This document shows, piece after piece, positions 1 through 64,000 of a stretch of 64,000 bases of DNA. The notes under the pieces were generated by a model, which saw nothing but the letters and a program-made list of their open reading frames with translations, had not been told where the DNA came from and did not search any database. Source of the DNA: Rhizobiaceae bacterium (lineage in GTDB: Bacteria > Pseudomonadota > Alphaproteobacteria > Rhizobiales > Rhizobiaceae); assembly GCA_023953775.1 (NCBI GenBank), contig JAMLJD010000003.1, positions 1-64,000 of the forward strand. Direction: 5' to 3'. Numbering within the stretch: position 1 is the stretch's first letter; every line of letters starts with the position of its first letter. A program made the position numbers and the translations under genes.

Positions 1-654
1 GCCGCAATGGCTGCCCTCAACCTCAATGTTCTCGGCCAATGGCCCCTCGCGCTCCATGCAGGTCTGCCAGGCGCAGATGCCGTCGGTACGGCTGTAGATG
101 GCCGTGGTCGGTACCGGCGGCGGCTCGGAAATCGCGCCGCCCATGTGTCGCTCTCGGTCGTCTACCTTGTGGCCGGACGTGAATTCATAGAGCTTCCAGG
201 CATTGGTGGCGCGCGGATCGCCGCCGAACGGGCTGCCCAGCGTGATGACCGATCGGACACGTTCGGGCATCATCTTGGCGAGCTGGCGCGCGTAAATCCC
301 GCCAAGGCTCCAGCCGACGAGGCTGACCTTGCGACCATGCTCCTCGTGGATGCGCTCGACATGGTCCATCATGCGCTTTTCGATGCCCGGCAGCGGGCCG
401 TAGTTGCGGCCGAGTTCCCAGCCGTGGACGGCATAGCCCTTGGCCTTGAGGAACCTGCGCAGGGCGATCGTCGACCGGTCGCTCGTAACCAGCCCCGGAA
501 AGACGATCACGGGGTGGCCGTCACCACGCGGCGTGGTCGCGAGAAGCAGCGGCAAGCTGGCCACGAAGCCGGCAAGTTCCGGGAAAGTTCGCAGTTCCAA
601 GGCGAAAAGCAGCTTGGACGGCGGCTTCATGGTCTGGTGTTCGGCGTAGGCCAT
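1..654 (-). CDS. Alpha/beta hydrolase (lipase/esterase-like), 3' end outside window
   Basis: Reading frame open from an ATG at 654 down to base 1, 218 codons, with no stop inside the window, so the C-terminus is missing. The protein starts MAYAEHQTMKPPSK. It holds a typical hydrolase nucleophile elbow, G-W-S-L-G-G, after the segment KVSLV, and ends at the window edge in a GSHCG sequence that resembles the catalytic-histidine loop of PGAP1-like lipases. A stretch reading VIVFPGL fits the oxyanion-hole strand. It lies 86 bp downstream of the WS/DGAT gene on the same strand, so it may be co-transcribed and act on lipid esters. The exact substrate cannot be told from sequence. Confidence 0.8.
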   Translation of the reverse strand, partial: MAYAEHQTMKPPSKLLFALELRTFPELAGFVASLPLLLATTPRGDGHPVIVFPGLVTSDRSTIALRRFLKAKGYAVHGWELGRNYGPLPGIEKRMMDHVERIHEEHGRKVSLVGWSLGGIYARQLAKMMPERVRSVITLGSPFGGDPRATNAWKLYEFTSGHKVDDRERHMGGAISEPPPVPTTAIYSRTDGICAWQTCMEREGPLAENIEVEGSHCG

Positions 655-740
655 CTGGTTTCCTGTCGTCTAGGGGTGGGCCGACTCGTGGCGCATACTC
701 TCACAACATATGGTGTTCCGGTTTCCGAATTGCTTCAAGT

Positions 741-2198
741 TCAGGTTGAAGCCTCCTTGCCGGCGGTGGGCATTGCGGCGAGGGCAGCCTGCTTGAGAGT
801 TTCCAGGGCCGGTTCAAAGAGGTCGGCCAGATCGGCGATGTCGGGCACCGCCTTGCTGCATGCGGTGAGCCCGAAGTCGAGATCGCCCTGGTAGGATTGC
901 ACGGTGATGTTCAGCGCGATGCCGTGGACCGGGATCGAGACCGGCCACATTGCGAGGATTCTGGCGCCGGCGCAAAATAGCGGTACAGGGGGTCCCGGTA
1001 CGTTGGAAATGGTGACGTTGATCGCCTGCGGCAGCACGTCCGCGAGCCCGGTGCGGCCGTAAAGTTGCGCGAGGCCGGGCAGCAGGACCGGCGCTCCCAG
1101 CATGGAGAAGTCCTTCGGCGCGACGTCCTTGACGCTGCCGGCCAGTGTCTTCGATCCTCCCGACGCCTTGCGGATCGCCTCCAACCGCTCCAGCGGGTCG
1201 GCGATCTGCGTGGCGATCTGGCAGTTCATGCCGAAGACCTGGTTGTTGCTCTCCGTATTGCCCGGCGTGCGCAGCGAAATCGGTACGAAGGCCACAAGCG
1301 GCCGGTCGGGCAGGGCATCGTGGCCGGCCAGATAATCGCGCAGCGCTCCGGCGCAGATCGCCATCACGATATCGTTGATCTTGGCGCCCGTAGCCTTGGA
1401 GATCGCCTTGGCGTCGGACAGCGACAGCTTGCGCGCCGCGAATGCCCGCTTGCCGGTGATCGTGGCGTTGAACGGCGTCTTGGGCGCCATGATCTCCGTG
1501 AAGCCGGGGAGGTCGCCGATCCGCGCCGCGCCACTTTGGGCGCCTGCCGCCAGCATGCCGACGGCCGTGTTCAGCATTTGCGGCATGGCCTCCAGCGCCT
1601 TGAAATGCTGACGTGTCAGGCTCGCCACGAAGTCATGGACGCCGAGCACCGCGCGTTCTTCGATGGTCGGCTTGCGCGGTTTCGGCGGCTTTGCCGGCCG
1701 CGGCTTCACGGCATGCGGTTTCGGGCCCAGGTCGTAAAGCGCGGCGGCGATGACCATGCCCGCGCCGCCGTCGACAGCGGCATGATGCACTTTGGAGTAA
1801 ATCGCGACATTGCCGTCGTCGAGACCCTCGACGACGGTGAACTGCCACAGCGGCCGCGAGCGATCGAGCGGCGTGGAATGCAGCTCGCCGACCAGCGCCT
1901 CGAGCTGCTCGAAGCTTCCGGGTTCGGCGAGTACATGGCGGCGGATGTGATAATCGTAGTCGATCTCGTCGACATCGACCCAACCGGGATGATCCAGTTC
2001 GAAGACCGTCCGCGCCAGCCGCTTCTCGAAGATCGGCGCTAAATGGATGCGACCCTTGAAGAAGTCGACGAAATGGCCGTGGAAGGTGCCTGAAAGGTTC
2101 TCCGGAGGCTCGAACAGCGTCAGGCCCGCGACATGCATGGGCGTTTCCGGCGTTTCCATGTAGAGAAACGTCGCGTCGAGGCCCGTAAGCTGCTTCAT
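741..2198 (-). CDS. WS/DGAT family O-acyltransferase (wax ester synthase / diacylglycerol acyltransferase)
   Basis: Protein of 485 residues, the usual length for bacterial wax ester synthase/acyl-CoA:diacylglycerol acyltransferases. These join fatty acyl-CoA to a long-chain alcohol or diacylglycerol at the inner membrane or lipid-droplet surface. The acyltransferase motif HHAAVDG is at residues 138-144 (family consensus HHxxxDG). The N-terminus MKQLTGLDATF and the PLW...HSTPLDRSRP segment are typical of the family. The start at 2198 is chosen over an upstream in-frame ATG (2291) because GGGAGG sits just before it and the extra residues do not look like family sequence. It is divergent from the PHA genes, so two storage-polymer systems share one intergenic region. 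Confidence 0.9.
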   Translation of the reverse strand: MKQLTGLDATFLYMETPETPMHVAGLTLFEPPENLSGTFHGHFVDFFKGRIHLAPIFEKRLARTVFELDHPGWVDVDEIDYDYHIRRHVLAEPGSFEQLEALVGELHSTPLDRSRPLWQFTVVEGLDDGNVAIYSKVHHAAVDGGAGMVIAAALYDLGPKPHAVKPRPAKPPKPRKPTIEERAVLGVHDFVASLTRQHFKALEAMPQMLNTAVGMLAAGAQSGAARIGDLPGFTEIMAPKTPFNATITGKRAFAARKLSLSDAKAISKATGAKINDIVMAICAGALRDYLAGHDALPDRPLVAFVPISLRTPGNTESNNQVFGMNCQIATQIADPLERLEAIRKASGGSKTLAGSVKDVAPKDFSMLGAPVLLPGLAQLYGRTGLADVLPQAINVTISNVPGPPVPLFCAGARILAMWPVSIPVHGIALNITVQSYQGDLDFGLTACSKAVPDIADLADLFEPALETLKQAALAAMPTAGKEAST

Positions 2199-2366
2199 GC
2201 GTTCCTCCCGAACCCGTTTTCGGGCAGCCGCCTCGTGCGATGCGAAACGGTCGTTTGTGGCGATCATTCGCGCAAAATCGGCTGAAAGCAAGCACTTCCG
2301 ACCTTCAAGCGACAGGGCCGGTATTCCCCAGCGTCAATCGAAACGAGGACTCGAAAGCGCTTTGCT

Positions 2367-2380
2367 TGCGTGCCGACGCA
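2367..2380. promoter_or_regulatory. Small inverted repeat in divergent WS/DGAT - MaoC promoter region
   Basis: TGCGT, four spacer bases GCCG, then ACGCA: a perfect 5+4+5 inverted repeat about 45 bp before the MaoC start, in the 225-bp gap between the divergent storage-lipid genes. It could be an operator for a PHA regulator, but the repeat is short and no regulator gene is nearby. Visible in sequence; function is inference. Confidence 0.25.
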
Positions 2381-2423
2381 CTCTAGATTGATTGTGAAAG
2401 GCATGCGGATCGAAGGAGGAACG

Positions 2424-2912
2424 ATGACGCAGTCGCCCTATACTTTCGCCACCATGAAAGACCATATCGGGTCGGAACTCGGCGTTTCGAGCTGGGTCAC
2501 CGTCGACCAGACGATGATCAACCAGTTTGCCGAATGCACCAATGACCACCAGTGGATTCACGTCGACGTCGATCGTGCGAAGCGCGAAAGCCCTTTTGGC
2601 GCGCCTGTTGCGCACGGCTATCTGACGCTCTCGCTGATCGCCGGCATGAGCTACGAAATCGGCGCCAAGCCGGAAGGCACGGTCGCCGCGTTCAACTACG
2701 GCATGGACAAGGTGCGCTTCATCGCGCCGGTCAAGGTCGGTTCGAAGGTAAGGCTGCGCTCGACCTTGATGGCGTTCGACGAGAAGGGCCCCGGCCAGTA
2801 TCTCATGAAGTCGAACAACGTCCTGGAAATAGAGGGCGAGGACAAGCCGGCGCTGATCGCCGAAACGCTCGCGATGCTCGTCGCCGGCCCTCCGCCGCGA
2901 AAGGGAGGCTGA
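2424..2912 (+). CDS. MaoC/NodN-like hot-dog dehydratase (candidate (R)-enoyl-CoA hydratase, PhaJ role)
   Basis: 162-residue single-domain MaoC protein. The hydratase signature appears as T-N-D-H-Q-W-I-H-V-D; the Asp and the His five residues later are the catalytic pair of (R)-specific enoyl-CoA hydratases. The NDHQWIHVD form is most like NodN-type members. GYLTLSLI follows, as expected for the substrate-tunnel helix. The ATG at 2424 has GGAGGA directly upstream and is preferred to an upstream ATG at 2370. The stop is 3 bp before the PHA synthase start, so the two are translationally coupled. Context suggests it supplies (R)-3-hydroxyacyl-CoA from beta-oxidation to the synthase. That role is inference; the family assignment is firm. 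Confidence 0.9.
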   Translation: MTQSPYTFATMKDHIGSELGVSSWVTVDQTMINQFAECTNDHQWIHVDVDRAKRESPFGAPVAHGYLTLSLIAGMSYEIGAKPEGTVAAFNYGMDKVRFIAPVKVGSKVRLRSTLMAFDEKGPGQYLMKSNNVLEIEGEDKPALIAETLAMLVAGPPPRKGG

Positions 2913-2915
2913 GCC

Positions 2916-4634
2916 ATGGCGAAGAAGACGAGCAGCCGCCGGGACGACGACAAGACGCTTGCAGACGAGATCGCCGAGGATGCAGCGCAGAACACGCTGG
3001 CGCTCAACCCTCTGGTCGGCGTCCGCTCCGAGGACCTGATGAACGCGGCCGGCGCGGTCGTGCGCGCCATTGCCGGGCAGCCGCAGAACCTCGTGCAGCA
3101 ATGGATGAGTTTTGCAGGCGAGCTGGGCAAGATCGCCACCGGGCAGTCGGAGATCGCCCCCGATCCCAAGGACCGGCGCTTCGCCGATCCCGCCTGGAAG
3201 TCGAGCGGCGTCCACAAGACGCTGATGCAGTCCTACATGGCGTGGGGCAAGGCGGTGACGGAGCTGGTGGCCAAGACAGATTTGCCGGACCAGGACGCGG
3301 CGCGCGCGCGCCTCGTCACCTCGATCTTCGTCGATGCCATGGCGCCGTCCAACAATCTGCTCGCCAACCCGACGGCCCTGAAGACGCTGGTCGACACCGG
3401 CGGCAAGAGTGCGGTCAGCGGACTCAAGAACTTCCTCGACGACATGACCCGCAATGGCGGCCTGCCGTCATCCGTCGACGCCTCCAAATTCAAGGTTGGC
3501 GAGAACCTTGCCAACTCGCCGGGCACGGTGGTCTTCCGCAACGATGTGCTGGAGCTCGTCCACTACACAGCGACGACGGACAAGGTCCATCAAAGGCCGC
3601 TGCTCGTGGTGCCGCCGCAGATCAACAAGTACTATTCGGTCGATCTGTCGCCGGACAAGAGCATGATCAAGTTCCTGCTCGCCAACGGCATCCAGCCCTA
3701 CTGCATCTCGTGGCGCAATCCGACGCCGGAGCATCGCGACTGGGGGCTCGACACCTACATCACTGCGCTCGACGAGGCCTGCGACGCGGCCCGCGACATC
3801 ACCGGCGCGGACACCGTCAACATCATGGGCTCGTGCTCGGGCGGCATCACGGTGTCTACCTATGTCGGCTGGCTGGCGGGCAAGGGCGAAAAGAAGATCA
3901 ACGCCGTGCTGCTCGCCGTGTGCGTGCTCGACACGATGGCTGCGACCGACAATGATTTCGCTGCGCTTGTGACGCCTGAAAGCCTGATGGCGGCGAAGCA
4001 GATGTCTGCGGCGCGCGGCATCCTCGACGGCCAGGACATGGCGAAGATGTTCGCCTGGATGCGGCCAAACGACCTCATATGGAACTACTGGGTCAACAAC
4101 TACCTGTTGGGAAACCAGCCGCCGGCCTTCGACGTGCTCTACTGGAACGCGGACACGACCCGGCTTCCGGCGCGACTGCACGCCGATTTCCTCGACCTGA
4201 TCTTCACCAACCCGTTCCTCAATCCGGGCAAGATGTCGATCCACGGCGTGCCGATCGACATGCGCAAGGTGAAGCACGAAGCCTATGTGATCGGTGGGAC
4301 GACCGATCACATCACGCCCTGGAAGGCCGTCTACCAGACCGCCCGTATCTTCGGCGACAAGACGCAGTTCATCCTGTCCAATTCCGGCCATCTGCAGAGC
4401 CTGCTCAACCCGCCCGGCAATCCGAAGGCCTGGTACGTCAAGGGCACGGCCAACAAGAAGGACGCCGATGCCTGGGCGGCCGGAGCCGAGAAGAAGGAAG
4501 GAAGCTGGTGGCTCGACTGGGCGGAGTATCTCAAGTCGCGGTCGGGCGACGAAGTCGATGCGCCGAAAGCGCCGGGAAACAAGACGTACAAGCCGCTCGG
4601 ACCCGCGCCGGGCACTTATGTGTTCGAGCCTTGA
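2916..4634 (+). CDS. phaC: Poly(3-hydroxyalkanoate) synthase, class I/II-like
   Basis: 572 residues, the usual size of single-subunit PHA synthases, which polymerise (R)-3-hydroxyacyl-CoA at the granule surface. The PhaC box is G-S-C-S-G-G with the nucleophile at Cys307. The general-base Asp lies in GGTTDHITPWK and the His in NSGHLQSLLNP. The segments PPQINKYY and ISWRNPTPEHRDWGLDTY closely recall the Pseudomonas medium-chain-length (class II) enzymes. The N-terminal 30 residues are highly charged and probably disordered. The ATG at 2916 follows GGGAGG. It sits between a MaoC dehydratase and a PhaZ-type depolymerase. Substrate chain length is inferred, not shown. Confidence 0.92.
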   Translation: MAKKTSSRRDDDKTLADEIAEDAAQNTLALNPLVGVRSEDLMNAAGAVVRAIAGQPQNLVQQWMSFAGELGKIATGQSEIAPDPKDRRFADPAWKSSGVHKTLMQSYMAWGKAVTELVAKTDLPDQDAARARLVTSIFVDAMAPSNNLLANPTALKTLVDTGGKSAVSGLKNFLDDMTRNGGLPSSVDASKFKVGENLANSPGTVVFRNDVLELVHYTATTDKVHQRPLLVVPPQINKYYSVDLSPDKSMIKFLLANGIQPYCISWRNPTPEHRDWGLDTYITALDEACDAARDITGADTVNIMGSCSGGITVSTYVGWLAGKGEKKINAVLLAVCVLDTMAATDNDFAALVTPESLMAAKQMSAARGILDGQDMAKMFAWMRPNDLIWNYWVNNYLLGNQPPAFDVLYWNADTTRLPARLHADFLDLIFTNPFLNPGKMSIHGVPIDMRKVKHEAYVIGGTTDHITPWKAVYQTARIFGDKTQFILSNSGHLQSLLNPPGNPKAWYVKGTANKKDADAWAAGAEKKEGSWWLDWAEYLKSRSGDEVDAPKAPGNKTYKPLGPAPGTYVFEP

Positions 4635-4668
4635 GCGCACCGCACCTGCATAAACGGGGGAACTGACC

Positions 4669-5502
4669 ATGGCCGTGGCCGAGAAGAAGCGCGGCCGCAC
4701 CGCGCAGGGTATCGACATCCGCATGATCGACGTCGACGGGCAGATGCTGCGCGTCGGAATTCGCGAGGGTGCATCGAAGCGGCCGCCGCTGATGATGTTC
4801 AACGGCATCGGTGCCAATCTCGAACTCGCCGAGCCGTTCATGCTGGCGCTGGACGACACCGGCACGATCATCTTCGACGTGCCGGGGGTCGGCGGCTCGC
4901 CGCTGCCGTCACTGCCCTACAGGCCCTCGACGCTGGCGCGCATGGCGCGGCGGCTGCTCGAGATTCTCGGCCACGAGCAGGCCGATATCTCCGGCGTGTC
5001 GTGGGGCGGCGGACTGGCGCAGCAATTCGCGCGACAGTATCCCGGCCATTGCCGCAAGCTGATACTGGCGGCGACCGCGCCGGGCTGGACCATGGTGCCA
5101 GGGTCGCCTTCGGTTCTGTCCAAGATGGCGAGCGTTCGCCGCTATACCGATCCCAGCTATATGCGGACCATCGCGGCCGACATATATGGCGGCGCGTTTC
5201 GCACCGACCCGACGCTGATTGCGCGCCATGCCACGGCGATGAAGGGCGCAACGCAGTACGGCTACACGCTGCAGCTTCTGGCGATGACGGGCTGGACCAG
5301 CCTGCCGTGGTTGTGGACGCTGCCGCAACCCACGCTGGTGATGGCTGGGACCGACGATCCGCTGGTCCCCGTGGTCAACGCAAAGGTCCTTGCCCGGATG
5401 ATCCCGAACGCGCGGCTGCATCTCGTCGACGAAGGGCATCTGTTCCTGGTCACGCAGCCGAAGGAATCGGCCGAGATCATCGAGGCCTTCCTGCGTGAAT
5501 AG
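4669..5502 (+). CDS. phaZ: Intracellular PHA depolymerase (PhaZ, Pseudomonas mcl type)
   Basis: 277-residue alpha/beta hydrolase. Residues FNGIGANLEL, FDVPGVGGS, ISGVSWGGGLAQQFA and EGHLFLV match my memory of Pseudomonas putida PhaZ strongly, in the same order and spacing. The nucleophile is Ser111 in G-V-S-W-G; the acid is in AGTDDPLVP and the base in EGHLF. The enzyme cleaves stored PHA to 3-hydroxy acids, letting the operon both make and mobilise polymer. The gap to phaC is 34 bp. It converges on the GST gene at 5551. The family call is firm; preference for medium-chain polymer is inference. Confidence 0.9.
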   Translation: MAVAEKKRGRTAQGIDIRMIDVDGQMLRVGIREGASKRPPLMMFNGIGANLELAEPFMLALDDTGTIIFDVPGVGGSPLPSLPYRPSTLARMARRLLEILGHEQADISGVSWGGGLAQQFARQYPGHCRKLILAATAPGWTMVPGSPSVLSKMASVRRYTDPSYMRTIAADIYGGAFRTDPTLIARHATAMKGATQYGYTLQLLAMTGWTSLPWLWTLPQPTLVMAGTDDPLVPVVNAKVLARMIPNARLHLVDEGHLFLVTQPKESAEIIEAFLRE

Positions 5503-5550
5503 GCGATAAGGACAGACCAGCCTTTGATCGTAAGGATACGCGGCGGCGGT

Positions 5551-6198
5551 CTATTCCGCGTCGGGCTGCCTGGCCGGTGCGGCATCGGCAAAGGCCGGGA
5601 GTTCCATGGCCGCGTCGCGAATGCGTGAGATGACGGGGTAGGGGCTCATGTCGACGTTGAAACGCGCATTGTTGGCAACCTGCGCAACCAGGCAGATGTC
5701 GGCCATGCCGGGCTCGCTGCCATGGCAGAAACGACCGGTTTCGGGGCTTGACGCGAGAGTCGATTCAAGCGGTTCGAAGGTTTCGTTCACCCAGTGCCGG
5801 AACCAGTCGGCGATCTCCGTGTCGTCTGCGCCGTAGCGCGATCGCAGGGCGTTGAGGATTCGCAGATTGTTCACCGGGTGGATCTCGCAGGCGATCATCT
5901 GCGACAGCGAGCGGACGCGGGCGCGGCCGCGCGGATCGGCAGGCAGGAGAGGCGGTTCGGGCACGGTCTCGTCAAGGAATTCCATGATCGCCAGCGATTG
6001 CGAGATCACCGTGCCGTCAGGCCACACCAGCGTCGGGACGAGGCCTTGCGGATTGATGGCCAGGAACTCGGGCGCCCGATGCTCGCCATGACGCAGATGG
6101 TGGGCGACGTAGTCGTAGTCCACACCCTTCAGCGCCAACGCGATCCGCACCCGGTAGGAGGTCGAGGAGCGGAAATAGTTGTGCAGGACGGGTTTCAT
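5551..6198 (-). CDS. maiA: Maleylacetoacetate isomerase-like zeta-class glutathione S-transferase
   Basis: 215 residues. The N-terminal thioredoxin fold opens with the zeta-class active-site sequence RSSTSYRVRIALALKG, followed by INPQGLVPTL and the glutathione-binding SQSLAIMEFLDE. The all-helical C-terminal half contains CEIHPVNNLRIL, typical of maleylacetoacetate isomerase, which converts maleylacetoacetate to fumarylacetoacetate in tyrosine/homogentisate breakdown. No homogentisate pathway gene is beside it, so the substrate is a family-level inference. It stands between phaZ (convergent) and the terminator of the ectoine operon. Confidence 0.85.
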   Translation of the reverse strand: MKPVLHNYFRSSTSYRVRIALALKGVDYDYVAHHLRHGEHRAPEFLAINPQGLVPTLVWPDGTVISQSLAIMEFLDETVPEPPLLPADPRGRARVRSLSQMIACEIHPVNNLRILNALRSRYGADDTEIADWFRHWVNETFEPLESTLASSPETGRFCHGSEPGMADICLVAQVANNARFNVDMSPYPVISRIRDAAMELPAFADAAPARQPDAE

Positions 6199-6278
6199 GG
6201 CTTCCTCCCACGCAGCGACGCTGCCGCATCATTGCGCTTCCTGCCAACTTCAACAAGCCGCCGAATGACGGGTCGCAG

Positions 6279-6302
6279 GCGGAGAGGCCGGCGCCTCTCC
6301 GC
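6279..6302. terminator. Perfect hairpin after the ectoine operon (candidate terminator)
   Basis: Arms GCGGAGAGGC (6279-6288) and GCCTCTCCGC (6293-6302) with a CGGC loop form a perfect 10-bp GC-rich stem 18 bp past the doeD stop. There is no clear T run on either side, so it may act as an RNA 3'-end stabiliser rather than a classic intrinsic terminator. Confidence 0.5.
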
Positions 6303-6320
6303 TGGCCTCGCGGAGAAGGC

Positions 6321-7691
6321 CTAACCCAGAACCGATCCGACTGCTTCGGCTGTCTTGCCGACGATCTCGTCGGCTTCCGCACGCGTCAGGCATAGCGGCG
6401 GCGCGAAGCCCAGAATGTCGCCCTGCGGCATGGCACGCGCGATGATGCCGAGCTTGAGGAGCGCTGCGGACATCTGCGGGCCGATCTTCCTGGATGGATC
6501 GAAGAAGGTGCGCTTGTCCCTGTCCTCGACGAATTCGACGGCGCACAGCATACCTTCGCCACGCACGTCGCCGACATGAGCATGCCCGGATAGTGCGTCC
6601 TTCATCGCGGCATTGAAGTACGCGCCGGTCTCGCCGGCGTTCTTCACAAGGCCGAGGCTGTCGATCAGCTTCAGATTGGCGACGCCGGCCGCGGCGCCGA
6701 TCGGATGCGCGGAATAGGTCCAGCCGTGACCGATGGGGCCATTCTCGTCGGTGCCCTTCTCCAGCACTTTCCAGACCTTGTCGCCGACGATCGAACCGGA
6801 AAGCGGCGCGTAGGCCGAAGTCAGGCCCTTGGCGATGGTGATGATATCGGCCTCAATGCCGTAGTGGCCGGAGCCGAACATCGAACCGAGACGGCCGAAG
6901 CCGGTCACCACTTCGTCGGCGATGAGCAGGATGTCGTGCCTCTTCAGCACCTTCTGGATCGCCTCCCAGTAGCCCGCTGGCGGCGGCACGATACCGCCGG
7001 TGCCCAGAACCGGTTCGCCGATGAAGGCCGCGATGGTGTCAGCGCCCTCGCGTTCGATCAGATGTTCCAGCTCGTTGGCGCAGTGGGCGACGAAGTCGGC
7101 CTCGCTCATGCCGAGGTCGGGCCGGCGGTAGTAGTAGGGCGCCTCGGTGTGGAGGATCCGGTCGAGCGGCAGGTCGAACTTCTTGTGGAACAGCTCGAGA
7201 CCGGTCAGCGATCCGGTGACGAGGCCCGAACCGTGATAGCCGCGCCAGCGCGAGATGATCTTCTTCTTTTCCGGGCGGCCGAGGATGTTGTTGTAGTACC
7301 AGACCAGCTTGACGTTGGTCTCGTTGGCGTCCGATCCACCGAGGCCGAAATATACCTTGGACATGTTTTCCGGTGCGCGGTCGAGCACCATCTTGGCGAG
7401 TGTGATCGAGGCTTCGGTGCCATGGCCGACATAGGCGTGGTAATAGGCGAGCTCCTTCGCCTGTTCAGCGATCGCCTCGGCGATTTCCTTGCGGCCATAG
7501 CCGACATTGACGCAGTAAAGCCCGGCGAAGGCATCGAGCAGGCGGTTGCCGTCACGGTCCTCGATATGAACGCCCGAGCCGCCGGTAATGATGCGATTGG
7601 CGCTCTCGCCGCGCGCATGCTGGCCGAGATGGGTCGAGGGATGGAAAAAGTTCTCGCGGTCCCACTGGTCCAGCGTGTCGTTCCTCAGCAT
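6321..7691 (-). CDS. doeD: Class III aminotransferase, probable diaminobutyrate transaminase of ectoine catabolism (DoeD/Atf)
   Basis: 456-residue PLP-dependent class III aminotransferase. The PLP region reads [15 protein letters not shown], and the Schiff-base lysine is in [15 protein letters not shown]. The size fits DoeD, which in Halomonas moves the amino group of L-2,4-diaminobutyrate to give aspartate semialdehyde. By fold alone it could equally be an omega-amino acid:pyruvate transaminase. The placement as last gene of an ehu-eut-doeX-doeC operon, as atf follows ssd in marine Rhodobacterales, supports the diaminobutyrate role. The gap to the preceding gene is 10 bp. Family firm, substrate inferred from context. 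Confidence 0.8.
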
Positions 7692-7701
7692 TCTTTTTCT
7701 C

Positions 7702-8916
7702 CTATCTGATCGTGGGGCCGTTCGGGGTGCGGGTCAGGACCTCGGCGCGGTCGGGGCCGAGCAGAACCGCGTTTGAAAGGAAGTAGTCGCCACGTCCGGT
7801 TCCCATGAGCCAGGACAGGATGTGAAAACTCATACCCTGGCGGATCTCCAGCTCGGAATCGTGGCGCAGGCCGGTCACCTTGTTGCCGCCGGTCCATGAG
7901 GGCGGAAAGCCGATACCGACGCAGTAGCCGCAATGGTGACGGCGGTAGCGCGAGAGCCCGGCATCGTCGACGACCGCCTGCCACGCCGCGTAGACGTCAC
8001 GTGCCCTTATACCCGGCTTCAGCGCCGCAAGCACGGCGTCGAAGGCGCTCCTCGCCGTTTCGGCCATCCGCGCGTCCTCGTCGCGGATCGTACCGACGTG
8101 AACGAGCCGTCCCAACGGAGCGTGATAGCGCGACACGCAGCCGGACAGTTCCAGAAAGACGGGTTCGCCGGCGCGGTATGTACCTTCGCCCCAGGTCGCG
8201 TGCTCCTCGCCGAGGCGCGAGCCGGGCCGGATAAACGGCCCGAAGCCCGGTGCCGCGCCGCCGGCGCGGATCATGGCCGCGTGGCATTCCGCGACCACAT
8301 CGCGTTCGCTCGCGCCATCATGGATCGCCTCCATCGCGGCAGCAGCGGCCGCGTCGGATACCTCTGCAGCCCTGCGCATGAGGGCCTGCTCGGCGGGCGA
8401 CTTGACCAGCCGAAGATCGTCGGCCATTCCGGTGATGTCGACCCATTCCGCATCGTCGATGCTCTGCCGCAACGCATGACCGAAGCCGTAGGAGTGGCCT
8501 GCGGACCAGGTCTCGACGCCGATGCGGCGCAGGCCGGGCGAGCGGCCGTCGACGGCGTCGATCACCTCCGCGAGGACGGCCTTGGAGCGTTCCTTGGCGC
8601 CGAAGCTGTCCCGCAGCGTGCGCACGGCGAGGTCTGCCACTGTCTCGCTGTCATCGTGGCCGCGAAAAAGCGCGTTGCGGACCTGCTTCTCGATCGAGAC
8701 CCGTTCCATCTGGCGCGTGATCAGCACCATCTCGCCGTCCGCCGGGACGACAAGAAGATGCGGCGCGAAATAGCCCCAATGGTCGAGCCCGGTGAGGTAG
8801 AAGATGTTCTCCGGAGTGGAGAAAAGCGCGATCTCGAGATCGCGCTCCGCCATCTTTCCGCGGATCGACGCCAGCCGGTTGCCCAGTTCCTCGTCGTTGA
8901 AGGGATTTGCGAACAT
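7702..8916 (-). CDS. Creatinase-fold (M24) hydrolase, divergent paralogue of ectoine hydrolase DoeA
   Basis: 404 residues: an N-terminal creatinase-type domain and a C-terminal pita-bread domain. It lacks the metal-ligand Asp pair of true M24 peptidases. Instead, around residues 254-267, it has [14 protein letters not shown], with Glu256 in place of the first Asp. The DoeA-type gene at 16293 has the matching F-F-E-I-A-G-C-Y-R-R-Y-H-V-P. Both also share GI-x-(F/Y)-PP-x-W and G-M-x-FH near the C-terminus. Thus it is probably a ring-opening amidohydrolase of the ectoine hydrolase group and not a dipeptidase. It sits between doeC and doeD with gaps of 7 and 10 bp. Its substrate (hydroxyectoine or another cyclic amidine) is unknown. 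Confidence 0.8.
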
Positions 8917-8923
8917 CCGGTAC

Positions 8924-10408
8924 CTAGCCCGCGTCGCGGCAGATATATTTCACGTTGGTGTAGGCCTCCATGCCGAGCCGCGAGCCTTCTCGTCCGAGGC
9001 CGGCCTGTTTGACCCCGCCGAACGGAACCGGCGCGCCGGTGATCTTCGTGCGATTGACGGCGACCATGCCGAATTCGAGCCGGCGCGAAAGCCGTGCGAT
9101 GCGAGCCGGATCGGTGGTGTGCAGATAGGCCACGAGACCGGTTTCGGTGTCGTTGGCACGCGAAACGGCGTCATTCTCGGCATCGAAACAGGTGAAGGCC
9201 GCGACCGGGCCGAATGTCTCTTCGCGGAAGATCGCGGCATCATCGGACACGTCGGCGAGGATGGTCGGCTCGAAGAAATTCGGGCCAGCGTTGCTCGCAC
9301 GGCCGCCGACGACCAGCCGTGCACCCTTCGACAACGCATCGGCGACATGTGCCTCCTGCTTGGCGACGGCCTTTTCGTTGATCAGCGGACCGATGTCGGG
9401 ATGGGTCATGCCATTCCCGACGCGCATCGCCCGAACCTTGTCGGCAAACGCACGCACGAAGGCATCGTAGATCGACCGTTCGATGTAGAATCGGTTCGCC
9501 GCGAGGCAATCCTGACCCGACGTCGCGAATTTGGCAGCGATCGCGCTGTCGACGGCGCGGTCGAGATCGCAGTCCGCAAATGCGATGAAGGGCGCGTGTC
9601 CGCCCAGTTCCATGACCAGTTTCTTGATCGTCGGCGCGCTCCGCGCGTAGAGCAGCCGTCCGATTTCGGTTGAACCGGTGAAGGAAAGCACGCGCACATT
9701 TCGCGCCGCGGTCATGGCGCCCACGACTTCGGGCGCCTCGCCGGTCACGATATTGAACACGCCGGCGGGAATGCCAGCGCGCTCGGCGAGTTCGGCCAAC
9801 GCCAGCGCCGAGAACGGCGTTTCGGAGGACGGGTGCGCCACGACCGTGCAGCCGGCGGCGAGCGCGGCGGCGGCTTTTCGGGTGAGCATGGCCGAGGGGA
9901 AGTTCCAGGGCGTCACGAGCCCGGCCACGCCGGCCGGCTGGCGCAGAACCTGCATGTCGGCGCCGGGAAGATGCGACGTCACGCTCTCGACATTCACGCG
10001 CTTCGCCTCCTCGGCGTAGAATTCGACGAACGAGGCGGCGTAGTCGATCTCGCCCTGGGCTTCCTGCAACGGCTTGCCCTGTTCAAGCACCATCAGCCGG
10101 GCGAGATCCTCGCGGGCCGACAGGATGAGCTCGTGCCAGTCGCGCAGGATGCGGGCGCGCTCCTGCGGCAACCGTGCGGACCAGGGCCCGAAGGCGGCGT
10201 GGGCGGCATCAATCGCGGCAGCGGTCTCGGCTGCCGAGAGCGCGGGAACGCAGCCGATCCGCCCACCCGTCGCCGGATCGGTCACGTCGACGAAGGCGCC
10301 GTCTTCCGCCGCGATCCAGGAGCCGTCGATATAGGCATATTCCCGGAATAGCCGGGGATCTTTGAGGACGGAGAGGGAAGCCTTTTCGAGGGCTGCAAGC
10401 GCTGACAT
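8924..10408 (-). CDS. doeC: NAD(P)-dependent aldehyde dehydrogenase, probable DoeC/Ssd (aspartate-semialdehyde oxidation)
   Basis: 494 residues, standard length for the succinate-semialdehyde dehydrogenase-like ALDHs. VTPWNFPSAMLTRK is the cofactor-binding segment, ELGGHAPFIAF holds the general-base Glu, and SGQDCLAANR holds the catalytic Cys. In ectoine degradation DoeC oxidises aspartate semialdehyde to aspartate, feeding the TCA cycle. The ATG at 10408 follows GAGGAAG; a farther upstream ATG (10453) is less likely. It follows the doeX regulator by 116 bp and precedes the DoeA paralogue by 7 bp. Family certain; the aspartate-semialdehyde role comes from context. Confidence 0.82.
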   Translation of the reverse strand: MSALAALEKASLSVLKDPRLFREYAYIDGSWIAAEDGAFVDVTDPATGGRIGCVPALSAAETAAAIDAAHAAFGPWSARLPQERARILRDWHELILSAREDLARLMVLEQGKPLQEAQGEIDYAASFVEFYAEEAKRVNVESVTSHLPGADMQVLRQPAGVAGLVTPWNFPSAMLTRKAAAALAAGCTVVAHPSSETPFSALALAELAERAGIPAGVFNIVTGEAPEVVGAMTAARNVRVLSFTGSTEIGRLLYARSAPTIKKLVMELGGHAPFIAFADCDLDRAVDSAIAAKFATSGQDCLAANRFYIERSIYDAFVRAFADKVRAMRVGNGMTHPDIGPLINEKAVAKQEAHVADALSKGARLVVGGRASNAGPNFFEPTILADVSDDAAIFREETFGPVAAFTCFDAENDAVSRANDTETGLVAYLHTTDPARIARLSRRLEFGMVAVNRTKITGAPVPFGGVKQAGLGREGSRLGMEAYTNVKYICRDAG

Positions 10409-10524
10409 GACGGTCTTCCTCGCGGTTCGGGTGCTCGCCCGAATCTGCGTCATGTCGCGGCGAAATTCCTTTTGCTTGCGGCTCGTGGCGCCAATGTTTC
10501 GTTGGTAATGCGGGTGCGCAGCCA

Positions 10525-11022
10525 TCAGTTCTTCGGCGGTGCGTCGGCGCCCGTCAGGAACTCGAGCGGCAAGCGCGCCGACTGCTTTACCGGCTTGGTG
10601 ACGATATAGGTGAAGTAGCGCACCATGCCGACCCTGGATTCGAGAAGGTGGTCGACGAGGCGCTGGTAGGAATCGATGTCCCGGGTAACGACCTGCAGGA
10701 TATAGTCGAAGCCGCCGCCGACCGCCCAGCAGGCGACGATCTCCTCGAGGCGTTCGACCGTGCGTTCGAATATCCGGAAGTTCTCCGAACGATGGCCCTC
10801 GAGTTCGGCGGCCATGAAGATCACGACGTGGGGCGCGATCTTCCTGAGCGCGATGTCGGCATGGTAGCCGGTGATGATGCCAGCCTCTTCCAGCCGCTTG
10901 AGACGTTCCCAGCAAGGTGCGGCTGTCAGGTTCACGCGCTCGGCGAGGGCGGCCTTGGATATTCTTCCCTCCGTGCTGAGGATGGACAGGATCTTGAGGT
11001 CGCGGTCGTCGAGCTTGAGCAT
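10525..11022 (-). CDS. doeX: Lrp/AsnC-family regulator of the ectoine operon (DoeX/AsnC type)
   Basis: 165 residues: N-terminal winged helix-turn-helix (LDDRDLKILSILSTEGRISKA... within residues 4-60, including CWERLKRLEEAGII) and a C-terminal RAM/ligand-sensing domain (EIVACWAVGGGFDYILQVV). The position inside an ectoine operon and the length match DoeX of Halomonas and AsnC of Sinorhizobium/Ruegeria clusters, which respond to diaminobutyrate-type intermediates. It is spaced 1 bp from eutC, so it is co-transcribed with its presumed targets. A 21-bp AT-centred palindrome in the ehuB/doeA promoter (16171-16191) is a candidate binding site. That link is inference. Confidence 0.88.
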   Translation of the reverse strand: MLKLDDRDLKILSILSTEGRISKAALAERVNLTAAPCWERLKRLEEAGIITGYHADIALRKIAPHVVIFMAAELEGHRSENFRIFERTVERLEEIVACWAVGGGFDYILQVVTRDIDSYQRLVDHLLESRVGMVRYFTYIVTKPVKQSARLPLEFLTGADAPPKN

Positions 11023-11023
11023 G

Positions 11024-12016
11024 TCAGGCGGTCAGCGTCGACCCGGCGCCGGCGTCGCGCGCGCGGACCAGTGCGAAGGTGGCGATCGCCGTGTCCTGTG
11101 CGCCGGTGCCCGTCAGGTCGCAGATGGTGACCTGGTCGTCGCGTGCGCGGCCGGTTCGAGCGCCGGCAACGATCTCGCCGAGTTCCGGCGGTGCGCCGCC
11201 CTGCCAGAGGCCGGCAGCGATGGCGCTGCGCAACTCACCGAGCTCCTCCGTCTGCGAGACCCGGTCCGCGACGTAGAGGTCGGCTTGTACGAGCGCTTCG
11301 GCCTCGATCTCGTTCTTGCCGTGCTGGTCCGAGCCCATCGCGGTGACATGCAGGCCGGGATGCAGCCATCCGGCCTTGAGGATCGGTTCGGTCGCTGGCG
11401 TGGTGGTTATGACGAGCTGGCTTTCGGCCACGACGCGCTGCGGATTGTCATCGGCGCGGGCGTCTATGCCAAGATCGTGCGACAGGTCGGCCGCGCAAGC
11501 CTTCGCCTTCTCGATGTCGCGGCCCCATACCAAAGCCCGGCTGAAGGGACGGACCAGATGAGCGGCCTTGATCTGGAGCCGGGCCTGAACGCCGGTGCCG
11601 AGCACGCCGGCGGTTTCGACCGTCGACGGCGCCAGATGCCGGGCGGCGACGGCCCCCGCCGCCGCCGTGCGGATGTCGGTCAGATAGCCATTGTCGAGAA
11701 GCAGGGCCTGGACCAGTCCCGTCGTCGCGGAGAACAGGATCATCAGGCCGTTGAGGCTCGGAAGCCCAAGCTTCGGATTGTCGAAGAAGCCGGGGCTGAC
11801 CTTGATGGCGAAACCATCGAAGCCGGGAATATAGGCAGTCTTTATGTCGACCTCGCCATTCGCCTCGGGGATCGCCATGGACAGGATTGGCGGCATGACG
11901 ACTTTGCCCGTCGCCAGCGCCGCGAAGGCGTCCTCGACGACCTTCAGCGCGTCGAGGTCGAGCGCGACGCAGCTTCGCAGGTCGGCCTCGGTCAGGATGG
12001 TGATGTCATGCGGCAT
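11024..12016 (-). CDS. eutC: Ornithine cyclodeaminase-family protein, EutC of hydroxyectoine utilisation
   Basis: 330 residues of the ornithine cyclodeaminase/mu-crystallin family. It has the Rossmann segment GVLGTGVQARLQIKA and the family features KVSPGFFDNPKLGLPSLNG and DLTGTGAQDTAIATFA. In ectoine clusters this family member is named EutC and is assigned with EutA and EutB to the hydroxyectoine branch; the chemistry is not settled. It overlaps the end of eutB by 11 bp. No eutA homologue is present in the window, which is unusual for a eutB-eutC pair. Confidence 0.85.
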   Translation of the reverse strand: MPHDITILTEADLRSCVALDLDALKVVEDAFAALATGKVVMPPILSMAIPEANGEVDIKTAYIPGFDGFAIKVSPGFFDNPKLGLPSLNGLMILFSATTGLVQALLLDNGYLTDIRTAAAGAVAARHLAPSTVETAGVLGTGVQARLQIKAAHLVRPFSRALVWGRDIEKAKACAADLSHDLGIDARADDNPQRVVAESQLVITTTPATEPILKAGWLHPGLHVTAMGSDQHGKNEIEAEALVQADLYVADRVSQTEELGELRSAIAAGLWQGGAPPELGEIVAGARTGRARDDQVTICDLTGTGAQDTAIATFALVRARDAGAGSTLTA

Positions 12017-13016
12017 AGGCGTTGCCTTTCAGCGAGAGGTCGCCGAGCGTGACGTCGCGGCCGTTCACGATGTCGGTGAAGACATGCATGTCGACATTGC
12101 GGCCGGTGATGATCGTGGCGACCGGGCCGCCGAAATCCGGCAGGTGGCCGGCCAGCAGTGCCGCGGCGCCGACCGCGCTGGCGCCCTCGCAGACGATGCG
12201 GTCCTCGTAATAATGCGTCTGCATTGCGCGATAGATGTCATCCTCCGTGACGAGGACGATGTCGTCGAGCAGGTCGCGGCAGAGTGGGAAGGAAAGCCGG
12301 TTTTCGAGGCCGATGCCGCCGCCGAGGGAGTCGGCGAGGCTCTCGACTTCTTGGACCTCGACCGGATGGCCGGCCCCAATCGAGGCATGCATGGCCGCAC
12401 CGCGGTCCATGGTGATGCCGATGACGCGGATCGACGGCTTGATCGCCTTGGCTGCAAGCGCGACTCCGCCGGCGAGTCCGCCGCCGGAAAGCGGCACCAG
12501 GAGCGCGGCGAGATCGGGCCTGTCCTCGAGCAGTTCGAGACCGATGGTCCCCTGACCAGCGATGACGTGCGGGTCGTCGAAGGGCGATATCTCGACAAGC
12601 CCTTCGTAATGTGCGAGCCGCTGGCTTTCAGCAAGGGCGTCGTCCTGGCTGCGCCCGACGATGCGCACCTCCGCGCCGAGTGCACGGATGCCGTCGACCT
12701 TGGCTTGCGGCACCAGCGAGGACATACAGATGACAGCGCGCATCCCGCGTGCACGGGCGGCATAGGCGACGCCGCGGCCATGATTGCCGGTCGAGCAGCA
12801 GGTGACGCCCGGCGCCGAGGCGTCAAGCCTGAGGATGGCGTTGGCCGCGCCGCGCAGCTTGAACGCGCCCGTCGGCTGTCCAAGCTCGAGTTTCAGCAGA
12901 ACATCATGGCCGGCAACCGAGCCCAGACGAGGCGAGGGGACCAGCGGTGTCCGGACCGCCATGCCTGAAATCGCGCGGGCGGCCGACAGGATATCGGCCA
13001 GGGTGATCGGGTACAT
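12006..13016 (-). CDS. eutB: Threonine dehydratase-like PLP enzyme, EutB of hydroxyectoine utilisation
   Basis: 336-residue fold-type II PLP enzyme. The Schiff-base lysine is in TGAFKLRGAANA, the substrate loop in CCSTGNHGRGVAYAA, and the phosphate-binding glycine loop in LSGGGLAGGVAL. It lacks the C-terminal ACT regulatory domain of biosynthetic IlvA, as EutB proteins do. In ectoine clusters EutB is assigned to dehydration of a hydroxylated intermediate of hydroxyectoine breakdown. The 3-bp gap to the ABC ATPase gene and the overlap with eutC put it in one transcript with the importer. A classical IlvA is encoded separately at 53796. Confidence 0.87.
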   Translation of the reverse strand: MYPITLADILSAARAISGMAVRTPLVPSPRLGSVAGHDVLLKLELGQPTGAFKLRGAANAILRLDASAPGVTCCSTGNHGRGVAYAARARGMRAVICMSSLVPQAKVDGIRALGAEVRIVGRSQDDALAESQRLAHYEGLVEISPFDDPHVIAGQGTIGLELLEDRPDLAALLVPLSGGGLAGGVALAAKAIKPSIRVIGITMDRGAAMHASIGAGHPVEVQEVESLADSLGGGIGLENRLSFPLCRDLLDDIVLVTEDDIYRAMQTHYYEDRIVCEGASAVGAAALLAGHLPDFGGPVATIITGRNVDMHVFTDIVNGRDVTLGDLSLKGNAYAA

Positions 13017-13019
13017 GCG

Positions 13020-13796
<777 letters not shown>

Positions 13797-13806
13797 GGCG
13801 GAATTC

Positions 13807-14475
13807 CTACTGAAGATGGTAGCGGCGATTGAGCCAGAACGCGGTCGCCTGAACGATCGCTGAGGCGACGAGGCTGAACAGGAGGTAGAACGCGCCCGCC
13901 ATGGTGATCGCCTCGATGTAGCGGTAGTTCTCGGCACCGAAGTTCTTGGCCTGCTGGAGCATTTCCAGGATCGCGATGGCGGCGAGGATCGGCGTGTCCT
14001 TGAACATGCCGATGAAATAGTTGCCGAGCGCGGGCACCACGGGGGGGATCGCCTGCGGCAGGATGATCGCCCGCCAGGTCCGCGATCGCGACAGGTTGAG
14101 TGCGATGCAGGCCTCCCACTGGCCGCCCTCGACGGCCTCGATGCCGGCCCGGTAGACCTCGGAGCAGTAGGCCGCGTAGTGGATGCCCAGCACACCGATG
14201 CCGGCGATCCAGGCCGGAATGACGATGCCGAACTGTGGTCCGACGAAGTATACGAAGAAGACCTGGAGCAGCAGCGGCGTCGAGCGGATGAATTCCACCG
14301 TCTCGGCCATTGCCACCGAAACGAGCCGGTTCGGCGAGCGGCGGACCAGCGCGAAGACCAGCCCGAGCACCAGCGCGATCGCGAAGCCTATGAGCGTGGC
14401 CTGGATCGTGACCAGCGCACCCCTGTAGAGATAGGGGAATGCTGCCCAGACATAGGTCCAGTCCCAGATGCTCAT
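13807..14475 (-). CDS. ehuD: Ectoine ABC importer permease (EhuD)
   Basis: 222 residues with about five membrane segments and the HisM/GlnP-type BPD domain. The EAA loop region reads [42 protein letters not shown] is the usual periplasmic/transmembrane transition of this family. The start overlaps the end of ehuC by 4 bp (ATGA), so the two permeases are translationally coupled and probably pair as a heterodimer with EhuA. Confidence 0.87.
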
Positions 14476-15143
14476 GCCAGCATCTCCCGGACATAGGCGC
14501 GCGACATGCGGCGTTCGAGCCAGCGCACGAGCGGCGTGATGATCGCGCGGGCAAGCAGGTAGTAACCGAACAGCGCGATGGCGAAGAAGAGCAGATAGTT
14601 GCCGGTGGCGTCGGCGGCGAGCTTGGAGGCGGTGGTGAGTTCGGTGATCGTGATGAAGAAGATCAGCGACGTGCCCTTGAGCAGTTCGATGAGCAGGTTG
14701 CCCCAGGACGGCAGCATCGCGCGGATCGCCTGCGGCAGGATGATGCGGCGCATCATCTTCAGCCTCGGGAAGTTGAGCGCCGTGCTCGCTTCATACTGGC
14801 CGCGCTCGACACCCTGGATCGCGGCGCGGACGAGTTCGGCGCCATAGCCGGATACGTTCATGCCGACGCCGAATATGGCTACCGTCCAGGGCGACAGCGC
14901 CAGGCCGAATATCGGCAGGACGAAGAACCACCAATAGAGCTGAACGAGAAGCGAGGTGCCGCGGAAGAACTCGATATAGGCGACGCCGAACCATTTCAGT
15001 GGCCACCGTGGCGAAACCCGGATCAGTCCGACCGCAAGTCCGAACACGATCGCAACCACCGACGCTCCGAAGGTGACCACCATCGTCACGCCTGCACCAC
15101 GCACCAGTGCGGCCACGCTGAAGCCGAGTGCAAATTCGTTCAC
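14472..15143 (-). CDS. ehuC: Ectoine ABC importer permease (EhuC)
   Basis: 223-residue membrane protein of the PAAT permease family. It contains FFRGTSLLVQLYWWFFVLP and the EAA-like segment RGQYEASTALNFPRLKMMRRIILPQA, then a stretch of hydrophobic helices. It is the first permease after ehuB, separated by 95 bp that include a perfect hairpin (15204-15229), and overlaps ehuD. Role from family and context: membrane channel for ectoine and 5-hydroxyectoine. Confidence 0.87.
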   Translation of the reverse strand: MNEFALGFSVAALVRGAGVTMVVTFGASVVAIVFGLAVGLIRVSPRWPLKWFGVAYIEFFRGTSLLVQLYWWFFVLPIFGLALSPWTVAIFGVGMNVSGYGAELVRAAIQGVERGQYEASTALNFPRLKMMRRIILPQAIRAMLPSWGNLLIELLKGTSLIFFITITELTTASKLAADATGNYLLFFAIALFGYYLLARAIITPLVRWLERRMSRAYVREMLA

Positions 15144-15203
15144 GTCGATGTCCCCCGCAGACGGCTTCCCCGCGTTCGGTCACCGGGAAGCCTGCCGGAC
15201 CTC

Positions 15204-15229
15204 GCGAGCCTCTCGCAGGAGAGGCTCGC
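15204..15229 (-). promoter_or_regulatory. Perfect hairpin between ehuB and ehuC (mRNA processing / partial attenuation)
   Basis: Arms GCGAGCCTCTC (15204-15214) and GAGAGGCTCGC (15219-15229), loop GCAG: an 11-bp perfect stem 9 bp past the ehuB stop. No U run follows on the minus strand. Such hairpins after binding-protein genes usually protect the upstream message and set binding protein above permease; here that is inference. Confidence 0.6.
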
Positions 15230-15238
15230 CGGCAAGGC

Positions 15239-16090
15239 CTACATACCGCCCTTGCAGAGCTCCGCGGTCGTCGTGCCGTCGGGCAGGTTCGCCTTGGAGT
15301 AGCCGTACTTGCCGACCGACTCCATCATCTCGTCGGAGCCGACATAGTCCTTCAGCGCGGCATTGAAGGCGTCGACCTCGGCCTGCTGGTTGGGCAGGAA
15401 GGCGAGACCCGGATAGCCGTCGATGACAGGCGGGGTGAAGGGATCGGCCAGTTCGACGGCGTCGTCCTTGTCGGCGAATTCCTTCATGGTGAAGTAGGTG
15501 CCGCTTCCGGCGGCCGCGCGGCCGGACTTGACCGCCTGCAGGATCTCGGCCGGGCCGGCGACCTGCATGATCTTGTCGTCGGCGATGCCGACTTCCTTGG
15601 CGTTCTTCACGGTGTTGTAGCCGGCGCCGGTGACGAAGGTCAGGCCCTTGTCGCGCACGTCATCGAAGGAGTGCAGGTCTTCGGGATTGCCCTTGGGTAC
15701 CAGAAGCGCGTCGGCGAAGGTGCCGAGCGGTTCGGTGAACAACGCATTGCGGCAACGCTCGGGCAGGATGTACATGCCGCCGGTGATGATGTCGAAGCGG
15801 CCGGCCTGCAGACCGGGGATCAGGGAACCCCACTCGGTAACGATCGGCTCGATCTTGGTCGTGCCCATCTTCTCCAGAAGGTCGAGCGTCATGGCGTTGA
15901 CGAAGCCCAGCGGCTCGTTGTTCTCGCCCGGATAGGCCCAGGGAATCTCGTTGGAGAAACCGATCCGCACGGTCTCGCCGTTCTTGATCTTGTCGAGCAG
16001 CGACTGCGCCTTCGCCGGGCCCGGCATTGCGCCGAAGGTGAATGCGGCCAGACCTGCCGCGAGAATCGTCTTCAGGAATTTCCGTCTCAT
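15239..16090 (-). CDS. ehuB: Ectoine/hydroxyectoine-binding periplasmic protein (EhuB)
   Basis: 283 residues with a signal peptide (MRRKFLKTILAAGLAAF... ending near residue 28, APAKAQ-like site). It is a family 3 solute-binding protein. The segment EWGSLIPGLQAGRFDIITGG and the following LPERC align by eye with Sinorhizobium EhuB, and the C-terminal YGYS...TTTAELC also matches. The protein captures ectoine in the periplasm for EhuCDA. The start has AGGGGAAA upstream. The promoter region is shared with doeA and contains three palindromes, so uptake and the first catabolic step are likely co-regulated. Confidence 0.88.
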   Translation of the reverse strand: MRRKFLKTILAAGLAAFTFGAMPGPAKAQSLLDKIKNGETVRIGFSNEIPWAYPGENNEPLGFVNAMTLDLLEKMGTTKIEPIVTEWGSLIPGLQAGRFDIITGGMYILPERCRNALFTEPLGTFADALLVPKGNPEDLHSFDDVRDKGLTFVTGAGYNTVKNAKEVGIADDKIMQVAGPAEILQAVKSGRAAAGSGTYFTMKEFADKDDAVELADPFTPPVIDGYPGLAFLPNQQAEVDAFNAALKDYVGSDEMMESVGKYGYSKANLPDGTTTAELCKGGM

Positions 16091-16140
16091 CGCATTTCCC
16101 CTGTTCTACGGTTTTTAAGGCAACCCGTCATTCTTCTGTG

Positions 16141-16150
16141 TTGTGTACAA
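16141..16150. promoter_or_regulatory. Operator-like palindrome 1 (TTGT-N2-ACAA) in ehuB/doeA promoter
   Basis: TTGTGTACAA: half-sites TTGT and ACAA separated by two bases, the layout of many GntR/FCD regulator sites. It lies 51 bp upstream of the ehuB start. Its reverse complement matches the second copy at 16235-16244 in 9 of 10 bases. The likely binder is the GntR/FCD protein encoded at 18655; binding itself is inference. Confidence 0.5.
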
Positions 16151-16170
16151 CATCAGCAGACAGATGGGCT

Positions 16171-16191
16171 GTCAACGAAATTTTCGTTGTC
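16171..16191. promoter_or_regulatory. 21-bp AT-centred palindrome in ehuB/doeA promoter
   Basis: Arms GTCAACGAAA (16171-16180) and TTTCGTTGTC (16182-16191) around a central T; 9 of 10 positions pair, and the inner 8+1+8 is perfect. An A/T-rich centre flanked by symmetrical arms is typical for Lrp/AsnC operators, so the DoeX-type regulator is a plausible ligand. It sits between the two GntR-like sites. Confidence 0.45.
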
Positions 16192-16234
16192 TGCGCACCG
16201 TATATGACTTCACCATTGCCAAAGTAGGGGATAG

Positions 16235-16244
16235 ATGTACACAA
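16235..16244. promoter_or_regulatory. Operator-like palindrome 2 (ATGT-N2-ACAA) in ehuB/doeA promoter
   Basis: ATGTACACAA, one base from the reverse complement of the copy at 16141-16150. The centres are 94 bp apart, close to nine helical turns, which would put both on one face of the DNA and allow looping. It lies 49 bp before the doeA start. Confidence 0.45.
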
Positions 16245-16292
16245 ATAGGCCGACCGGAGATCATTCCGTCATGCCGTACGCCTGGAGGGTCC

Positions 16293-17477
16293 ATGCCTGC
16301 GTCGTCTCTTCCCTTCTCCGAAATCGAATATGCGCGCCGTCTCAACCTCGTCCGGAAAGCCATGGAAAAGGACGGAATCGACGTGCTTTTCGTGGAAGAC
16401 CCGTCGAACATGGCTTGGCTGACGGGCTATGACGGGTGGTCGTTCTACGTGCACCAGGGCGTGCTGGTCTTCCACGATGCCGATCCGATCTGGTGGGGGC
16501 GGGAGCAGGACGCCAACGGCGCGGTGCGGACAGTGTACATGGATGATACGCGGGTGCTGAGCTATCCCGACCACTATGTACAATCGACGAAGATTCATCC
16601 GATGGAGACCCTTGCGGCCATCATCCGCGAGCATGGATACGGCGAAAAACGCGTCGGGCTGGAGCTGGAAAACTACTATTTTTCCGCCAAGGCCTATCTG
16701 GTGCTCCAGCGCGAACTGCCCGATGCGACGCTGGTCGACGCGACGGCACTGGTGAATTGGCAGCGCGCGGTCAAGTCGGACGAGGAAATCGTCTTCATGC
16801 GCCGCGCCGCGCGCATCTCCGAGAAGATCGTCGACGGCATCATGGAGCGCGTCGAGCCAGGGCTCAAGAAGAACGACCTGGTGGCCGAGATTTATGCCGA
16901 CGCGGTGCGCGGCGTCGACGACGACTGGGGTGAATATCCCGCCATCGTGCCGCTGCTGCCGAGCGGTTCGGATGCGGCTGCGCCCCACCTGACCTGGGAC
17001 GGGCGTCGCTTCGAATCCGGACAGGCAACGTTCTTCGAGATCGCGGGCTGCTATCGCCGTTATCATGTGCCGTTCTGCCGGACGGTCTTTCTCGGCGATC
17101 CACCCCACTACATGGTCGAGGCTGAAAAGGCTCTGGTGGAAGGGCTCGACGCAGGGCTGGAGGCCGCGCGTGCCGGAACGCGGGCCGGCGCGGTTGCCGA
17201 CGCGCTCTACAAGTCGTTGGAGAAGGCCGGCATCAAGCGTGACGGACGCTGCGGCTATCCGATCGGCATCTCCTATCCGCCGGACTGGGGTGAGCGCACG
17301 ATCTCCTTCCGGCGCGAGGACGACACGATCCTGAAGCCGGGCATGACATTCCACTTCATGCCGGGGCTGTGGATGAGCGACTGGGGCCTCGAGATCACAG
17401 AGAGCATCCTGATCCGTGAGGAGGGCGCGGCTGAATGCCTGTGCAGCAGGCCGCGGAAGCTGTACGTCAAGAATTGA
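16293..17477 (+). CDS. doeA: Ectoine hydrolase (DoeA/EutD), creatinase-fold
   Basis: 394 residues. The N-terminal sequence DPSNMAWLTGYDGWSFYVHQ is the hallmark of ectoine hydrolases, which open the ectoine ring to N-acetyl-2,4-diaminobutyrate in the cytoplasm. Like other members it lacks metal-binding Asp residues: the region reads F-F-E-I-A-G-C-Y-R-R-Y-H-V-P with Glu249 where metallopeptidases have Asp. The ATG at 16293 is chosen because GGAGG lies 5 bp upstream; an upstream ATG at 16143 would run through the palindromes. It is divergent from ehuB and followed after 13 bp by an M20 deacetylase, the expected next step. Confidence 0.92.
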   Translation: MPASSLPFSEIEYARRLNLVRKAMEKDGIDVLFVEDPSNMAWLTGYDGWSFYVHQGVLVFHDADPIWWGREQDANGAVRTVYMDDTRVLSYPDHYVQSTKIHPMETLAAIIREHGYGEKRVGLELENYYFSAKAYLVLQRELPDATLVDATALVNWQRAVKSDEEIVFMRRAARISEKIVDGIMERVEPGLKKNDLVAEIYADAVRGVDDDWGEYPAIVPLLPSGSDAAAPHLTWDGRRFESGQATFFEIAGCYRRYHVPFCRTVFLGDPPHYMVEAEKALVEGLDAGLEAARAGTRAGAVADALYKSLEKAGIKRDGRCGYPIGISYPPDWGERTISFRREDDTILKPGMTFHFMPGLWMSDWGLEITESILIREEGAAECLCSRPRKLYVKN

Positions 17478-17490
17478 CCGACGCGATGCC

Positions 17491-18651
17491 ATGGCGATGA
17501 TCGAAAAGACGACCAGTATCCTTTCTGACCTGATCGGGTTTCCAACCGTCTCGTCCGACAGCAATCTCGAACTGATCGCCTATGCCGGCGATGCGCTCAG
17601 CAGCCTGGGCGCCCGGATATCGATGTCGCTCGACGAAAGCGGCACGAAGGCGAACCTGTTCGCCACGCTGGGCGGCGATGGCGACGGCGGCATCGTTCTG
17701 TCCGGCCATTCCGACGTCGTTCCCGTCGAGGGCCAGCAATGGGCGAGCGACCCGTTCGTCATGGAGGAGCGTGGCGGACTGCTCTACGGCAGGGGCGCCT
17801 GCGACATGAAAGGCTTCATTGCCTGCTGCCTCGCCATGGCACCGCGATTTGCTGAGACCGAACTCCGGCGCCCGCTGCATTTCGCGTTCACCTACGACGA
17901 GGAACTCGGTTGTCTCGGTGCAAGGGCGTTGGTCGCAGAACTCGGGAAGGCCGGGGTAAAACCCGCCGTCGCAATCATCGGCGAGCCCACGGAGATGCGG
18001 ATAATAGAGGGGCACAAAGGCTGCTTCGAGTATACAACCGAGTTCACCGGGCTCGAGGGGCACGCCTCGCAACCCGATCTCGGCGTCAACGCGGTTCAAT
18101 ATGCGGTCCGCTACATCGCCAGGCTGATGGCACTCGCCGAGGATCTGAAGGCACGTGTGCCCGATGCGTCGCGGTTCGACCCGCCCTGGACGACAATCCA
18201 GGTCGGGCGCATCGCGGGAGGCGTCGCGCACAACGTCATACCCGGACAGTGCGCGATCGACTGGGAGATGAGGCCGGTGCAGGCATCGGACGCCGATTTC
18301 GTGAAGTCCGACATCGCAGCCTATGTCGACCAGGTGTTGCGGCCCGCGATGCGGGCTATCTCGCCGGACGCAGACATAGTGACGCGGACGATCGGTGAGG
18401 TCGACGGGCTGCAGCCGGTGGATGAATCCGAGGCGCGCCGCATCGTCGCCGAACTGACCGGGGCCAACAGCGCGGAACTGGTCGCCTTCGGCACCGAAGC
18501 AGGTCTGTTCCAGAAATTCGGAATCTCGACCGTCGTGTGCGGGCCTGGTTCGATCGCTCAGGCCCACAAGCCGGACGAGTACGTGTCGATCGACCAACTG
18601 CAGGCTTGCCTTGCCATGCTCGAACGCCTCAAATCGCGTATGGCGGCCTGA
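17491..18651 (+). CDS. M20 (ArgE/DapE-type) deacetylase, candidate N-acetyl-diaminobutyrate deacetylase (DoeB2 role)
   Basis: 386 residues, the size of acetylornithine deacetylase ArgE. Metal ligands are visible in SGHSDVVPV (His and Asp), GRGACDMKG, the catalytic EE in YDEELGCLGA, GEPTEMR and the C-terminal His in GPGSIAQAHKPDEY. The dimerisation insert starts with GLEGHAS. Acetylornithine and N-acetyl-2,4-diaminobutyrate differ by one methylene. In its position after doeA it most simply replaces the M14-family deacetylase EutE/DoeB, which is absent here. A general ArgE function cannot be excluded. Start ATG 17491, with a second in-frame ATG at 17497. Confidence 0.8.
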   Translation: MAMIEKTTSILSDLIGFPTVSSDSNLELIAYAGDALSSLGARISMSLDESGTKANLFATLGGDGDGGIVLSGHSDVVPVEGQQWASDPFVMEERGGLLYGRGACDMKGFIACCLAMAPRFAETELRRPLHFAFTYDEELGCLGARALVAELGKAGVKPAVAIIGEPTEMRIIEGHKGCFEYTTEFTGLEGHASQPDLGVNAVQYAVRYIARLMALAEDLKARVPDASRFDPPWTTIQVGRIAGGVAHNVIPGQCAIDWEMRPVQASDADFVKSDIAAYVDQVLRPAMRAISPDADIVTRTIGEVDGLQPVDESEARRIVAELTGANSAELVAFGTEAGLFQKFGISTVVCGPGSIAQAHKPDEYVSIDQLQACLAMLERLKSRMAA

Positions 18652-18654
18652 GAC

Positions 18655-19383
18655 GTGAAGCGGTCCAGCATGACGGGCGGAGAACCCCAAGACGAAAGCC
18701 GAGGTGCTGCGCGCGAGCGCTACGAGCGGATCTATGCGATCCTGCGGAACCGCATATGTCTGCTCGACTATCCTCCAGGCCAGCGGTTGCGCGAGGAGGA
18801 CCTGGCGGAGGAGTTCCATGTCAGCCGCACGCCATTGCGGCGGGTTCTGGGACGGCTCGAGGACGAGGGATTGCTGCGATCCGTGCATGGCGTCGGCACG
18901 ATCGTCACCGACATCGACATTGACGGGCTGCAGCAGGTCTACCAGCTTCGCGTCGAACTGGCCGAACTGATCGGCAAACTGTCGCCGGTGAGTCCCCAGG
19001 AGGCGACGGTGGCAAAATTCCGGGCTCTTCTGGCCCGGGCGGCACGACTGCTCGACGAGCCGGACGCGCGGGAATTCGCCAGCGTTAACATGGAGTTCAC
19101 GCACCTTCTTGCCGGGCTTACCGCCAACGAACCACTGCGCGAGATCAACGAGCGGCTCTATTACCAGACCACGCGTATCTGGCTGAAGACCGCATCGAAA
19201 CTCAGCCAGTACAGGGAGATGCTGGTCACGGAAATGACGATTTTCCATCGCGAGATCGCTGACATCGTGGCCGCGATCGAGATCGGCAATCTCGAGTCAG
19301 TCGGCCACATCCGCCGTGCTCATATCGCGATGAGCTTCCAGCGTCTGCACGAACAGGCGCACTCGGCCGATCAGTCGCCGTAG
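18655..19383 (+). CDS. GntR-family (FCD/FadR-type) regulator of the ectoine island
   Basis: 242 residues with a GTG start (an ATG 15 bp later is possible). The N-terminal winged helix contains LREEDLAEEFHVSRTPLRRVLGRLEDEGLL, about residues 45-75. The C-terminal FCD helical bundle includes VNMEFTHLLAGLTANEPL and FHREIADIVAAIEIGNLES, with the His/Asp-type ligand pocket usual for FCD domains. It is 3 bp after the deacetylase gene. Known ectoine clusters use EnuR, a MocR-type protein with an aminotransferase domain; this small FCD protein is different. It converges on the ALDH16 gene with a 13-bp overlap. Confidence 0.87.
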   Translation: MKRSSMTGGEPQDESRGAARERYERIYAILRNRICLLDYPPGQRLREEDLAEEFHVSRTPLRRVLGRLEDEGLLRSVHGVGTIVTDIDIDGLQQVYQLRVELAELIGKLSPVSPQEATVAKFRALLARAARLLDEPDAREFASVNMEFTHLLAGLTANEPLREINERLYYQTTRIWLKTASKLSQYREMLVTEMTIFHREIADIVAAIEIGNLESVGHIRRAHIAMSFQRLHEQAHSADQSP

Positions 19384-21746
19384 GGCACCCAGACGTTCTT
19401 GACCTCGACGGCGCGGCGCAGCAGCGCGTCCAGCGTCGCGTCGCCCTTGCCCCAGTCGGCCGCGTAGCCGCCCGAGGTCCACACTCGCTTGAGATTGCCG
19501 GCAGATTCCAGCTCCGCCGTCCTGCAGGTCTCGGCATCGGCGAGGCACCACAACCCGTCGACGTCGTCGTGCTGCGCCAGCACCTTCGACAGTTCGGCCG
19601 CGCGGCCCGTGACGATGTTGACCGCGCCGGCGGGGACGTCGGAGGTTTCGAGCACCTGGTAGAGGTCCGTCGCGAGCAGCGGCCAGGTTTCGGAGGGAAC
19701 CGCGACGACCGTGTTGCCCATGGCCAGCGCCGCGCCGAGCGGCGCGACGAGGCCGAAAAGCGGCTCTGCCGTCGGCGCCATGATACCCATGACGCCAACC
19801 GGCTCGTTGAGCGCCAGCGTAACGGCGCGGGCTGGCGGGTTGTGGACGCGGCCTTCGACCTTGTCGGCCATGCCGCCGCAGGCGAACAGCCACTCGATCG
19901 AGCGTTCGACCTCGGCCGCGGCGGCCTTGGCGGTTGCGCCGGTGAGCGTCGACAGGCGGTTTGCGAATTCATCGGCGCGGACCGACAGGTTCTCGGCCAG
20001 GAAATAGAGAACCTGGCTGCGGTTGTATGCCGTCGCCAACGGCCAGGCAGTGCACTTGCGAGCGGCGGCCACCGCATCGCGGATGTCCTTGCGGTTGCCG
20101 AGGCCCGCTTCGCCGGCGGGCCTGCCTTTGGCGTCAAGGACGATCGAACTGTAGTTGCCGTCAGGGCGTACCTGCTTGCCGCCGATGAAGAGCTTCGGCG
20201 TACGATCGATCGGACCCTCGACAAGCGCGGCGGTCTCTGCCGGTTTCGGGCCGGGTAGGGCCGGGGCCTTCTTCCTGGATTTCCCGGAGGCAACGAGATA
20301 TTCGAACATGCCTTCGTGGCCGCCCTCGCGTCCGAAACCGGATTCGCGATAGCCACCGAAGCCGCAGGCTGCGTCGAACATGTTGGTGCCGTTGATCCAG
20401 ACAACGCCGGCCTTGAGCTGCGGTGCGACGTCGAGCGCCAGGTTGAGGCTTTCGCTCCACACCGATGCTGCCAGTCCATAGCGGGTGTTGTTGGCGAGCT
20501 CGACGGCCTCGTCGGTGGTGCGGAACGTCATGGTGGCGAGAACCGGGCCGAACACCTCTTCCTGTGCAAGGATGTTAGCTGGCGCAACGCCGAGGGCCAA
20601 TGTCGGGCGATAGAAATAGCCCTGCGCGGGCAGGGCGCATTCCGGCTGCCAGCAAGTCGCGCCCTGTTTCTCGCCTTCCGCGACGAGCCCGGTGACGCGC
20701 TCGAGCTGGCTTGGTGCTACCAGCGGGCCGATATCGGTGTTCTTGTCGAGCGGATCGCCGATCCGCAACCGCGCCATGCGCGTCTTGACCTTCTCGACGA
20801 AGGCGTCCGCAACACCTTCCTGGACGAGCAGGCGCGAGCCGGCGCAGCAGACCTGACCCTGGTTGAACCAGATGCCGTCGACAAGGCCCTCGACGGCCGA
20901 GTCCAGATCGGCGTCCTCGAAGACCATGAAGGCGGATTTGCCGCCGAGCTCGAGCGACAGTTTCTTGCCCGTACCGGCGGTGGCGCGGCGGATGATCTTG
21001 CCGACCTCCGAAGAGCCGGTGAACGCGATCTTGGCGATATCCGGATGCTCGACGATGGCCGTGCCCGCCTCCGGACCGCCCTGGACGATATTGACGACAC
21101 CCTTCGGCACACCGGCGCGCTCGCAGATCTCGGCGAACAGGATCGAGGTCAGCGGTGTGAACTCGGCCGGCTTCAACACGACCGTGCAGCCGGCCGCGAG
21201 CGCCGGCGCGATCTTCCAGGCCAGCATCAGCAGGGGAAAGTTCCAGGGGATGATCTGGCCGACGACGCCGGCGGCCTCGTAGCCCGGAAACTGGTTATCG
21301 AGCCGCTGCGCCCAGCCGGCATGGTGGATGAAGTGGCGTACTGCAAGCGGCACGTCGATGTCGCGGCTCTCGCGGATCGGCTTGCCATTGTCGATCGATT
21401 CCAGCACCGCGAAAAGGCGCGCGTTGCGCTGCATGCCGCGACCGATCGCGTAGAGAACGCGCGCGCGCTCGTAGCCGCCGGCGTTTTTCCATTTCACGGC
21501 CGCGCGGGTCGCTGCGGCGACGGCCGCATCGACGTCGGCCGCCGTGGCTTCCGCGACCTCGGCCAGGGTTTTGCCGGACGACGGCTCCACGACCTTGAAG
21601 CTCTTGCCCGACGACGATTTCTTCCACTTGCCGTCGATGAACAGTGCCTGCGAGAAATCGCGGCCGGCGATCCAGCGGTCGGCTTCGCTGCGGCTTTCGG
21701 GCGCCGGGCCGTATTCCATCGCGGTATAACGTTCGAGGATATTCAC
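19371..21746 (-). CDS. ALDH16-type double-domain aldehyde dehydrogenase
   Basis: 791 residues against about 490 for ordinary ALDHs. The first domain is complete: IIPWNFPLLMLAWK (cofactor), ELGGKSAFMVFED (Glu) and NQGQVCCAGSR (catalytic Cys). After a linker near residues 490-510 (GKSRKKAPALPG) a second, shorter ALDH domain starts at KLFIGGKQVRPDG. It has no visible active-site Cys or ELGG motif and probably serves as a structural half. This is the ALDH16 architecture. GTG start at 21746. It lies 18 bp downstream of deoC, so the likely substrate is acetaldehyde from deoxyribose-5-phosphate cleavage, giving acetate; that is context inference. Confidence 0.88.
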   Translation of the reverse strand: MNILERYTAMEYGPAPESRSEADRWIAGRDFSQALFIDGKWKKSSSGKSFKVVEPSSGKTLAEVAEATAADVDAAVAAATRAAVKWKNAGGYERARVLYAIGRGMQRNARLFAVLESIDNGKPIRESRDIDVPLAVRHFIHHAGWAQRLDNQFPGYEAAGVVGQIIPWNFPLLMLAWKIAPALAAGCTVVLKPAEFTPLTSILFAEICERAGVPKGVVNIVQGGPEAGTAIVEHPDIAKIAFTGSSEVGKIIRRATAGTGKKLSLELGGKSAFMVFEDADLDSAVEGLVDGIWFNQGQVCCAGSRLLVQEGVADAFVEKVKTRMARLRIGDPLDKNTDIGPLVAPSQLERVTGLVAEGEKQGATCWQPECALPAQGYFYRPTLALGVAPANILAQEEVFGPVLATMTFRTTDEAVELANNTRYGLAASVWSESLNLALDVAPQLKAGVVWINGTNMFDAACGFGGYRESGFGREGGHEGMFEYLVASGKSRKKAPALPGPKPAETAALVEGPIDRTPKLFIGGKQVRPDGNYSSIVLDAKGRPAGEAGLGNRKDIRDAVAAARKCTAWPLATAYNRSQVLYFLAENLSVRADEFANRLSTLTGATAKAAAAEVERSIEWLFACGGMADKVEGRVHNPPARAVTLALNEPVGVMGIMAPTAEPLFGLVAPLGAALAMGNTVVAVPSETWPLLATDLYQVLETSDVPAGAVNIVTGRAAELSKVLAQHDDVDGLWCLADAETCRTAELESAGNLKRVWTSGGYAADWGKGDATLDALLRRAVEVKNVWVPYGD

Positions 21747-21764
21747 TTTGGGTCCGGCTCCGTG

Positions 21765-22808
21765 TCAGGCCATGGCATGGCGGTAGCTGGCCGAATAGCG
21801 GCCGCTGATGTGATGTTCGAGCTGGCGCTCGATGTCGGTGAGCAGGCTCGATGCGCCGAAGCGGAACAGGTCGGGCTCGAGCCAGCGGCGGCCGAGTTCC
21901 TCCTTCATCAGCACCAGCCAGTCGAGCGAGGATTTGGCCGTCGAAATCCCGCCGGCCGGCTTGAAGCCGATCAGATAGCCGGTGCGTTCGCGATAGGCGC
22001 GGATGGCGCGCACCATGGCGAGCCCGACGGGCAGGGTGGCGTTGACGCTCTCCTTGCCGGTCGAGGTCTTGATGAAGTCCGCGCCGGCCATCATCGCCAC
22101 CATCGAGGCCAGCGTGACGTTGCGTAGGGTCGACAGGTCGCCGGTGCCGAGGATGACCTTCAGATGCGCCTCGCCGCAGGCTTCACGCATCTGTACGACC
22201 TCGTCATAGAGTTCCTGCCAGTGCTGGCCGAGCACCAGTCCGCGTGGGATGACGACGTCTATTTCGCCGGCACCGTCGGCGACCGACATGCGGATCTCTT
22301 CCAGCCGGGTCCTGAGCGGCGCGAGACCGTGCGGGAAGGCGGTCGAGACCGCGGCGACGTGGATACCGGTTCCCTCAAGCGCTTCGACGGCAGTGGCGAC
22401 GAAGGGATGGTAGACGCAGACGGCCGCCGGCCGGATCACGGTATCGCCGAGATCGAGCCCCTCGCGCAGTTCGGCGCTCAGCGGGTTGCGCGCCTTGGCG
22501 CACAGCCGGCGCACGCGCTCGGGCGTGTCGTTAGAGTTCAGCGTGGTCAGGTCCATCAGCGCAATGGACCGCAGCAGCCAGGCCGCCTGGTTGTCGTTCT
22601 TGATCGAGCGGCGCTTGGCCAGCGTCTGGACCCTGCGTTCGAGCGCGCTGCGGTTGACGTGGCGCATCGCCTCCAGCCAGCCGGCATCGAGCGCCATGCC
22701 GGGATTGCGTACCACCGTCTCCATGGCGCGGCCGTGGGCCTCGGCCCGCGGCAGCGCATGCAGGCTGGCGCCGCCCGCGGCAAGGTTCGCCTGTGTCTTG
22801 GAATTCAT
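21765..22808 (-). CDS. deoC: Deoxyribose-phosphate aldolase
   Basis: 347 residues, the long DERA form common in alphaproteobacteria. The Schiff-base lysine is in DFIKTSTGKES and the second conserved lysine in LIGFKPAGGIST; ICVYP-like sequence appears as AAVCVYHPFVATA. The enzyme splits 2-deoxyribose-5-phosphate into glyceraldehyde-3-phosphate and acetaldehyde. The ATG at 22808 (MNSKTQANLA) is used; residues before it in the open frame have no family character. First gene of a two-gene leftward unit with ALDH16, divergent from a small ParB-domain gene. Confidence 0.9.
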   Translation of the reverse strand: MNSKTQANLAAGGASLHALPRAEAHGRAMETVVRNPGMALDAGWLEAMRHVNRSALERRVQTLAKRRSIKNDNQAAWLLRSIALMDLTTLNSNDTPERVRRLCAKARNPLSAELREGLDLGDTVIRPAAVCVYHPFVATAVEALEGTGIHVAAVSTAFPHGLAPLRTRLEEIRMSVADGAGEIDVVIPRGLVLGQHWQELYDEVVQMREACGEAHLKVILGTGDLSTLRNVTLASMVAMMAGADFIKTSTGKESVNATLPVGLAMVRAIRAYRERTGYLIGFKPAGGISTAKSSLDWLVLMKEELGRRWLEPDLFRFGASSLLTDIERQLEHHISGRYSASYRHAMA

Positions 22809-22995
22809 CGGATACTCGTTTTCGAACCGGTCACACCAAAAAGGTCGGATGCCATCGCCTCGCGTGCTCCTCCCTGTGGGCGCAGAATATTCGATGGCGC
22901 GGGGAAACGCCACCGCGAGCCGCCAGCAGGGTTTCTTGCATGCGGGGTCCGACGTAGAATGCCGGGAGCGTCGCCAGGACGCGGGAGGATTGTCG

Positions 22996-23244
22996 ATGCT
23001 GGTCGTCAACAGGATTGCCGTGGACGATATCTACGTGCCGACCGCGCGGCGCAAGACGCTGCATCCGGAAACGGCGCGGCTGCTTGCCGAAGACATTCTC
23101 GAAAACGGCATGAAGACGCCGATCCAGGTGCGCGTCGACGACAGGCGTTACGTGCTCGTGGAAGGCCTGCATCGCCTCGAGGCTGCGAAGTTCCTCGGCG
23201 AGACCGAGATCGACGCCTATTTCGTCCACGCAAGGCGGCATTGA
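22996..23244 (+). CDS. Small ParB/Srx N-terminal domain protein
   Basis: 82 residues comprising little more than a ParB-like nuclease/CTPase N-terminal domain: LVVNRIAVDDIYVP, then ARLLAEDILENGMKTPIQVRV and YVLVEGLHRLEAAKFLGETEIDAYFV, where G-L-H-R corresponds to the GERR/GxHR phosphate-binding motif. The HTH and dimerisation parts of chromosome-partition ParB are absent, so it is not a segregation protein. The ATG at 22996 follows GGGAGG. Function unknown; stand-alone domains of this kind occur near toxin, plasmid and metabolic genes. Confidence 0.75.
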   Translation: MLVVNRIAVDDIYVPTARRKTLHPETARLLAEDILENGMKTPIQVRVDDRRYVLVEGLHRLEAAKFLGETEIDAYFVHARRH

Positions 23245-23364
23245 ACCAGCCGGCGGGTTTCCTGGCGGCGGCACTTTGCATTGCGGATTACGCGGCGGCA
23301 TAATTCCGACATGAGCTTTCGGCAGGTTTTCGGTGATGATCGGCCAATTCAGGGAGAAGACTTG

Positions 23365-23718
23365 ATGATCAAGCGGGCGCGGGCCGCGGTGTTTCATGCC
23401 GCGATTGTCCTCATTTCGGTTTCGGGCGTGTCGCAGGCCTATGCCGGCGACTGCGTCGCCCGGGTGGTCGGCGTCAAGCCGATCAGCCAGTACAACCACG
23501 CCGCCGGCCGCGGCTTTCTCGCCGTGCGCAGCGCGCCGGGCGGAAAGCAGGTCGGCGAGGTCTACCGCAACGACGAGGTGTCGGTGTTCGGCAAACGGGG
23601 CAAGTGGTATCAGGTGAGCTGCCTCGAAGGACGCTGCATGAACCCCAAATGGGGGCCGGCCTTTCCCGAGGGCTGGGTGCATGGCGGCTATCTGGCGATC
23701 CCGCATCCCTGTCCCTGA
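23365..23718 (+). CDS. Secreted bacterial SH3-domain protein
   Basis: 117 residues. A signal peptide (MIKRARAAVFHAAIVLIS...YAGD, cut near residue 27) is followed by one SH3b-like domain with GFLAVRSAPGGKQVGEVYRN and KWYQVSC. Four cysteines (in GDCVARV, VSCLEGRC and HPCP) may form two disulfides in the periplasm. SH3b domains usually bind peptidoglycan. The gene precedes a GH25 lysozyme-like lipoprotein, so an envelope role is plausible. Start ATG 23365 with AGGGAGA upstream. Confidence 0.78.
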   Translation: MIKRARAAVFHAAIVLISVSGVSQAYAGDCVARVVGVKPISQYNHAAGRGFLAVRSAPGGKQVGEVYRNDEVSVFGKRGKWYQVSCLEGRCMNPKWGPAFPEGWVHGGYLAIPHPCP

Positions 23719-23728
23719 GGGCGGATTT

Positions 23729-23754
23729 GGCCGGCCGGCCACCACCGGCCGGCC
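23729..23754 (+). terminator. GC-rich hairpin after the SH3 protein gene
   Basis: Arms GGCCGGCCGG (23729-23738) and CCGGCCGGCC (23745-23754), loop CCACCA, starting 10 bp past the stop. An A/T-rich stretch follows but no immediate T run; a candidate transcription terminator. Confidence 0.5.
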
Positions 23755-23870
23755 GATATGGTAAAAATCCGATTCAATCTTTCTTGGTATTTTATCGGCA
23801 AGGATAGAGGTCGTTCCGATCGAACGGCCCGGACGCCTTCGATCTGTCTTGTTCCCGCGTACAGGTCGTC

Positions 23871-24887
23871 ATGCGTACCGCTTCCATCGCCGCCATTTTC
23901 TTGTCCATTGCCGGGCTCTACGGCTGTTCGACCGGCTCCAGCCTCGATGCCCTGAACGTCGCGCCGCCGCCGTCGCGCGAGACGACCAGTTCGGTCGCGC
24001 GGCCGGGTGCCGATGTCGGTGCCGTCGAAGAGACGGAAGGAAACGGATATCCGACTGACGCGAGCGTCACCGCGCTTGCCGAGGATGACGGACCGACCTC
24101 GCGCGCCGCCACACAGGTCGCGGCGATCATGCCGCAGAAGCCGTCCGCGCGACCGGACCGGCCGGAGCGCCGGGAGGTGACCCGCCATCGCTTCCGCGAT
24201 GCCCATCCGATCAATTTCGGACGAGCCAAGCCGCAGGACCATCCCGTGCACGGCGTCGACGTGTCACGTTGGCAGGGCGAGATCGACTGGGTGAAGCTCA
24301 GGAGCCAGGGCGCAAACTTCGCCTATATCAAGGCGACGGACGGCGGCGACCATCTCGACCCGATGTTCAAGAAGAACTGGCGCGGCGCGGAGGCCGCCGG
24401 CATCCGCCGCGGCGCCTATCACTTCTTCTACTGGTGCCGCACGGCATCGTCGCAGGCCGACTGGTTCATCCGCAACGTGCCGAAGGTGCCCGGCGCGCTG
24501 CCGCCAGTGCTCGACGTCGAGTGGAACCACCAGTCGAGCTGCAAGAAGCGGCCGTCGCGCGCCGTCGTGCTGGAGAAGATGCAGGTGTTTCTCGACCGGC
24601 TGGAACGCCATTACGGCCAGCGGCCCGTCATCTATACAGCGCCCGACTTCTACGACGACAATCTCAAGGGTGCGTTCCCCAATCATCCGTTCTGGCTGCG
24701 CTCGGTCGCGGCCCATCCGTCCAAGCGCTATCCCGGGCGGGAGTGGCTGTTCTGGCAGTATTCGGGCTCCGGGCTGAGCCACGGCGTCAAGGGGCAGATC
24801 GACCTCAACGTTTTCCGCGGCAGCGAGGCCCAGTGGTACAAATGGGTATCGGGCGCGACGCTCGGCACGCGGATGGCCGCCAACTGA
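23871..24887 (+). CDS. GH25-family lysozyme-like lipoprotein
   Basis: 338 residues. The lipobox L-Y-G-C at residues 16-19 predicts a lipid-anchored envelope protein. Residues 20-120 are low-complexity, rich in Pro, Arg and Ala. The C-terminal 210 residues are a GH25 muramidase domain: HGVDVSRWQGEIDW (first catalytic Asp), FAYIKATDGGDHLD, GAYHFFYWC, LPPVLDVEWN (catalytic DxE) and FWQYSGSGLSHGV...DLNVF. GH25 enzymes cleave the glycan of peptidoglycan. The DVE motif and the first Asp are intact, so it should be active. Likely role: cell-wall turnover. Confidence 0.88.
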   Translation: MRTASIAAIFLSIAGLYGCSTGSSLDALNVAPPPSRETTSSVARPGADVGAVEETEGNGYPTDASVTALAEDDGPTSRAATQVAAIMPQKPSARPDRPERREVTRHRFRDAHPINFGRAKPQDHPVHGVDVSRWQGEIDWVKLRSQGANFAYIKATDGGDHLDPMFKKNWRGAEAAGIRRGAYHFFYWCRTASSQADWFIRNVPKVPGALPPVLDVEWNHQSSCKKRPSRAVVLEKMQVFLDRLERHYGQRPVIYTAPDFYDDNLKGAFPNHPFWLRSVAAHPSKRYPGREWLFWQYSGSGLSHGVKGQIDLNVFRGSEAQWYKWVSGATLGTRMAAN

Positions 24888-25060
24888 CGCACTGACATCC
24901 GCGACCCGAAAGCCGCGGCTCATTTTCGACACGGGATATGGCGGCAGAATCCGGGGCGCCGCTGTGCCGCCGCGCCGCCGCCGACGGCAGTCGCGCCAGC
25001 ATTTCCGGCCCGATTCGTGGCCTGGGACGGCGTCGGGTTCGGTGCCTGCGCCATCCTTCG

Positions 25061-25081
25061 TACCCTTTGCTATCAAGGGTA
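25061..25081. promoter_or_regulatory. Inverted repeat upstream of XRE regulator gene
   Basis: TACCCTT (25061-25067), 7-base spacer, AAGGGTA (25075-25081). A perfect repeat in the 287-bp gap after the GH25 gene, about 95 bp before the XRE start; possible operator or promoter element. Confidence 0.3.
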
Positions 25082-25140
25082 TATTTCAACATGCTAAAAA
25101 CAACTTCTGCGTCGTTGAATACAACCGACAATAGCAGATA

Positions 25141-25160
25141 CCGTGAAGCACACTTCACGG
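25141..25160. promoter_or_regulatory. Perfect palindrome just before XRE regulator start (candidate autoregulatory operator)
   Basis: CCGTGAAG (25141-25148), spacer CACA, CTTCACGG (25153-25160), ending 14 bp before the ATG at 25175. Small XRE repressors often bind such sites to control themselves. It also argues for the shorter gene start, since a start at 25091 would place the palindrome inside the coding region. Confidence 0.45.
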
Positions 25161-25174
25161 AAAGCGTGCAACAG

Positions 25175-25516
25175 ATGGCTGCCTCAAGGAAACCAGACAA
25201 GCGGGACCGGCAATTAGGGGCCGATCTTGCACGGCTGCGCCGGTCGAAGCGCATGACGCAGGCCCAGGTGGCCGAACGTCTCGAAATGTCCACGCAGCAA
25301 CTCGGCAAGTACGAGCGCGGAGAGAGCCGCATGACGGTCGGGCTCTATCGCGAGTTGACACGATTGCTGGCCGGAGATGAAGCGACTGCAACTGGATTTT
25401 CCGAGGCACATCAACCCTTCGACGCGCGCGCGGAGGTGATTATCGAACTTCAGCGCTGCCTGACGCAGGTGCGCGACGACGTCGACCGCTGCCTCAAGGT
25501 GGTGTCGCGGCTCTGA
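25175..25516 (+). CDS. XRE-family helix-turn-helix regulator
   Basis: 113 residues. HTH_3 domain: GADLARLRRSKRMTQAQVAERL then MSTQQLGKYERGESRM, followed by a short C-terminal helix with DDVDRCLKVVSRL. The sequence resembles the HipB/SinR-like DNA-binding domains common in rhizobia. Start at 25175 (MAASRKPDKR) is preferred to 25091 because of the palindrome immediately upstream and the GGAAAG-like ribosome site. It has no obvious partner gene; target unknown. Confidence 0.8.
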   Translation: MAASRKPDKRDRQLGADLARLRRSKRMTQAQVAERLEMSTQQLGKYERGESRMTVGLYRELTRLLAGDEATATGFSEAHQPFDARAEVIIELQRCLTQVRDDVDRCLKVVSRL

Positions 25517-25745
25517 GAAAGAGCGCCCGGAGGAACCGGGGGAACGCTGCTGTTTTCCAGAAATGATGGCCGACGGCCTGACGTTACACCGCGTCCGGGC
25601 ATGTCGTTTGCGGTTCGCGCATCGCGTGCCCGCCCTTGCTGGAAAAGGCTGACCTGCTCGAACCATTCGCTTATGCGACCCGCCTTAGCCGGGGCATGCC
25701 TCACGGGGAAATACCGGCGCTCGCCTGTGACCAGCCACCGCCAGC

Positions 25746-25771
25746 GGAACCTTGCGGCCGGCGGGCGCGTT
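25746..25771 (+). promoter_or_regulatory. EcfG-type general stress promoter (GGAAC-N17-CGTT)
   Basis: GGAAC at 25746-25750 and CGTT at 25768-25771, separated by 17 bases, match the alphaproteobacterial EcfG (general stress sigma factor) promoter consensus exactly. Predicted transcription start is near 25778, just ahead of the GAAGGAG ribosome site (25781) and the ATG at 25795. Confidence 0.65.
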
Positions 25772-25794
25772 TCGGGCGCAGAAGGAGAATTGCC

Positions 25795-26043
25795 ATGTTC
25801 AGCACAAAAACCTGGCTCGTCATCATCGCGGCGATCGCTGCAAACGCCGTCATTTTCGGCACGGGCGCGATCATCGTGCTGTCCGTTCCGGCACTGGCGG
25901 TCAATGCCAAGTGGCTGATCCCGGCCGTCGTGGCCGTCAGCCTTGTGCTTGCGCCGCTCGTTGGTCTATGGGTCGCGCCGCGCATGCGCATCCGCGACTG
26001 GGGCCGCGAGAACTGGCGCGAAGGCGACGCGATCTCGGGGTAG
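25795..26043 (+). CDS. Small two-helix membrane protein under an EcfG-like promoter
   Basis: 82 residues with two predicted membrane helices (WLVIIAAIAANAVIFGTGAI and IPAVVAVSLVLAPLVGLWVA) and a short charged tail, RMRIRDWGRENWREGD. Ribosome site GAAGGAG 8 bp before the ATG. No recognised family. The upstream EcfG promoter suggests induction in the general stress response, where small membrane proteins are frequent members. Function unknown. Confidence 0.75.
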   Translation: MFSTKTWLVIIAAIAANAVIFGTGAIIVLSVPALAVNAKWLIPAVVAVSLVLAPLVGLWVAPRMRIRDWGRENWREGDAISG

Positions 26044-26135
26044 TCTGCGAGACACCGGGTGCATCAACTATTGTGTCTGTCCGGATGCTTGGGGCTATGG
26101 TGGTAAGTCGTAGCAATTACCGGAGAGTGCTAGGG

Positions 26136-26205
26136 TGGAAGCGCGGATTTGAACCGCAATAACGAGCATGTAACGCTTCGACGTAGTTAGGTTAGCCACG
26201 CTCCA
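26136..26205 (-). other. Degenerate tRNA-like element
   Basis: On the minus strand a T-arm is clear: GCGG, loop TTCAAAT, CCGC (26143-26157). Upstream is an anticodon-like hairpin with loop GTTACAT, which would read UAC (Val), though its stem needs a one-base bulge. The ends GGAGC and GCTTCC pair only with a bulge, and no proper D-arm with GG is seen. It is not a functional tRNA by these criteria; a decayed tRNA or integration-site relic is possible. Confidence 0.3.
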
Positions 26206-26399
26206 GCACCGCATGCCACCTTTCCTTAACATTAGATAAAGAGGCGGTTGCCGTAGCTCGTGGCGTCATGACGTCATCGCGTCTCGCATCGAGGGTACTA
26301 CAACCCGGTAGAACGGGGCGTAAGGCAAGTGGTTTGTAGTCGCCTTCTAGATCACGACCGAATAGCATATGGCTTTGGTTCTTTTCCAGCATTCGGGTT

Positions 26400-26436
26400 G
26401 TTTTCATCCCCGGCTTGTGCGCCGAGGATGAAAAAC
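26400..26436. repeat. Inverted repeat downstream of orphan gene
   Basis: GTTTTCATCC (26400-26409) and GGATGAAAAAC (26426-26436) pair with one bulged A, and the inner CGGC/GCCG extends the stem around loop TTGTGC. It lies about 18 bp past the orphan gene stop. The T/A runs lie inside the arms, so it is not a textbook terminator. Confidence 0.4.
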
Positions 26437-26453
26437 TTGCGGGGAGACAGGTT

Positions 26454-27095
26454 TCATCCCGCCCATTTTTCTTGTGGCCTGTCCAGCCGCTTCACATTGC
26501 GCTCTTCGGAGACGCGCGTGACGCGTTTCTCAATGTCGATAGCAAGAAGCCGGGCAAGATTACGAGTGGTCTCATAGTCCGTTGGTCGAAACAGTTCGTT
26601 GGTTCTAAGTGACAAGACCGCAATAGATTTCGGCGCTCCCGGCTCGCAAAACAGGCCGAGCGTTCCGATAGCCTCCCGAAGTCGAAGCGGGGGCATTTTG
26701 GTGTTCCAGATGTGAACTCTTGTTTGTACCCCCTCAAGATCAAACTCAAAGTGAGGGGAGAACTTGACCGAAAAGAGCTTATTCGGGCTGAGTTCTTTCT
26801 GTTCGCCCTGCTGCAGAAGGCGGATTGAGCGGTCACCGATCCATTTTTTTAGCGCAAAAGTGGCAGCTATTGCCGATCTTCGCTCTGCCGGATTTTTGAT
26901 CGATTTGAGGCTTGCCCTCGTTGTCGGCCAGTCTTCAGTTCCGGCAGCGAACTCTGTCGCAATTCGGCGCATAGCTTTGTGAAAGTCGTAGCCGCCACTG
27001 CCGTTTGTCCAGATGCGATTGCGAATTTCGGTGTCCCGCGGCTGAGGATTTAACGCGAGCAGTTTCAGGTATGCTGATGTTCCAAAGTTTATCAT
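26454..27095 (-). CDS. Orphan hypothetical protein of unusual composition
   Basis: 213 residues from the ATG at 27095, which has AAAGGA 7 bp upstream; a GTG at 27113 is the alternative start. No family recognised. The protein is soluble, rather basic, with no membrane segment or signal peptide: it begins MINFGTSAYLKLLALNP, has a central TFALKKWIGDRSIRLL and ends RLDRPQEKWAG. Codon use is AT-richer than any neighbour, suggesting transfer. It stands alone between the tRNA-like element and nrdJ. Coding status is supported by frame length and ribosome site only. Confidence 0.6.
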   Translation of the reverse strand: MINFGTSAYLKLLALNPQPRDTEIRNRIWTNGSGGYDFHKAMRRIATEFAAGTEDWPTTRASLKSIKNPAERRSAIAATFALKKWIGDRSIRLLQQGEQKELSPNKLFSVKFSPHFEFDLEGVQTRVHIWNTKMPPLRLREAIGTLGLFCEPGAPKSIAVLSLRTNELFRPTDYETTRNLARLLAIDIEKRVTRVSEERNVKRLDRPQEKWAG

Positions 27096-27215
27096 TTTCG
27101 TATCCTTTGTCACGATTCAGCCTCGACTCTGATCCCGGAATCTCTCTACATTCGCTTGCCAACTATGAGAGGACTCCGTTCTCTTCACGCCGTAGCTGAA
27201 ACTCAATTGCGGTGG

Positions 27216-27253
27216 CCAAAGTCGGTCCGAATTGGGTCGGCTTTGGTTTTTTT
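27216..27253 (+). terminator. Intrinsic terminator on plus strand without an assigned gene
   Basis: CCAAAGTCG (27216-27224) pairs with CGGCTTTGG (27238-27246) with one G-T wobble, followed by seven T residues. A good intrinsic terminator pointing right, but the nearest plus-strand gene ends at 26043. It may end a small RNA made from the 27100-27215 stretch, or limit antisense transcription into nrdJ. Confidence 0.6.
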
Positions 27254-27366
27254 GGGATGTCGTATTAAGATATCGTTATATGTTTCTTGTTTTGTTCTCC
27301 TGTACATTTACGGCCCGGTCTTGTGACCGAGCCGTGGGGTTGCGCTGCTTCTATTGGATGGTCGCC

Positions 27367-30300
27367 TCAACTACACCCTGACGTCGCGCCGCAGGTGTCG
27401 CACTTCTCGCAGGTGCCATTCCTGACCATGGTATAGTTCTGGCATTCCGAGCACATGTTGCCGGTGTAGCCCTGCATCATGGACTGCTGGCGGCGCTCGG
27501 CGGCGATCGCCTTGGCATCGCTTGCCTGCTGCTGGGCGTCCGCAGTGAACAGCGCCTCGGCGGGCGAAGCCTCGACGCCTTCCTCGATCGCGATCTCCTC
27601 GGCCAGTTCCTTGGCACGCTCCTCATAGTCGCGCTTGAAGGCGACGGCCTCTTCCTGGAGTGCCGCGACGGTCGGCTTCAGCGCCGTCACCGTGCCGCCG
27701 GACGCGACCGCGCGCACCGGCGAGCCGCCTTGTGCGGTGGGAGCCGCCTTGGCCGGCTGGCCGGAGGGCAGGGGTCCCGCCAGGCCCTTGGGCTCGGCGG
27801 AGGCGCCCGAGACGATCTTCAGTGGCGCGCCGCGGGTCAGCCCCTTGGAGAAGGGCGTCGCCTTGCCTTCCGAGATGCCGCGACCCAGCGAGGTGTTGGA
27901 GAAGTCGGACGTGTCGACATGGGCAAGGTCGTTGCGGGCGAGATAGGAGATCGCCAGCTCGCGGAAGACGTAGTCGAGGATCGACGTCGCGTTCTTGATC
28001 GCGTCATTGCCCTGGACCATGCCGGCCGGCTCGAACTTGGTGAAGGTGAAGGCCTCGACATATTCCTCGAGCGGCACGCCATATTGCAGGCCGAGCGAGA
28101 TCGCGATGGCGAAATTGTTCATCATCGCGCGGAAGGCGGCACCTTCCTTATGCATGTCGATGAAGATCTCGCCGAGGCGGCCGTCGTCGAATTCGCCGGT
28201 CCTGAGATAGACCTTGTGGCCGCCGACCACCGCCTTCTGGGTGTAGCCCTTGCGGCGGTTGGGCAGCTTCTCGCGGTCACGCACCACCTTCTCGATGATG
28301 CGCTCGACGATCTTTTCCGTTACCTGGGCCGCGCGTGCGGCGGCGGGGGCGGCGATGAGCTGCTCGACGACGTCGTCATCGTCCTCCTCGTCATCGGCGA
28401 TGAGCGAGGCGTTGAGCGGCTGCGACAGCTTGGAGCCGTCGCGATACAGTGCGTTGGCCTTGAGCGCCAGCTTCCACGACAGCATGTAGGCGTTCTTGGC
28501 GTCGTCGACGGTCGCCTCGTTGGGCATGTTGATCGTCTTGGAGATGGCGCCCGAGATGAAGGGCTGCGCCGCCGCCATCATGCGGATGTGGCTCTCGACC
28601 GACAGGAAGCGCTTGCCGATCTTGCCGCACGGGTTGGCGCAGTCGAAGACGGGCAGGTGCTCGGCCTTGAGGTGCGGTGCGCCTTCCAGCGTCATCGCTC
28701 CGCAGACATGGATGTTGGCGGCCTCGATCTCCTTCTTCGAATAGCCGAGCGCCGGCAGCATCTCGAAGGACAGGTCGCCGAGCTGCTCGTCGGTGAAGCC
28801 GAGCGTCTCCTTGCAGAAGGCTTCGCCCAGCGTCCACTTGTTGAACACGAACTTGATGTCGAAGGCCGACTTCATCGCCGCGTTGAGCGCGTCGATCTTC
28901 TCGTCGGTAAAACCCTTCGCCTTCAGCGAACCGGGGTTGATGCCGGGCGCCTGGTTCATGTTGCCGTGGCCGACCGCGTAAGCCTCGATCTCGGCGATCT
29001 GGCTTTCCGAATAGCCGAGCGTGCGGAGCGCCTCCGGCACAGCGCGGTTGATGATCTTGAAGTAGCCGCCGCCGGCCAGCTTCTTGAACTTCACCAGCGC
29101 GAAGTCGGGCTCGATGCCGGTCGTGTCGCAGTCCATGACGAGGCCGATCGTGCCGGTCGGCGCGATCACCGTCGCCTGGGCGTTGCGGTAGCCGTTCTTC
29201 TCGCCGAGCTCGATGGCCCGGTCCCATGCCGCGCGGGCATGCTCGACCAGTTCGGCCTGCCTGACGTCGGCCGCGTTGAGCGGGACCGGCGCGACCGACA
29301 GCTTCTCGTATCCCGCCGCTTCGCCATAGGCCGCGCGGCGGTGGTTGCGCATGACGCGCAGCATGTTGTCGGCGTTGCGCTGGTAGTCGGCGAAGGCGCC
29401 GAGCTGGCCGGCCATCTCTGCCGAAGTCGCATAGGCGATGCCGGTCATCAGCGCGGTGAGTGCTGCGCAAATGCCGCGCCCCTCGTCGGAATCATACGGG
29501 ATGCCCGAAGTCATCAGCAGGCCGCCGATATTGGCGTAGCCGAGGCCCAGCGTGCGGTAGTCGTAGGAGAGCTTGGCGATCTCCTTGGACGGGAACTGCG
29601 CCATCATGACCGAGATCTCGAGCACGACGGTCCACAGCCGCACGGTGTGCTCGTAGGCCGCGATGTCGATCGTGCCGTCCTTGTTGCGGTAGGGCAAAAG
29701 GTTGATCGAGGCGAGATTGCAGGCCGTGTCGTCGAGGAACATGTACTCCGAGCACGGATTCGAGGCGCGGATCGGACCCGCGGCCGGCGAGGTGTGCCAG
29801 TCGTTCATGGTGGTGTTGAAGTGCAGGCCCGGATCGGCGGAGGCCCAGGCCGCGTAGCCGATCTTCTCCCACAGGTCGCGGGCCTTCAGCGTCTTCAGAA
29901 CCTTGCCGTCCTTGCGGGCGGTCAGGTTCCATTCGCCATCGGCCTCAACGGCGCGCAGGAAGTCGTCCTTGAGCGAAACCGAATTGTTGGAATTCTGGCC
30001 CGAGACCGTCAGGTAGGCTTCCGAATCCCAGTCGGTGTCATAGGTCCTGAACTCGATCTTCTTGTAGCCCTGGCGCGCGAACTGGATGACGCGCTGGATG
30101 TAGTTCTCCGGCACGGCGTCCTTCTTGGCAGCGCGGATCTCGCGCTTCAGGGCGGTGTTGATCGACGGGTCGAAGCAGTCGTCGTCCTGGCCCTCGCAAT
30201 TGATGCAGGCCTTCATGATCGCATCGAGGTGGCGGCGCACGATCTTGGAGCCGGTGACGAGGGCTGCGACCTTCTGCTCCTCGCGGACTTTCCAGTCGAT

Positions 30301-31179
30301 ATATTCCTCGATGTCGGGATGGTCGATGTCGACCACGACCATCTTGGCGGCGCGGCGCGTCGTGCCGCCCGACTTGATGGCGCCGGCCGCGCGGTCGCCG
30401 ATCTTGAGGAACGACATCAGGCCCGACGACTTGCCGCCGCCCGACAGCTTCTCACCCTCGCTGCGCAGGTACGAGAAGTTGGAGCCCGTGCCCGAACCAT
30501 ATTTGAACAGGCGCGCCTCGCGGACCCACAGATCCATGATGCCGCCCTCGTTGACGAGGTCGTCGGCCACGCCCTGGATGAAGCAGGCGTGCGGCTGCGG
30601 ATGCTCGTAGGACGACTTAGACTTGGTCAGCTTGCCGGTGAAGGGATCGACGTAATAGTGGCCCTGGCCGGGGCCGTCGATGCCGTAGGCCCAATGCAGC
30701 CCGGTATTGAACCATTGCGGCGAATTGGGCGCGACGCGCTGGGTGGCGAGCATGTAGCAGAGCTCGTCCATGAAGGCGCTGGCGTCGTCCTCGCTGTCGA
30801 AATAGCCGCCTTTCCAGCCCCAGTAGGTCCAGGTGCCGGCAAGCCGGTCGAAGACCTGGCGCGCGTCGGTCTCGGAGCCGTAGCGCTCGTCTTCCGGCAG
30901 TTCGGCGAGGGCGGCCTCGTCGGCCACTGAACGCCACAGGAAGGAGGGGACGGAATTCTCCTCTACCTTCTTCAGACGCGCTGGCACGCCGGCCTTGCGG
31001 AAATATTTTTGGGCAAGGATGTCGCTCGCGACCTGGCTGAACTGCACGGGCACGTCGATATTGTCGAGCCGGAAGACGATCGAGCCGTCCGGGTTCTTGA
31101 TCTCGGAAAGCGCCTTGCGGAATTCGATGTCCGCATAGGGCGACCGGCCCTGCTTGGTGTAATGACGTTCGATGCGCAT
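27367..31179 (-). CDS. nrdJ: Adenosylcobalamin-dependent (class II) ribonucleotide reductase
   Basis: 1270 residues, the long NrdJ form of alphaproteobacteria. It reduces ribonucleotides to deoxyribonucleotides using coenzyme B12. The N-terminal part is [20 protein letters not shown]. The active-site region has [22 protein letters not shown] and the radical/substrate loop [20 protein letters not shown]. The C-terminal zinc-finger-like tail has paired cysteines (MCSECQ...[14 protein letters not shown]), which deliver electrons. A Lys/Asp-rich linker lies near residue 930. No cobalamin riboswitch is seen upstream; instead two NrdR-like boxes lie 235-281 bp before the start. Confidence 0.95.
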
Positions 31180-31413
31180 GCTCTTGTCCCTAAGCCCCTA
31201 AATGTAGCACCTTTCCACAGCCATTCCTCGCAAAATGACGTGTCCGGCGCTGTGCCGCATTCCATTCCGGTCGGACCTGCCGACCGGCGCCCTCAAAACC
31301 CCGTTTCCGCGCTACGCCGCGACCGCTTCTCAGAGCGCGGTCACGTCGCAATCCTCCGCCGGAAGGCCGGGGTCGTCTCCACTCGATGGGGTGATTCCTT
31401 CACCGAAGGCTTC

Positions 31414-31429
31414 CCACCGTATCTAGCGC
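31414..31429. promoter_or_regulatory. NrdR box 2 (weaker) upstream of nrdJ
   Basis: A 16-bp site with the core C-N3-ATCTAG: partial match (about 9-10 of 16) to the NrdR consensus acaCwAtATaTwGtgt. It is significant mainly because it lies exactly 31 bp from the strong box, the spacing typical for NrdR box pairs. Confidence 0.45.
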
Positions 31430-31444
31430 CTGTCGTAATCGCAA

Positions 31445-31460
31445 ACACTAAATATAGTAT
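31445..31460. promoter_or_regulatory. NrdR box 1 (strong) upstream of nrdJ
   Basis: ACACTAAATATAGTAT matches 14 of 16 positions of the NrdR consensus acaCwAtATaTwGtgt. NrdR is the ATP/dATP-sensing repressor of ribonucleotide reductase genes. It lies 266 bp upstream of the nrdJ start, implying a long leader. Confidence 0.6.
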
Positions 31461-31842
31461 TAACAACCCGTTTACGCAAAAATGAAATTCGCCGGGAAAG
31501 GCCCGAAAAGGGCAAAGAATCCCAAGCATCCGCTCGCCCATGAAACGAGCCGATCCGCCAGAACGCGTGGGAAATCCGGGAAATTTCGACCGGCTCCAGA
31601 ACCCTGCCGGCCGCGCCCTCAACAGGAGCGCATGAGCCATAAAAGGCGACTCGGTTTCACCCGTCAAGGGTTCGTTTTTGGAAGAAATGTGACCCCAACA
31701 TCTTGTGTGCGAGGAATGTGGATTGCGGGGAGAAACTGCGCCGGATTCGAACGGACTGCGCACGCTGGCGCTCACCGCCTCAGGGATGGCAGCTCCAGCC
31801 ATGCCGCGTGCCGCCGGGCGCGTGGCGGCGACTCGGTGGTCG

Positions 31843-33402
31843 TCAGGCGAAGGCGTTCAGGACGACGAAGACCAGTGCCGCGATGACGGCAGTCGCCGGG
31901 ACGGTGGTGACCCATGCCGCGACGATGGTGGTCACATGCGCGCGGCGCACCAGCCGGCGGCGGGCGATTTCCTCCCGGGACAAGGCAACCGGGGTGGCAT
32001 CCTGGTCGTCGTCGGCATCATCATCGCGATGCGCCTTGCCGTTCGCGGCCTTCGCCGCCTCGCGATGGCGCCGGTTCTTGCGTTCGAGATAGGCCCGGCG
32101 GCGCTTCGAGTTCTGCGTGTACCACTCGCGGAAGAAGCCGACGCCGAACACGGCGCCGACCGCGACGTGGGTCGAACTGATCGGCAGGCCGAGGCCCGAC
32201 GCGATGATGACAGTCAGCGCGGCCGACAGCGCGACGCAGAATGCACGCATCGGGTTCAGCCGCGTGATCTGCTCGCCGACCATACGGATCAGCTTCGGCC
32301 CGAAGAGCATCAGGCCGAGCGATATTCCCAGCGCGCCGATGATCATCACCCATGGGGGAATCGAAACGGCGGCGGCAACGCTGTCATCCTGCGCAGCATG
32401 GACGATCGCGGCGAGCGGGCCGACCGCGTTTGCGACGTCGTTCGCGCCGTGGGCAAAAGAGAGCAGGGCGGCCGAAATGATCAACGGCAGTCGGAACAGC
32501 TTGCGCAAAGACTGGTTGCGGTTCTCCATGCCCTCCGACTGGCGCCGGACGAGAATGGTCGAAACACCCCATGCAATCGCGAAAACGCCGGCGCTGACAA
32601 GCATGAGGCGGATGGCGCCGACATGGACCACCTTCCCGAGGCCCTTCATCGCCAGATAGGCGGAGAAGGCGCTCGCCATGACGGCGATCAGCAGCGGCAC
32701 CCATCGGCGGGCAGCGGCGATCTTGTCGTCGCGGTAGATTATGTTTGACTTGATGAAGGCGAGGAAGATCGCGGCTATGACGCCGCCGATAACCGGCGAT
32801 ATCACCCAGCTCGCCGCGATGCCGGCCATGGTGCCCCAGTCGACTGCGGACAGGCCGGCAGCGGCGATGCCCGCGCCCACCACGCCGCCGACCACGGAAT
32901 GGGTGGTCGAGACCGGTGCGCCGATCCACGTCGCAAGGTTGATCCACAGGGCCGAGGAGATAAGCGCCGCCATCATGGCGCGGATGAACATTGCGGGATC
33001 GCCGACGGCCGCGGGATCGATGATGCCCTTGGCGATCGTCTTGACGACATCGCCGCCGGCGATCAGCGCTCCGGCGCTTTCGAATACAGCGGCAATCAGG
33101 AGCGCCCCCCCGAGCGTCATTGCCTTGGCGCCTACCGCCGGTCCGACATTGTTGGCGACATCGTTGGCGCCGATGTTGAGCGCCATGTAGCCGCCTATCG
33201 CCGCGGCGGCCACGATGATGATGGCGCGCGGCTCGCCAGCCATGAAGATGGCGGCGAAGGTCGCGACCATGGCAAGAAACAGCAGGCCCAGGCCGGGACC
33301 GATCAGCCCGCGCGACACAAAGCTTGTGGCTTCCTCGACATGGACAAGCTTGTCGAGGTCCTTGTCGAGCGTTTCCTTGCGGCTTTCGGAAATGTTGGCC
33401 AC
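31843..33402 (-). CDS. pit: PiT-family inorganic phosphate transporter
   Basis: 519 residues with about ten membrane helices. The duplicated PiT signature is present twice: ALNIGANDVANNVGPAVG near the N-terminus and SFAHGANDVANAVGPLAA in the second half, each with the paired histidine/threonine region ISSTHVAVG or VSTTHSVVGG. A charged cytoplasmic region near the C-terminus (RKNRRHREAAKAANGK, DDDADDDQD) precedes the last helix. The GTG at 33402 is used because homologues begin shortly before TLDKDLDKL; a TTG at 33435 is possible. Low-affinity phosphate:cation symport at the inner membrane. Confidence 0.9.
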   Translation of the reverse strand: MANISESRKETLDKDLDKLVHVEEATSFVSRGLIGPGLGLLFLAMVATFAAIFMAGEPRAIIIVAAAAIGGYMALNIGANDVANNVGPAVGAKAMTLGGALLIAAVFESAGALIAGGDVVKTIAKGIIDPAAVGDPAMFIRAMMAALISSALWINLATWIGAPVSTTHSVVGGVVGAGIAAAGLSAVDWGTMAGIAASWVISPVIGGVIAAIFLAFIKSNIIYRDDKIAAARRWVPLLIAVMASAFSAYLAMKGLGKVVHVGAIRLMLVSAGVFAIAWGVSTILVRRQSEGMENRNQSLRKLFRLPLIISAALLSFAHGANDVANAVGPLAAIVHAAQDDSVAAAVSIPPWVMIIGALGISLGLMLFGPKLIRMVGEQITRLNPMRAFCVALSAALTVIIASGLGLPISSTHVAVGAVFGVGFFREWYTQNSKRRRAYLERKNRRHREAAKAANGKAHRDDDADDDQDATPVALSREEIARRRLVRRAHVTTIVAAWVTTVPATAVIAALVFVVLNAFA

Positions 33403-33565
33403 TACCCAGTCCGGCTTCGTCGCGCATTGTGGCAAGACGCCGGGATGTCCGGCACCGTTGCGCCTGTTGCAGGCGGGTATCGGGCCAGCTTCGGCACGTC
33501 GTACCCGGCGTCCGGCTTAAGGTCCGTGGTCGCGGGGCGCAAGCCCGGCGCGGCAATGTCCGAAC

Positions 33566-34027
33566 CTAGGCGGCGATTTTCCGTGGATTAACGCAATACT
33601 GGACGATCAGTTCGGCGAGGTCAGGCTCGGCAACGAGGCGCGCTGCCTCACTCGGAGAAAACCAGCGCCGCTCCCGCTCGCGCCGCTCCGGCCAACGCTC
33701 GGCTTCCTGCGTGACCTCGAGCGGGAACAGAGGTACCTGGCAGCGTTTCTCGACGCCGCCGGCCAGAACCTTGGAGTAGAAATAGCTGCCGATCTCGATG
33801 GACGACACAATGCCGCGCACGCCGGCTTCCTCAGATGCCTCACGCGCTGCCGCATCGAACAGTTCCTCGGTGCCCTCGGGCCAGCCTTTCGGCAGCACCC
33901 ATCGTCCGGTCCCACGGCTCGTTACGAGCAGGACTTCTATTTCGCCCGAAGCCGCGATCCGCCACGGCAGCGCGGCGGCCTGGAGCCGGCTCGGGGGCGC
34001 GCCGAAAAGCCGGCGGATGCGCTCCAT
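33566..34027 (-). CDS. NUDIX hydrolase
   Basis: 153 residues from the ATG at 34027 (MERIRRLFGAPPS); in-frame starts at 34060 and 34102 would add N-terminal residues. The Nudix box runs from G-W-P-E-G-T-E to R-E-A-S-E-E-A-G-V, matching Gx5Ex7REUXEEXGU. The preceding VLPKGWPEG form is typical of diadenosine polyphosphate/diphosphoinositol-type hydrolases in rhizobia. Substrate not predictable. Stands alone after the gpt terminator. Confidence 0.85.
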   Translation of the reverse strand: MERIRRLFGAPPSRLQAAALPWRIAASGEIEVLLVTSRGTGRWVLPKGWPEGTEELFDAAAREASEEAGVRGIVSSIEIGSYFYSKVLAGGVEKRCQVPLFPLEVTQEAERWPERRERERRWFSPSEAARLVAEPDLAELIVQYCVNPRKIAA

Positions 34028-34149
34028 GATCTGGTTGCGTGTGCAGTGACTTATCAACATTGCCCCAATGCCCAAAGTCGGATGATTCGTTTGCCGTCTC
34101 ATGAATATTATCGTTAATGATATGTTTCGAAAGTAAAAAATCCATTAGG

Positions 34150-34187
34150 ATGGAACGCATGGCGCCGGTGAGCGCCATGCGTTCCAT
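34150..34187 (-). terminator. Intrinsic terminator of gpt
   Basis: A perfect 16-bp stem (34150-34165 with 34172-34187; inner arms GGCGC/GCGCC) and a 6-base loop, 42 bp past the gpt stop. On the minus strand a run of six T residues follows about 9 bases later. Confidence 0.7.
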
Positions 34188-34229
34188 ATATGGCAGGGAG
34201 TGCCGAAATCGAGTGGCAGGCGCGGCCGC

Positions 34230-34727
34230 TTATCCGAGATGATCCTCGGATATGGGTTTCTGGTAGGCGAAACCCATGTCCCAAGGGAAATATATCCATG
34301 TGTCCTGTGACACTTCCGTGACGAATGTGTCGATCATCGGGCGGCCCTTCGGCTTGGCATACACTGTCGCGAAATGCGCCTTTGGCATCATTGCACGGAC
34401 GATGGCAGCGGTTTTTCCCGTATCGGTCAGGTCGTCGACGATCAGCACGCCCGATCCGTCATTGGCGAGCAGGTCCGAACTGATCTCCTTGAGAACCTTG
34501 AGGTCTCCCTGCTCGGTGTAGTCGTGATAGGAAGCGATGCAGACGGTCTCGATCAGCCTTATTCCGAGTTCGCGCGAGATGATGGCAGCCGGCACGAGCC
34601 CGCCGCGCGTGATGCACACGATGGCGCGCCAGTCGCCGTTCTGGCCCGCGAGCCGCCATGCGAGCGCGCGCGCGTCGCGATGGAACTGGTCCCAGGAAAC
34701 GGGGAAGGCCTTGTCGGGAAGGGACAT
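34230..34727 (-). CDS. gpt: Xanthine phosphoribosyltransferase
   Basis: 165 residues, the normal length of XGPRT. The PRPP-binding motif is [14 protein letters not shown]; an N-terminal [18 protein letters not shown] and [18 protein letters not shown] are typical of Gpt. It makes XMP/GMP from xanthine/guanine and PRPP for purine salvage. The ATG at 34727 gives the standard N-terminus [12 protein letters not shown]; the longer frame to 34811 is not used. Followed by a strong intrinsic terminator. Confidence 0.92.
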
Positions 34728-34835
34728 TGTCAGCACTCCGGTTGTCGCAGGCGCGAACCACTGATGGAATGCGGGGGGAATTAACGGCAAACGGCCAGCA
34801 CTGGCAAGCACGACAAGCCTTCGCGGCCGGATGGT

Positions 34836-36059
34836 TCACATGTTTGGTGACCTGACGTGCTCGCGCCGCAGACCAAGCCCGAGGAAACGCGCCGTCAAGC
34901 CACGCACCCACGGCACGGCATTGACGATCCTCAACGGCAACGGCGCGCGGCTCTCGCCGCCGCGTTCCTTCAGGATCGGCTCGATGAGCCTGGACTGGAT
35001 TGCAAGCTGTACCGCCTGGACGACGCGTGTCGGCCCGAGCCGTCGCCGCCGTAGTTGGCCGAGCATCGTGTCGGTCAGCGTGCCGTCTCGCAGCGGTCCG
35101 GCGAACAGGTTGGCCGCCGCCACGGCATCCTGTATCGCGAGGTTGATGCCGACGCCGCCGATCGGCGACATGGCGTGCGCGGCGTCGCCGATCACGACAA
35201 GTCCGGGACGCGACCAGTCCTCGAGGCGGTCGACCCGCACCGTGAGGACCTTGACGTCGTCCCAGCCGGTGACTGCACCGATATGGGGGGCGAGGTGCCC
35301 GGCCGCCGTCAGCACGTCACGGCGGAAACGCTCGATGCCCCTGCCGACGACCTTGTCGTACATGCCCTTGGGGATGATGAACGCGCATTGCCAGTAGTCG
35401 CCGCGGTCGATGGTGACGACGATGTTTCCGCCCGCCGCGTGAAGCAGGGTGTCGCCGACGGAGTCGCCGCTTCGTGGAACCCGGAACCACAAGACGTCGA
35501 TGGGGGCGCCGAGATCACGGACTTTTAATCCGGCCTTGTCGCGGACTACCGAACCCCGGCCGTCCGCGCCGATGGTAAGGTCGGCCTCGATGTGCACGCG
35601 TCCCTCAGGCGTGTCAGCCACCACACCCGCAACGCCGTCTTCCGTCTCGATGAGGTCGACCGCGTTCCAGTTCATGCGCAGGTCGAAGGCGGGAAGCTTT
35701 TGCGCCTCGTCGGCGAGAAAATCCAGGAAATGCCATTGCGGCATGAACGCTATGAACTTCGAACCGACCGGCAGGCGCCGGAATTCCGCGAGCGTGTAGC
35801 GATTGCCCTCGAACTCCGCGCAGACCGTCTCGAGTCGCTCGTGCGGCCGTTCGAGAAACGGCTCCAGAAGGCCGATGTCGCGCAAGGCCTCCATGGTGGA
35901 GGGATGCACGGTGTCGCCGCGGAAATCGCGCAGGAAGTCTTTGTGTTTCTCGATGACGACCGTGTCGACGCCGGCCCGCGCGAAGAGCAGGCCCGCCATC
36001 ATTCCAGCGGGTCCGCCTCCGACGATACAGCAGCGGGTTTTCAGTGTCGGCTGCGCCAT
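34836..36059 (-). CDS. FAD-dependent monooxygenase (PHBH/UbiH-like)
   Basis: 407 residues. The dinucleotide-binding motif is CCIVGGGPAGMMAG, the second FAD motif GLVVIGDAAHAMSPIGGVGINLA, and a DG-type motif TIGADGRGSVVR lies between, so all three signatures of class A flavoprotein monooxygenases are intact. These hydroxylate aromatic or quinone-like substrates with NAD(P)H and O2. No pathway partner lies beside it; the USP gene follows upstream at 10 bp on the same strand and may be co-transcribed. Substrate unknown. Confidence 0.85.
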   Translation of the reverse strand: MAQPTLKTRCCIVGGGPAGMMAGLLFARAGVDTVVIEKHKDFLRDFRGDTVHPSTMEALRDIGLLEPFLERPHERLETVCAEFEGNRYTLAEFRRLPVGSKFIAFMPQWHFLDFLADEAQKLPAFDLRMNWNAVDLIETEDGVAGVVADTPEGRVHIEADLTIGADGRGSVVRDKAGLKVRDLGAPIDVLWFRVPRSGDSVGDTLLHAAGGNIVVTIDRGDYWQCAFIIPKGMYDKVVGRGIERFRRDVLTAAGHLAPHIGAVTGWDDVKVLTVRVDRLEDWSRPGLVVIGDAAHAMSPIGGVGINLAIQDAVAAANLFAGPLRDGTLTDTMLGQLRRRRLGPTRVVQAVQLAIQSRLIEPILKERGGESRAPLPLRIVNAVPWVRGLTARFLGLGLRREHVRSPNM

Positions 36060-36069
36060 TCCCGCTGTT

Positions 36070-36894
36070 CTAGCGGGAAATCAAGGTCGGCGTCACCATC
36101 GACAGCAATATGGAGCGGGTCACGCCCCCGAACAGAAATTCCGAAAGTCGCGAGTGGCCATAGCCTCCCATAACCAGCAGATCGGCTCCGGTCTCGACGA
36201 GCCGGTTCTCGATGCATGCGGCCACCGGCGTGCCTCCCGAGGGTTCGGCCTTGATGGTCACGGATATGCCGTGCCTGGCCAGCGTCGCGGCGATCTGGCC
36301 GCCGGGCATGCCGGTTTCCTCCGAGTCGATGCACAGCACCTCGACCGCGTCGGCACCCTTGAGCAGCGGAAGTGCATCGAAGACCGCGCTCGCGGCTTGC
36401 CGTGAGCCATCCCATGCGACCAGGATCTTGCGAAATCCGGTATCAATCCTGCCTGCATATGGCACCAGCACCACCGGACGGCTGGTCTCGGCGATCAGCG
36501 CGGCGATGTCTGCCGTACTGCGTGACTTTGCATCCGGGTCGCTTTGTTGGGCAACCACGATGTCTACGGATCGCGCACTTTCGAGGCCGGAAATCGCACT
36601 GTCGCCCGAGAGGCTTTCCAGGCCACGCCATTCCGCCGACACCCCTTCGTATGCCGTACGCTTGTCAAACCGCTGCCTCAGCTTGGCGGCGGTCTCCCTG
36701 TTGATGTCCGTTTCCGTGGCGATCAGGCCGACATCAGGGTAACCCATGGGCGAAGAATAGGCGATCGGCAGTGGCTCGGTGTGAAGGCCGATCAAGTGTG
36801 CCTCGAAACGGACGGCCATCGGGATGGCGCAGTCGAGAACGCGGTCGATGTCTTCTTCGCTCTGAAGGATGGCGAGAATTGTCTTGTAGCTCAT
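36070..36894 (-). CDS. Tandem universal stress protein (UspA family) behind an FNR/FixK box
   Basis: 274 residues, two Usp domains. The first begins MSYKTILAILQSEED and is degenerate; the second begins GFRKILVAWDGSRQAASAV and ends with the ATP-binding motif MGGYGHSRLSEFLFGGVTRSIL (G-2x-G-9x-G-S/T type). Start ATG 36894 follows AGGAGG. A perfect TTGAT-N4-ATCAA box is centred 77 bp before the start, implying control by an FNR/FixK/Anr protein under low oxygen. Role: stress survival, biochemical activity unknown. Confidence 0.88.
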   Translation of the reverse strand: MSYKTILAILQSEEDIDRVLDCAIPMAVRFEAHLIGLHTEPLPIAYSSPMGYPDVGLIATETDINRETAAKLRQRFDKRTAYEGVSAEWRGLESLSGDSAISGLESARSVDIVVAQQSDPDAKSRSTADIAALIAETSRPVVLVPYAGRIDTGFRKILVAWDGSRQAASAVFDALPLLKGADAVEVLCIDSEETGMPGGQIAATLARHGISVTIKAEPSGGTPVAACIENRLVETGADLLVMGGYGHSRLSEFLFGGVTRSILLSMVTPTLISR

Positions 36895-36964
36895 GACGTC
36901 CTCCTGGGGCACGTTGAAACCAGTCTACGATATTCAACAATCGCGCGCGTTCGGAAGTTCCGCC

Positions 36965-36978
36965 TTGATCGCAATCAA
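36965..36978 (-). promoter_or_regulatory. FNR/FixK anaerobox upstream of usp
   Basis: TTGAT (36965-36969), CGCA, ATCAA (36974-36978): exact match to the FNR/FixK consensus TTGAT-N4-ATCAA. If it activates from -41.5, transcription would start near 36930, leaving a 36-base leader before the usp ATG. Confidence 0.7.
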
Positions 36979-36993
36979 GTGTCAGCGAAACGC

Positions 36994-37725
36994 CTAGCCA
37001 AGGCCGGCCAGCATGTCCTCCACCGCCGTCTTCGCTGCGTCCAGCGCCGTGCGTGAGCGCGACCGGACGACCAGTTCGGTCCAGAAGGCGCCGTCCTGAT
37101 ATTTCGGATAGGAGCCGATGATGGTGTCGGGATGGGCTTTCTGGATGTCGCCCAGCGGGCCGCCGATGGTGCCTTCGCCGTGCGGACAGTGCACGGTTTC
37201 CGACAACAGCTTCTCTCCGGTTGCTAGGGTCGGGATCACGTTGTCGAGCATCGCCTGGAAGATCGCGGGTACGCCGGCCATCACGTGGACGTTGCCGATC
37301 CGAAAGCCGGGTGCCATGGAGATCGGATTGTCGATATGCTCGGCGCCGGCCGGCATGCGGGCCATTCGCTTGCGTGCGTCGGTGAAGTCCATGCCACGGT
37401 TGGCATAGTGTTCCTCGAGCATTGCATAGGAGCGCGCATCGTAGTCGCATGGCACGCCGAAGGCCTTGGCGATCGCATCCGCGGTGATGTCGTCATGGGT
37501 GGGGCCGATGCCCCCCGACGTGAAGAGATAGGTGTATCTGGTCCTCAGTGCATTGACCGCGTCGACGATGTCGTCCGTGTGGTCGGCGACGATGCGGGCC
37601 TCGCACAGGTCGATGCCGACGGCAGTCAGTATATCGGCCAGATGTCCGATATTGCGGTCCTTTGTCCTGCCGGACAGGATCTCGTCGCCGATGACCAGCA
37701 TGGCCGCAGTGATCGGTTTCGGCAT
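36994..37725 (-). CDS. CinA-type molybdopterin-binding (MoCF) domain protein
   Basis: 243 residues. It contains the MoCF-fold signature FTSGGIGPTHDDITADAIAKAFG and the N-terminal AMLVIGDEILSGRTKDRN characteristic of CinA N-terminal domains. The C-terminal nicotinamide-nucleotide amidase domain of full-length CinA (about 410 residues) is absent, as in many alphaproteobacterial short forms. Possibly an ADP-ribose pyrophosphatase-type enzyme (COG1058). GGAGATG lies before the ATG at 37725. Confidence 0.85.
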   Translation of the reverse strand: MPKPITAAMLVIGDEILSGRTKDRNIGHLADILTAVGIDLCEARIVADHTDDIVDAVNALRTRYTYLFTSGGIGPTHDDITADAIAKAFGVPCDYDARSYAMLEEHYANRGMDFTDARKRMARMPAGAEHIDNPISMAPGFRIGNVHVMAGVPAIFQAMLDNVIPTLATGEKLLSETVHCPHGEGTIGGPLGDIQKAHPDTIIGSYPKYQDGAFWTELVVRSRSRTALDAAKTAVEDMLAGLG

Positions 37726-37894
37726 CGCTTCATCTCCACTTGGCTTGTGACCCTAGCCCATTAACGATGGGCGGCGGGATCGGCAATCGCCAAACGGGCA
37801 GGGTGGTGTTGCTGCCCGCGGGTCTGTGCCGAACGGACTTGCCGTACAAGGATGGTCGGCTAAGCTGAGCGAGCAGGAAGAAGGGGATTGGGGA

Positions 37895-38881
37895 TTGTCC
37901 ATCGTTGCGATGCTCATAGGAATCGTCGTCGCCATCGCGGCGGCGGTCGTGCTGGTGGCACTGTATCTGGCGTTCGTCTCCTGGCGCATCGGACGCCGCG
38001 CCGAGGCGGCCGTGCCGCCCCCGGGCGCATTCGTGACGATAGACGGCGACCGCATCCACTATGTCGACGAGGGACGTGGACGGCCGGTTGTGATGATCCA
38101 CGGACTGGGCGGAACGCTGTTCAATTTCACCTATCCGCTGCATCCCCTGCTCAAGGACGAGTTCAGGCTCATTTCGATCGACAGGCCGGGGTCGGGCTAC
38201 TCGACCCGGTCAGGCGACGGGCCGGCGAGCCCGTCCGAACAGGCTGCGTTCATGGTCCGGTTCATCGACGCGCTCGGGCTCGACCGACCGCTTGTCGTCG
38301 GCCACTCGCTGGGCGGCGCCATCGCGCTCGCCATGGCGCTCGATCATCCGGACAAGATCACGGGTCTGGCGCTGCTGGCGCCGCTGACGCACAGCCGCGA
38401 CGCGATTCCGCCTGAATTCGCGCCGCTCTACATTCCGAACAAGGCGCTGCGGTGGATCATCTCAAGAACGATCGCAGTGCCGCGGTCGGTCAAGTACCGT
38501 GATGCTACGCTGGCGTTCGTTTTCGGGCCGCAGCAGCCACCATCCGATTACGCGATTGCCGGCGGTGCGATGATCGGCCTGCGCCCGAGCCATTTTTACG
38601 CCACGGCGACCGATTGCGTTGCGGTGGCCGATGACCTCAAGCGCCAACAGGAGCGGTATGGTGAGATCGGGCTTCCGGTGTCGATCCATTTCGGCACCGC
38701 CGATCGCGTGCTCAACTGCGACGAGCACGGGCGCTCGATGGACGGAAAGCTGCCGGGGCTACAGCTCGAACTGGCGGAAGGCGTCGGCCACATGCCGCAA
38801 TATGCGGAACCCGAAAGGGTGGCAGAGTTCATCAGGCGCGTGGCGCGGCGCGCATTCGCAGACGCAAGCCTCGCCGGTTGA
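37895..38881 (+). CDS. Membrane-anchored alpha/beta hydrolase
   Basis: 328 residues from a TTG at 37895 (AAGGGG 8 bp upstream); an ATG at 37910 is the alternative. One N-terminal membrane helix (VAMLIGIVVAIAAAVVLVALYLAF) anchors a periplasmic or cytosolic catalytic domain. The oxyanion strand is MIHGLGGT, the nucleophile is Ser in VVGHSLGGAIALA, the acid is in HFGTADRVL, and the base is His in GVGHMPQYAEPERVAEF. Resembles haloalkane dehalogenase/esterase-type hydrolases; substrate unknown. Confidence 0.83.
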   Translation: MSIVAMLIGIVVAIAAAVVLVALYLAFVSWRIGRRAEAAVPPPGAFVTIDGDRIHYVDEGRGRPVVMIHGLGGTLFNFTYPLHPLLKDEFRLISIDRPGSGYSTRSGDGPASPSEQAAFMVRFIDALGLDRPLVVGHSLGGAIALAMALDHPDKITGLALLAPLTHSRDAIPPEFAPLYIPNKALRWIISRTIAVPRSVKYRDATLAFVFGPQQPPSDYAIAGGAMIGLRPSHFYATATDCVAVADDLKRQQERYGEIGLPVSIHFGTADRVLNCDEHGRSMDGKLPGLQLELAEGVGHMPQYAEPERVAEFIRRVARRAFADASLAG

Positions 38882-38927
38882 GGACGCATTCCAAGGCCGA
38901 TCGTTTCAAGGGGGGTGGCTGGTCGCG

Positions 38928-39410
38928 TCAGGACCGGGTCTTGCCCATCGCTGCAAACGCGATGATCGCGGCAGGCCGCAGGCCCATCACCCGGTCTACG
39001 CGCTCGGGTGTGAAATGATGCGGGGCATGGAGGAGGTTGACGGTCCCCAGAATTAAGCCGCCGAGCTTGACGGGAAGGTTCACCGCCGATCCGCATCCGA
39101 GCCCGGCGATAAGATCATGGTCTGGAAACACCTCGGCCACGCCTTCGATCGTGTTGGCGACGAATGTCCGGCCACGCTCGAGGACCGTCTCGGTCCACGG
39201 GCCAGGATCGATGTCCTTCATTCCCGACAGCGGATAGACCTGCGGCTGATTGGTGTAGACGCGTCTTGCCTGGCGTGTCGCCGGGTTGAAGGTAGAGCAG
39301 GTGAAGATCGTCGCCCCGACAGTATCCTGCGCCAAGCGGTCGAGCGCCTGGAACAGCTCGGCCGCGGTGCCGTCTTCGGCGATGGCGAGATAGTCGTCGG
39401 GTATGCGCAT
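38928..39410 (-). CDS. GAF-domain protein
   Basis: 160 residues containing one GAF domain: TIFTCSTFNPATRQARRVYTNQP, then GCGSAVNLPVKLGGLILGTVNLLH and a final helix. Start ATG 39410 has AAAGG 7 bp upstream; TTG 39431 and ATG 39416 are alternatives. No output domain, so it may be a small-molecule or redox sensor or a free-standing methionine-sulfoxide-type GAF enzyme. It could accompany the M24/GntR genes upstream on the same strand (81 bp gap). Confidence 0.75.
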   Translation of the reverse strand: MRIPDDYLAIAEDGTAAELFQALDRLAQDTVGATIFTCSTFNPATRQARRVYTNQPQVYPLSGMKDIDPGPWTETVLERGRTFVANTIEGVAEVFPDHDLIAGLGCGSAVNLPVKLGGLILGTVNLLHAPHHFTPERVDRVMGLRPAAIIAFAAMGKTRS

Positions 39411-39491
39411 GCCCATGCCTTTCACATTCAAACGGGAGTTTCCCGCCTGCCGGCCCGTTTTTCCGTTCCCCGGGTCACAGATGTTTCCATC

Positions 39492-40607
39492 TCAAGCGGG
39501 CTGCCCGCCGACGATCGACAACTCGCGCGGAAACGACGTCAGTGAACGGCATCCATCGGGCTCGATCAGCACGTCGTCCTCGATCCGCACACCGATCTCG
39601 CCGGGGCGATAGAGGCCGGGCTCGATGGTGAGGATCGTTCCCGCAACGAGCGGGACATGATTGCCGATCATCACTTGCGGGGCCTCGTGGACGTCGAGCC
39701 CGAGGCCGTGTCCGGTCTTGTGGACGATGAGGTCGGCGAACGGCGATGCCGCGAGCACGCCAGTGACGGTTTCGTCGAGATCGTGTGCGGTGAGTTCGGG
39801 GCAGGCCACGGCTCTGCCCTTCGTATTGGCGGCAAGCACCGTTTCGTAGATACGGGCATGCTGGTCGCTGGCGTGCTCGCAGAAGAACGTGCGCGTGATG
39901 TCGGCATTGTAGCCGCCAAGATGGGCGCCGAAGTCGATCAGCAGAGGCTCGCCTGCCGCCAGAGGGCGTTCGCCGGGCACGCCGTGCGGATTGGCTGCGT
40001 TGCCGCCCGCCAGCACCAGCGGATCGAAGGCAAAGCCGTCGGCTCCGTTGGCCAGCATCCGCATCTTCAGCAGACCCTGGATCTCGGCCTCGCTCATGCC
40101 GCTCCTGACTTCGGCCAGCGTTTCGGACAGGGCCGTCTCGCTGATGCGGATCGCCTTTTCGATGATCGCGACTTCTTCCGCCGTCTTGGCGAGCCGCAGA
40201 TCGATGAGGTCCGTGTCGGCCATCGCCACGCTGCCCTGGCCGAAATGGCGGCGGAGCGCCTCGGATTCGAAGACGCGCATGCGCTGTCCCTCGACGCCGA
40301 TACGGATCGACCCCAGCGCGGCTGCGGACTCGGCAAAGGCATCGTCGTAGCCGTCGCTGTCCTGCCAGAACCACGTGCTGGCCTGCGGGAAGGTCTCGCG
40401 CCATTTCTCGCGTTCGAGCTCGGGGACGATCCCGCAAACCTCGCCCGCGTCGTCCACCATCAGCAAGGTGGGGCGTTCCATCAGATGGAACTGCAGGCCG
40501 GAGAGATAATAGAAGTTAGGCCCCGGAACGAATGCCGCCGCCTTCAATCCGGCCTTGCGCAGCAATTCGCCTAGCCTGGTGCGGCGGGCCGCAAAGATGT
40601 CGGTCAT
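39492..40607 (-). CDS. M24 metallopeptidase (Xaa-Pro dipeptidase-like) of the HyuAB island
   Basis: 371 residues. Unlike the two ectoine-hydrolase-type proteins in this window it keeps the metal ligands: LLIDFGAHLGGYNADITRTFF (Asp225 and Asp236), HKTGHGLGLDVHEAP (His), TIEPGLYRPG (Glu) and GVRIEDDVLI (Glu). It should be a genuine two-metal aminopeptidase or amidase acting on Xaa-Pro-like bonds. The start overlaps the end of the GntR gene by 4 bp (ATGA). Context suggests it finishes breakdown of the compound handled by HyuA/HyuB, such as a cyclic or N-blocked dipeptide. The substrate is inference. Confidence 0.87.
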   Translation of the reverse strand: MTDIFAARRTRLGELLRKAGLKAAAFVPGPNFYYLSGLQFHLMERPTLLMVDDAGEVCGIVPELEREKWRETFPQASTWFWQDSDGYDDAFAESAAALGSIRIGVEGQRMRVFESEALRRHFGQGSVAMADTDLIDLRLAKTAEEVAIIEKAIRISETALSETLAEVRSGMSEAEIQGLLKMRMLANGADGFAFDPLVLAGGNAANPHGVPGERPLAAGEPLLIDFGAHLGGYNADITRTFFCEHASDQHARIYETVLAANTKGRAVACPELTAHDLDETVTGVLAASPFADLIVHKTGHGLGLDVHEAPQVMIGNHVPLVAGTILTIEPGLYRPGEIGVRIEDDVLIEPDGCRSLTSFPRELSIVGGQPA

Positions 40608-41335
40608 GTCGTGATCCTCGGCTGGACGGGGTGGGCGCTCATGTCGAGCGTTTCGGCGAAGCGCGGCTTGACGACGCGTGTGACGATCTCGAATTCGGCG
40701 TGGATCGCCTCGGTGACGTGACGGTCGCTTGCATCCGCGTCGCCGGCGGAGACGGCGTCGCCGAGCTTCTTCAGCATGTCGGCCGATGCGGCCAGCTCGT
40801 CCGCCGTGGCATTGGGGAAATAGTAGAGGACCTTGGTGCGGATGCCGGCATCGAGCACCTGGTCGAAATAGCGGATCTGAAAGATGTTCCCTGACAGTCC
40901 AGCCAGGTAGCGCCTGAAGCCGTTCTCGGCGCGCAGCGCGTCCTCGTGGCGCCCGTCGCCGATCGCCTCGCGATAGCGGTCGAGATAGCCGTCGAGTGTC
41001 CTGCTGTCCGCCTTGCCGCACAGTGCGGCCGATCGCGCGGCACCGCGCGAGAGGATCAGGAAGGTGTCGAGATAGTCGCCGAGATTGTTGAGAAGCAGCG
41101 GCGCGACGACTGTCGTCCGGTTGGGCAGGAACTGCACGAAACTCTCACCCGACAACAAAAGCAGGGCTTCCCTGATCGGTGTACGCGAGACCTTGAAGCG
41201 TTCCGCCAGGCGGACCTCGTCGAGCGCCGATCCCGGCTTGATGCGCACCCACAGAATGTCCTCCCGCAATGCGTCGTAGACCTGCAGCGCACCCCTGCGC
41301 GCGCCCGGTTTGGCGCTTCCCGCCGTGTCGTCCAT
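40604..41335 (-). CDS. GntR/FCD regulator of the HyuAB island
   Basis: 243 residues. Winged helix: IKPGSALDEVRLAERFKVSRTPIREALLLLSGE. The FCD domain follows, including DALRAENGFRRYLAGLSGN and the ligand-metal helix around DRHVTEAIHAEFEIV. ATG at 41335 (MDDTAGSAKPG) is used rather than upstream extensions. Overlaps the M24 peptidase gene and faces the binding-protein gene across an 80-bp gap that carries GTATAATG direct repeats, the likely operator. Confidence 0.87.
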   Translation of the reverse strand: MDDTAGSAKPGARRGALQVYDALREDILWVRIKPGSALDEVRLAERFKVSRTPIREALLLLSGESFVQFLPNRTTVVAPLLLNNLGDYLDTFLILSRGAARSAALCGKADSRTLDGYLDRYREAIGDGRHEDALRAENGFRRYLAGLSGNIFQIRYFDQVLDAGIRTKVLYYFPNATADELAASADMLKKLGDAVSAGDADASDRHVTEAIHAEFEIVTRVVKPRFAETLDMSAHPVQPRITT

Positions 41336-41352
41336 CCCTGCATGACCCTCTT

Positions 41353-41379
41353 GTATAATGTTTGCATAATCGTATAATG
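41353..41379. promoter_or_regulatory. Direct repeats GTATAATG between GntR gene and binding-protein gene
   Basis: GTATAATG at 41353-41360 and 41372-41379, with a related GCATAATC between them. The first is part of TTGTATAAT, close to the GntR/FCD half-site pattern. They could be operators or overlapping -10 elements of the divergent promoters. Confidence 0.4.
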
Positions 41380-41415
41380 GCTCGCGGCATATGACAAGAC
41401 TAAGGGAGCACTCAA

Positions 41416-42408
41416 ATGCCAAAGGCCTTGAAAACACTTATCGTTGGGGCAGGGCTCGCGCTGGCGCTCGCTCATGCTGCCGATGCCCAGTCGAAGAAGA
41501 TCGCATTTTTTGCGGCGTCGTCCCAGAACGGCTTCAACCAGGCGACCTATGCGGGCGTCGAGGAAAAGGCGAAGGAGCTTGGCTACGAAACCGCCATCTT
41601 CGACGGCAAGTTCGACCCCGCACACCAGTACAGCCAGATCGAGGACGCGCTGGCCGGCGGCAACTATGCCGGCTTCATCGTCGCGCCAAACGACACGGTC
41701 GGCATCGCCGGCGCATTCGAGCAGGTGATCGCGGCCGGCACGCCGATCGCGACCGTGCTGTTCCCCGTCGGTCCCGACCTGACTACGCTCGAGCCGCAGG
41801 TGGAGGGCATCACCGCCACCGTCGCGTCTCCGCCCGTCGACGGCGCGACCGTCCAGGCCAATGCCGTGGTCAAGGAATGCGAGAACAAGGATCCCTGCAA
41901 TGTCGTCATCCTGATCGGGGCGAAGATCTTCCCGTTCGACAATCTGCGCCTGGAGACGTTCCAGAAGGTGCTCGGCGAGCATTCCAACATCAAGGTGCTT
42001 GCCGTCGGCGAGGGCTGGTATGACCCGGACAAGTCGCTGACCGCCATGACCGACATCCTGCAGGCGGCGAAGGACGTTCATGTCGTGCTGTCGAATGCCG
42101 ACCAGCAACTCGTCGGCGCCGAGATCGCGCTCGATGCGGCAGGCTACAATGTGCCGGACCTCTATCTCTCCGGCGGCGGGGCGGCGTCGATCGCCATCGA
42201 TGCCATCCGCGAGGGGCGCTGGGATGCGACGCTGGCCTACTTCCCGAAGACAATGGGTGCGCTCGCTGTCGAGCAGATCGTCAACGCGATCGAGGGCAAG
42301 CCCGTCACCCAGGTAATCAACATGGATACCGCCGGTCCGCTCGAGGCGATGATCGACAAGGCGGTGCTGGACGCCAATCCCGACTTCAAGGGTGAGTGGG
42401 CGCAATAG
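41416..42408 (+). CDS. Sugar-type ABC transporter substrate-binding protein
   Basis: 330 residues with a signal peptide (about residues 1-25, ending ALAHAADAQ). Periplasmic-binding-protein type I fold of the RbsB/Peripla_BP_4 group: KKIAFFAASSQNGFNQATYAGVEE, NYAGFIVAPNDTVGIAGAFE and VLSNADQQLVGAEIALDAAGY. The ligand is probably not a plain sugar, since the next genes encode hydantoinase/oxoprolinase subunits. A perfect GC hairpin follows the stop. Confidence 0.87.
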   Translation: MPKALKTLIVGAGLALALAHAADAQSKKIAFFAASSQNGFNQATYAGVEEKAKELGYETAIFDGKFDPAHQYSQIEDALAGGNYAGFIVAPNDTVGIAGAFEQVIAAGTPIATVLFPVGPDLTTLEPQVEGITATVASPPVDGATVQANAVVKECENKDPCNVVILIGAKIFPFDNLRLETFQKVLGEHSNIKVLAVGEGWYDPDKSLTAMTDILQAAKDVHVVLSNADQQLVGAEIALDAAGYNVPDLYLSGGGAASIAIDAIREGRWDATLAYFPKTMGALAVEQIVNAIEGKPVTQVINMDTAGPLEAMIDKAVLDANPDFKGEWAQ

Positions 42409-42420
42409 CGGACGCCGGTC

Positions 42421-42441
42421 GCCGGGGCGGACCGCCCCGGC
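42421..42441 (+). promoter_or_regulatory. Hairpin after binding-protein gene
   Basis: GCCGGGGCG (42421-42429), loop GAC, CGCCCCGGC (42433-42441): perfect 9-bp stem without T run, 12 bp past the stop. Likely stabilises the upstream message within the operon. Confidence 0.5.
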
Positions 42442-42469
42442 TCACTTCCAAACCTCTAGGGTGACAGCC

Positions 42470-44494
42470 GTGGCCAAGAACTACCGGGTTTCCGCCGACA
42501 TTGGCGGGACATTCACAGATATTGTCTTCCAGGATGCCAGGACGGGCTCCTGCGGCGCCTTCAAGGTGCTCTCAACGCCCCAGAATCCTGCTCTCGCGGT
42601 TCTGAAAGGCATCGAGGCGGCGATCGAGCCGGACGCCGGGATCGACTTCTTCGTCCATGGCACAACCGTCGGATTGAACGCGCTCCTGACCCGGCGCGGC
42701 GCCAAGGTCGCACTGCTGACCACCCGCAATTTCCGCGACATCTACACCATCCAGGGCAATGATCGCGGCGAGATCTTCTCCATCCGCTGGAACAAGCCGA
42801 AGCCGCTTGCGGCGCTCGAACACACCCATACCGCACGCGAGCGCATCGCCGCCGACGGTTCGGTGGTGGAGCCGCTGTCGCGCGAGGATCTGGATGCGTT
42901 CGTCGAGGCGGTGAAGCGCGAGAAATATGAAGCGATCGCCATCTGCTTCCTGTTCGCCTTCAAGAACCCCGCGCACGAGCTCGAGGCAGCCGACTATCTG
43001 TCTGAGCGCCTCCCGGGCATCTCCATCGCCTTGTCGCACCAGGTCTCGCCGGAGTGGCGCGAGTTCGAACGCACCTCGACGACGGTGATGGACAGCTATC
43101 TCGCGCCGGTCGTGCGCCGCTATCTGGACACGCTCGTCGGCGAGTTGAAGCACCGGCTTCCCGCCGACCAGGGCATCCATATCATGGAATCGAACGGCGG
43201 CGTCATGAGCGCGGCTTCGGCCAGCCAGACACCGCTGCAGACGCTGCTTTCCGGTCCGGTGGGCGGCGCGATCGGCGGCAAGGCGCTGTCGGCGGCGACG
43301 GGCCGCCCGAACCTCATCTGCGTCGACATGGGCGGCACGTCCTTCGATGCCAGTCTCATCATCGACGGCCTCCCGTCCGGCTCGAACGAGACCAAGCTCG
43401 AGGGCCTGCCGATTCAGATGTCGGTTGTCGACATCCACGTCATCGGCGCCGGCGGCGGCTCGATCGCCTGGGAGGAGGCAGGCGCGATGCGGGTCGGGCC
43501 GCAATCGGCCGGCTCGAATCCTGGTCCCGTGTGCTACGGGCTCGGCGGCACGGAGCCGACTGTCTCCGACGCGAACCTCGTGCTCGGTCGGCTTGACGGC
43601 TCCAACTTCTCGGGCGGCGCGATGACGCTCGACCGCGATGCGGCGGCGGCGGCGCTCGGCGTGATGGGCAAGACGTTCGGCATGACGGCCGAGGCGATGG
43701 CGCAGGGCGTCGTCGATATCGTCAATGCCAAGATGGCCGACGCGATCCGTACCATCACCATTCGCAGGGGTATCGATCCGCGCGACTTTTCACTCGTTGC
43801 GTTCGGCGGCGCCGGACCGGCGCAGGCCGCGGCTCTGGCCGAGGAGTTGCAGATCCGCGAGGTCATCATCCCAGTCCATCCGGGGGCGTTTTCCGCCTGG
43901 GGCATGCTGCAGACCGATGTTCGCCACGACTTCAAGGAGACGCTGTACAGCTTCTGGGACCAGATGGAGCTCGGGGCGCTGGAGGAAGCCTTCGACCGCC
44001 TGCGGAAGCGTGGTCACGACTATCTCATCGAAGAGGGGATCGCCGCCGACGCGATCAGCTTCGAGCGTGCCGTCGATTTCCGGTACCACGGCCAGGAGTA
44101 TGTGCTCACGATCCCGGTGCCGGACGGGCCGATCGACATGGATGCCGTGCGCAAGGCGTTCGACACCGCCTATGAGCGTCAGTACGGCCATTCGAGCCCC
44201 GAAAACCGCGTCGAGATGGCGAATATCCGCGTTGCCGCGCTTGGCCGTCTCCCGCGGCCGGACAATGCACCGCCGGCGCCCGGTGCTGCCAAGCCGCGGC
44301 GCGAGCGGAACGTCCATTTTGCCGGCGAACCGCGCAAGACGGCGATCGTCGACCGCAACGACATCGGGGCCGACGAGACGATCGACGGACCGGCGATCAT
44401 CGAAGAGGGGACCGCGACGACCCTCGTGCCGCCCGGATGGCGCGCCGCGATGATCGAAGGCAGCCACCTCTCGCTGACCCGAACCCAAGGATGA
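42470..44494 (+). CDS. Hydantoinase A / oxoprolinase family ATPase subunit (HyuA)
   Basis: 674 residues. An actin-like ATPase N-domain opens YRVSADIGGTFTDIVFQD; GTTVGLNALLTRRGAKVALLTT and CVDMGGTSFDASLII are the other nucleotide-binding parts. The metal/amide region includes FVHGTT and SFGGAGPAQAAALAEEL-like AFGGAGPAQ. These enzymes open lactam or hydantoin rings at the cost of ATP and work with HyuB. GTG 42470 follows AGGGTGA; GTG 42461 is possible. The stop overlaps the hyuB start (ATGA). Confidence 0.88.
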   Translation: MAKNYRVSADIGGTFTDIVFQDARTGSCGAFKVLSTPQNPALAVLKGIEAAIEPDAGIDFFVHGTTVGLNALLTRRGAKVALLTTRNFRDIYTIQGNDRGEIFSIRWNKPKPLAALEHTHTARERIAADGSVVEPLSREDLDAFVEAVKREKYEAIAICFLFAFKNPAHELEAADYLSERLPGISIALSHQVSPEWREFERTSTTVMDSYLAPVVRRYLDTLVGELKHRLPADQGIHIMESNGGVMSAASASQTPLQTLLSGPVGGAIGGKALSAATGRPNLICVDMGGTSFDASLIIDGLPSGSNETKLEGLPIQMSVVDIHVIGAGGGSIAWEEAGAMRVGPQSAGSNPGPVCYGLGGTEPTVSDANLVLGRLDGSNFSGGAMTLDRDAAAAALGVMGKTFGMTAEAMAQGVVDIVNAKMADAIRTITIRRGIDPRDFSLVAFGGAGPAQAAALAEELQIREVIIPVHPGAFSAWGMLQTDVRHDFKETLYSFWDQMELGALEEAFDRLRKRGHDYLIEEGIAADAISFERAVDFRYHGQEYVLTIPVPDGPIDMDAVRKAFDTAYERQYGHSSPENRVEMANIRVAALGRLPRPDNAPPAPGAAKPRRERNVHFAGEPRKTAIVDRNDIGADETIDGPAIIEEGTATTLVPPGWRAAMIEGSHLSLTRTQG

Positions 44495-46203
44495 AGAAGA
44501 CCATGAAGGCCGATCCCATCACCACCGAAGTGGTTCGCAATTTCGTCATCTCGTGCGCCGAGGACATGAACGCCTCACTGTGGCGCTCCGCCCATTCCGC
44601 GATCATCTACGAAGGCAAGGACAGCGCCGTTGCGCTGATGGACGAGCACGGCAACATGCTCGGCCAGTCGACCGGCGTGCCGCTTTTCATCGGCGCGATC
44701 GACGTGTGCGTTCGCTATGTGAAGGAGTATTACGGAGACGACATCGGTGACGGCGACATCTTCATCATGAACGACAGCTACATGCAGGGCACTCACCTGC
44801 ATGACGTCACCGCCATTGGGCCTATCTTCTACAAGGGCGAACTGATCGGCTTCGGCGCCGCGCGCGCACACTGGAACGACATCGGCGCCATCGATCCCGG
44901 TTCCACCATGGGGTCGACCAACATCTACCAGGAGGGCCTGCGGCTCGGCCCGACGCGGATCGTCAAGGGCGGCAAGCAGGTTCGCGAATGGTACGACCAC
45001 CTGCGCCTGAACACGCGCCTGCCGGATGCGACGGTTGGCGATCTCGGCGCCCAGATCGCCGCGATCCGCACCGGTGAACGCCGTCTCGGGCAACTGCTCG
45101 AGCGCATCGGCGCCGAGACCTATCGCGCCGCATGCCAGAACGTCTTCGAGCAGGCGCGCCGGCTCGACCGCGAGGCGATCGCGGCGATCGCGGACGGGAC
45201 ATGGCATCGCGAGGGTTATCTCGACAATGACGGCGTCGGCGACGAGCCGGTCAAGGTTGCGCTGACGCTCACCGTCAAGGGCGAGGACCTGATCGTCGAT
45301 CTCACCGGCACGTCGGGGCCGGTCGCGGGGTCCGTCAATTGCGGTGCCAGCCAGACCGAATCCCTGCTGCGTCTCGCCTACAAGACGATGATCAGTCCCG
45401 AGCGGGCGATCACCGGCGGCTCGTTCGAGACGATGAGCGTGATCATGCCCGAGGAATGCATGTTCAACGCCAAGGAGCCTGCGGCGTGCGAATGGTACTT
45501 CACCGGGCTTGGCCTGCTGGCCGATCTGTTCATCTCATGTCTGTCCGAGGCGATGCCCGAGCGTTCGACCGCCGCCCATTACGGAGATTCCATGGTGGCG
45601 GGTTTCTTCTCCGTCGATCCCAAGCGGGGTCAGTGGATCTCCATCGAGCCGACGGCCGGGGGCTGGGGCGGGCGCAGCGACGGCGACGGTGAAAGCGCAC
45701 TGATCAATCTCGTCAATGGCGGCTTCAGGAACATCCCCGCCGAAGTCATGGAAACCAAGTTCCCTGTGCGCCTCGACGAGTTCTCCATCCGTCCCGATTC
45801 CGGCGGACCGGGCCGCCATCGCGGCGGTTGCGGTGTGGTGCGCCGCTATCGCACGCTCGAGGATTGCTACAGCGCGCTGTGGTTCGAACGCTCGAAAACC
45901 CCGGCCTGGGGTCTGAACGGCGGCCGCGACGGCGCCGGCCCGGAAATCAACATCACCTTTCCCGACGGCTCGACCGAGCATCCGCTTAAGATGCGCGCCC
46001 GTCTGTTCGAGGCCGGCACTGTGGTCGAAACCAAGACCGGCGGCGGCGGCGGCAATGGCGATCCGATGGCGCGCCCGTTCACGGAAGTGCTCGGAGACGT
46101 GCGGCAGGGCTATCTCACGCGGGCGGCGGCACTGGCCGACTATGGGGTCAGTGTCGGGGCTGATATGGTGGTCGACGAGGCGGCGTCGCAGCCGCGCGGC
46201 TAG
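44491..46203 (+). CDS. Hydantoinase B / oxoprolinase family subunit (HyuB)
   Basis: 570 residues. Typical HyuB features are [58 protein letters not shown] and, near the C-terminus, [18 protein letters not shown] and GGGGGNGDP. It is the partner of HyuA in ATP-dependent or metal-dependent opening of hydantoin-, oxoproline- or N-methylhydantoin-like rings. Starts inside the hyuA stop codon; ATG 44503 is another possible start. Confidence 0.88.
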
Positions 46204-46268
46204 AGCATTCGTGTGGCGAGGCGGAGATCGCCGCGCGCCGCATGAACGCTTGAAATTGGACATCAAAG

Positions 46269-46313
46269 CCATGTTCCCGCCCGAACACCGGTATCCGCTT
46301 TTCGGGAACATGG
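46269..46313. repeat. Rhizobial-style intergenic palindromic repeat
   Basis: CCATGTTCCCG (46269-46279) and CGGGAACATGG (46303-46313) form a perfect 11-bp stem. The loop contains ACCGGTATCCGCTTTT, resembling the palindromic elements with CGGTTTCCACTTTTCGG that recur in Mesorhizobium/Bradyrhizobium intergenic regions. It lies in the 126-bp gap between hyuB and the ABC ATPase gene. Family link is from memory and needs a search. Confidence 0.45.
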
Positions 46314-46329
46314 TCTGGAACGGGGAACC

Positions 46330-47865
46330 ATGACCGAGGCCCAGGCAGGCACACCGGCGATACGCGCGAGGGATATCGGCGTCTCCTTCTCGGGCGTCTC
46401 CGTCCTGCGTGACGTAACGCTCGACATCCTGCCGGGTGAAATTCACGGGCTCGTCGGCGAGAACGGTGCCGGCAAGTCTACCCTCGGCAAGGTTCTCGGC
46501 GGCTACTATTCGGCGTCGCACGGCACGCTGGAAGTCTTCGGCCGGCCGGCGGTGAGCTGGGACCCTCACAGCGCACTCGCCCGCGGCGTGGCGATCATGC
46601 ATCAGGAACTGCAGCTCGTCCCTGCGCTGACCGTGGCGCAGAACGTCTTTCTCGGCATTGAGGACCACCGGTGGGGCGTGCTGCGCTCCACCGAGGCCAC
46701 CAGGCTTGAGAAGCTGATGCAGACCAGTGGTTTCGAACTCGATCCACATGCCGTCGTTTCGGATCTTTCGATCGCGGATCAGCAGAAGATCGAGATATTG
46801 CGGGCGCTTGCGCGAAACGCGCGCGTGATCGTCATGGACGAGCCGACTTCGTCGCTGTCGAAGGGCGAGGTCGACCAGCTTCACGACGCCATGCGCAAGT
46901 TGCGCGGCGAGGGCCGCACGGTCATTTACGTCTCGCACTTCCTCGACGACGTTCTCTCGGTGACCGACTGCATCACTGTGCTGCGGGACGGCGAACATGT
47001 AGCCACCTTGGACACCGCGAACGTCGGCAAGGCCGATCTCGTCGGCGCGATGCTCGGCGGCGAGAAGACCGAAACACCGTTTCCGCCGAAGAGGACGCCG
47101 ACCCGGAGTACCATCGTTCTCGAGGCAAGGGACGTTCGCAGTGCCCGCGGCGCCCGCGGGGCGTCACTCAAGATCGCCAGCGGCGAGATAGTCGGGCTTG
47201 TCGGACTTGTCGGCAGCGGGCGCAGCGAGATCGCCCGCGCCATCATCGGCGCCGATGCGGCGACCGGCGGGGAACTGCTTCTCGAGGGCGCTCCTTATGA
47301 AACGCGGACCGTCGCGGCCTCGGCCGCGCGGGGCCTCGTGATGGTACCCGAAGACCGGCGCAAGCAGGGGCTGGTGATGACGATGCCGGTTCGGGCAAAC
47401 ATGTCTCTCCCGCATCTCAAGCGCATGTCGCATGCCGGCGTGGTCGATGGACGGGCGGAAAGGAAGCGGGCGCGCGAGCTCATCGATCACTTCCAGGTGC
47501 GGCCTGCCATGCTCGACGGCGACGTGTCGAACTATTCGGGCGGCAACCAGCAGAAGGTGCTCATCGGCAAGTGGCTGATGGAAAACCCGAAGGTCGTCAT
47601 TCTCGACGAGCCGAGCCGGGGCGTCGACGTCGGCGCGCGCCAGCGCATACACGAGGCGATCTGCGAGCTTGCCGCGGGCGGCACGGCCATCCTGCTGATA
47701 TCGAGCGAGATCGATGAGGTTCTGGGCCTCGCACACCGCGCCTATCTCGTCGACAGCGGCCGGATCGTGGCCGAGATCGACCCCTCCGACAATGACGAGG
47801 CTTCGGTGCTCGCCGCCCTTTTCCATCATCAAAGCGCCAACGCGACGGAAGGACCGCATGAATAG
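46330..47865 (+). CDS. Sugar-type ABC transporter ATPase (double domain, RbsA/MglA-like)
   Basis: 511 residues, two fused ABC domains. Domain 1 has Walker A GENGAGKST, signature-like LSIADQQKIEILRAL and Walker B IVMDEPTSSLSKGE. Domain 2 has GLVGSGRSEIARA in the Walker A place, lacking the canonical Lys-Ser/Thr as in RbsA-type proteins, the signature YSGGNQQKVLIGKWL and Walker B VVILDEPSRGVDVGARQ. It energises import of the ligand bound by the protein encoded at 41416. It overlaps the permease gene by 8 bp. Confidence 0.9.
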   Translation: MTEAQAGTPAIRARDIGVSFSGVSVLRDVTLDILPGEIHGLVGENGAGKSTLGKVLGGYYSASHGTLEVFGRPAVSWDPHSALARGVAIMHQELQLVPALTVAQNVFLGIEDHRWGVLRSTEATRLEKLMQTSGFELDPHAVVSDLSIADQQKIEILRALARNARVIVMDEPTSSLSKGEVDQLHDAMRKLRGEGRTVIYVSHFLDDVLSVTDCITVLRDGEHVATLDTANVGKADLVGAMLGGEKTETPFPPKRTPTRSTIVLEARDVRSARGARGASLKIASGEIVGLVGLVGSGRSEIARAIIGADAATGGELLLEGAPYETRTVAASAARGLVMVPEDRRKQGLVMTMPVRANMSLPHLKRMSHAGVVDGRAERKRARELIDHFQVRPAMLDGDVSNYSGGNQQKVLIGKWLMENPKVVILDEPSRGVDVGARQRIHEAICELAAGGTAILLISSEIDEVLGLAHRAYLVDSGRIVAEIDPSDNDEASVLAALFHHQSANATEGPHE

Positions 47866-48790
47866 TCACGCCATCCTGCGCTTCCTGCAAAACTACGCCG
47901 TGCTGATCATGATCGCCGTCCTGATGATGGCGCTCGGCTTCATGTCGGACAGCTTCTTCACGCTGCGCAACCTGATAAACATCCTCAACCAGAACGCCCC
48001 GCTGGCAATCATGGCGTCGGCGATGACGCTGGTCATCATCGCAGGCGGGTTCGACCTGTCTGTTGGCTCGATCTTCGCCATGGGCGCGGTCGTATCGGCA
48101 TGGGTGGCGCTTAACGTCGATCCCTATGTCGGCCTGCTCCTGGCTCCGTTGGTCGGGCTTGTGCTCGGCACGATGAACGGCGTGATCATCACCACGCTCA
48201 AGGTTCACTCGTTCCTCGCGACCATCGCTACGAGCCTGATCTTCAAGGGTGTGGCGATCGTCATTTCGGATGGCAAGCTCATTCCCGTCCGGATGGACGA
48301 ATTCACCTGGCTCGGCCGCGACAAGATCGGGGGGGTCTTCATCGCCGTGTGGGTGATGATCGCATTCGCGGCCATCCTCACATTCGCGCTCAACAAGACG
48401 GTTTTCGGGCGGAAAGTGTTCTCGGTGGGCGGCAACGAGGAAGCCGCGATCCTGTCCGGCATTCGCACCAACCGCATCAAGATCGCCACGTTCGCGCTCG
48501 CCGGGCTCGCCGCCGGTCTCGCCTCGGCCATCGCGGTTTCGCGCATTTCCATGGGGCAGGCGTCGGCGGGAACCGGGATGGAACTCCAGGCCATCGCCGC
48601 GGTGATTCTCGGCGGCACCAGCATCTATGGCGGGGTCGGCGCGGTCTGGCGCAGCATCGCCGGCGTGCTGCTGCTGGCGCTGATCAACAACGGCTTCAAC
48701 ATCCTCAACGCGGATCCGTTCTATCGCGACCTGACCACGGGGCTAGTGATCCTCGCCGCGATCGGCATCAGCGCGGGCGGCAAGCGCTGA
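47858..48790 (+). CDS. Sugar-type ABC transporter permease (RbsC-like)
   Basis: 310 residues with 8-10 membrane helices. AGGFDLSVGSIFAMGAVVSAW and AAVILGGTSIYGGVGAVWRS are the typical RbsC signatures; GGNEEAAILSGIRTNRIKIATFAL is the cytoplasmic coupling region. Only one permease gene is present, so the channel should be a homodimer. Last gene of the binding protein-HyuA-HyuB-ATPase operon. Confidence 0.9.
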   Translation: MNSHAILRFLQNYAVLIMIAVLMMALGFMSDSFFTLRNLINILNQNAPLAIMASAMTLVIIAGGFDLSVGSIFAMGAVVSAWVALNVDPYVGLLLAPLVGLVLGTMNGVIITTLKVHSFLATIATSLIFKGVAIVISDGKLIPVRMDEFTWLGRDKIGGVFIAVWVMIAFAAILTFALNKTVFGRKVFSVGGNEEAAILSGIRTNRIKIATFALAGLAAGLASAIAVSRISMGQASAGTGMELQAIAAVILGGTSIYGGVGAVWRSIAGVLLLALINNGFNILNADPFYRDLTTGLVILAAIGISAGGKR

Positions 48791-49132
48791 CAGTCTTCAT
48801 CGACGGCTGCGCGGATAGCTTGGACGTGGAGTGCCGAAGGGCATCGATGGTGCGGACGGCGGGACTTGAACCCGCATGGCCGAAGCCGAGGGATTTTAAG
48901 TCCCTTGTGTCTACCGATTCCACCACGTCCGCGGGACCCTGTTGCTAGCAGGATGACCGGTTCGGCACAATTCGTCGTGGCCTCGCCACTTCGCTTCCGG
49001 CGGACGAACATCGTTTCCTCACCGATCCGACCCCCTATGAAAAAGGAGCGCTGATCGGCTTTCGTCCCTGCACGGGGACTGGCATACGCCGTCAAGGCTT
49101 GGCACAGTCTTGCCGCCAACGGAGATCGCATC
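48791..49132. other. Intergenic region containing tRNA-Leu
   Basis: 341 bp between the permease and adenine deaminase genes. It holds tRNA-Leu (48848-48932, minus strand) and the leader of ade; no other gene seen. A sigma-54-like sequence near 49099 has wrong spacing. Confidence 0.6.
48848..48932 (-). tRNA. tRNA-Leu (anticodon UAA)
   Basis: A complete class II tRNA on the minus strand: acceptor GCGGACG pairs with CGTCCGC; D-arm TGGTGGAATCGGTAGACA; anticodon stem AGGGA/TCCCT with loop CTTAAAA (anticodon TAA); long variable arm CTCGGCTTCGGCC; T-arm GCGGG TTCAAGT CCCGC; CCA is encoded. Decodes UUA/UUG. Confidence 0.95.
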
Positions 49133-50941
49133 ATGTCCAGCCAGTCCACCAACACGCTGCAAACCCGCGTGGAAGCCGCGCCGAGACTTGTCGAGGTCGC
49201 CACCGGACGGCGCAAGGCAGACCTCGTCGTGCGCAACGGGCGCTGGGTGAATGTCCATTCGGGCGAGGTCATCGCAGCCACCGATATCGCCATCACCGCC
49301 GGCCGGTTCGCCTATTGCGGTCCAGATGCCAGTCACGCCATCGGCCCCGAGACCAAGGTCGTCGACGCGGCCGGACGCTATCTCGTGCCGGGCCTGTGCG
49401 ACGGCCACATGCATGTCGAAAGCGGCATGGTGACGGTGACCGAGTTCTGCCGCGCCGTCATCCCGCACGGCACCACCTCGATGTTCATCGATCCGCACGA
49501 GATCGCCAACGTGCTCGGCCTGGAAGGCGTGCGGCTGATGCATGACGAGGCGCTGGCTATGCCGGTCAACGTCTATGTCCAGCTTCCCTCCTGCGTCCCG
49601 TCGGCACCAGGCCTGGAACATGCCGGCGCTTCGCTCGGCCCCGACGAGTTCGCGGAGGCGATCGGGTGGGAGAACATCATCGGGCTTGGCGAGGTGATGA
49701 ATTTCCCGGGCGTGGCGGCCAACGACCCGACCATGGTCGCCGCGATCGCCGAGACGGTGCGCGCAGGCAAGACGGTCGGCGGCCATTATGCGTCGCCTGA
49801 ACTCGGCCTGCCGTTCCATGGCTATGTCGCCGGCGGCCCCGCGGACGATCACGAGGGAACCCGCGCCGCTGACGCCATCGCCCGTGTGCGTCAGGGCATG
49901 AAGGCGATGCTGCGGCTCGGCTCGGCCTGGTACGACGTTGCCGAGCAGGTGAAGGCGGTGACGGAGCAGGGGATCGACCCGCGCAATTTCATCCTGTGCA
50001 CCGACGACAGCCATTCCGGCACGCTCGTCAACGATGGCCACATGGACCGCGTCGTGCGCCACGCGATCGCCCAGGGTCTGCGGCCCGTCACCGCGATCCA
50101 GATGGCGACGGTGAACACCGCCGAGCATTTCGGTCTCGAGCGCGAGCTCGGCTCGATAACGCCAGGGCGCCGCGCAGATTTCCTCATCGTGTCGAACCTC
50201 GCCGAACTCGTCATCGACGAGGTCTATGCGCGAGGCGTGCGCATGGCACGCGCCGGCCGGCTTGAGGCCAAGATTCCGGCCTATCCGTATCCCGATCATG
50301 CCAAGCAGACCGTGAAGCTGGGCCGAACGATCGAAGCCGGAAACTTCGACATCGCCGCGCCGAAAGGCGCCAACGAGGTTCGCGCGCGCGTCATCGGCGT
50401 CATTGAAAACCAGGCGCCGACGCGGGCGCTGGAGGCCGAACTGAGCGTTCGCGACGGGCTGGTTGAGATGGACCGGCCGAACGATGTCTGCCAGATCGCG
50501 CTCGTCGAGCGGCATCGCGGCACCGGCGCGGTCGTCAACGGGTTTGTGTCAGGGTTCGGCTACATCGAGGACATGGCGATCGCCTCGACGGTGGCGCATG
50601 ATTCCCACCACATGATCGTGGTCGGTACCAATAAGGACGACATGGCGTTTGCCGCGAACCGGCTCGGCGAGGTCGGCGGCGGCGTGGTGCTCGTCTCGAA
50701 GGGACGGGAACTGGCGCTCGTCGAGATGCCGATCGCCGGCCTGATGTCGGACGAGCGGGCCGAGATCGTCGCGGAGAAGGCGGCCAAGCTGACGGACGCG
50801 ATGCGGGCGATGGGCTGCAGCCTCAACAACGCCTACATGCAGCATTCGCTCCTGGCGCTGGTTGTAATCCCCGAATTGCGGATTTCCGACATCGGGATCA
50901 TCGACGTCACGAAATTCGAGAAGGTCGACCTGTTCCTGTGA
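49133..50941 (+). CDS. ade: Adenine deaminase
   Basis: 602 residues, normal for the bacterial Ade of the amidohydrolase superfamily. Metal ligands: LVPGLCDGHMHVESGM (HxH), TTSMFIDPHEIANV, GGHYAS and LCTDDSHSGTLVNDGHMD. The C-terminal extension has GFGYIEDMAIASTVAHDSHHMIVVG and GCSLNNAYMQHSLLALVVIPELR, the adenine deaminase-specific domain. Converts adenine to hypoxanthine with release of ammonia. Could cooperate with gpt in purine salvage. Confidence 0.92.
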   Translation: MSSQSTNTLQTRVEAAPRLVEVATGRRKADLVVRNGRWVNVHSGEVIAATDIAITAGRFAYCGPDASHAIGPETKVVDAAGRYLVPGLCDGHMHVESGMVTVTEFCRAVIPHGTTSMFIDPHEIANVLGLEGVRLMHDEALAMPVNVYVQLPSCVPSAPGLEHAGASLGPDEFAEAIGWENIIGLGEVMNFPGVAANDPTMVAAIAETVRAGKTVGGHYASPELGLPFHGYVAGGPADDHEGTRAADAIARVRQGMKAMLRLGSAWYDVAEQVKAVTEQGIDPRNFILCTDDSHSGTLVNDGHMDRVVRHAIAQGLRPVTAIQMATVNTAEHFGLERELGSITPGRRADFLIVSNLAELVIDEVYARGVRMARAGRLEAKIPAYPYPDHAKQTVKLGRTIEAGNFDIAAPKGANEVRARVIGVIENQAPTRALEAELSVRDGLVEMDRPNDVCQIALVERHRGTGAVVNGFVSGFGYIEDMAIASTVAHDSHHMIVVGTNKDDMAFAANRLGEVGGGVVLVSKGRELALVEMPIAGLMSDERAEIVAEKAAKLTDAMRAMGCSLNNAYMQHSLLALVVIPELRISDIGIIDVTKFEKVDLFL

Positions 50942-50950
50942 CGTGCCGCC

Positions 50951-52105
50951 TCAGTTCCCGACGGCGACGCTGATCACCTCGATCGGCGTGGTGATGACGA
51001 TCTCGGCCGCCGAGGTGACGGTCGTCCCGACACCCCTTGCCAGGAGCTCAATGCGCTCGGCGATGCCGTTCGAGCCGTCGAGCGTCGTGCCGTCGCGCAG
51101 GCGTTCGCCGAGCAGGCGCACGAGGATCGGATTGTCGGCGAACTTGGCGTGGTTGAGGCTGTCGCCCGCCGAGATCGCCGTCAGGTCGACCACGATGACC
51201 CCGAGCTGGGCCAGATCCTCCGCCTTCGTGTAGTCGCCGAGGCGGGGCCGGTTCCCGGCAATGACGGATGAGAGCCGGAGCGCGCGGTCGTCGGCAGACA
51301 CCATCACGAAGAATGGCCGCTCCGGCTTGCCGATCCGCAGCAACTGGCTCTTGAACACGTCGAGATCGACGTCCGGCGAGGCCAGGACAACGTCGGCGAG
51401 CTTGCCGTGAAGGCTCTCGTCGCCGGTGATGGCCAGCTGCCGCAGGGCCTCCATCAGTACCCAGTTGCCCATCGAGTGCGCCACGATATCGATGCGCGTG
51501 GCACCGCTTGCCGCGATCGTCCGCAATGTCCGCTCCAGCGCGTCGCGGGCGATCGTTGCGCTGTTGTTGTCGTAGATATAGTCGACCGTCCGGCCCGCGG
51601 ATGCCCAGCTGAACAACACGGGTGTGCCGGCATAGCCGGAATCGTGGACGATCTGGGCCGCGCGATAGACGGCGGCGTCGAAACGGGTGCGGTAGCCATG
51701 GATGAAGACGAGAGCCCTGCCGCCGCTGGCCTTCAGCCGCCGCGCGAGGTCTGCATCGAATGCGCCGGCCTCCGGATAGAGGGCGACCTGCGCGGCCGAA
51801 AAGTGCCTGGCGGGGTCGGTCGCGCCGCTGCGCGGCCGCTCGATACGGCCCGATTCGTGGACCGACGGCACGGTGACTTCGACGCGGGCGAAGGTCAGTC
51901 CCTGGCCGCGCGCGCCTCCGAATACTTCCGCCTTTTCAGAAGTCTTCGCGCGCGTGGTTGCCACGAGGATGTCGTGGCGTCCGGCAATCTCGTCGGCTGC
52001 CGCAACTGTTCCGGTGAGAAGCGCGCGCGATTCATGGCCGGCGCAGCCCGCAAGGGCCACGGCCAGACACACCACAAGAATACGGACGCCATGAGAAGCG
52101 CGCAT
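50951..52105 (-). CDS. DUF900-type alpha/beta hydrolase lipoprotein
   Basis: 384 residues. Lipobox L-A-G-C at residues 18-21 predicts lipid anchoring. The hydrolase domain contains ALVFIHGYRTRFDAAVYRAAQI, LFSWASAGRTVDYIYDNNSA and the nucleophile motif IVAHSMGNWVLMEALR, the standard signature of DUF900 proteins. Function unknown in the family. It converges on ade with a 9-bp gap. Confidence 0.85.
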   Translation of the reverse strand: MRASHGVRILVVCLAVALAGCAGHESRALLTGTVAAADEIAGRHDILVATTRAKTSEKAEVFGGARGQGLTFARVEVTVPSVHESGRIERPRSGATDPARHFSAAQVALYPEAGAFDADLARRLKASGGRALVFIHGYRTRFDAAVYRAAQIVHDSGYAGTPVLFSWASAGRTVDYIYDNNSATIARDALERTLRTIAASGATRIDIVAHSMGNWVLMEALRQLAITGDESLHGKLADVVLASPDVDLDVFKSQLLRIGKPERPFFVMVSADDRALRLSSVIAGNRPRLGDYTKAEDLAQLGVIVVDLTAISAGDSLNHAKFADNPILVRLLGERLRDGTTLDGSNGIAERIELLARGVGTTVTSAAEIVITTPIEVISVAVGN

Positions 52106-52198
52106 TGTCCAAATCCGACGGCCACGGAAGTCGGACCGCTCTTAGATCGGATCAGCGGCGCGGTCCAGTCACACCACTGGCGCGCGATTAACAATTGG

Positions 52199-53656
52199 CT
52201 ATCGGCCCCAGAATACCGGCGTGAAGATGATCAGCACGGCGAGAATCTCCAGCCGTCCCAGCAGCATGGCGAGTGACAGGATCAGCTTGGCGAGGTCGGG
52301 CAGCGGCGCGAAATTTCCAGCCGGCCCGATGATGGGACCGATGCCCGGGCCGACGTTGGTCAGCGCGGTCAGCGATCCCGTCGTCGCGGTTATGAAATCC
52401 AGGCCCGTCGCGCCGAGCATGATTGTCGTGACCAGCCAGATCACGAAGAACGACGCGATGAACAGCACGACGGCGCGCTGCATGGTCTCGTCGACGGGCC
52501 TGTCTCCGTAGCGAACCGTGAGCACCGTATTGGGGTAGACGAGGCGGCGCAGGCCATTGGCCATCAATTCGAACAGGATCAGGAAGCGGTATGCCTTGAT
52601 GCCGCCGCAGGTGGAACCCGAACAGCCGCCAAGAAACGTCGCCACGAAGTAGCAGCCGACGGCGAACGGTCCCCACAGCGTGTAGTCATTGCTCGCATAA
52701 CCGGTGGTCGTGATGATCGACGTGACGTTGAAGGCCGAGGCAGTGATGGCCTCGAAAAACGGCATTCCCGTCGAAACGCGGAGATAGATGGCAATCGCCA
52801 GAGTGAAGGTTGCCAGATAGCCCGCAAAGACGCGGATCTGCGGATCGCGCAGCGCGTCGAGCCGGCCGCGCACGGCGAGCAGGATGACGATGGAGAACGG
52901 CAAGGTGCCGATGAACATGAAGATGATCGCGATCCACATGATCGCGTGATTGCCGGCGAAGTGACCGAAGGACGCGTCGTGGGTCGAAAAGCCTGCGGTC
53001 GCGATCGTCGTGAGCGCGTGGTTGACCGCGTCGAAACCAGTCATGCCAGCTGCGGCATAGGCGATGCCACAGGTCAGCGTGAGCATGGAGTAGATGGCCA
53101 CGAGACTGATCGAATAGGTTGAAAACCGTTCGAACGGCCGGTCTTCGATGTCGGACGATTCGATCTTGAAATAGGACACACCGCCGATGTTGAGCAGCGG
53201 CAGGATGAAGAGGCCGAGCGCGATGACACCAAGGCCACCCATCCACTGAAGCAACGAACGCCAGAGAAGAAGCCCCGGCGGCAGGGTATCCAGCCCCGTA
53301 ATGACCGTCGATCCGGTTGTCGTGATGGCCGAAACGGATTCGAAGAAAGCATCGGCGACGCTCAGTTCCAGCGAGGACGCCAACAGAGGAACCGCGCCGA
53401 CCGCGCATGTGGTCAGCCAAAGCAGGTTCACGACAAGAAAGCCGATGCGCGGCGACATCGTCGGGGCGCGGCCCTGGGTCGCCATCGCAACGGCAAGGCC
53501 GAGCCCGCCGGTGAAAAGGGCGGAGAAGGCGAACACCCGCCAGTCATTGTTGCCGTAATAGAGATCGACCGCGGCCGGAACCAGCATCGCGAAGGACAGG
53601 TAGATGGCGAAGACGGAGGCGATGTGGATGGCAGCGCGGGCGGCAAGATATTGCAC
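52199..53656 (-). CDS. trkH: TrkH-family potassium uptake protein
   Basis: 485 residues, equal to typical TrkH. Four P-loop repeats appear: SVSAITTTGSTVITG, TIATAGFSTHDASFG, NVTSIITTTGYASND and GSLTALTNVGPGIGP, each with the selectivity-filter glycine. GGCSGSTCGGIKAYRFLI is the conserved intramembrane loop. GTG at 53656 with GAGGTG upstream gives the normal N-terminus; the frame runs on to 53761 without family sequence. Works with a TrkA NAD-binding subunit encoded elsewhere. Confidence 0.9.
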   Translation of the reverse strand: MQYLAARAAIHIASVFAIYLSFAMLVPAAVDLYYGNNDWRVFAFSALFTGGLGLAVAMATQGRAPTMSPRIGFLVVNLLWLTTCAVGAVPLLASSLELSVADAFFESVSAITTTGSTVITGLDTLPPGLLLWRSLLQWMGGLGVIALGLFILPLLNIGGVSYFKIESSDIEDRPFERFSTYSISLVAIYSMLTLTCGIAYAAAGMTGFDAVNHALTTIATAGFSTHDASFGHFAGNHAIMWIAIIFMFIGTLPFSIVILLAVRGRLDALRDPQIRVFAGYLATFTLAIAIYLRVSTGMPFFEAITASAFNVTSIITTTGYASNDYTLWGPFAVGCYFVATFLGGCSGSTCGGIKAYRFLILFELMANGLRRLVYPNTVLTVRYGDRPVDETMQRAVVLFIASFFVIWLVTTIMLGATGLDFITATTGSLTALTNVGPGIGPIIGPAGNFAPLPDLAKLILSLAMLLGRLEILAVLIIFTPVFWGR

Positions 53657-53795
53657 GGAGACGACACCTCGATGTTTCGCGCCCCGTACCGGCGCATGTC
53701 CGGTCCCGCAGGAAGCGCGGCGGAGAGTGGCTTCATAGCGATGAATATGCAATAGCGCCACCGTCCAGCGTCGTGCCGCGAAGGGGAGTTCCGAA

Positions 53796-55052
53796 TTGAC
53801 GTCATTCGTGAAGCAGGTCGGTGAGGCTGCCGACGCGCTCAGATCGCTCTTCGCGCCGACGCCACTGCAGGAGAATGCCTATCTGTCGCGCAAATGGGGT
53901 GCACGGGTGCTTTTGAAGCGCGAGGATCTCACTCCCGTCAGGTCCTACAAGATTCGTGGCGCCTTCAACTTCTTTCGCGTCGCGCTGGCGGCCGGCGAGG
54001 CGCCTGACGTCTTCGTATGCGCCTCGGCGGGCAATCACGCTCAGGGGTTCGCTTTCGTCTGCCGGCATTTCGGGCGCAAGGGCGTCGTTTTCATGCCGGT
54101 GACGACGCCGCAGCAGAAGATCGACAAGACGCGGATCTTCGGGGGCGAGTTCATCGAGATCAGGCTCACCGGCGACTATTTCGACGCGAGCTACGGGTCG
54201 GCGATCGACTTTGCCGAATCGAACGGCGGATTGATGGTGCCGCCTTTCGACCATCCCGACATCATCGCCGGTCAGGCCACCGTGGCGCTCGAGATCGCTG
54301 CCGAGCTGGGCGATCGGGATCGTGCGGACATCATGCTGCTGCCGGTCGGTGGCGGAGGGCTCGCCGCCGGCGTGACCCGGTACCTGGAAGCGCGAGGCGA
54401 GGCCCCTGCGTTCCATTTCTGCGAGCCGGCCGGTGCGCCGAGCCTCAAGCGAAGCCTCGAGCGCGGGCGTCGCGTCACGCTCGACAAGGTCGACAGCTTT
54501 GTCGACGGTGCGGCCGTGGCGACGATTGGCAGGGAGCCGTTCAGGCAGTTGAAGAGGTTTCCCGCCGAATCGGTTCATCTCGTTCCTGAAAACCGAGTTT
54601 GTGCGACGATGGTCGAGATGCTGAATGTCGAAGGCGTCGTGCTGGAGCCGGCCGGCGCGCTGGCAGTCGATGCCCTGAAGGACTTTCCGCGCAAGGACGT
54701 TCGCGGCAAGACCATCGTGGCGGTGGTGTCGGGCGGCAATTTCGATTTCGAACGCCTTCCGGACGTCAAGGAACGGGCGCTACGTTTCGAGGGACTGAAG
54801 AAGTATTTCGTCTTCCGCTTCCCGCAGCGTCCCGGCGCGCTGCGCGACTTCCTCGATCTCCTCGGGCCGGACGACGATATCGTGCGTTTCGAATACCTCA
54901 AGAAATCGGCACGCAATTTCGGCTCAGTGCTGATCGGCATCGAGACCAAGGACCGCCGCAATTTCGCGGTACTGAGCGAGCGCTTCGCCGATGCCGGCTG
55001 GGCCTATCAGGACATCACCGACAACGAGACCCTGGCCGGGCTGATCATTTGA
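53796..55052 (+). CDS. ilvA: Threonine ammonia-lyase (IlvA, short form)
   Basis: 418 residues. PLP lysine in SYKIRGAFNFF, CASAGNHAQGFAF, and PVGGGGLAAGV for phosphate binding. A C-terminal ACT-like regulatory domain of about 85 residues starts at EGLKKYFVFRFPQRPGALRDFLDLLG, as in Corynebacterium/Bacillus-type IlvA. Makes 2-oxobutanoate for isoleucine. TTG start at 53796, with AAGGGGAG upstream; the stop codon overlaps the next ATG by one base. Confidence 0.9.
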   Translation: MTSFVKQVGEAADALRSLFAPTPLQENAYLSRKWGARVLLKREDLTPVRSYKIRGAFNFFRVALAAGEAPDVFVCASAGNHAQGFAFVCRHFGRKGVVFMPVTTPQQKIDKTRIFGGEFIEIRLTGDYFDASYGSAIDFAESNGGLMVPPFDHPDIIAGQATVALEIAAELGDRDRADIMLLPVGGGGLAAGVTRYLEARGEAPAFHFCEPAGAPSLKRSLERGRRVTLDKVDSFVDGAAVATIGREPFRQLKRFPAESVHLVPENRVCATMVEMLNVEGVVLEPAGALAVDALKDFPRKDVRGKTIVAVVSGGNFDFERLPDVKERALRFEGLKKYFVFRFPQRPGALRDFLDLLGPDDDIVRFEYLKKSARNFGSVLIGIETKDRRNFAVLSERFADAGWAYQDITDNETLAGLII

Positions 55053-55591
55053 TGCGGACCGTATTCATCATCCTGTTCCGCGGCGTAGGCGGCGCGACGC
55101 AGCTTCCCGTCAAGCCGCTGCGGGAAAAACTCGCCGACGCCGGTTTCGTCGACGTTGCGACCTACATCAACAGCGGCAATGCGGTGCTCGTCAGCGACCG
55201 GCCCCGCACCGACACGGTCGATGCGGTCGCCAGCATCTGCGCGCGGGAGTTCGGGTTCGGCAAGGATATCTACGCCGTGACGCTTGCCGAGTGGGAGGAA
55301 CTGGTCGACAACAATCCGTTTCCCGACGCAGTGGAGGCGCCCAAATTCCTTCACGCGGCAGTTCTGGCCGCCGCGCCGCAGAATGAGGCTGTCGAGACGC
55401 TGCGCGGCCATGCGGGCGAGGGCGAGAAGATCGCCGTCGTCGGGAAGGTCGCGTATCTGCACACGCCCAACGGCTTCGGCCGCTCCAAGCTTGCCGAGAA
55501 GTTCGACAAGGGCATCGGCGTCGCCAACACCGCGCGCAACTGGAACACCGTGCTCAAGCTCGCGGACCTGGCACGACAGCGAGCAGGCTGA
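55052..55591 (+). CDS. DUF1697 family protein
   Basis: 179 residues. Family features: N-terminal LFRGVGGATQLPVKPLREKL (normally LLRGINVGG), YINSGNAVLVSD and the C-terminal RNWNTVLKLADLA. Cytoplasmic, function unknown. Starts on the last base of ilvA, so translation is coupled. Confidence 0.85.
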   Translation: MRTVFIILFRGVGGATQLPVKPLREKLADAGFVDVATYINSGNAVLVSDRPRTDTVDAVASICAREFGFGKDIYAVTLAEWEELVDNNPFPDAVEAPKFLHAAVLAAAPQNEAVETLRGHAGEGEKIAVVGKVAYLHTPNGFGRSKLAEKFDKGIGVANTARNWNTVLKLADLARQRAG

Positions 55592-55846
55592 CCGTCCGTC
55601 CTTATTGCGGCGCACAAATAAGCGATTGCTATTTCGGCGGTTCTGCCCCATATGCGGGTCACAAGGCGCTTGGGCCGCGTTTGCGGCTTTTCCCGAATGG
55701 AACTGGTTGCGTCTCATTCCACCGCAATTCCTCAGAGAGGACGGCGGTGGAAAAGACCCGCGGCATAAGGCGCGCGGGCACGACAGCGCAACCGGCGCGG
55801 GCCCGATGGCCTGCCCGTCCTTGTCGTCCAACAAGAAAAAATATCA

Positions 55847-55869
55847 GCCCGAGCGATGCGCGTTCGGGC
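55847..55869 (+). promoter_or_regulatory. Leader hairpin 1 of helicase mRNA
   Basis: GCCCGA (55847-55852) pairs with TCGGGC (55864-55869). Read on the minus strand it is followed by a T-rich run (ATATTTTTTC), so it could also terminate antisense transcription. Confidence 0.4.
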
Positions 55870-55873
55870 CAAT

Positions 55874-55897
55874 GCCGCTGCCATAAGCGATGGCGGC
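55874..55897 (+). promoter_or_regulatory. Leader hairpin 2 of helicase mRNA
   Basis: GCCAT and ATGGC around loop AAGCG, extended by GCCG/GGC with a bulge; it ends 17 bases before the TTG start and next to the AAGAAG ribosome site, so it could affect translation. Confidence 0.4.
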
Positions 55898-55914
55898 CAG
55901 AAAGAAGAAGACAG

Positions 55915-57270
<1,356 letters not shown>

Positions 57271-57285
57271 GGCATCGAAAACACG

Positions 57286-57310
57286 CCCGTCGCCGCGATG
57301 CGGCGGCGGG
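57286..57310 (+). terminator. Hairpin after helicase gene
   Basis: CCCGTCGCCGC (57286-57296), loop GAT, GCGGCGGCGGG (57300-57310), one G-T wobble; 15 bp past the stop, no T run. Candidate 3'-end structure. The rest of the gap to 57568 shows nothing recognised. Confidence 0.4.
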
Positions 57311-57568
57311 AACCCTCCGGCGCCCGCTTGGGGCCGGCCAGTACTCTTCCACAAGATTCCCCACCTGAAGATGGCATTGCGCCCCTGTTGGCAACGTGCG
57401 TGCTACCCTGGATCACGCATACCTTGCGCCCTAGGGCCTGTTGGGGGACTATTCGTCGCAAAAAATGGTTCCGTCGTCACCAATCTGCGCTAAAGGCACG
57501 GGTGGGGCAGGCATTTGGTCCAAGCGGACCGACCGATACGTGCAATGAGCCTGTGGGAAAGGGGGACA

Positions 57569-58258
57569 ATGCAGGAACTCAGGCATCTTGCCATCATCAT
57601 GGACGGGAACCGCCGCTGGGCAAGCGAGCGCGGACTGCCGCCGAAGGAAGGCCACAGGGCCGGCATCGGCGCGCTGGAGCGCGTGGTCCAAGGATGTATC
57701 GACAACGGCATCAGCTACCTCACTGTCTACGCCTTTTCGACGGAGAACTGGCGGCGCAGCGAGGCCGAGGTCGCGTACCTGCTCGGGCTCATGGAACATT
57801 ATCTGGCAAGCGTTCTTCATGACGGCCTGTCCGGGGACCTCTTCCGAAAGGTGCGGTTTTCCGCGCGCGGCGATCTGGCCCGGTTTCCCGCTTCGATCGT
57901 CGAGATCATGGAGGGCCTGTCGGCCCGCGCGAGCGACGAGGCGGTCATCAACGTATCGCTGGCCGTGAACTATGGTGCCCGCGCGGAGATCATCGACGGC
58001 ATCAACAGGGCGCTCGAGTCGGGCGTCTCGAAGATCGACGAGGAGAGCTTCGCTAACCTGATCGACCATCAGGGCTTTCCCGACCCCGACTTCATCGTCC
58101 GGACAAGCGGCGTCCACAGGCTGTCGAATTTCCTGCTGTGGCAGTCCGCCTATTCGGAAATCCTGTTCATCGACGAGAAATGGCCAGACCTCACCGAGGA
58201 GAGCATCGCCGCCTTCGTGGCCGAATATCGTGGCCGCGAGCGCCGCTACGGGACCTGA
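57569..58258 (+). CDS. uppS: Isoprenyl transferase (UppS/UPPS family) with altered substrate motif
   Basis: 229 residues from ATG 57569 (GGGGGA upstream; ATG 57545 possible). Cis-prenyltransferase motifs: LAIIMDGNRRWA (catalytic Asp, GNRRWA), GISYLTVYAFSTENWRR, NVSLAVNYGARAEI and AYSEILF (metal-binding Glu). The motif that normally reads RTSGE-x-RLSNFLLWQ is RTSGVHRLSNFLLWQ here: the conserved Glu is Val (GTC, 58112-58114). It joins isopentenyl diphosphate units to a polyprenyl diphosphate, by family. It is not in the usual frr-uppS-cdsA locus, so it is probably a second copy with different specificity. Confidence 0.87.
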   Translation: MQELRHLAIIMDGNRRWASERGLPPKEGHRAGIGALERVVQGCIDNGISYLTVYAFSTENWRRSEAEVAYLLGLMEHYLASVLHDGLSGDLFRKVRFSARGDLARFPASIVEIMEGLSARASDEAVINVSLAVNYGARAEIIDGINRALESGVSKIDEESFANLIDHQGFPDPDFIVRTSGVHRLSNFLLWQSAYSEILFIDEKWPDLTEESIAAFVAEYRGRERRYGT

Positions 58259-58354
58259 ACTGGCCCAATTGCCGGCTATGCGCCGATCCGCTACTTCCTG
58301 TTCTGCGGGCGTCATGCCCCACGACAAAAGAAACGACCGGACGGGAAACGATCG

Positions 58355-59575
58355 ATGGCGGGACTTGCCGCGCTGGCCCTGGGCTACGTGCTTTCACAAC
58401 TGTACCGGTCGTTCCTGGCGGTTCTCACCCCGGCGCTTACCGCCGAGCTTGGCGCCACCAAGGCCGACCTTTCGCTGGCATCGGGCGCATGGTTCATAGC
58501 CTTCGCGCTGATGCAGTTCGTCGTCGGCGTCTCGCTCGACCGCTATGGCCCACGGCGGACGGCCGCGGTGCTGCTGGCGCTCGGCGGCGGTGGCGGGGCG
58601 TTGCTTTTTGCCGTCGCGACGGCGCCGTGGATGATCACCGCGGCGATGGCGCTGATCGGCATCGGCTGTTCGCCGGTGCTGATGGCCTCCGTGTTCATCT
58701 TCGCGCGAAAATACCGCCCGGCACGGCTTGCCATTCTGACATCATGGATGATCGCGTTCGGATCGGCGGGAAACGTCATCGGCGCTTCGCCGCTGGCGAC
58801 CGCGGCCGAGGCGTTCGGATGGCGTCCGGTGATGGCCGGCCTCGGGGCGATCACCATGCTGATCGCGGTGGGCGTACTGTTGTTCGTGCGCGATCCCGAG
58901 CAGGTCGACGAGGGTGGTGGCAAGGCGGGCTTTTCTGGCTATGTCGAGCTTCTCAAGGTGCGCTATCTGTGGCCGCTGCTGCCGCTGGCGACGCTCAACT
59001 ATGCGCCGGCGGCCGGCATCAGGGGGCTGTGGGCGGGACCGTATCTGTCCGACATCTATGGCGCCGACGCGCTGGCGATCGGCCAGGTGACCCTGTTCAT
59101 GGCTCTGGCGATGGTCGTCGGATCGTTCGTGTACGGACCGCTGGACACGATTTTCGGCACCCGCAAATGGGTCGCCGTCGTCGGCAACGCGATCGGTGTC
59201 GCCGCCATCGCCTATCTGGCATTCGACACCGTTCCGGGAATCCCTACCGCGACCATACTGTTCGTCGTGATCGGCATCACCGGCAGCAGCTACGGCCTTC
59301 TGATGGCGCATGGCAAGGCGTTCGTGCCGGCGCATCTGACTGGCCGCGGGGTGACGCTACTCAACTTTTTCCCGATCGGCGGCGTCGGGGTGATGCAATT
59401 CATCACCGGAGGTGTCGTCACCGCGGCAGCCGATCCCGCCGATCCGGTTGCGAGCTACACCGCGCTGTACCTGTTCTACGCCGTCACACTGGCCGGTGCG
59501 GTCCTGATCTATCTGTGGTCGCGCGACGCCAAGCCCGAGACAGTCGCAAAGGAAACGGCTAGGGCAGCGCCCTGA
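58355..59575 (+). CDS. MFS transporter
   Basis: 406 residues, twelve predicted membrane helices. The loop 2-3 motif appears as GVSLDRYGPRRTA. An acidic cytoplasmic loop (VRDPEQVDEGGG) separates the halves. NarK/OFA-like features include GAWFIAFALMQFVVG and the second-half PLDTIFGTRKW loop. Substrate unknown. Ends within the convergent hydrolase gene (17-bp overlap). Confidence 0.85.
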   Translation: MAGLAALALGYVLSQLYRSFLAVLTPALTAELGATKADLSLASGAWFIAFALMQFVVGVSLDRYGPRRTAAVLLALGGGGGALLFAVATAPWMITAAMALIGIGCSPVLMASVFIFARKYRPARLAILTSWMIAFGSAGNVIGASPLATAAEAFGWRPVMAGLGAITMLIAVGVLLFVRDPEQVDEGGGKAGFSGYVELLKVRYLWPLLPLATLNYAPAAGIRGLWAGPYLSDIYGADALAIGQVTLFMALAMVVGSFVYGPLDTIFGTRKWVAVVGNAIGVAAIAYLAFDTVPGIPTATILFVVIGITGSSYGLLMAHGKAFVPAHLTGRGVTLLNFFPIGGVGVMQFITGGVVTAAADPADPVASYTALYLFYAVTLAGAVLIYLWSRDAKPETVAKETARAAP

Positions 59576-60530
59576 TCCAGGCGATCGTGGCGTCCGCAAG
59601 TTCGTCCGTCGTTCCGGGTGACAGGGCGTCGCCGGCAATCACGTGATTGGAGGTATCGCCGGCATCGGTCACCAGGACCGTTTCAACTGGCGCACCCCAC
59701 CGCTTCGCCAGGTCCGCCGTCACCGTCGCGTCGACCACCTGATCGTCCGGCGAATAGATGAACAGGGCCGGAACCGCGATCGTCTCGACCTGCGTCTTTC
59801 CAGCCAGTTCGGTCAAAGCCGCCATCGGGAGGAGGGCGCGGGTCGGATAGCGCGTCGTCCAGTAGCGGCCGTGCATCTCGTTCTGTGGGTCCCAGCTCCG
59901 CTCGGGCCCGAGGATGCGTTCGGCCAGCGTGCCACCCCAGGGCATGGTCAGGATCCAGGAGCCCGAGGCGCGCACGGCGTAGTTTGGCGAGATCAGGACC
60001 AGCCCTTTCATGCCCTCCGCCAGGTCGGGCTGAGCTGCGGCCCAGGTGGCGAGCCCGCCACCGGTGGACGTGGCGATGACGACGACCTTGCCGCCGATGC
60101 GCCTGCCGATCGCCATCGCCTCGGCCATGTCGTCGACCCAGGCATTGACGGACGCGCCGGCGAGTTCTTTGCCATCCATGCCGTGGCCGGCAAGGCGTGT
60201 GAAGAACAGGTTGGCGCCCAGCGCGGCAGCTACCTTGTCGGGCAGCGGCCTCACCTCATGCTTGGTTGCGGAGAAGCCGTGAACATAGACGATCGAGAGC
60301 GGGGTACGCGACCGGGCTGCTGGATCGGCCCACACAATCTCCTTTTCCATTCCCGCATGGACGCCGCCAGCGGCTTCTTCCCGCTCGGCAAGCCATTGGT
60401 CAAGGTCATCGCCGATGCCGGCACCGTCGAAACGGATCGTCGTATCGACGGGCGTACGCGGCCCCAGCAAGACAAACAGGGCGATCGCCGCGGTTAAGAG
60501 CACCAGAACGGTCGTGAAGCGCCGCGCCAT
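59559..60530 (-). CDS. Alpha/beta hydrolase with N-terminal membrane anchor
   Basis: 323 residues. One N-terminal hydrophobic helix (TVLVLLTAAIALFVLLG) serves as signal anchor. The catalytic domain has YVHGFSATKHEV, the nucleophile in VVIATSTGGGLATW (T-S-T instead of the common H-S-x), the acid in YSPDDQVVD and a histidine in AGDTSNHVIAGD. Resembles serine aminopeptidase/monoglyceride-lipase type hydrolases. Substrate unknown. GGGAGG precedes the ATG. Confidence 0.83.
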   Translation of the reverse strand: MARRFTTVLVLLTAAIALFVLLGPRTPVDTTIRFDGAGIGDDLDQWLAEREEAAGGVHAGMEKEIVWADPAARSRTPLSIVYVHGFSATKHEVRPLPDKVAAALGANLFFTRLAGHGMDGKELAGASVNAWVDDMAEAMAIGRRIGGKVVVIATSTGGGLATWAAAQPDLAEGMKGLVLISPNYAVRASGSWILTMPWGGTLAERILGPERSWDPQNEMHGRYWTTRYPTRALLPMAALTELAGKTQVETIAVPALFIYSPDDQVVDATVTADLAKRWGAPVETVLVTDAGDTSNHVIAGDALSPGTTDELADATIAWIRALP

Positions 60531-60559
60531 TTATTCCTCCCGAAGCCGACTAGTGTCCC

Positions 60560-60611
60560 GATTCGGAAATTCGTTTCATCTCGATATGGGCGTCGGGCGA
60601 ATTTCCGAATC
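60560..60611. repeat. Long perfect inverted repeat between convergent-type genes
   Basis: GATTCGGAAATTCG (60560-60573) and CGAATTTCCGAATC (60598-60611) pair perfectly over 14 bp around a 24-base loop; AGTGT (60552-60556) and ACACT (60618-60622) add outer complementarity. It lies 30 bp upstream of the hydrolase start, in a 231-bp gap otherwise without a gene. Repeat element or operator. Confidence 0.55.
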
Positions 60612-60761
60612 GAAAGAACACTGGCAATTCTATGATTCTAATGTGGTTTTTATCTTGACGGTCGTCTCGGTACTCGACATGGAGAATGTAACGAACGTCG
60701 ACAGCACCACACCGGACAGTCATGGCATCCGGGCGTCGCTTCTGGCAAGCGGAGCCTGAGC

Positions 60762-61595
60762 CTAGCTACGCCGTGGTTTGGCGCCGGCGACCGATATTTT
60801 TCCTACGGGCCGCTTGTTCCACCCCGTTGCGCGGTTGATCACCCAGTGGCTGACCGGCAGCGGCAGCAGGCCAAGCGCCTTCAGGACCCAGGTGAACCGG
60901 CGGGGAAACGTTACTTCCACACCGCCGGAGCTGATTGCATGGATGACCCGTTCAGCGGCTTTGTCGACCTGCATCAGGGCAGGCATCGGGAAGGAGTTCT
61001 TGGCGGTGAGTGGCGTATCGACGAACCCTGGATTGACGATCTGGATGCGGATATTGACCTTGTCGAGATCGTGTTTCAGCGACCAGACCATATTGTTGAG
61101 CGCCGCTTTCGTCGCGCCGTAGGCCGCGGTGGTGGGGAGGCCGAAATAGGAGGATACCGAGCCCGTTAGTACGATATGGCCACGGCTATGCTCGCGCATC
61201 CTGTTGATCAGCGGTACCAGACAGTAGATGACGCCGAAGACGTTGATCTCGTAGGTGTTGAGAAAGCTCTTCGTGTCAAGCCGGTCGATGCTGGTAGGAA
61301 AGTAGTTGCCGGCATTGAGGACGGCGAGGGCGATCGGACCGAAGGTGTTTTCGATCGCCGCAATTGTGCGGCCAGTCGCGGCTTCGTCAGTCAGATCACA
61401 GGGAAACGGAATTATGCGTCCGGCGAGCTGTTCCGCACTTGCAGACAATGCAGTCAGCTTCTGCTCGCTGCGCGCGGTGACTGCCACGGTGTAGCCGGCA
61501 CTCGCGAGATCGAGGGCGATCTGTTTTCCAATTCCTGAACTGGCTCCGGTGACCCAGGCAACGCCATCGTCCGGATGAGCACGGTAAAGCCCCAT
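60762..61595 (-). CDS. Short-chain dehydrogenase/reductase
   Basis: 277 residues, classical SDR. Cofactor motif VTGASSGIGKQ, NAG motif VLNAGNYF, catalytic Ser in LTGSVSSYFG and YGATK (Tyr and Lys), followed by IVNPGFVDTP. The C-terminal 50 residues (FTWVLKALGLLPLPVSHWVIN) look membrane-associated, as in lipid-active SDRs. Alternative substrates cannot be resolved. Confidence 0.9.
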   Translation of the reverse strand: MGLYRAHPDDGVAWVTGASSGIGKQIALDLASAGYTVAVTARSEQKLTALSASAEQLAGRIIPFPCDLTDEAATGRTIAAIENTFGPIALAVLNAGNYFPTSIDRLDTKSFLNTYEINVFGVIYCLVPLINRMREHSRGHIVLTGSVSSYFGLPTTAAYGATKAALNNMVWSLKHDLDKVNIRIQIVNPGFVDTPLTAKNSFPMPALMQVDKAAERVIHAISSGGVEVTFPRRFTWVLKALGLLPLPVSHWVINRATGWNKRPVGKISVAGAKPRRS

Positions 61596-61853
61596 TCCGT
61601 TGTTCTCTTTTTTCGTCGAATTCGCAGGAGAATGCGATTCGTAGCTTCACCCACCCGGCCCAGAAGCCATATAGAGGCATTCCCGCCGCTCTTCCATATC
61701 GCGCGCGTCCGCCCGGCGGCAAAATTATCAGCTGGCAAACCTGCCGTCCCGTGGTTCAATTTCGCCGAAAAGCGATGACCAGCGAAAATTGCCTGCTTGA
61801 AAGGGCGGCGGCCGGTTTCTACCCTTCGGCGTGAAACGAAAAAGGGACATGCC

Positions 61854-62888
61854 ATGCATCGCTCGGTCATCGAAACGATCGGCCACACGCCTCTCATCCG
61901 ATTGAGGCGGGCGTCGGAGGAAACCGGCTGCGACATCCTCGGCAAGGCCGAGTTCATGAACCCGGGCCAGTCGGTCAAGGACCGCGCGGGGCTGTTCATC
62001 ATCCGCGATGCCGAGGAGAAGGGACTGCTGCGTCCGGGCGGCGTGATCGTGGAAGGGACGGCCGGCAATACCGGCATCGGGTTGACGGTGGTCGCCAAGG
62101 CGCTCGGCTACCGGACGGTCATCGTCATTCCCGATACCCAGAGCCAGGAAAAGAAGGACGCGCTGCGCCTGCTCGGGGCCGAGCTCATCGAAGTGCCGGC
62201 GGTGCCCTACAAGAACCCGAACAACTATATCAAGGTCTCCGGCCGACTCGCCGAGCAACTGGCCAGGACCGAGCCCAACGGGGCCATCTGGGCGAACCAG
62301 TTCGACAATGTCGCCAATCGCGACGGCCATGTGCGGACGACCGCACAGGAAATCTGGGAACAGACCGACGGCAAGATCGACGGTTTCGTGTCGGCCGTCG
62401 GGACGGGCGGCACGCTGGCGGGCGTTTCGGCCGGGTTGAAGGGCAGGAGCAACAGGGTCAAGGTGGCGCTGGCCGATCCGATGGGCGCGGCGCTCTACAG
62501 CTACTACACCACGGGCGAACTCAGGTCGGAGGGCAATTCGATCACCGAAGGTATCGGGCAGGGGCGCATCACGGCCAATCTGGAGGGGTTCGAGCCCGAC
62601 CTGTCGTTCCAGGTTCCTGACAGCGAGGCACTGCCGATCATCTTCGACCTTGTCCAGGAAGAAGGGCTTTGCCTCGGCGGATCGAGCGGCATCAACATCG
62701 CCGGGGCGATCCGGCTGGCGAAGGAACTGGGGCCGGGGCATACCATCGTGACGATGCTGTGCGACTACGGCACGCGTTACCAGTCGAAGATGTTCAACCC
62801 GGACTTCCTGCGCGGCAAGGAACTGCCGGTTCCTGCATGGATGGAGCGGACACCTGACATCGACGTTCCGTTCGAGGACGTCGCGTGA
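61854..62888 (+). CDS. cysK: Cysteine synthase A-like O-acetylserine sulfhydrylase
   Basis: 344 residues. PLP lysine in NPGQSVKDRAGLF, substrate loop EGTAGNTGIGL, and phosphate loop VGTGGTLAGVSAGLK. GSSGINIAGAIRLAKELG near the C-terminus is typical. The C-terminal 30 residues (DFLRGKELPVPAWMER) are characteristic of the longer alphaproteobacterial form. Makes cysteine from O-acetylserine and sulfide. ATG 61854 with AAAGGG upstream. Overlaps the AlaX gene by 4 bp (GTGA). Confidence 0.9.
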   Translation: MHRSVIETIGHTPLIRLRRASEETGCDILGKAEFMNPGQSVKDRAGLFIIRDAEEKGLLRPGGVIVEGTAGNTGIGLTVVAKALGYRTVIVIPDTQSQEKKDALRLLGAELIEVPAVPYKNPNNYIKVSGRLAEQLARTEPNGAIWANQFDNVANRDGHVRTTAQEIWEQTDGKIDGFVSAVGTGGTLAGVSAGLKGRSNRVKVALADPMGAALYSYYTTGELRSEGNSITEGIGQGRITANLEGFEPDLSFQVPDSEALPIIFDLVQEEGLCLGGSSGINIAGAIRLAKELGPGHTIVTMLCDYGTRYQSKMFNPDFLRGKELPVPAWMERTPDIDVPFEDVA

Positions 62889-63625
62889 GCGGCACCGAAG
62901 CGCTGTTCCGCGAAGACGCCTATCTCGGTGAAACCGAGGCGAAGCTCGTCGCGATCAACGATCGCGGCGGTCTGATCCTCGACAGGACCATCTTCTACGC
63001 GACGTCGGGCGGACAACCCGGCGATACCGGCCATTTGCTGCGCGAGGACGGTTCGCGGATCGATATCGCAGGCACGATCACGGGCGAGACCAAGGACGAG
63101 ATCATCCACATCCCGGCTCCGGGGCAGGCCATCCCGCAGCCCGGCGAGGCGCTGCGCCTTTCCATCGACTGGGGTCGGCGGCTGAAGCTGATGCGCATGC
63201 ACACCGCCTGCCATCTGCTCACCGTCGTCTGCCCCTATCCGATCACCGGCGCGTCGGTCGGCGAGGAGGACAGCCGGGTTGATTTCGACCTGCCGGATGC
63301 CGGCATGAGCAAGGAAGAGGTGAGCGAGCGGCTGATGCAACTGGTCAGGGCGGATCACCCCGTCTTCACGCGCTGGATCACCGATGAGGACCTGGCCGCC
63401 AATCCTACGCTGGTGAAATCGAAGAACGTCCGGCCACCATCGGGCACCGGGCGGATCCGGCTTGTCTGCATCGGCAACGATGCGGCCGTCGACAGCCAGC
63501 CCTGCGGCGGAACGCATGTGGCCTCGACGGCGGAGGTTGGCGACATACATATCGGCAAGATCGAGAAGAAGGGGCGCGAAAACCGCCGGTTTCGCATCCG
63601 CTTCGGCCCGTTGCCGGCGGCCTGA
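62885..63625 (+). CDS. alaX: Alanyl-tRNA editing protein (AlaX type)
   Basis: 246 residues, GTG start. The N-terminal barrel resembles the AlaRS editing-domain neighbour (RTIFYATSGGQPGDTGHL). Zinc ligands are in MRMHTACHLL (HxxxH) and SQPCGGTHVAST (C-x3-H). Hydrolyses Ser- or Gly-tRNAAla in trans. Lies between cysK and sseA, so it may be co-expressed when serine/cysteine balance changes; that link is inference. Confidence 0.9.
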   Translation: MSGTEALFREDAYLGETEAKLVAINDRGGLILDRTIFYATSGGQPGDTGHLLREDGSRIDIAGTITGETKDEIIHIPAPGQAIPQPGEALRLSIDWGRRLKLMRMHTACHLLTVVCPYPITGASVGEEDSRVDFDLPDAGMSKEEVSERLMQLVRADHPVFTRWITDEDLAANPTLVKSKNVRPPSGTGRIRLVCIGNDAAVDSQPCGGTHVASTAEVGDIHIGKIEKKGRENRRFRIRFGPLPAA

Positions 63626-63637
63626 GGAGGGTCGGAA

Positions 63638-64000
63638 ATGAGCGAAAAGAGCCGGTTCGTGGTGTCGGCCGACTGGCTGGCCGAGCGCCTGGAGCAGCCG
63701 GGCCTGTCGCTCGTCGACGCCTCCTGGTACCTGCCTGCCCAGAACCGGGATGCGCGCGCCGAATATGACGCGTCGCATATCCCTGGCGCGATCTTCTTCG
63801 ACCAGGATCTCGTGGTGGAGCCCGGTTCTGACATGCCGCATACATTGCCGTCGCCCGAGACGTTTGCCCAGCATGCCGGCTCGATGGGCATCTCCGTCGA
63901 CGACACGATCGTGGTCTATGACGGTCCCGGCATGTTCTCGGCGCCCCGTGTATGGTGGATGTTCCGGGTCATGGGCGCGGCAAACGTCTTCCTGCTCGAT
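63638..64000 (+). CDS. sseA: Sulfurtransferase (SseA-like, 3-mercaptopyruvate type), truncated by window end
   Basis: First 121 codons only. Tandem-rhodanese N-terminal domain: VSADWLAERLEQPGLSLVDASWYLP, AEYDASHIPGAIFFDQD, VVYDGPGMFSAPRVWWMFRVMG. GAGGAGGG precedes the ATG by 7 bp. The catalytic second domain is beyond the window. Follows alaX by 12 bp, third gene of a sulfur-related operon. Confidence 0.87.
   Translation, partial: MSEKSRFVVSADWLAERLEQPGLSLVDASWYLPAQNRDARAEYDASHIPGAIFFDQDLVVEPGSDMPHTLPSPETFAQHAGSMGISVDDTIVVYDGPGMFSAPRVWWMFRVMGAANVFLLD

Follow-up and report, generated by a model that had tools for sequence, protein, structure and literature searches.

The DNA analyzed here, a 64,000-nucleotide stretch from a Rhizobiaceae bacterium (hereafter, the window), carries on its minus strand a tightly packed operon in the order ehuB-ehuC-ehuD-ehuA-eutB-eutC-asnC-doeC-M24x-doeD. 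The gene we refer to as M24x occupies 7702–8916, and the initial annotation, which had proposed a frame with a creatinase fold there, had its coordinates exactly right: the frame runs for 404 codons from ATG to stop. Its placement between doeC and doeD was also correct, with the end of doeC at 8924 and the start of doeD at 7691, leaving 7 nt and 10 nt, respectively, on the two sides of M24x. Repeats at the locus were trivial only.

The remaining genes of the operon were assigned as follows. EhuB, an ectoine-type binding protein (15239–16090), scored 210.2 bits against TIGR02995 (cutoff 190.9) and had 2q88 as its best PDB match; the permeases EhuC (14472–15143) and EhuD (13807–14475) were recognized by gene order and tblastn matches to annotated EhuC and EhuD, and the ABC ATPase EhuA (13020–13796) by 71–91% identity to EhuA from sister loci and from annotated ones. 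The threonine-dehydratase-like eutB (12006–13016) had 57–61% identity to annotated eutB of rhizobial plasmids and an E value of 9.3e-131 for TIGR02991 in its own genome, while the ornithine cyclodeaminase-like eutC (11024–12016) was identified by tblastn and an order matching that of loci in which eutC is annotated or lies in an operon with annotated eutB. An Lrp/AsnC regulator gene (asnC/doeX, 10525–11022) was assigned with Pfam and NCBIfam. The semialdehyde dehydrogenase gene doeC/ssd (8924–10453, with an approximate start chosen from the start candidates) was assigned from NCBIfam SSADH-type matches and position, and the aminotransferase gene doeD/atf (6321–7691) from NF005684 (846.6 bits, cutoff 687) and 84–89% identity to sister-locus doeD. 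At 2916–5502, bordering the ectoine locus, are genes encoding a PhaC-type polymerase and a poly(3-hydroxyalkanoate) depolymerase.

Divergent from this operon, on the plus strand, are a canonical ectoine hydrolase gene, doeA/eutD (16293–17477; TIGR02993 616.8 bits, cutoff 613; 6twk E 2e-150), a deacetylase gene in the doeB slot (17491–18651) and a GntR/FCD regulator gene (18655–19383; Pfam) of a kind present with most sister loci. The deacetylase is an M20 protein of the ArgE type and not EutE, exceeding the NCBIfam cutoffs for acetylornithine deacetylase (NF005710, 491.2 vs 412 bits; TIGR01892, 386.6 vs 297.7 bits), and canonical eutE (TIGR02994) was not found in the genome of the window. Neither was eutA (TIGR02990), although eutB and eutC are present; that search had no positive among control genomes, and the same model identified eutA above cutoff in 89 related genomes.

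M24x belongs to the creatinase/M24 fold superfamily, with both Creatinase_N (PF01321, 65.5 bits) and Peptidase_M24 (PF00557, 109.3 bits) above cutoff as well as the shared fold. Two NCBIfam models ranked above all others, NF038259 (DoeA_2; 203.6 bits over residues 6–374) and TIGR02993 (EutD/DoeA; 152.5 bits), yet both scores fell far short of the membership cutoffs of 575 and 613 bits, the latter of which the DoeA of the window passes. The best PDB sequence matches were the EutD structures 6twk and 6twj (E 9e-38; profile E 1e-52); prolidases and creatinases followed far behind. The structure prediction and comparison with EutD that the initial annotation had called for agreed with this: an AlphaFold2 model built with 25 homologues (pLDDT 86.4, pTM 0.87) had EutD as its top Foldseek match (6yo9/6twk, E 3.8e-29, TM 0.83) and creatinase as the next, and the catalytic set aligned. 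An insertion of ~22 aa (residues ~105–127), modeled with low pLDDT, is present in the forms from the window, Chelativorans and Nitratireductor and missing from the 382-residue Mesorhizobium forms.

In an IQ-TREE phylogeny of 68 sequences, all 28 M24x sequences formed one clade (100/98) apart from the EutD clade (100/99), which held PDB EutD, the canonical DoeA type of the window and a further DoeA-like group. With the two clades so deeply separated, we rejected the idea that M24x is a recent duplicate of the doeA of the window; the two proteins have 29% identity, consistent with the high divergence noted initially. Overall, we regard M24x as a new subfamily of predicted EutD-type hydrolases.

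The active site was compared over an alignment of 28 M24x sequences. EutD residues H238, W241, E255, R262, Y263, H264, R269, Y329, W339 and H361 are conserved in both clades, the M24x equivalents being H239, W242, E256, R263, Y264, H265, R270, Y331, W341 and H365; the exceptions were roughly two divergent members, with Gln instead of H265 and Lys instead of R263. His239 (codon at 8200–8202, minus strand) aligns with both EutD H238 and the catalytic His of creatinase. EutD reportedly opens ectoine via a covalent enzyme intermediate on Glu255, as Mais et al. are said to have found in 2020. Of the D, D, H, E, E metal-ligand set of M24 metallopeptidases (prolidase/aminopeptidase P), the two Asp positions are taken by E256 and P267 in M24x and other ligand positions are also changed, and on this ground we rejected M24x as an ordinary metal peptidase. 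M24x thus resembles EutD/DoeA (TIGR02993; 6twj, 6twk, 6yo9) in its fold, its His/Glu/Tyr/His set, its lack of M24 metal ligands and its ehu, eutBC and doeCD gene neighborhood; it differs in its low identity, its score far below the family cutoff, its separate clade and its frequent sarcosine oxidase (sox) partner.

The pocket also differs. The N-terminal loop of the creatinase/EutD fold reaches the active site of the partner subunit. In EutD this loop (GYDGWSFYVHQ) has the fixed residues Y46, G48, S50, F51, Y52, H54 and Q55, whereas M24x has a different loop in which L44, H46, G48, Y49, F50, P52 and H53 are fixed, and an invariant R230 stands where EutD has Pro. Our reading is that M24x would have kept the chemistry of EutD and changed its substrate. 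As the pocket is unlike that of DoeA, the substrate would be another ectoine-family compound than the one DoeA opens.

A six-frame scan of the whole window found E-x-[AS]-G-[CV]-x-x-R-[YF]-H-x-P in two frames only, M24x and DoeA (EIAGCYRRYHVP), and the stricter form E-x-[AS]-G-C-x-x-R-Y-H-x-P was common to these two and to no other frame, upholding the DoeA-type signature first noticed in M24x. In M24x the motif lies at 8116–8151 on the minus strand (E256 to residue 267, equivalent to EutD E255 to P266 in the 6twk alignment). The M24 protein at 39492, initially named as one with a real metal site, does possess it (LLIDFGAHLGGYNADITRT, HKTGHG, EPG and IED). Most of the E...RYH signature was, in addition, present in other M24 clades (L011, L021, L181, L182 and L105); since these share its Glu and His, the signature alone is no proof of an ectoine function. 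A housekeeping-looking M24 paralogue in the same genome (contig C100; L187:1031–2179) retains the Glu and His of the signature and has Arg at the position of the catalytic His239, and is perhaps not a hydrolase.

To the initial annotation, a lack of co-occurrence with ectoine genes in other genomes would have spoken against a role of M24x in ectoine catabolism. A contig scan of genomes identified 63 homologous loci, for which all gene counts refer to a distance within 10 kb, from Rhizobiales, Dongiaceae, Rhodospirillaceae, Roseobacteraceae, Devosia, Tistlia, Geminicoccus, Halomonas and Paraburkholderia. Genes for ectoine uptake or degradation, one or more, were present in 59 of the 63, so such a lack was not observed, with ehuA in 54, doeC in 28 and doeD in 28; the co-occurrence with eutB or eutC that had been proposed for survey was seen in 33. 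Two contexts recurred. In the first (the window, Chelativorans and Nitratireductor), M24x lies within a eutBC-doeC-doeD operon. In the second (Mesorhizobium, Sinorhizobium and Shinella), the arrangement is gntR-ehuADCB | DoeA-like M24 - M24x - soxB-soxD-soxA-soxG, and a deacetylase gene, doeC and doeD are usually absent nearby. Both contexts are joined in Sinorhizobium, and on a Shinella plasmid the second is a cluster apart from the eutB locus, ~97 kb away. The EhuB of the second context scored 310.9 bits against TIGR02995 (cutoff 190.9), and in alignments with 2q88 the EhuBs of the two contexts match at its aromatic box, Glu and Arg, which we take to be the ectoine-contacting residues.

In eight loci (L049, L053, L055, L083, L086, L089, L092 and L095) M24x was the only EutD-like M24 seen, which indicates that it does not need DoeA; on the same evidence we rejected M24x as an obligatory DoeA partner. 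The survey also revealed a second DoeA-like group (L052:8734–9921, L101:7786–8967 and ~30 other loci), which has 44–50% identity to canonical DoeA, scores below the TIGR02993 cutoff and has the EutD-type loop; it immediately precedes M24x in sox-type clusters, and in some eutBC clusters it replaces eutD. A third EutD-like M24 clade (L105:8953–13391 and L181) has as neighbors aminotransferase and aldehyde dehydrogenase genes, or an Ehu-like transporter and M20 genes, and possibly belongs to another solute pathway.

Sarcosine oxidase was a recurrent partner. SoxB was encoded in 35 of the 63 loci, starting 11–40 nt downstream of M24x in 28 of them (gaps measured between tblastn match ends), and the other 28 loci had no soxB within 10 kb. 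SoxB and SoxA exceeded their NCBIfam cutoffs, SoxD fell just below its own, and the GcvT folate domain is retained in SoxA. On the SoxB phylogeny, copies linked to M24x were scattered among ordinary SoxBs, requiring four changes at the fewest, with at least three forced by supported branches. These separate placements indicate that the association arose more than once, and a link drawn from several Sox lineages points to an N-methylated product. In addition, 26 of the sox loci had no eutB or eutC within 10 kb, so M24x cannot be regarded simply as a component of the hydroxyectoine branch. The operon of the window itself has no sox genes, and the three SoxBs of its genome are encoded elsewhere, in unrelated places, and do not group with the M24x-linked ones.

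Several loci extend this picture. L095 reads BCCT - M24x - soxBDAG - beta-eliminating lyase - aldehyde dehydrogenase and L089 reads M24x - BCCT - soxBDAG - M20; both clusters are devoid of any ectoine gene, and in these two and in L083 M24x is the sole EutD-like enzyme seen. In L089, from Paracoccus methylarcula, M24x is immediately preceded by a urease alpha subunit gene and one of the UreG/CobW type (L089:5100–8795). L102 encodes a threo-3-hydroxyaspartate ammonia-lyase-like enzyme (below the cutoff of that model) and an aspartate dehydrogenase, which may point to a hydroxylated carbon skeleton. L092 has no sox genes; downstream of M24x, its opposite strand encodes a protein with a GCV_T folate domain together with a flavin amine oxidoreductase (L092:11412–14219).

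In the described pathway, EutD opens both ectoine and 5-hydroxyectoine, EutE deacetylates the product, Atf and Ssd complete its conversion to aspartate, and EutABC are required for hydroxyectoine (PMC8739950, PMC13188858). H. elongata has no eutA, and the resemblance of DoeA to creatinase was pointed out in 2011 (PMC3187862). From the predicted fold, the catalytic residues, the missing metal ligands, the separate clade, the pocket loop, the operon and the recurrent Sox linkage that we observed, we infer the chemistry, a methyl group and an order of steps. A small ectoine-type zwitterion would be imported by EhuABCD. His239 and Glu256 of M24x would then attack the amidinium carbon without a metal, in the manner of EutD/DoeA, to yield an amide and a free amine. 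Our leading candidate for the substrate is N-substituted, specifically N-methylated: a derivative of ectoine or hydroxyectoine. Opening of its ring would leave a secondary N-methyl amine for demethylation by the folate-linked, sarcosine-oxidase-type SoxBDAG, and a deacetylase, DoeD, DoeC and EutB/EutC would complete the breakdown.

We consider that M24x is probably an EutD-type amidine hydrolase with a substrate other than that of DoeA. The explanation as a whole, in which a metal-free amidine hydrolase acts on another solute of the ectoine family and Sox N-demethylates the product, is our best one and has a little less than an even chance of being right. The N-methyl version of the substrate is plausible but tentative, and the literature we searched contained no N-methylated natural ectoine, which counts against it, as do the 28 loci lacking soxB and the sox-free operon of the window. 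The same searches, including those for Mesorhizobium creatinase and sarcosine oxidase and for creatine and ectoine, found no description of the M24x subfamily or of its sox linkage. Of the function originally suggested, the EutD-type, non-metal M24 hydrolase of ectoine catabolism is supported, while 5-hydroxyectoine or an ADABA isomer as substrate was not established; the sox link in 35 of the 63 loci and the 26 sox loci without nearby eutB/eutC shifted the odds on both.

The alternative that survives best, although we regard it as unlikely, is a second hydrolase for 5-hydroxyectoine or a stereoisomer of it, which would make the EutA step unneeded in clusters lacking eutA. In its favor, none of the 63 M24x loci has eutA, about half carry the eutB/eutC required for hydroxyectoine use, the genome of the window has these genes without eutA, and in L070, L084, L085, L094 and L178 M24x lies immediately upstream of eutB, where R. 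sophoriradicis has eutA. Against it, EutD itself already opens 5-hydroxyectoine, and the 26 loci that pair M24x with sox have no eutB/eutC nearby. Among 395 genomes of the family, M24x was found in ~30, eutB above cutoff in 202 and eutA above cutoff in 89, and in the genomes with both M24x and an over-cutoff eutA the two were on different contigs or megabases apart (lists read by eye). Many eutB clusters lacked both genes (lists again read by eye), and one genome (L174) has an M24x fragment near a eutA-eutBCDE operon. The last two observations weakened a strict replacement of eutA by M24x, which, given the many clusters without either gene, we kept as a rival only.

Less probable still is that M24x is an EutD-derived, creatinase-like enzyme that produces sarcosine from creatine or some other acyclic N-methyl amidine, the sarcosine then being oxidized by Sox. 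M24x has the creatinase fold, the catalytic His and the metal-free character of creatinase (1chm, 7yto), which is its next fold match after EutD; its pairing with sarcosine oxidases recurs in different lineages, the BCCT-M24x-sox clusters of L095 and L089 lack ectoine genes, and a urease operon adjoins M24x in L089. That urease neighbor, however, was seen in just one of the 63 loci, and creatine would leave the doeC/doeD/eutBC linkage unexplained. Creatinase E262 and E358, presumably the guanidinium-binding Glu residues, align with G269 and L367 of M24x, and the positions of the EutD-type E256, H265 and H365 are occupied by N, Y and S in creatinase. With the key Glu residues absent, we rejected M24x as a creatinase proper.

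We think it improbable that M24x deacetylates an ADABA isomer in place of EutE. Canonical eutE is absent from 49 of the 63 loci in addition to the genome of the window, and two-eutD clusters without eutE, the second eutD given no function, were described in 2026 in Thermodesulfobacteriota and Bacillota (PMC13188858). Those putative clusters share with ours a second EutD homologue in an ectoine-type setting, but belong to other phyla and have another gene order. Against this reading, M24x occurs alongside eutE in 14 loci and an M20 deacetylase in 15, and a metal-free, amidine-type active site would be unusual machinery for a plain amide. That M24x is an ordinary metal-dependent Xaa-Pro dipeptidase, as the PGAP label of its homologues ('Xaa-Pro peptidase family protein') and the common fold might suggest, is very improbable in view of its altered metal-ligand positions and tight linkage to ectoine genes.

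Returning to a metal-free hydrolase coupled to N-demethylation, its widest form is speculative, though a serious possibility: M24x would mark an unrecognised compatible-solute branch that opens an undescribed natural N-methylated ectoine-like osmolyte, with dedicated import by Ehu or BCCT and folate-linked demethylation by SoxBDAG. M24x and EutD would offer a natural experiment in which one metal-free active site changes its substrate through one rewritten loop. If this reading is true, bacteria of soils, rhizobia and marine bacteria would be feeding on an ectoine-family solute that has so far gone unsought and for whose discovery the M24x-sox clusters would provide a genetic handle, and the label 'Xaa-Pro peptidase' would be mistaken for many proteins of Rhizobiales.
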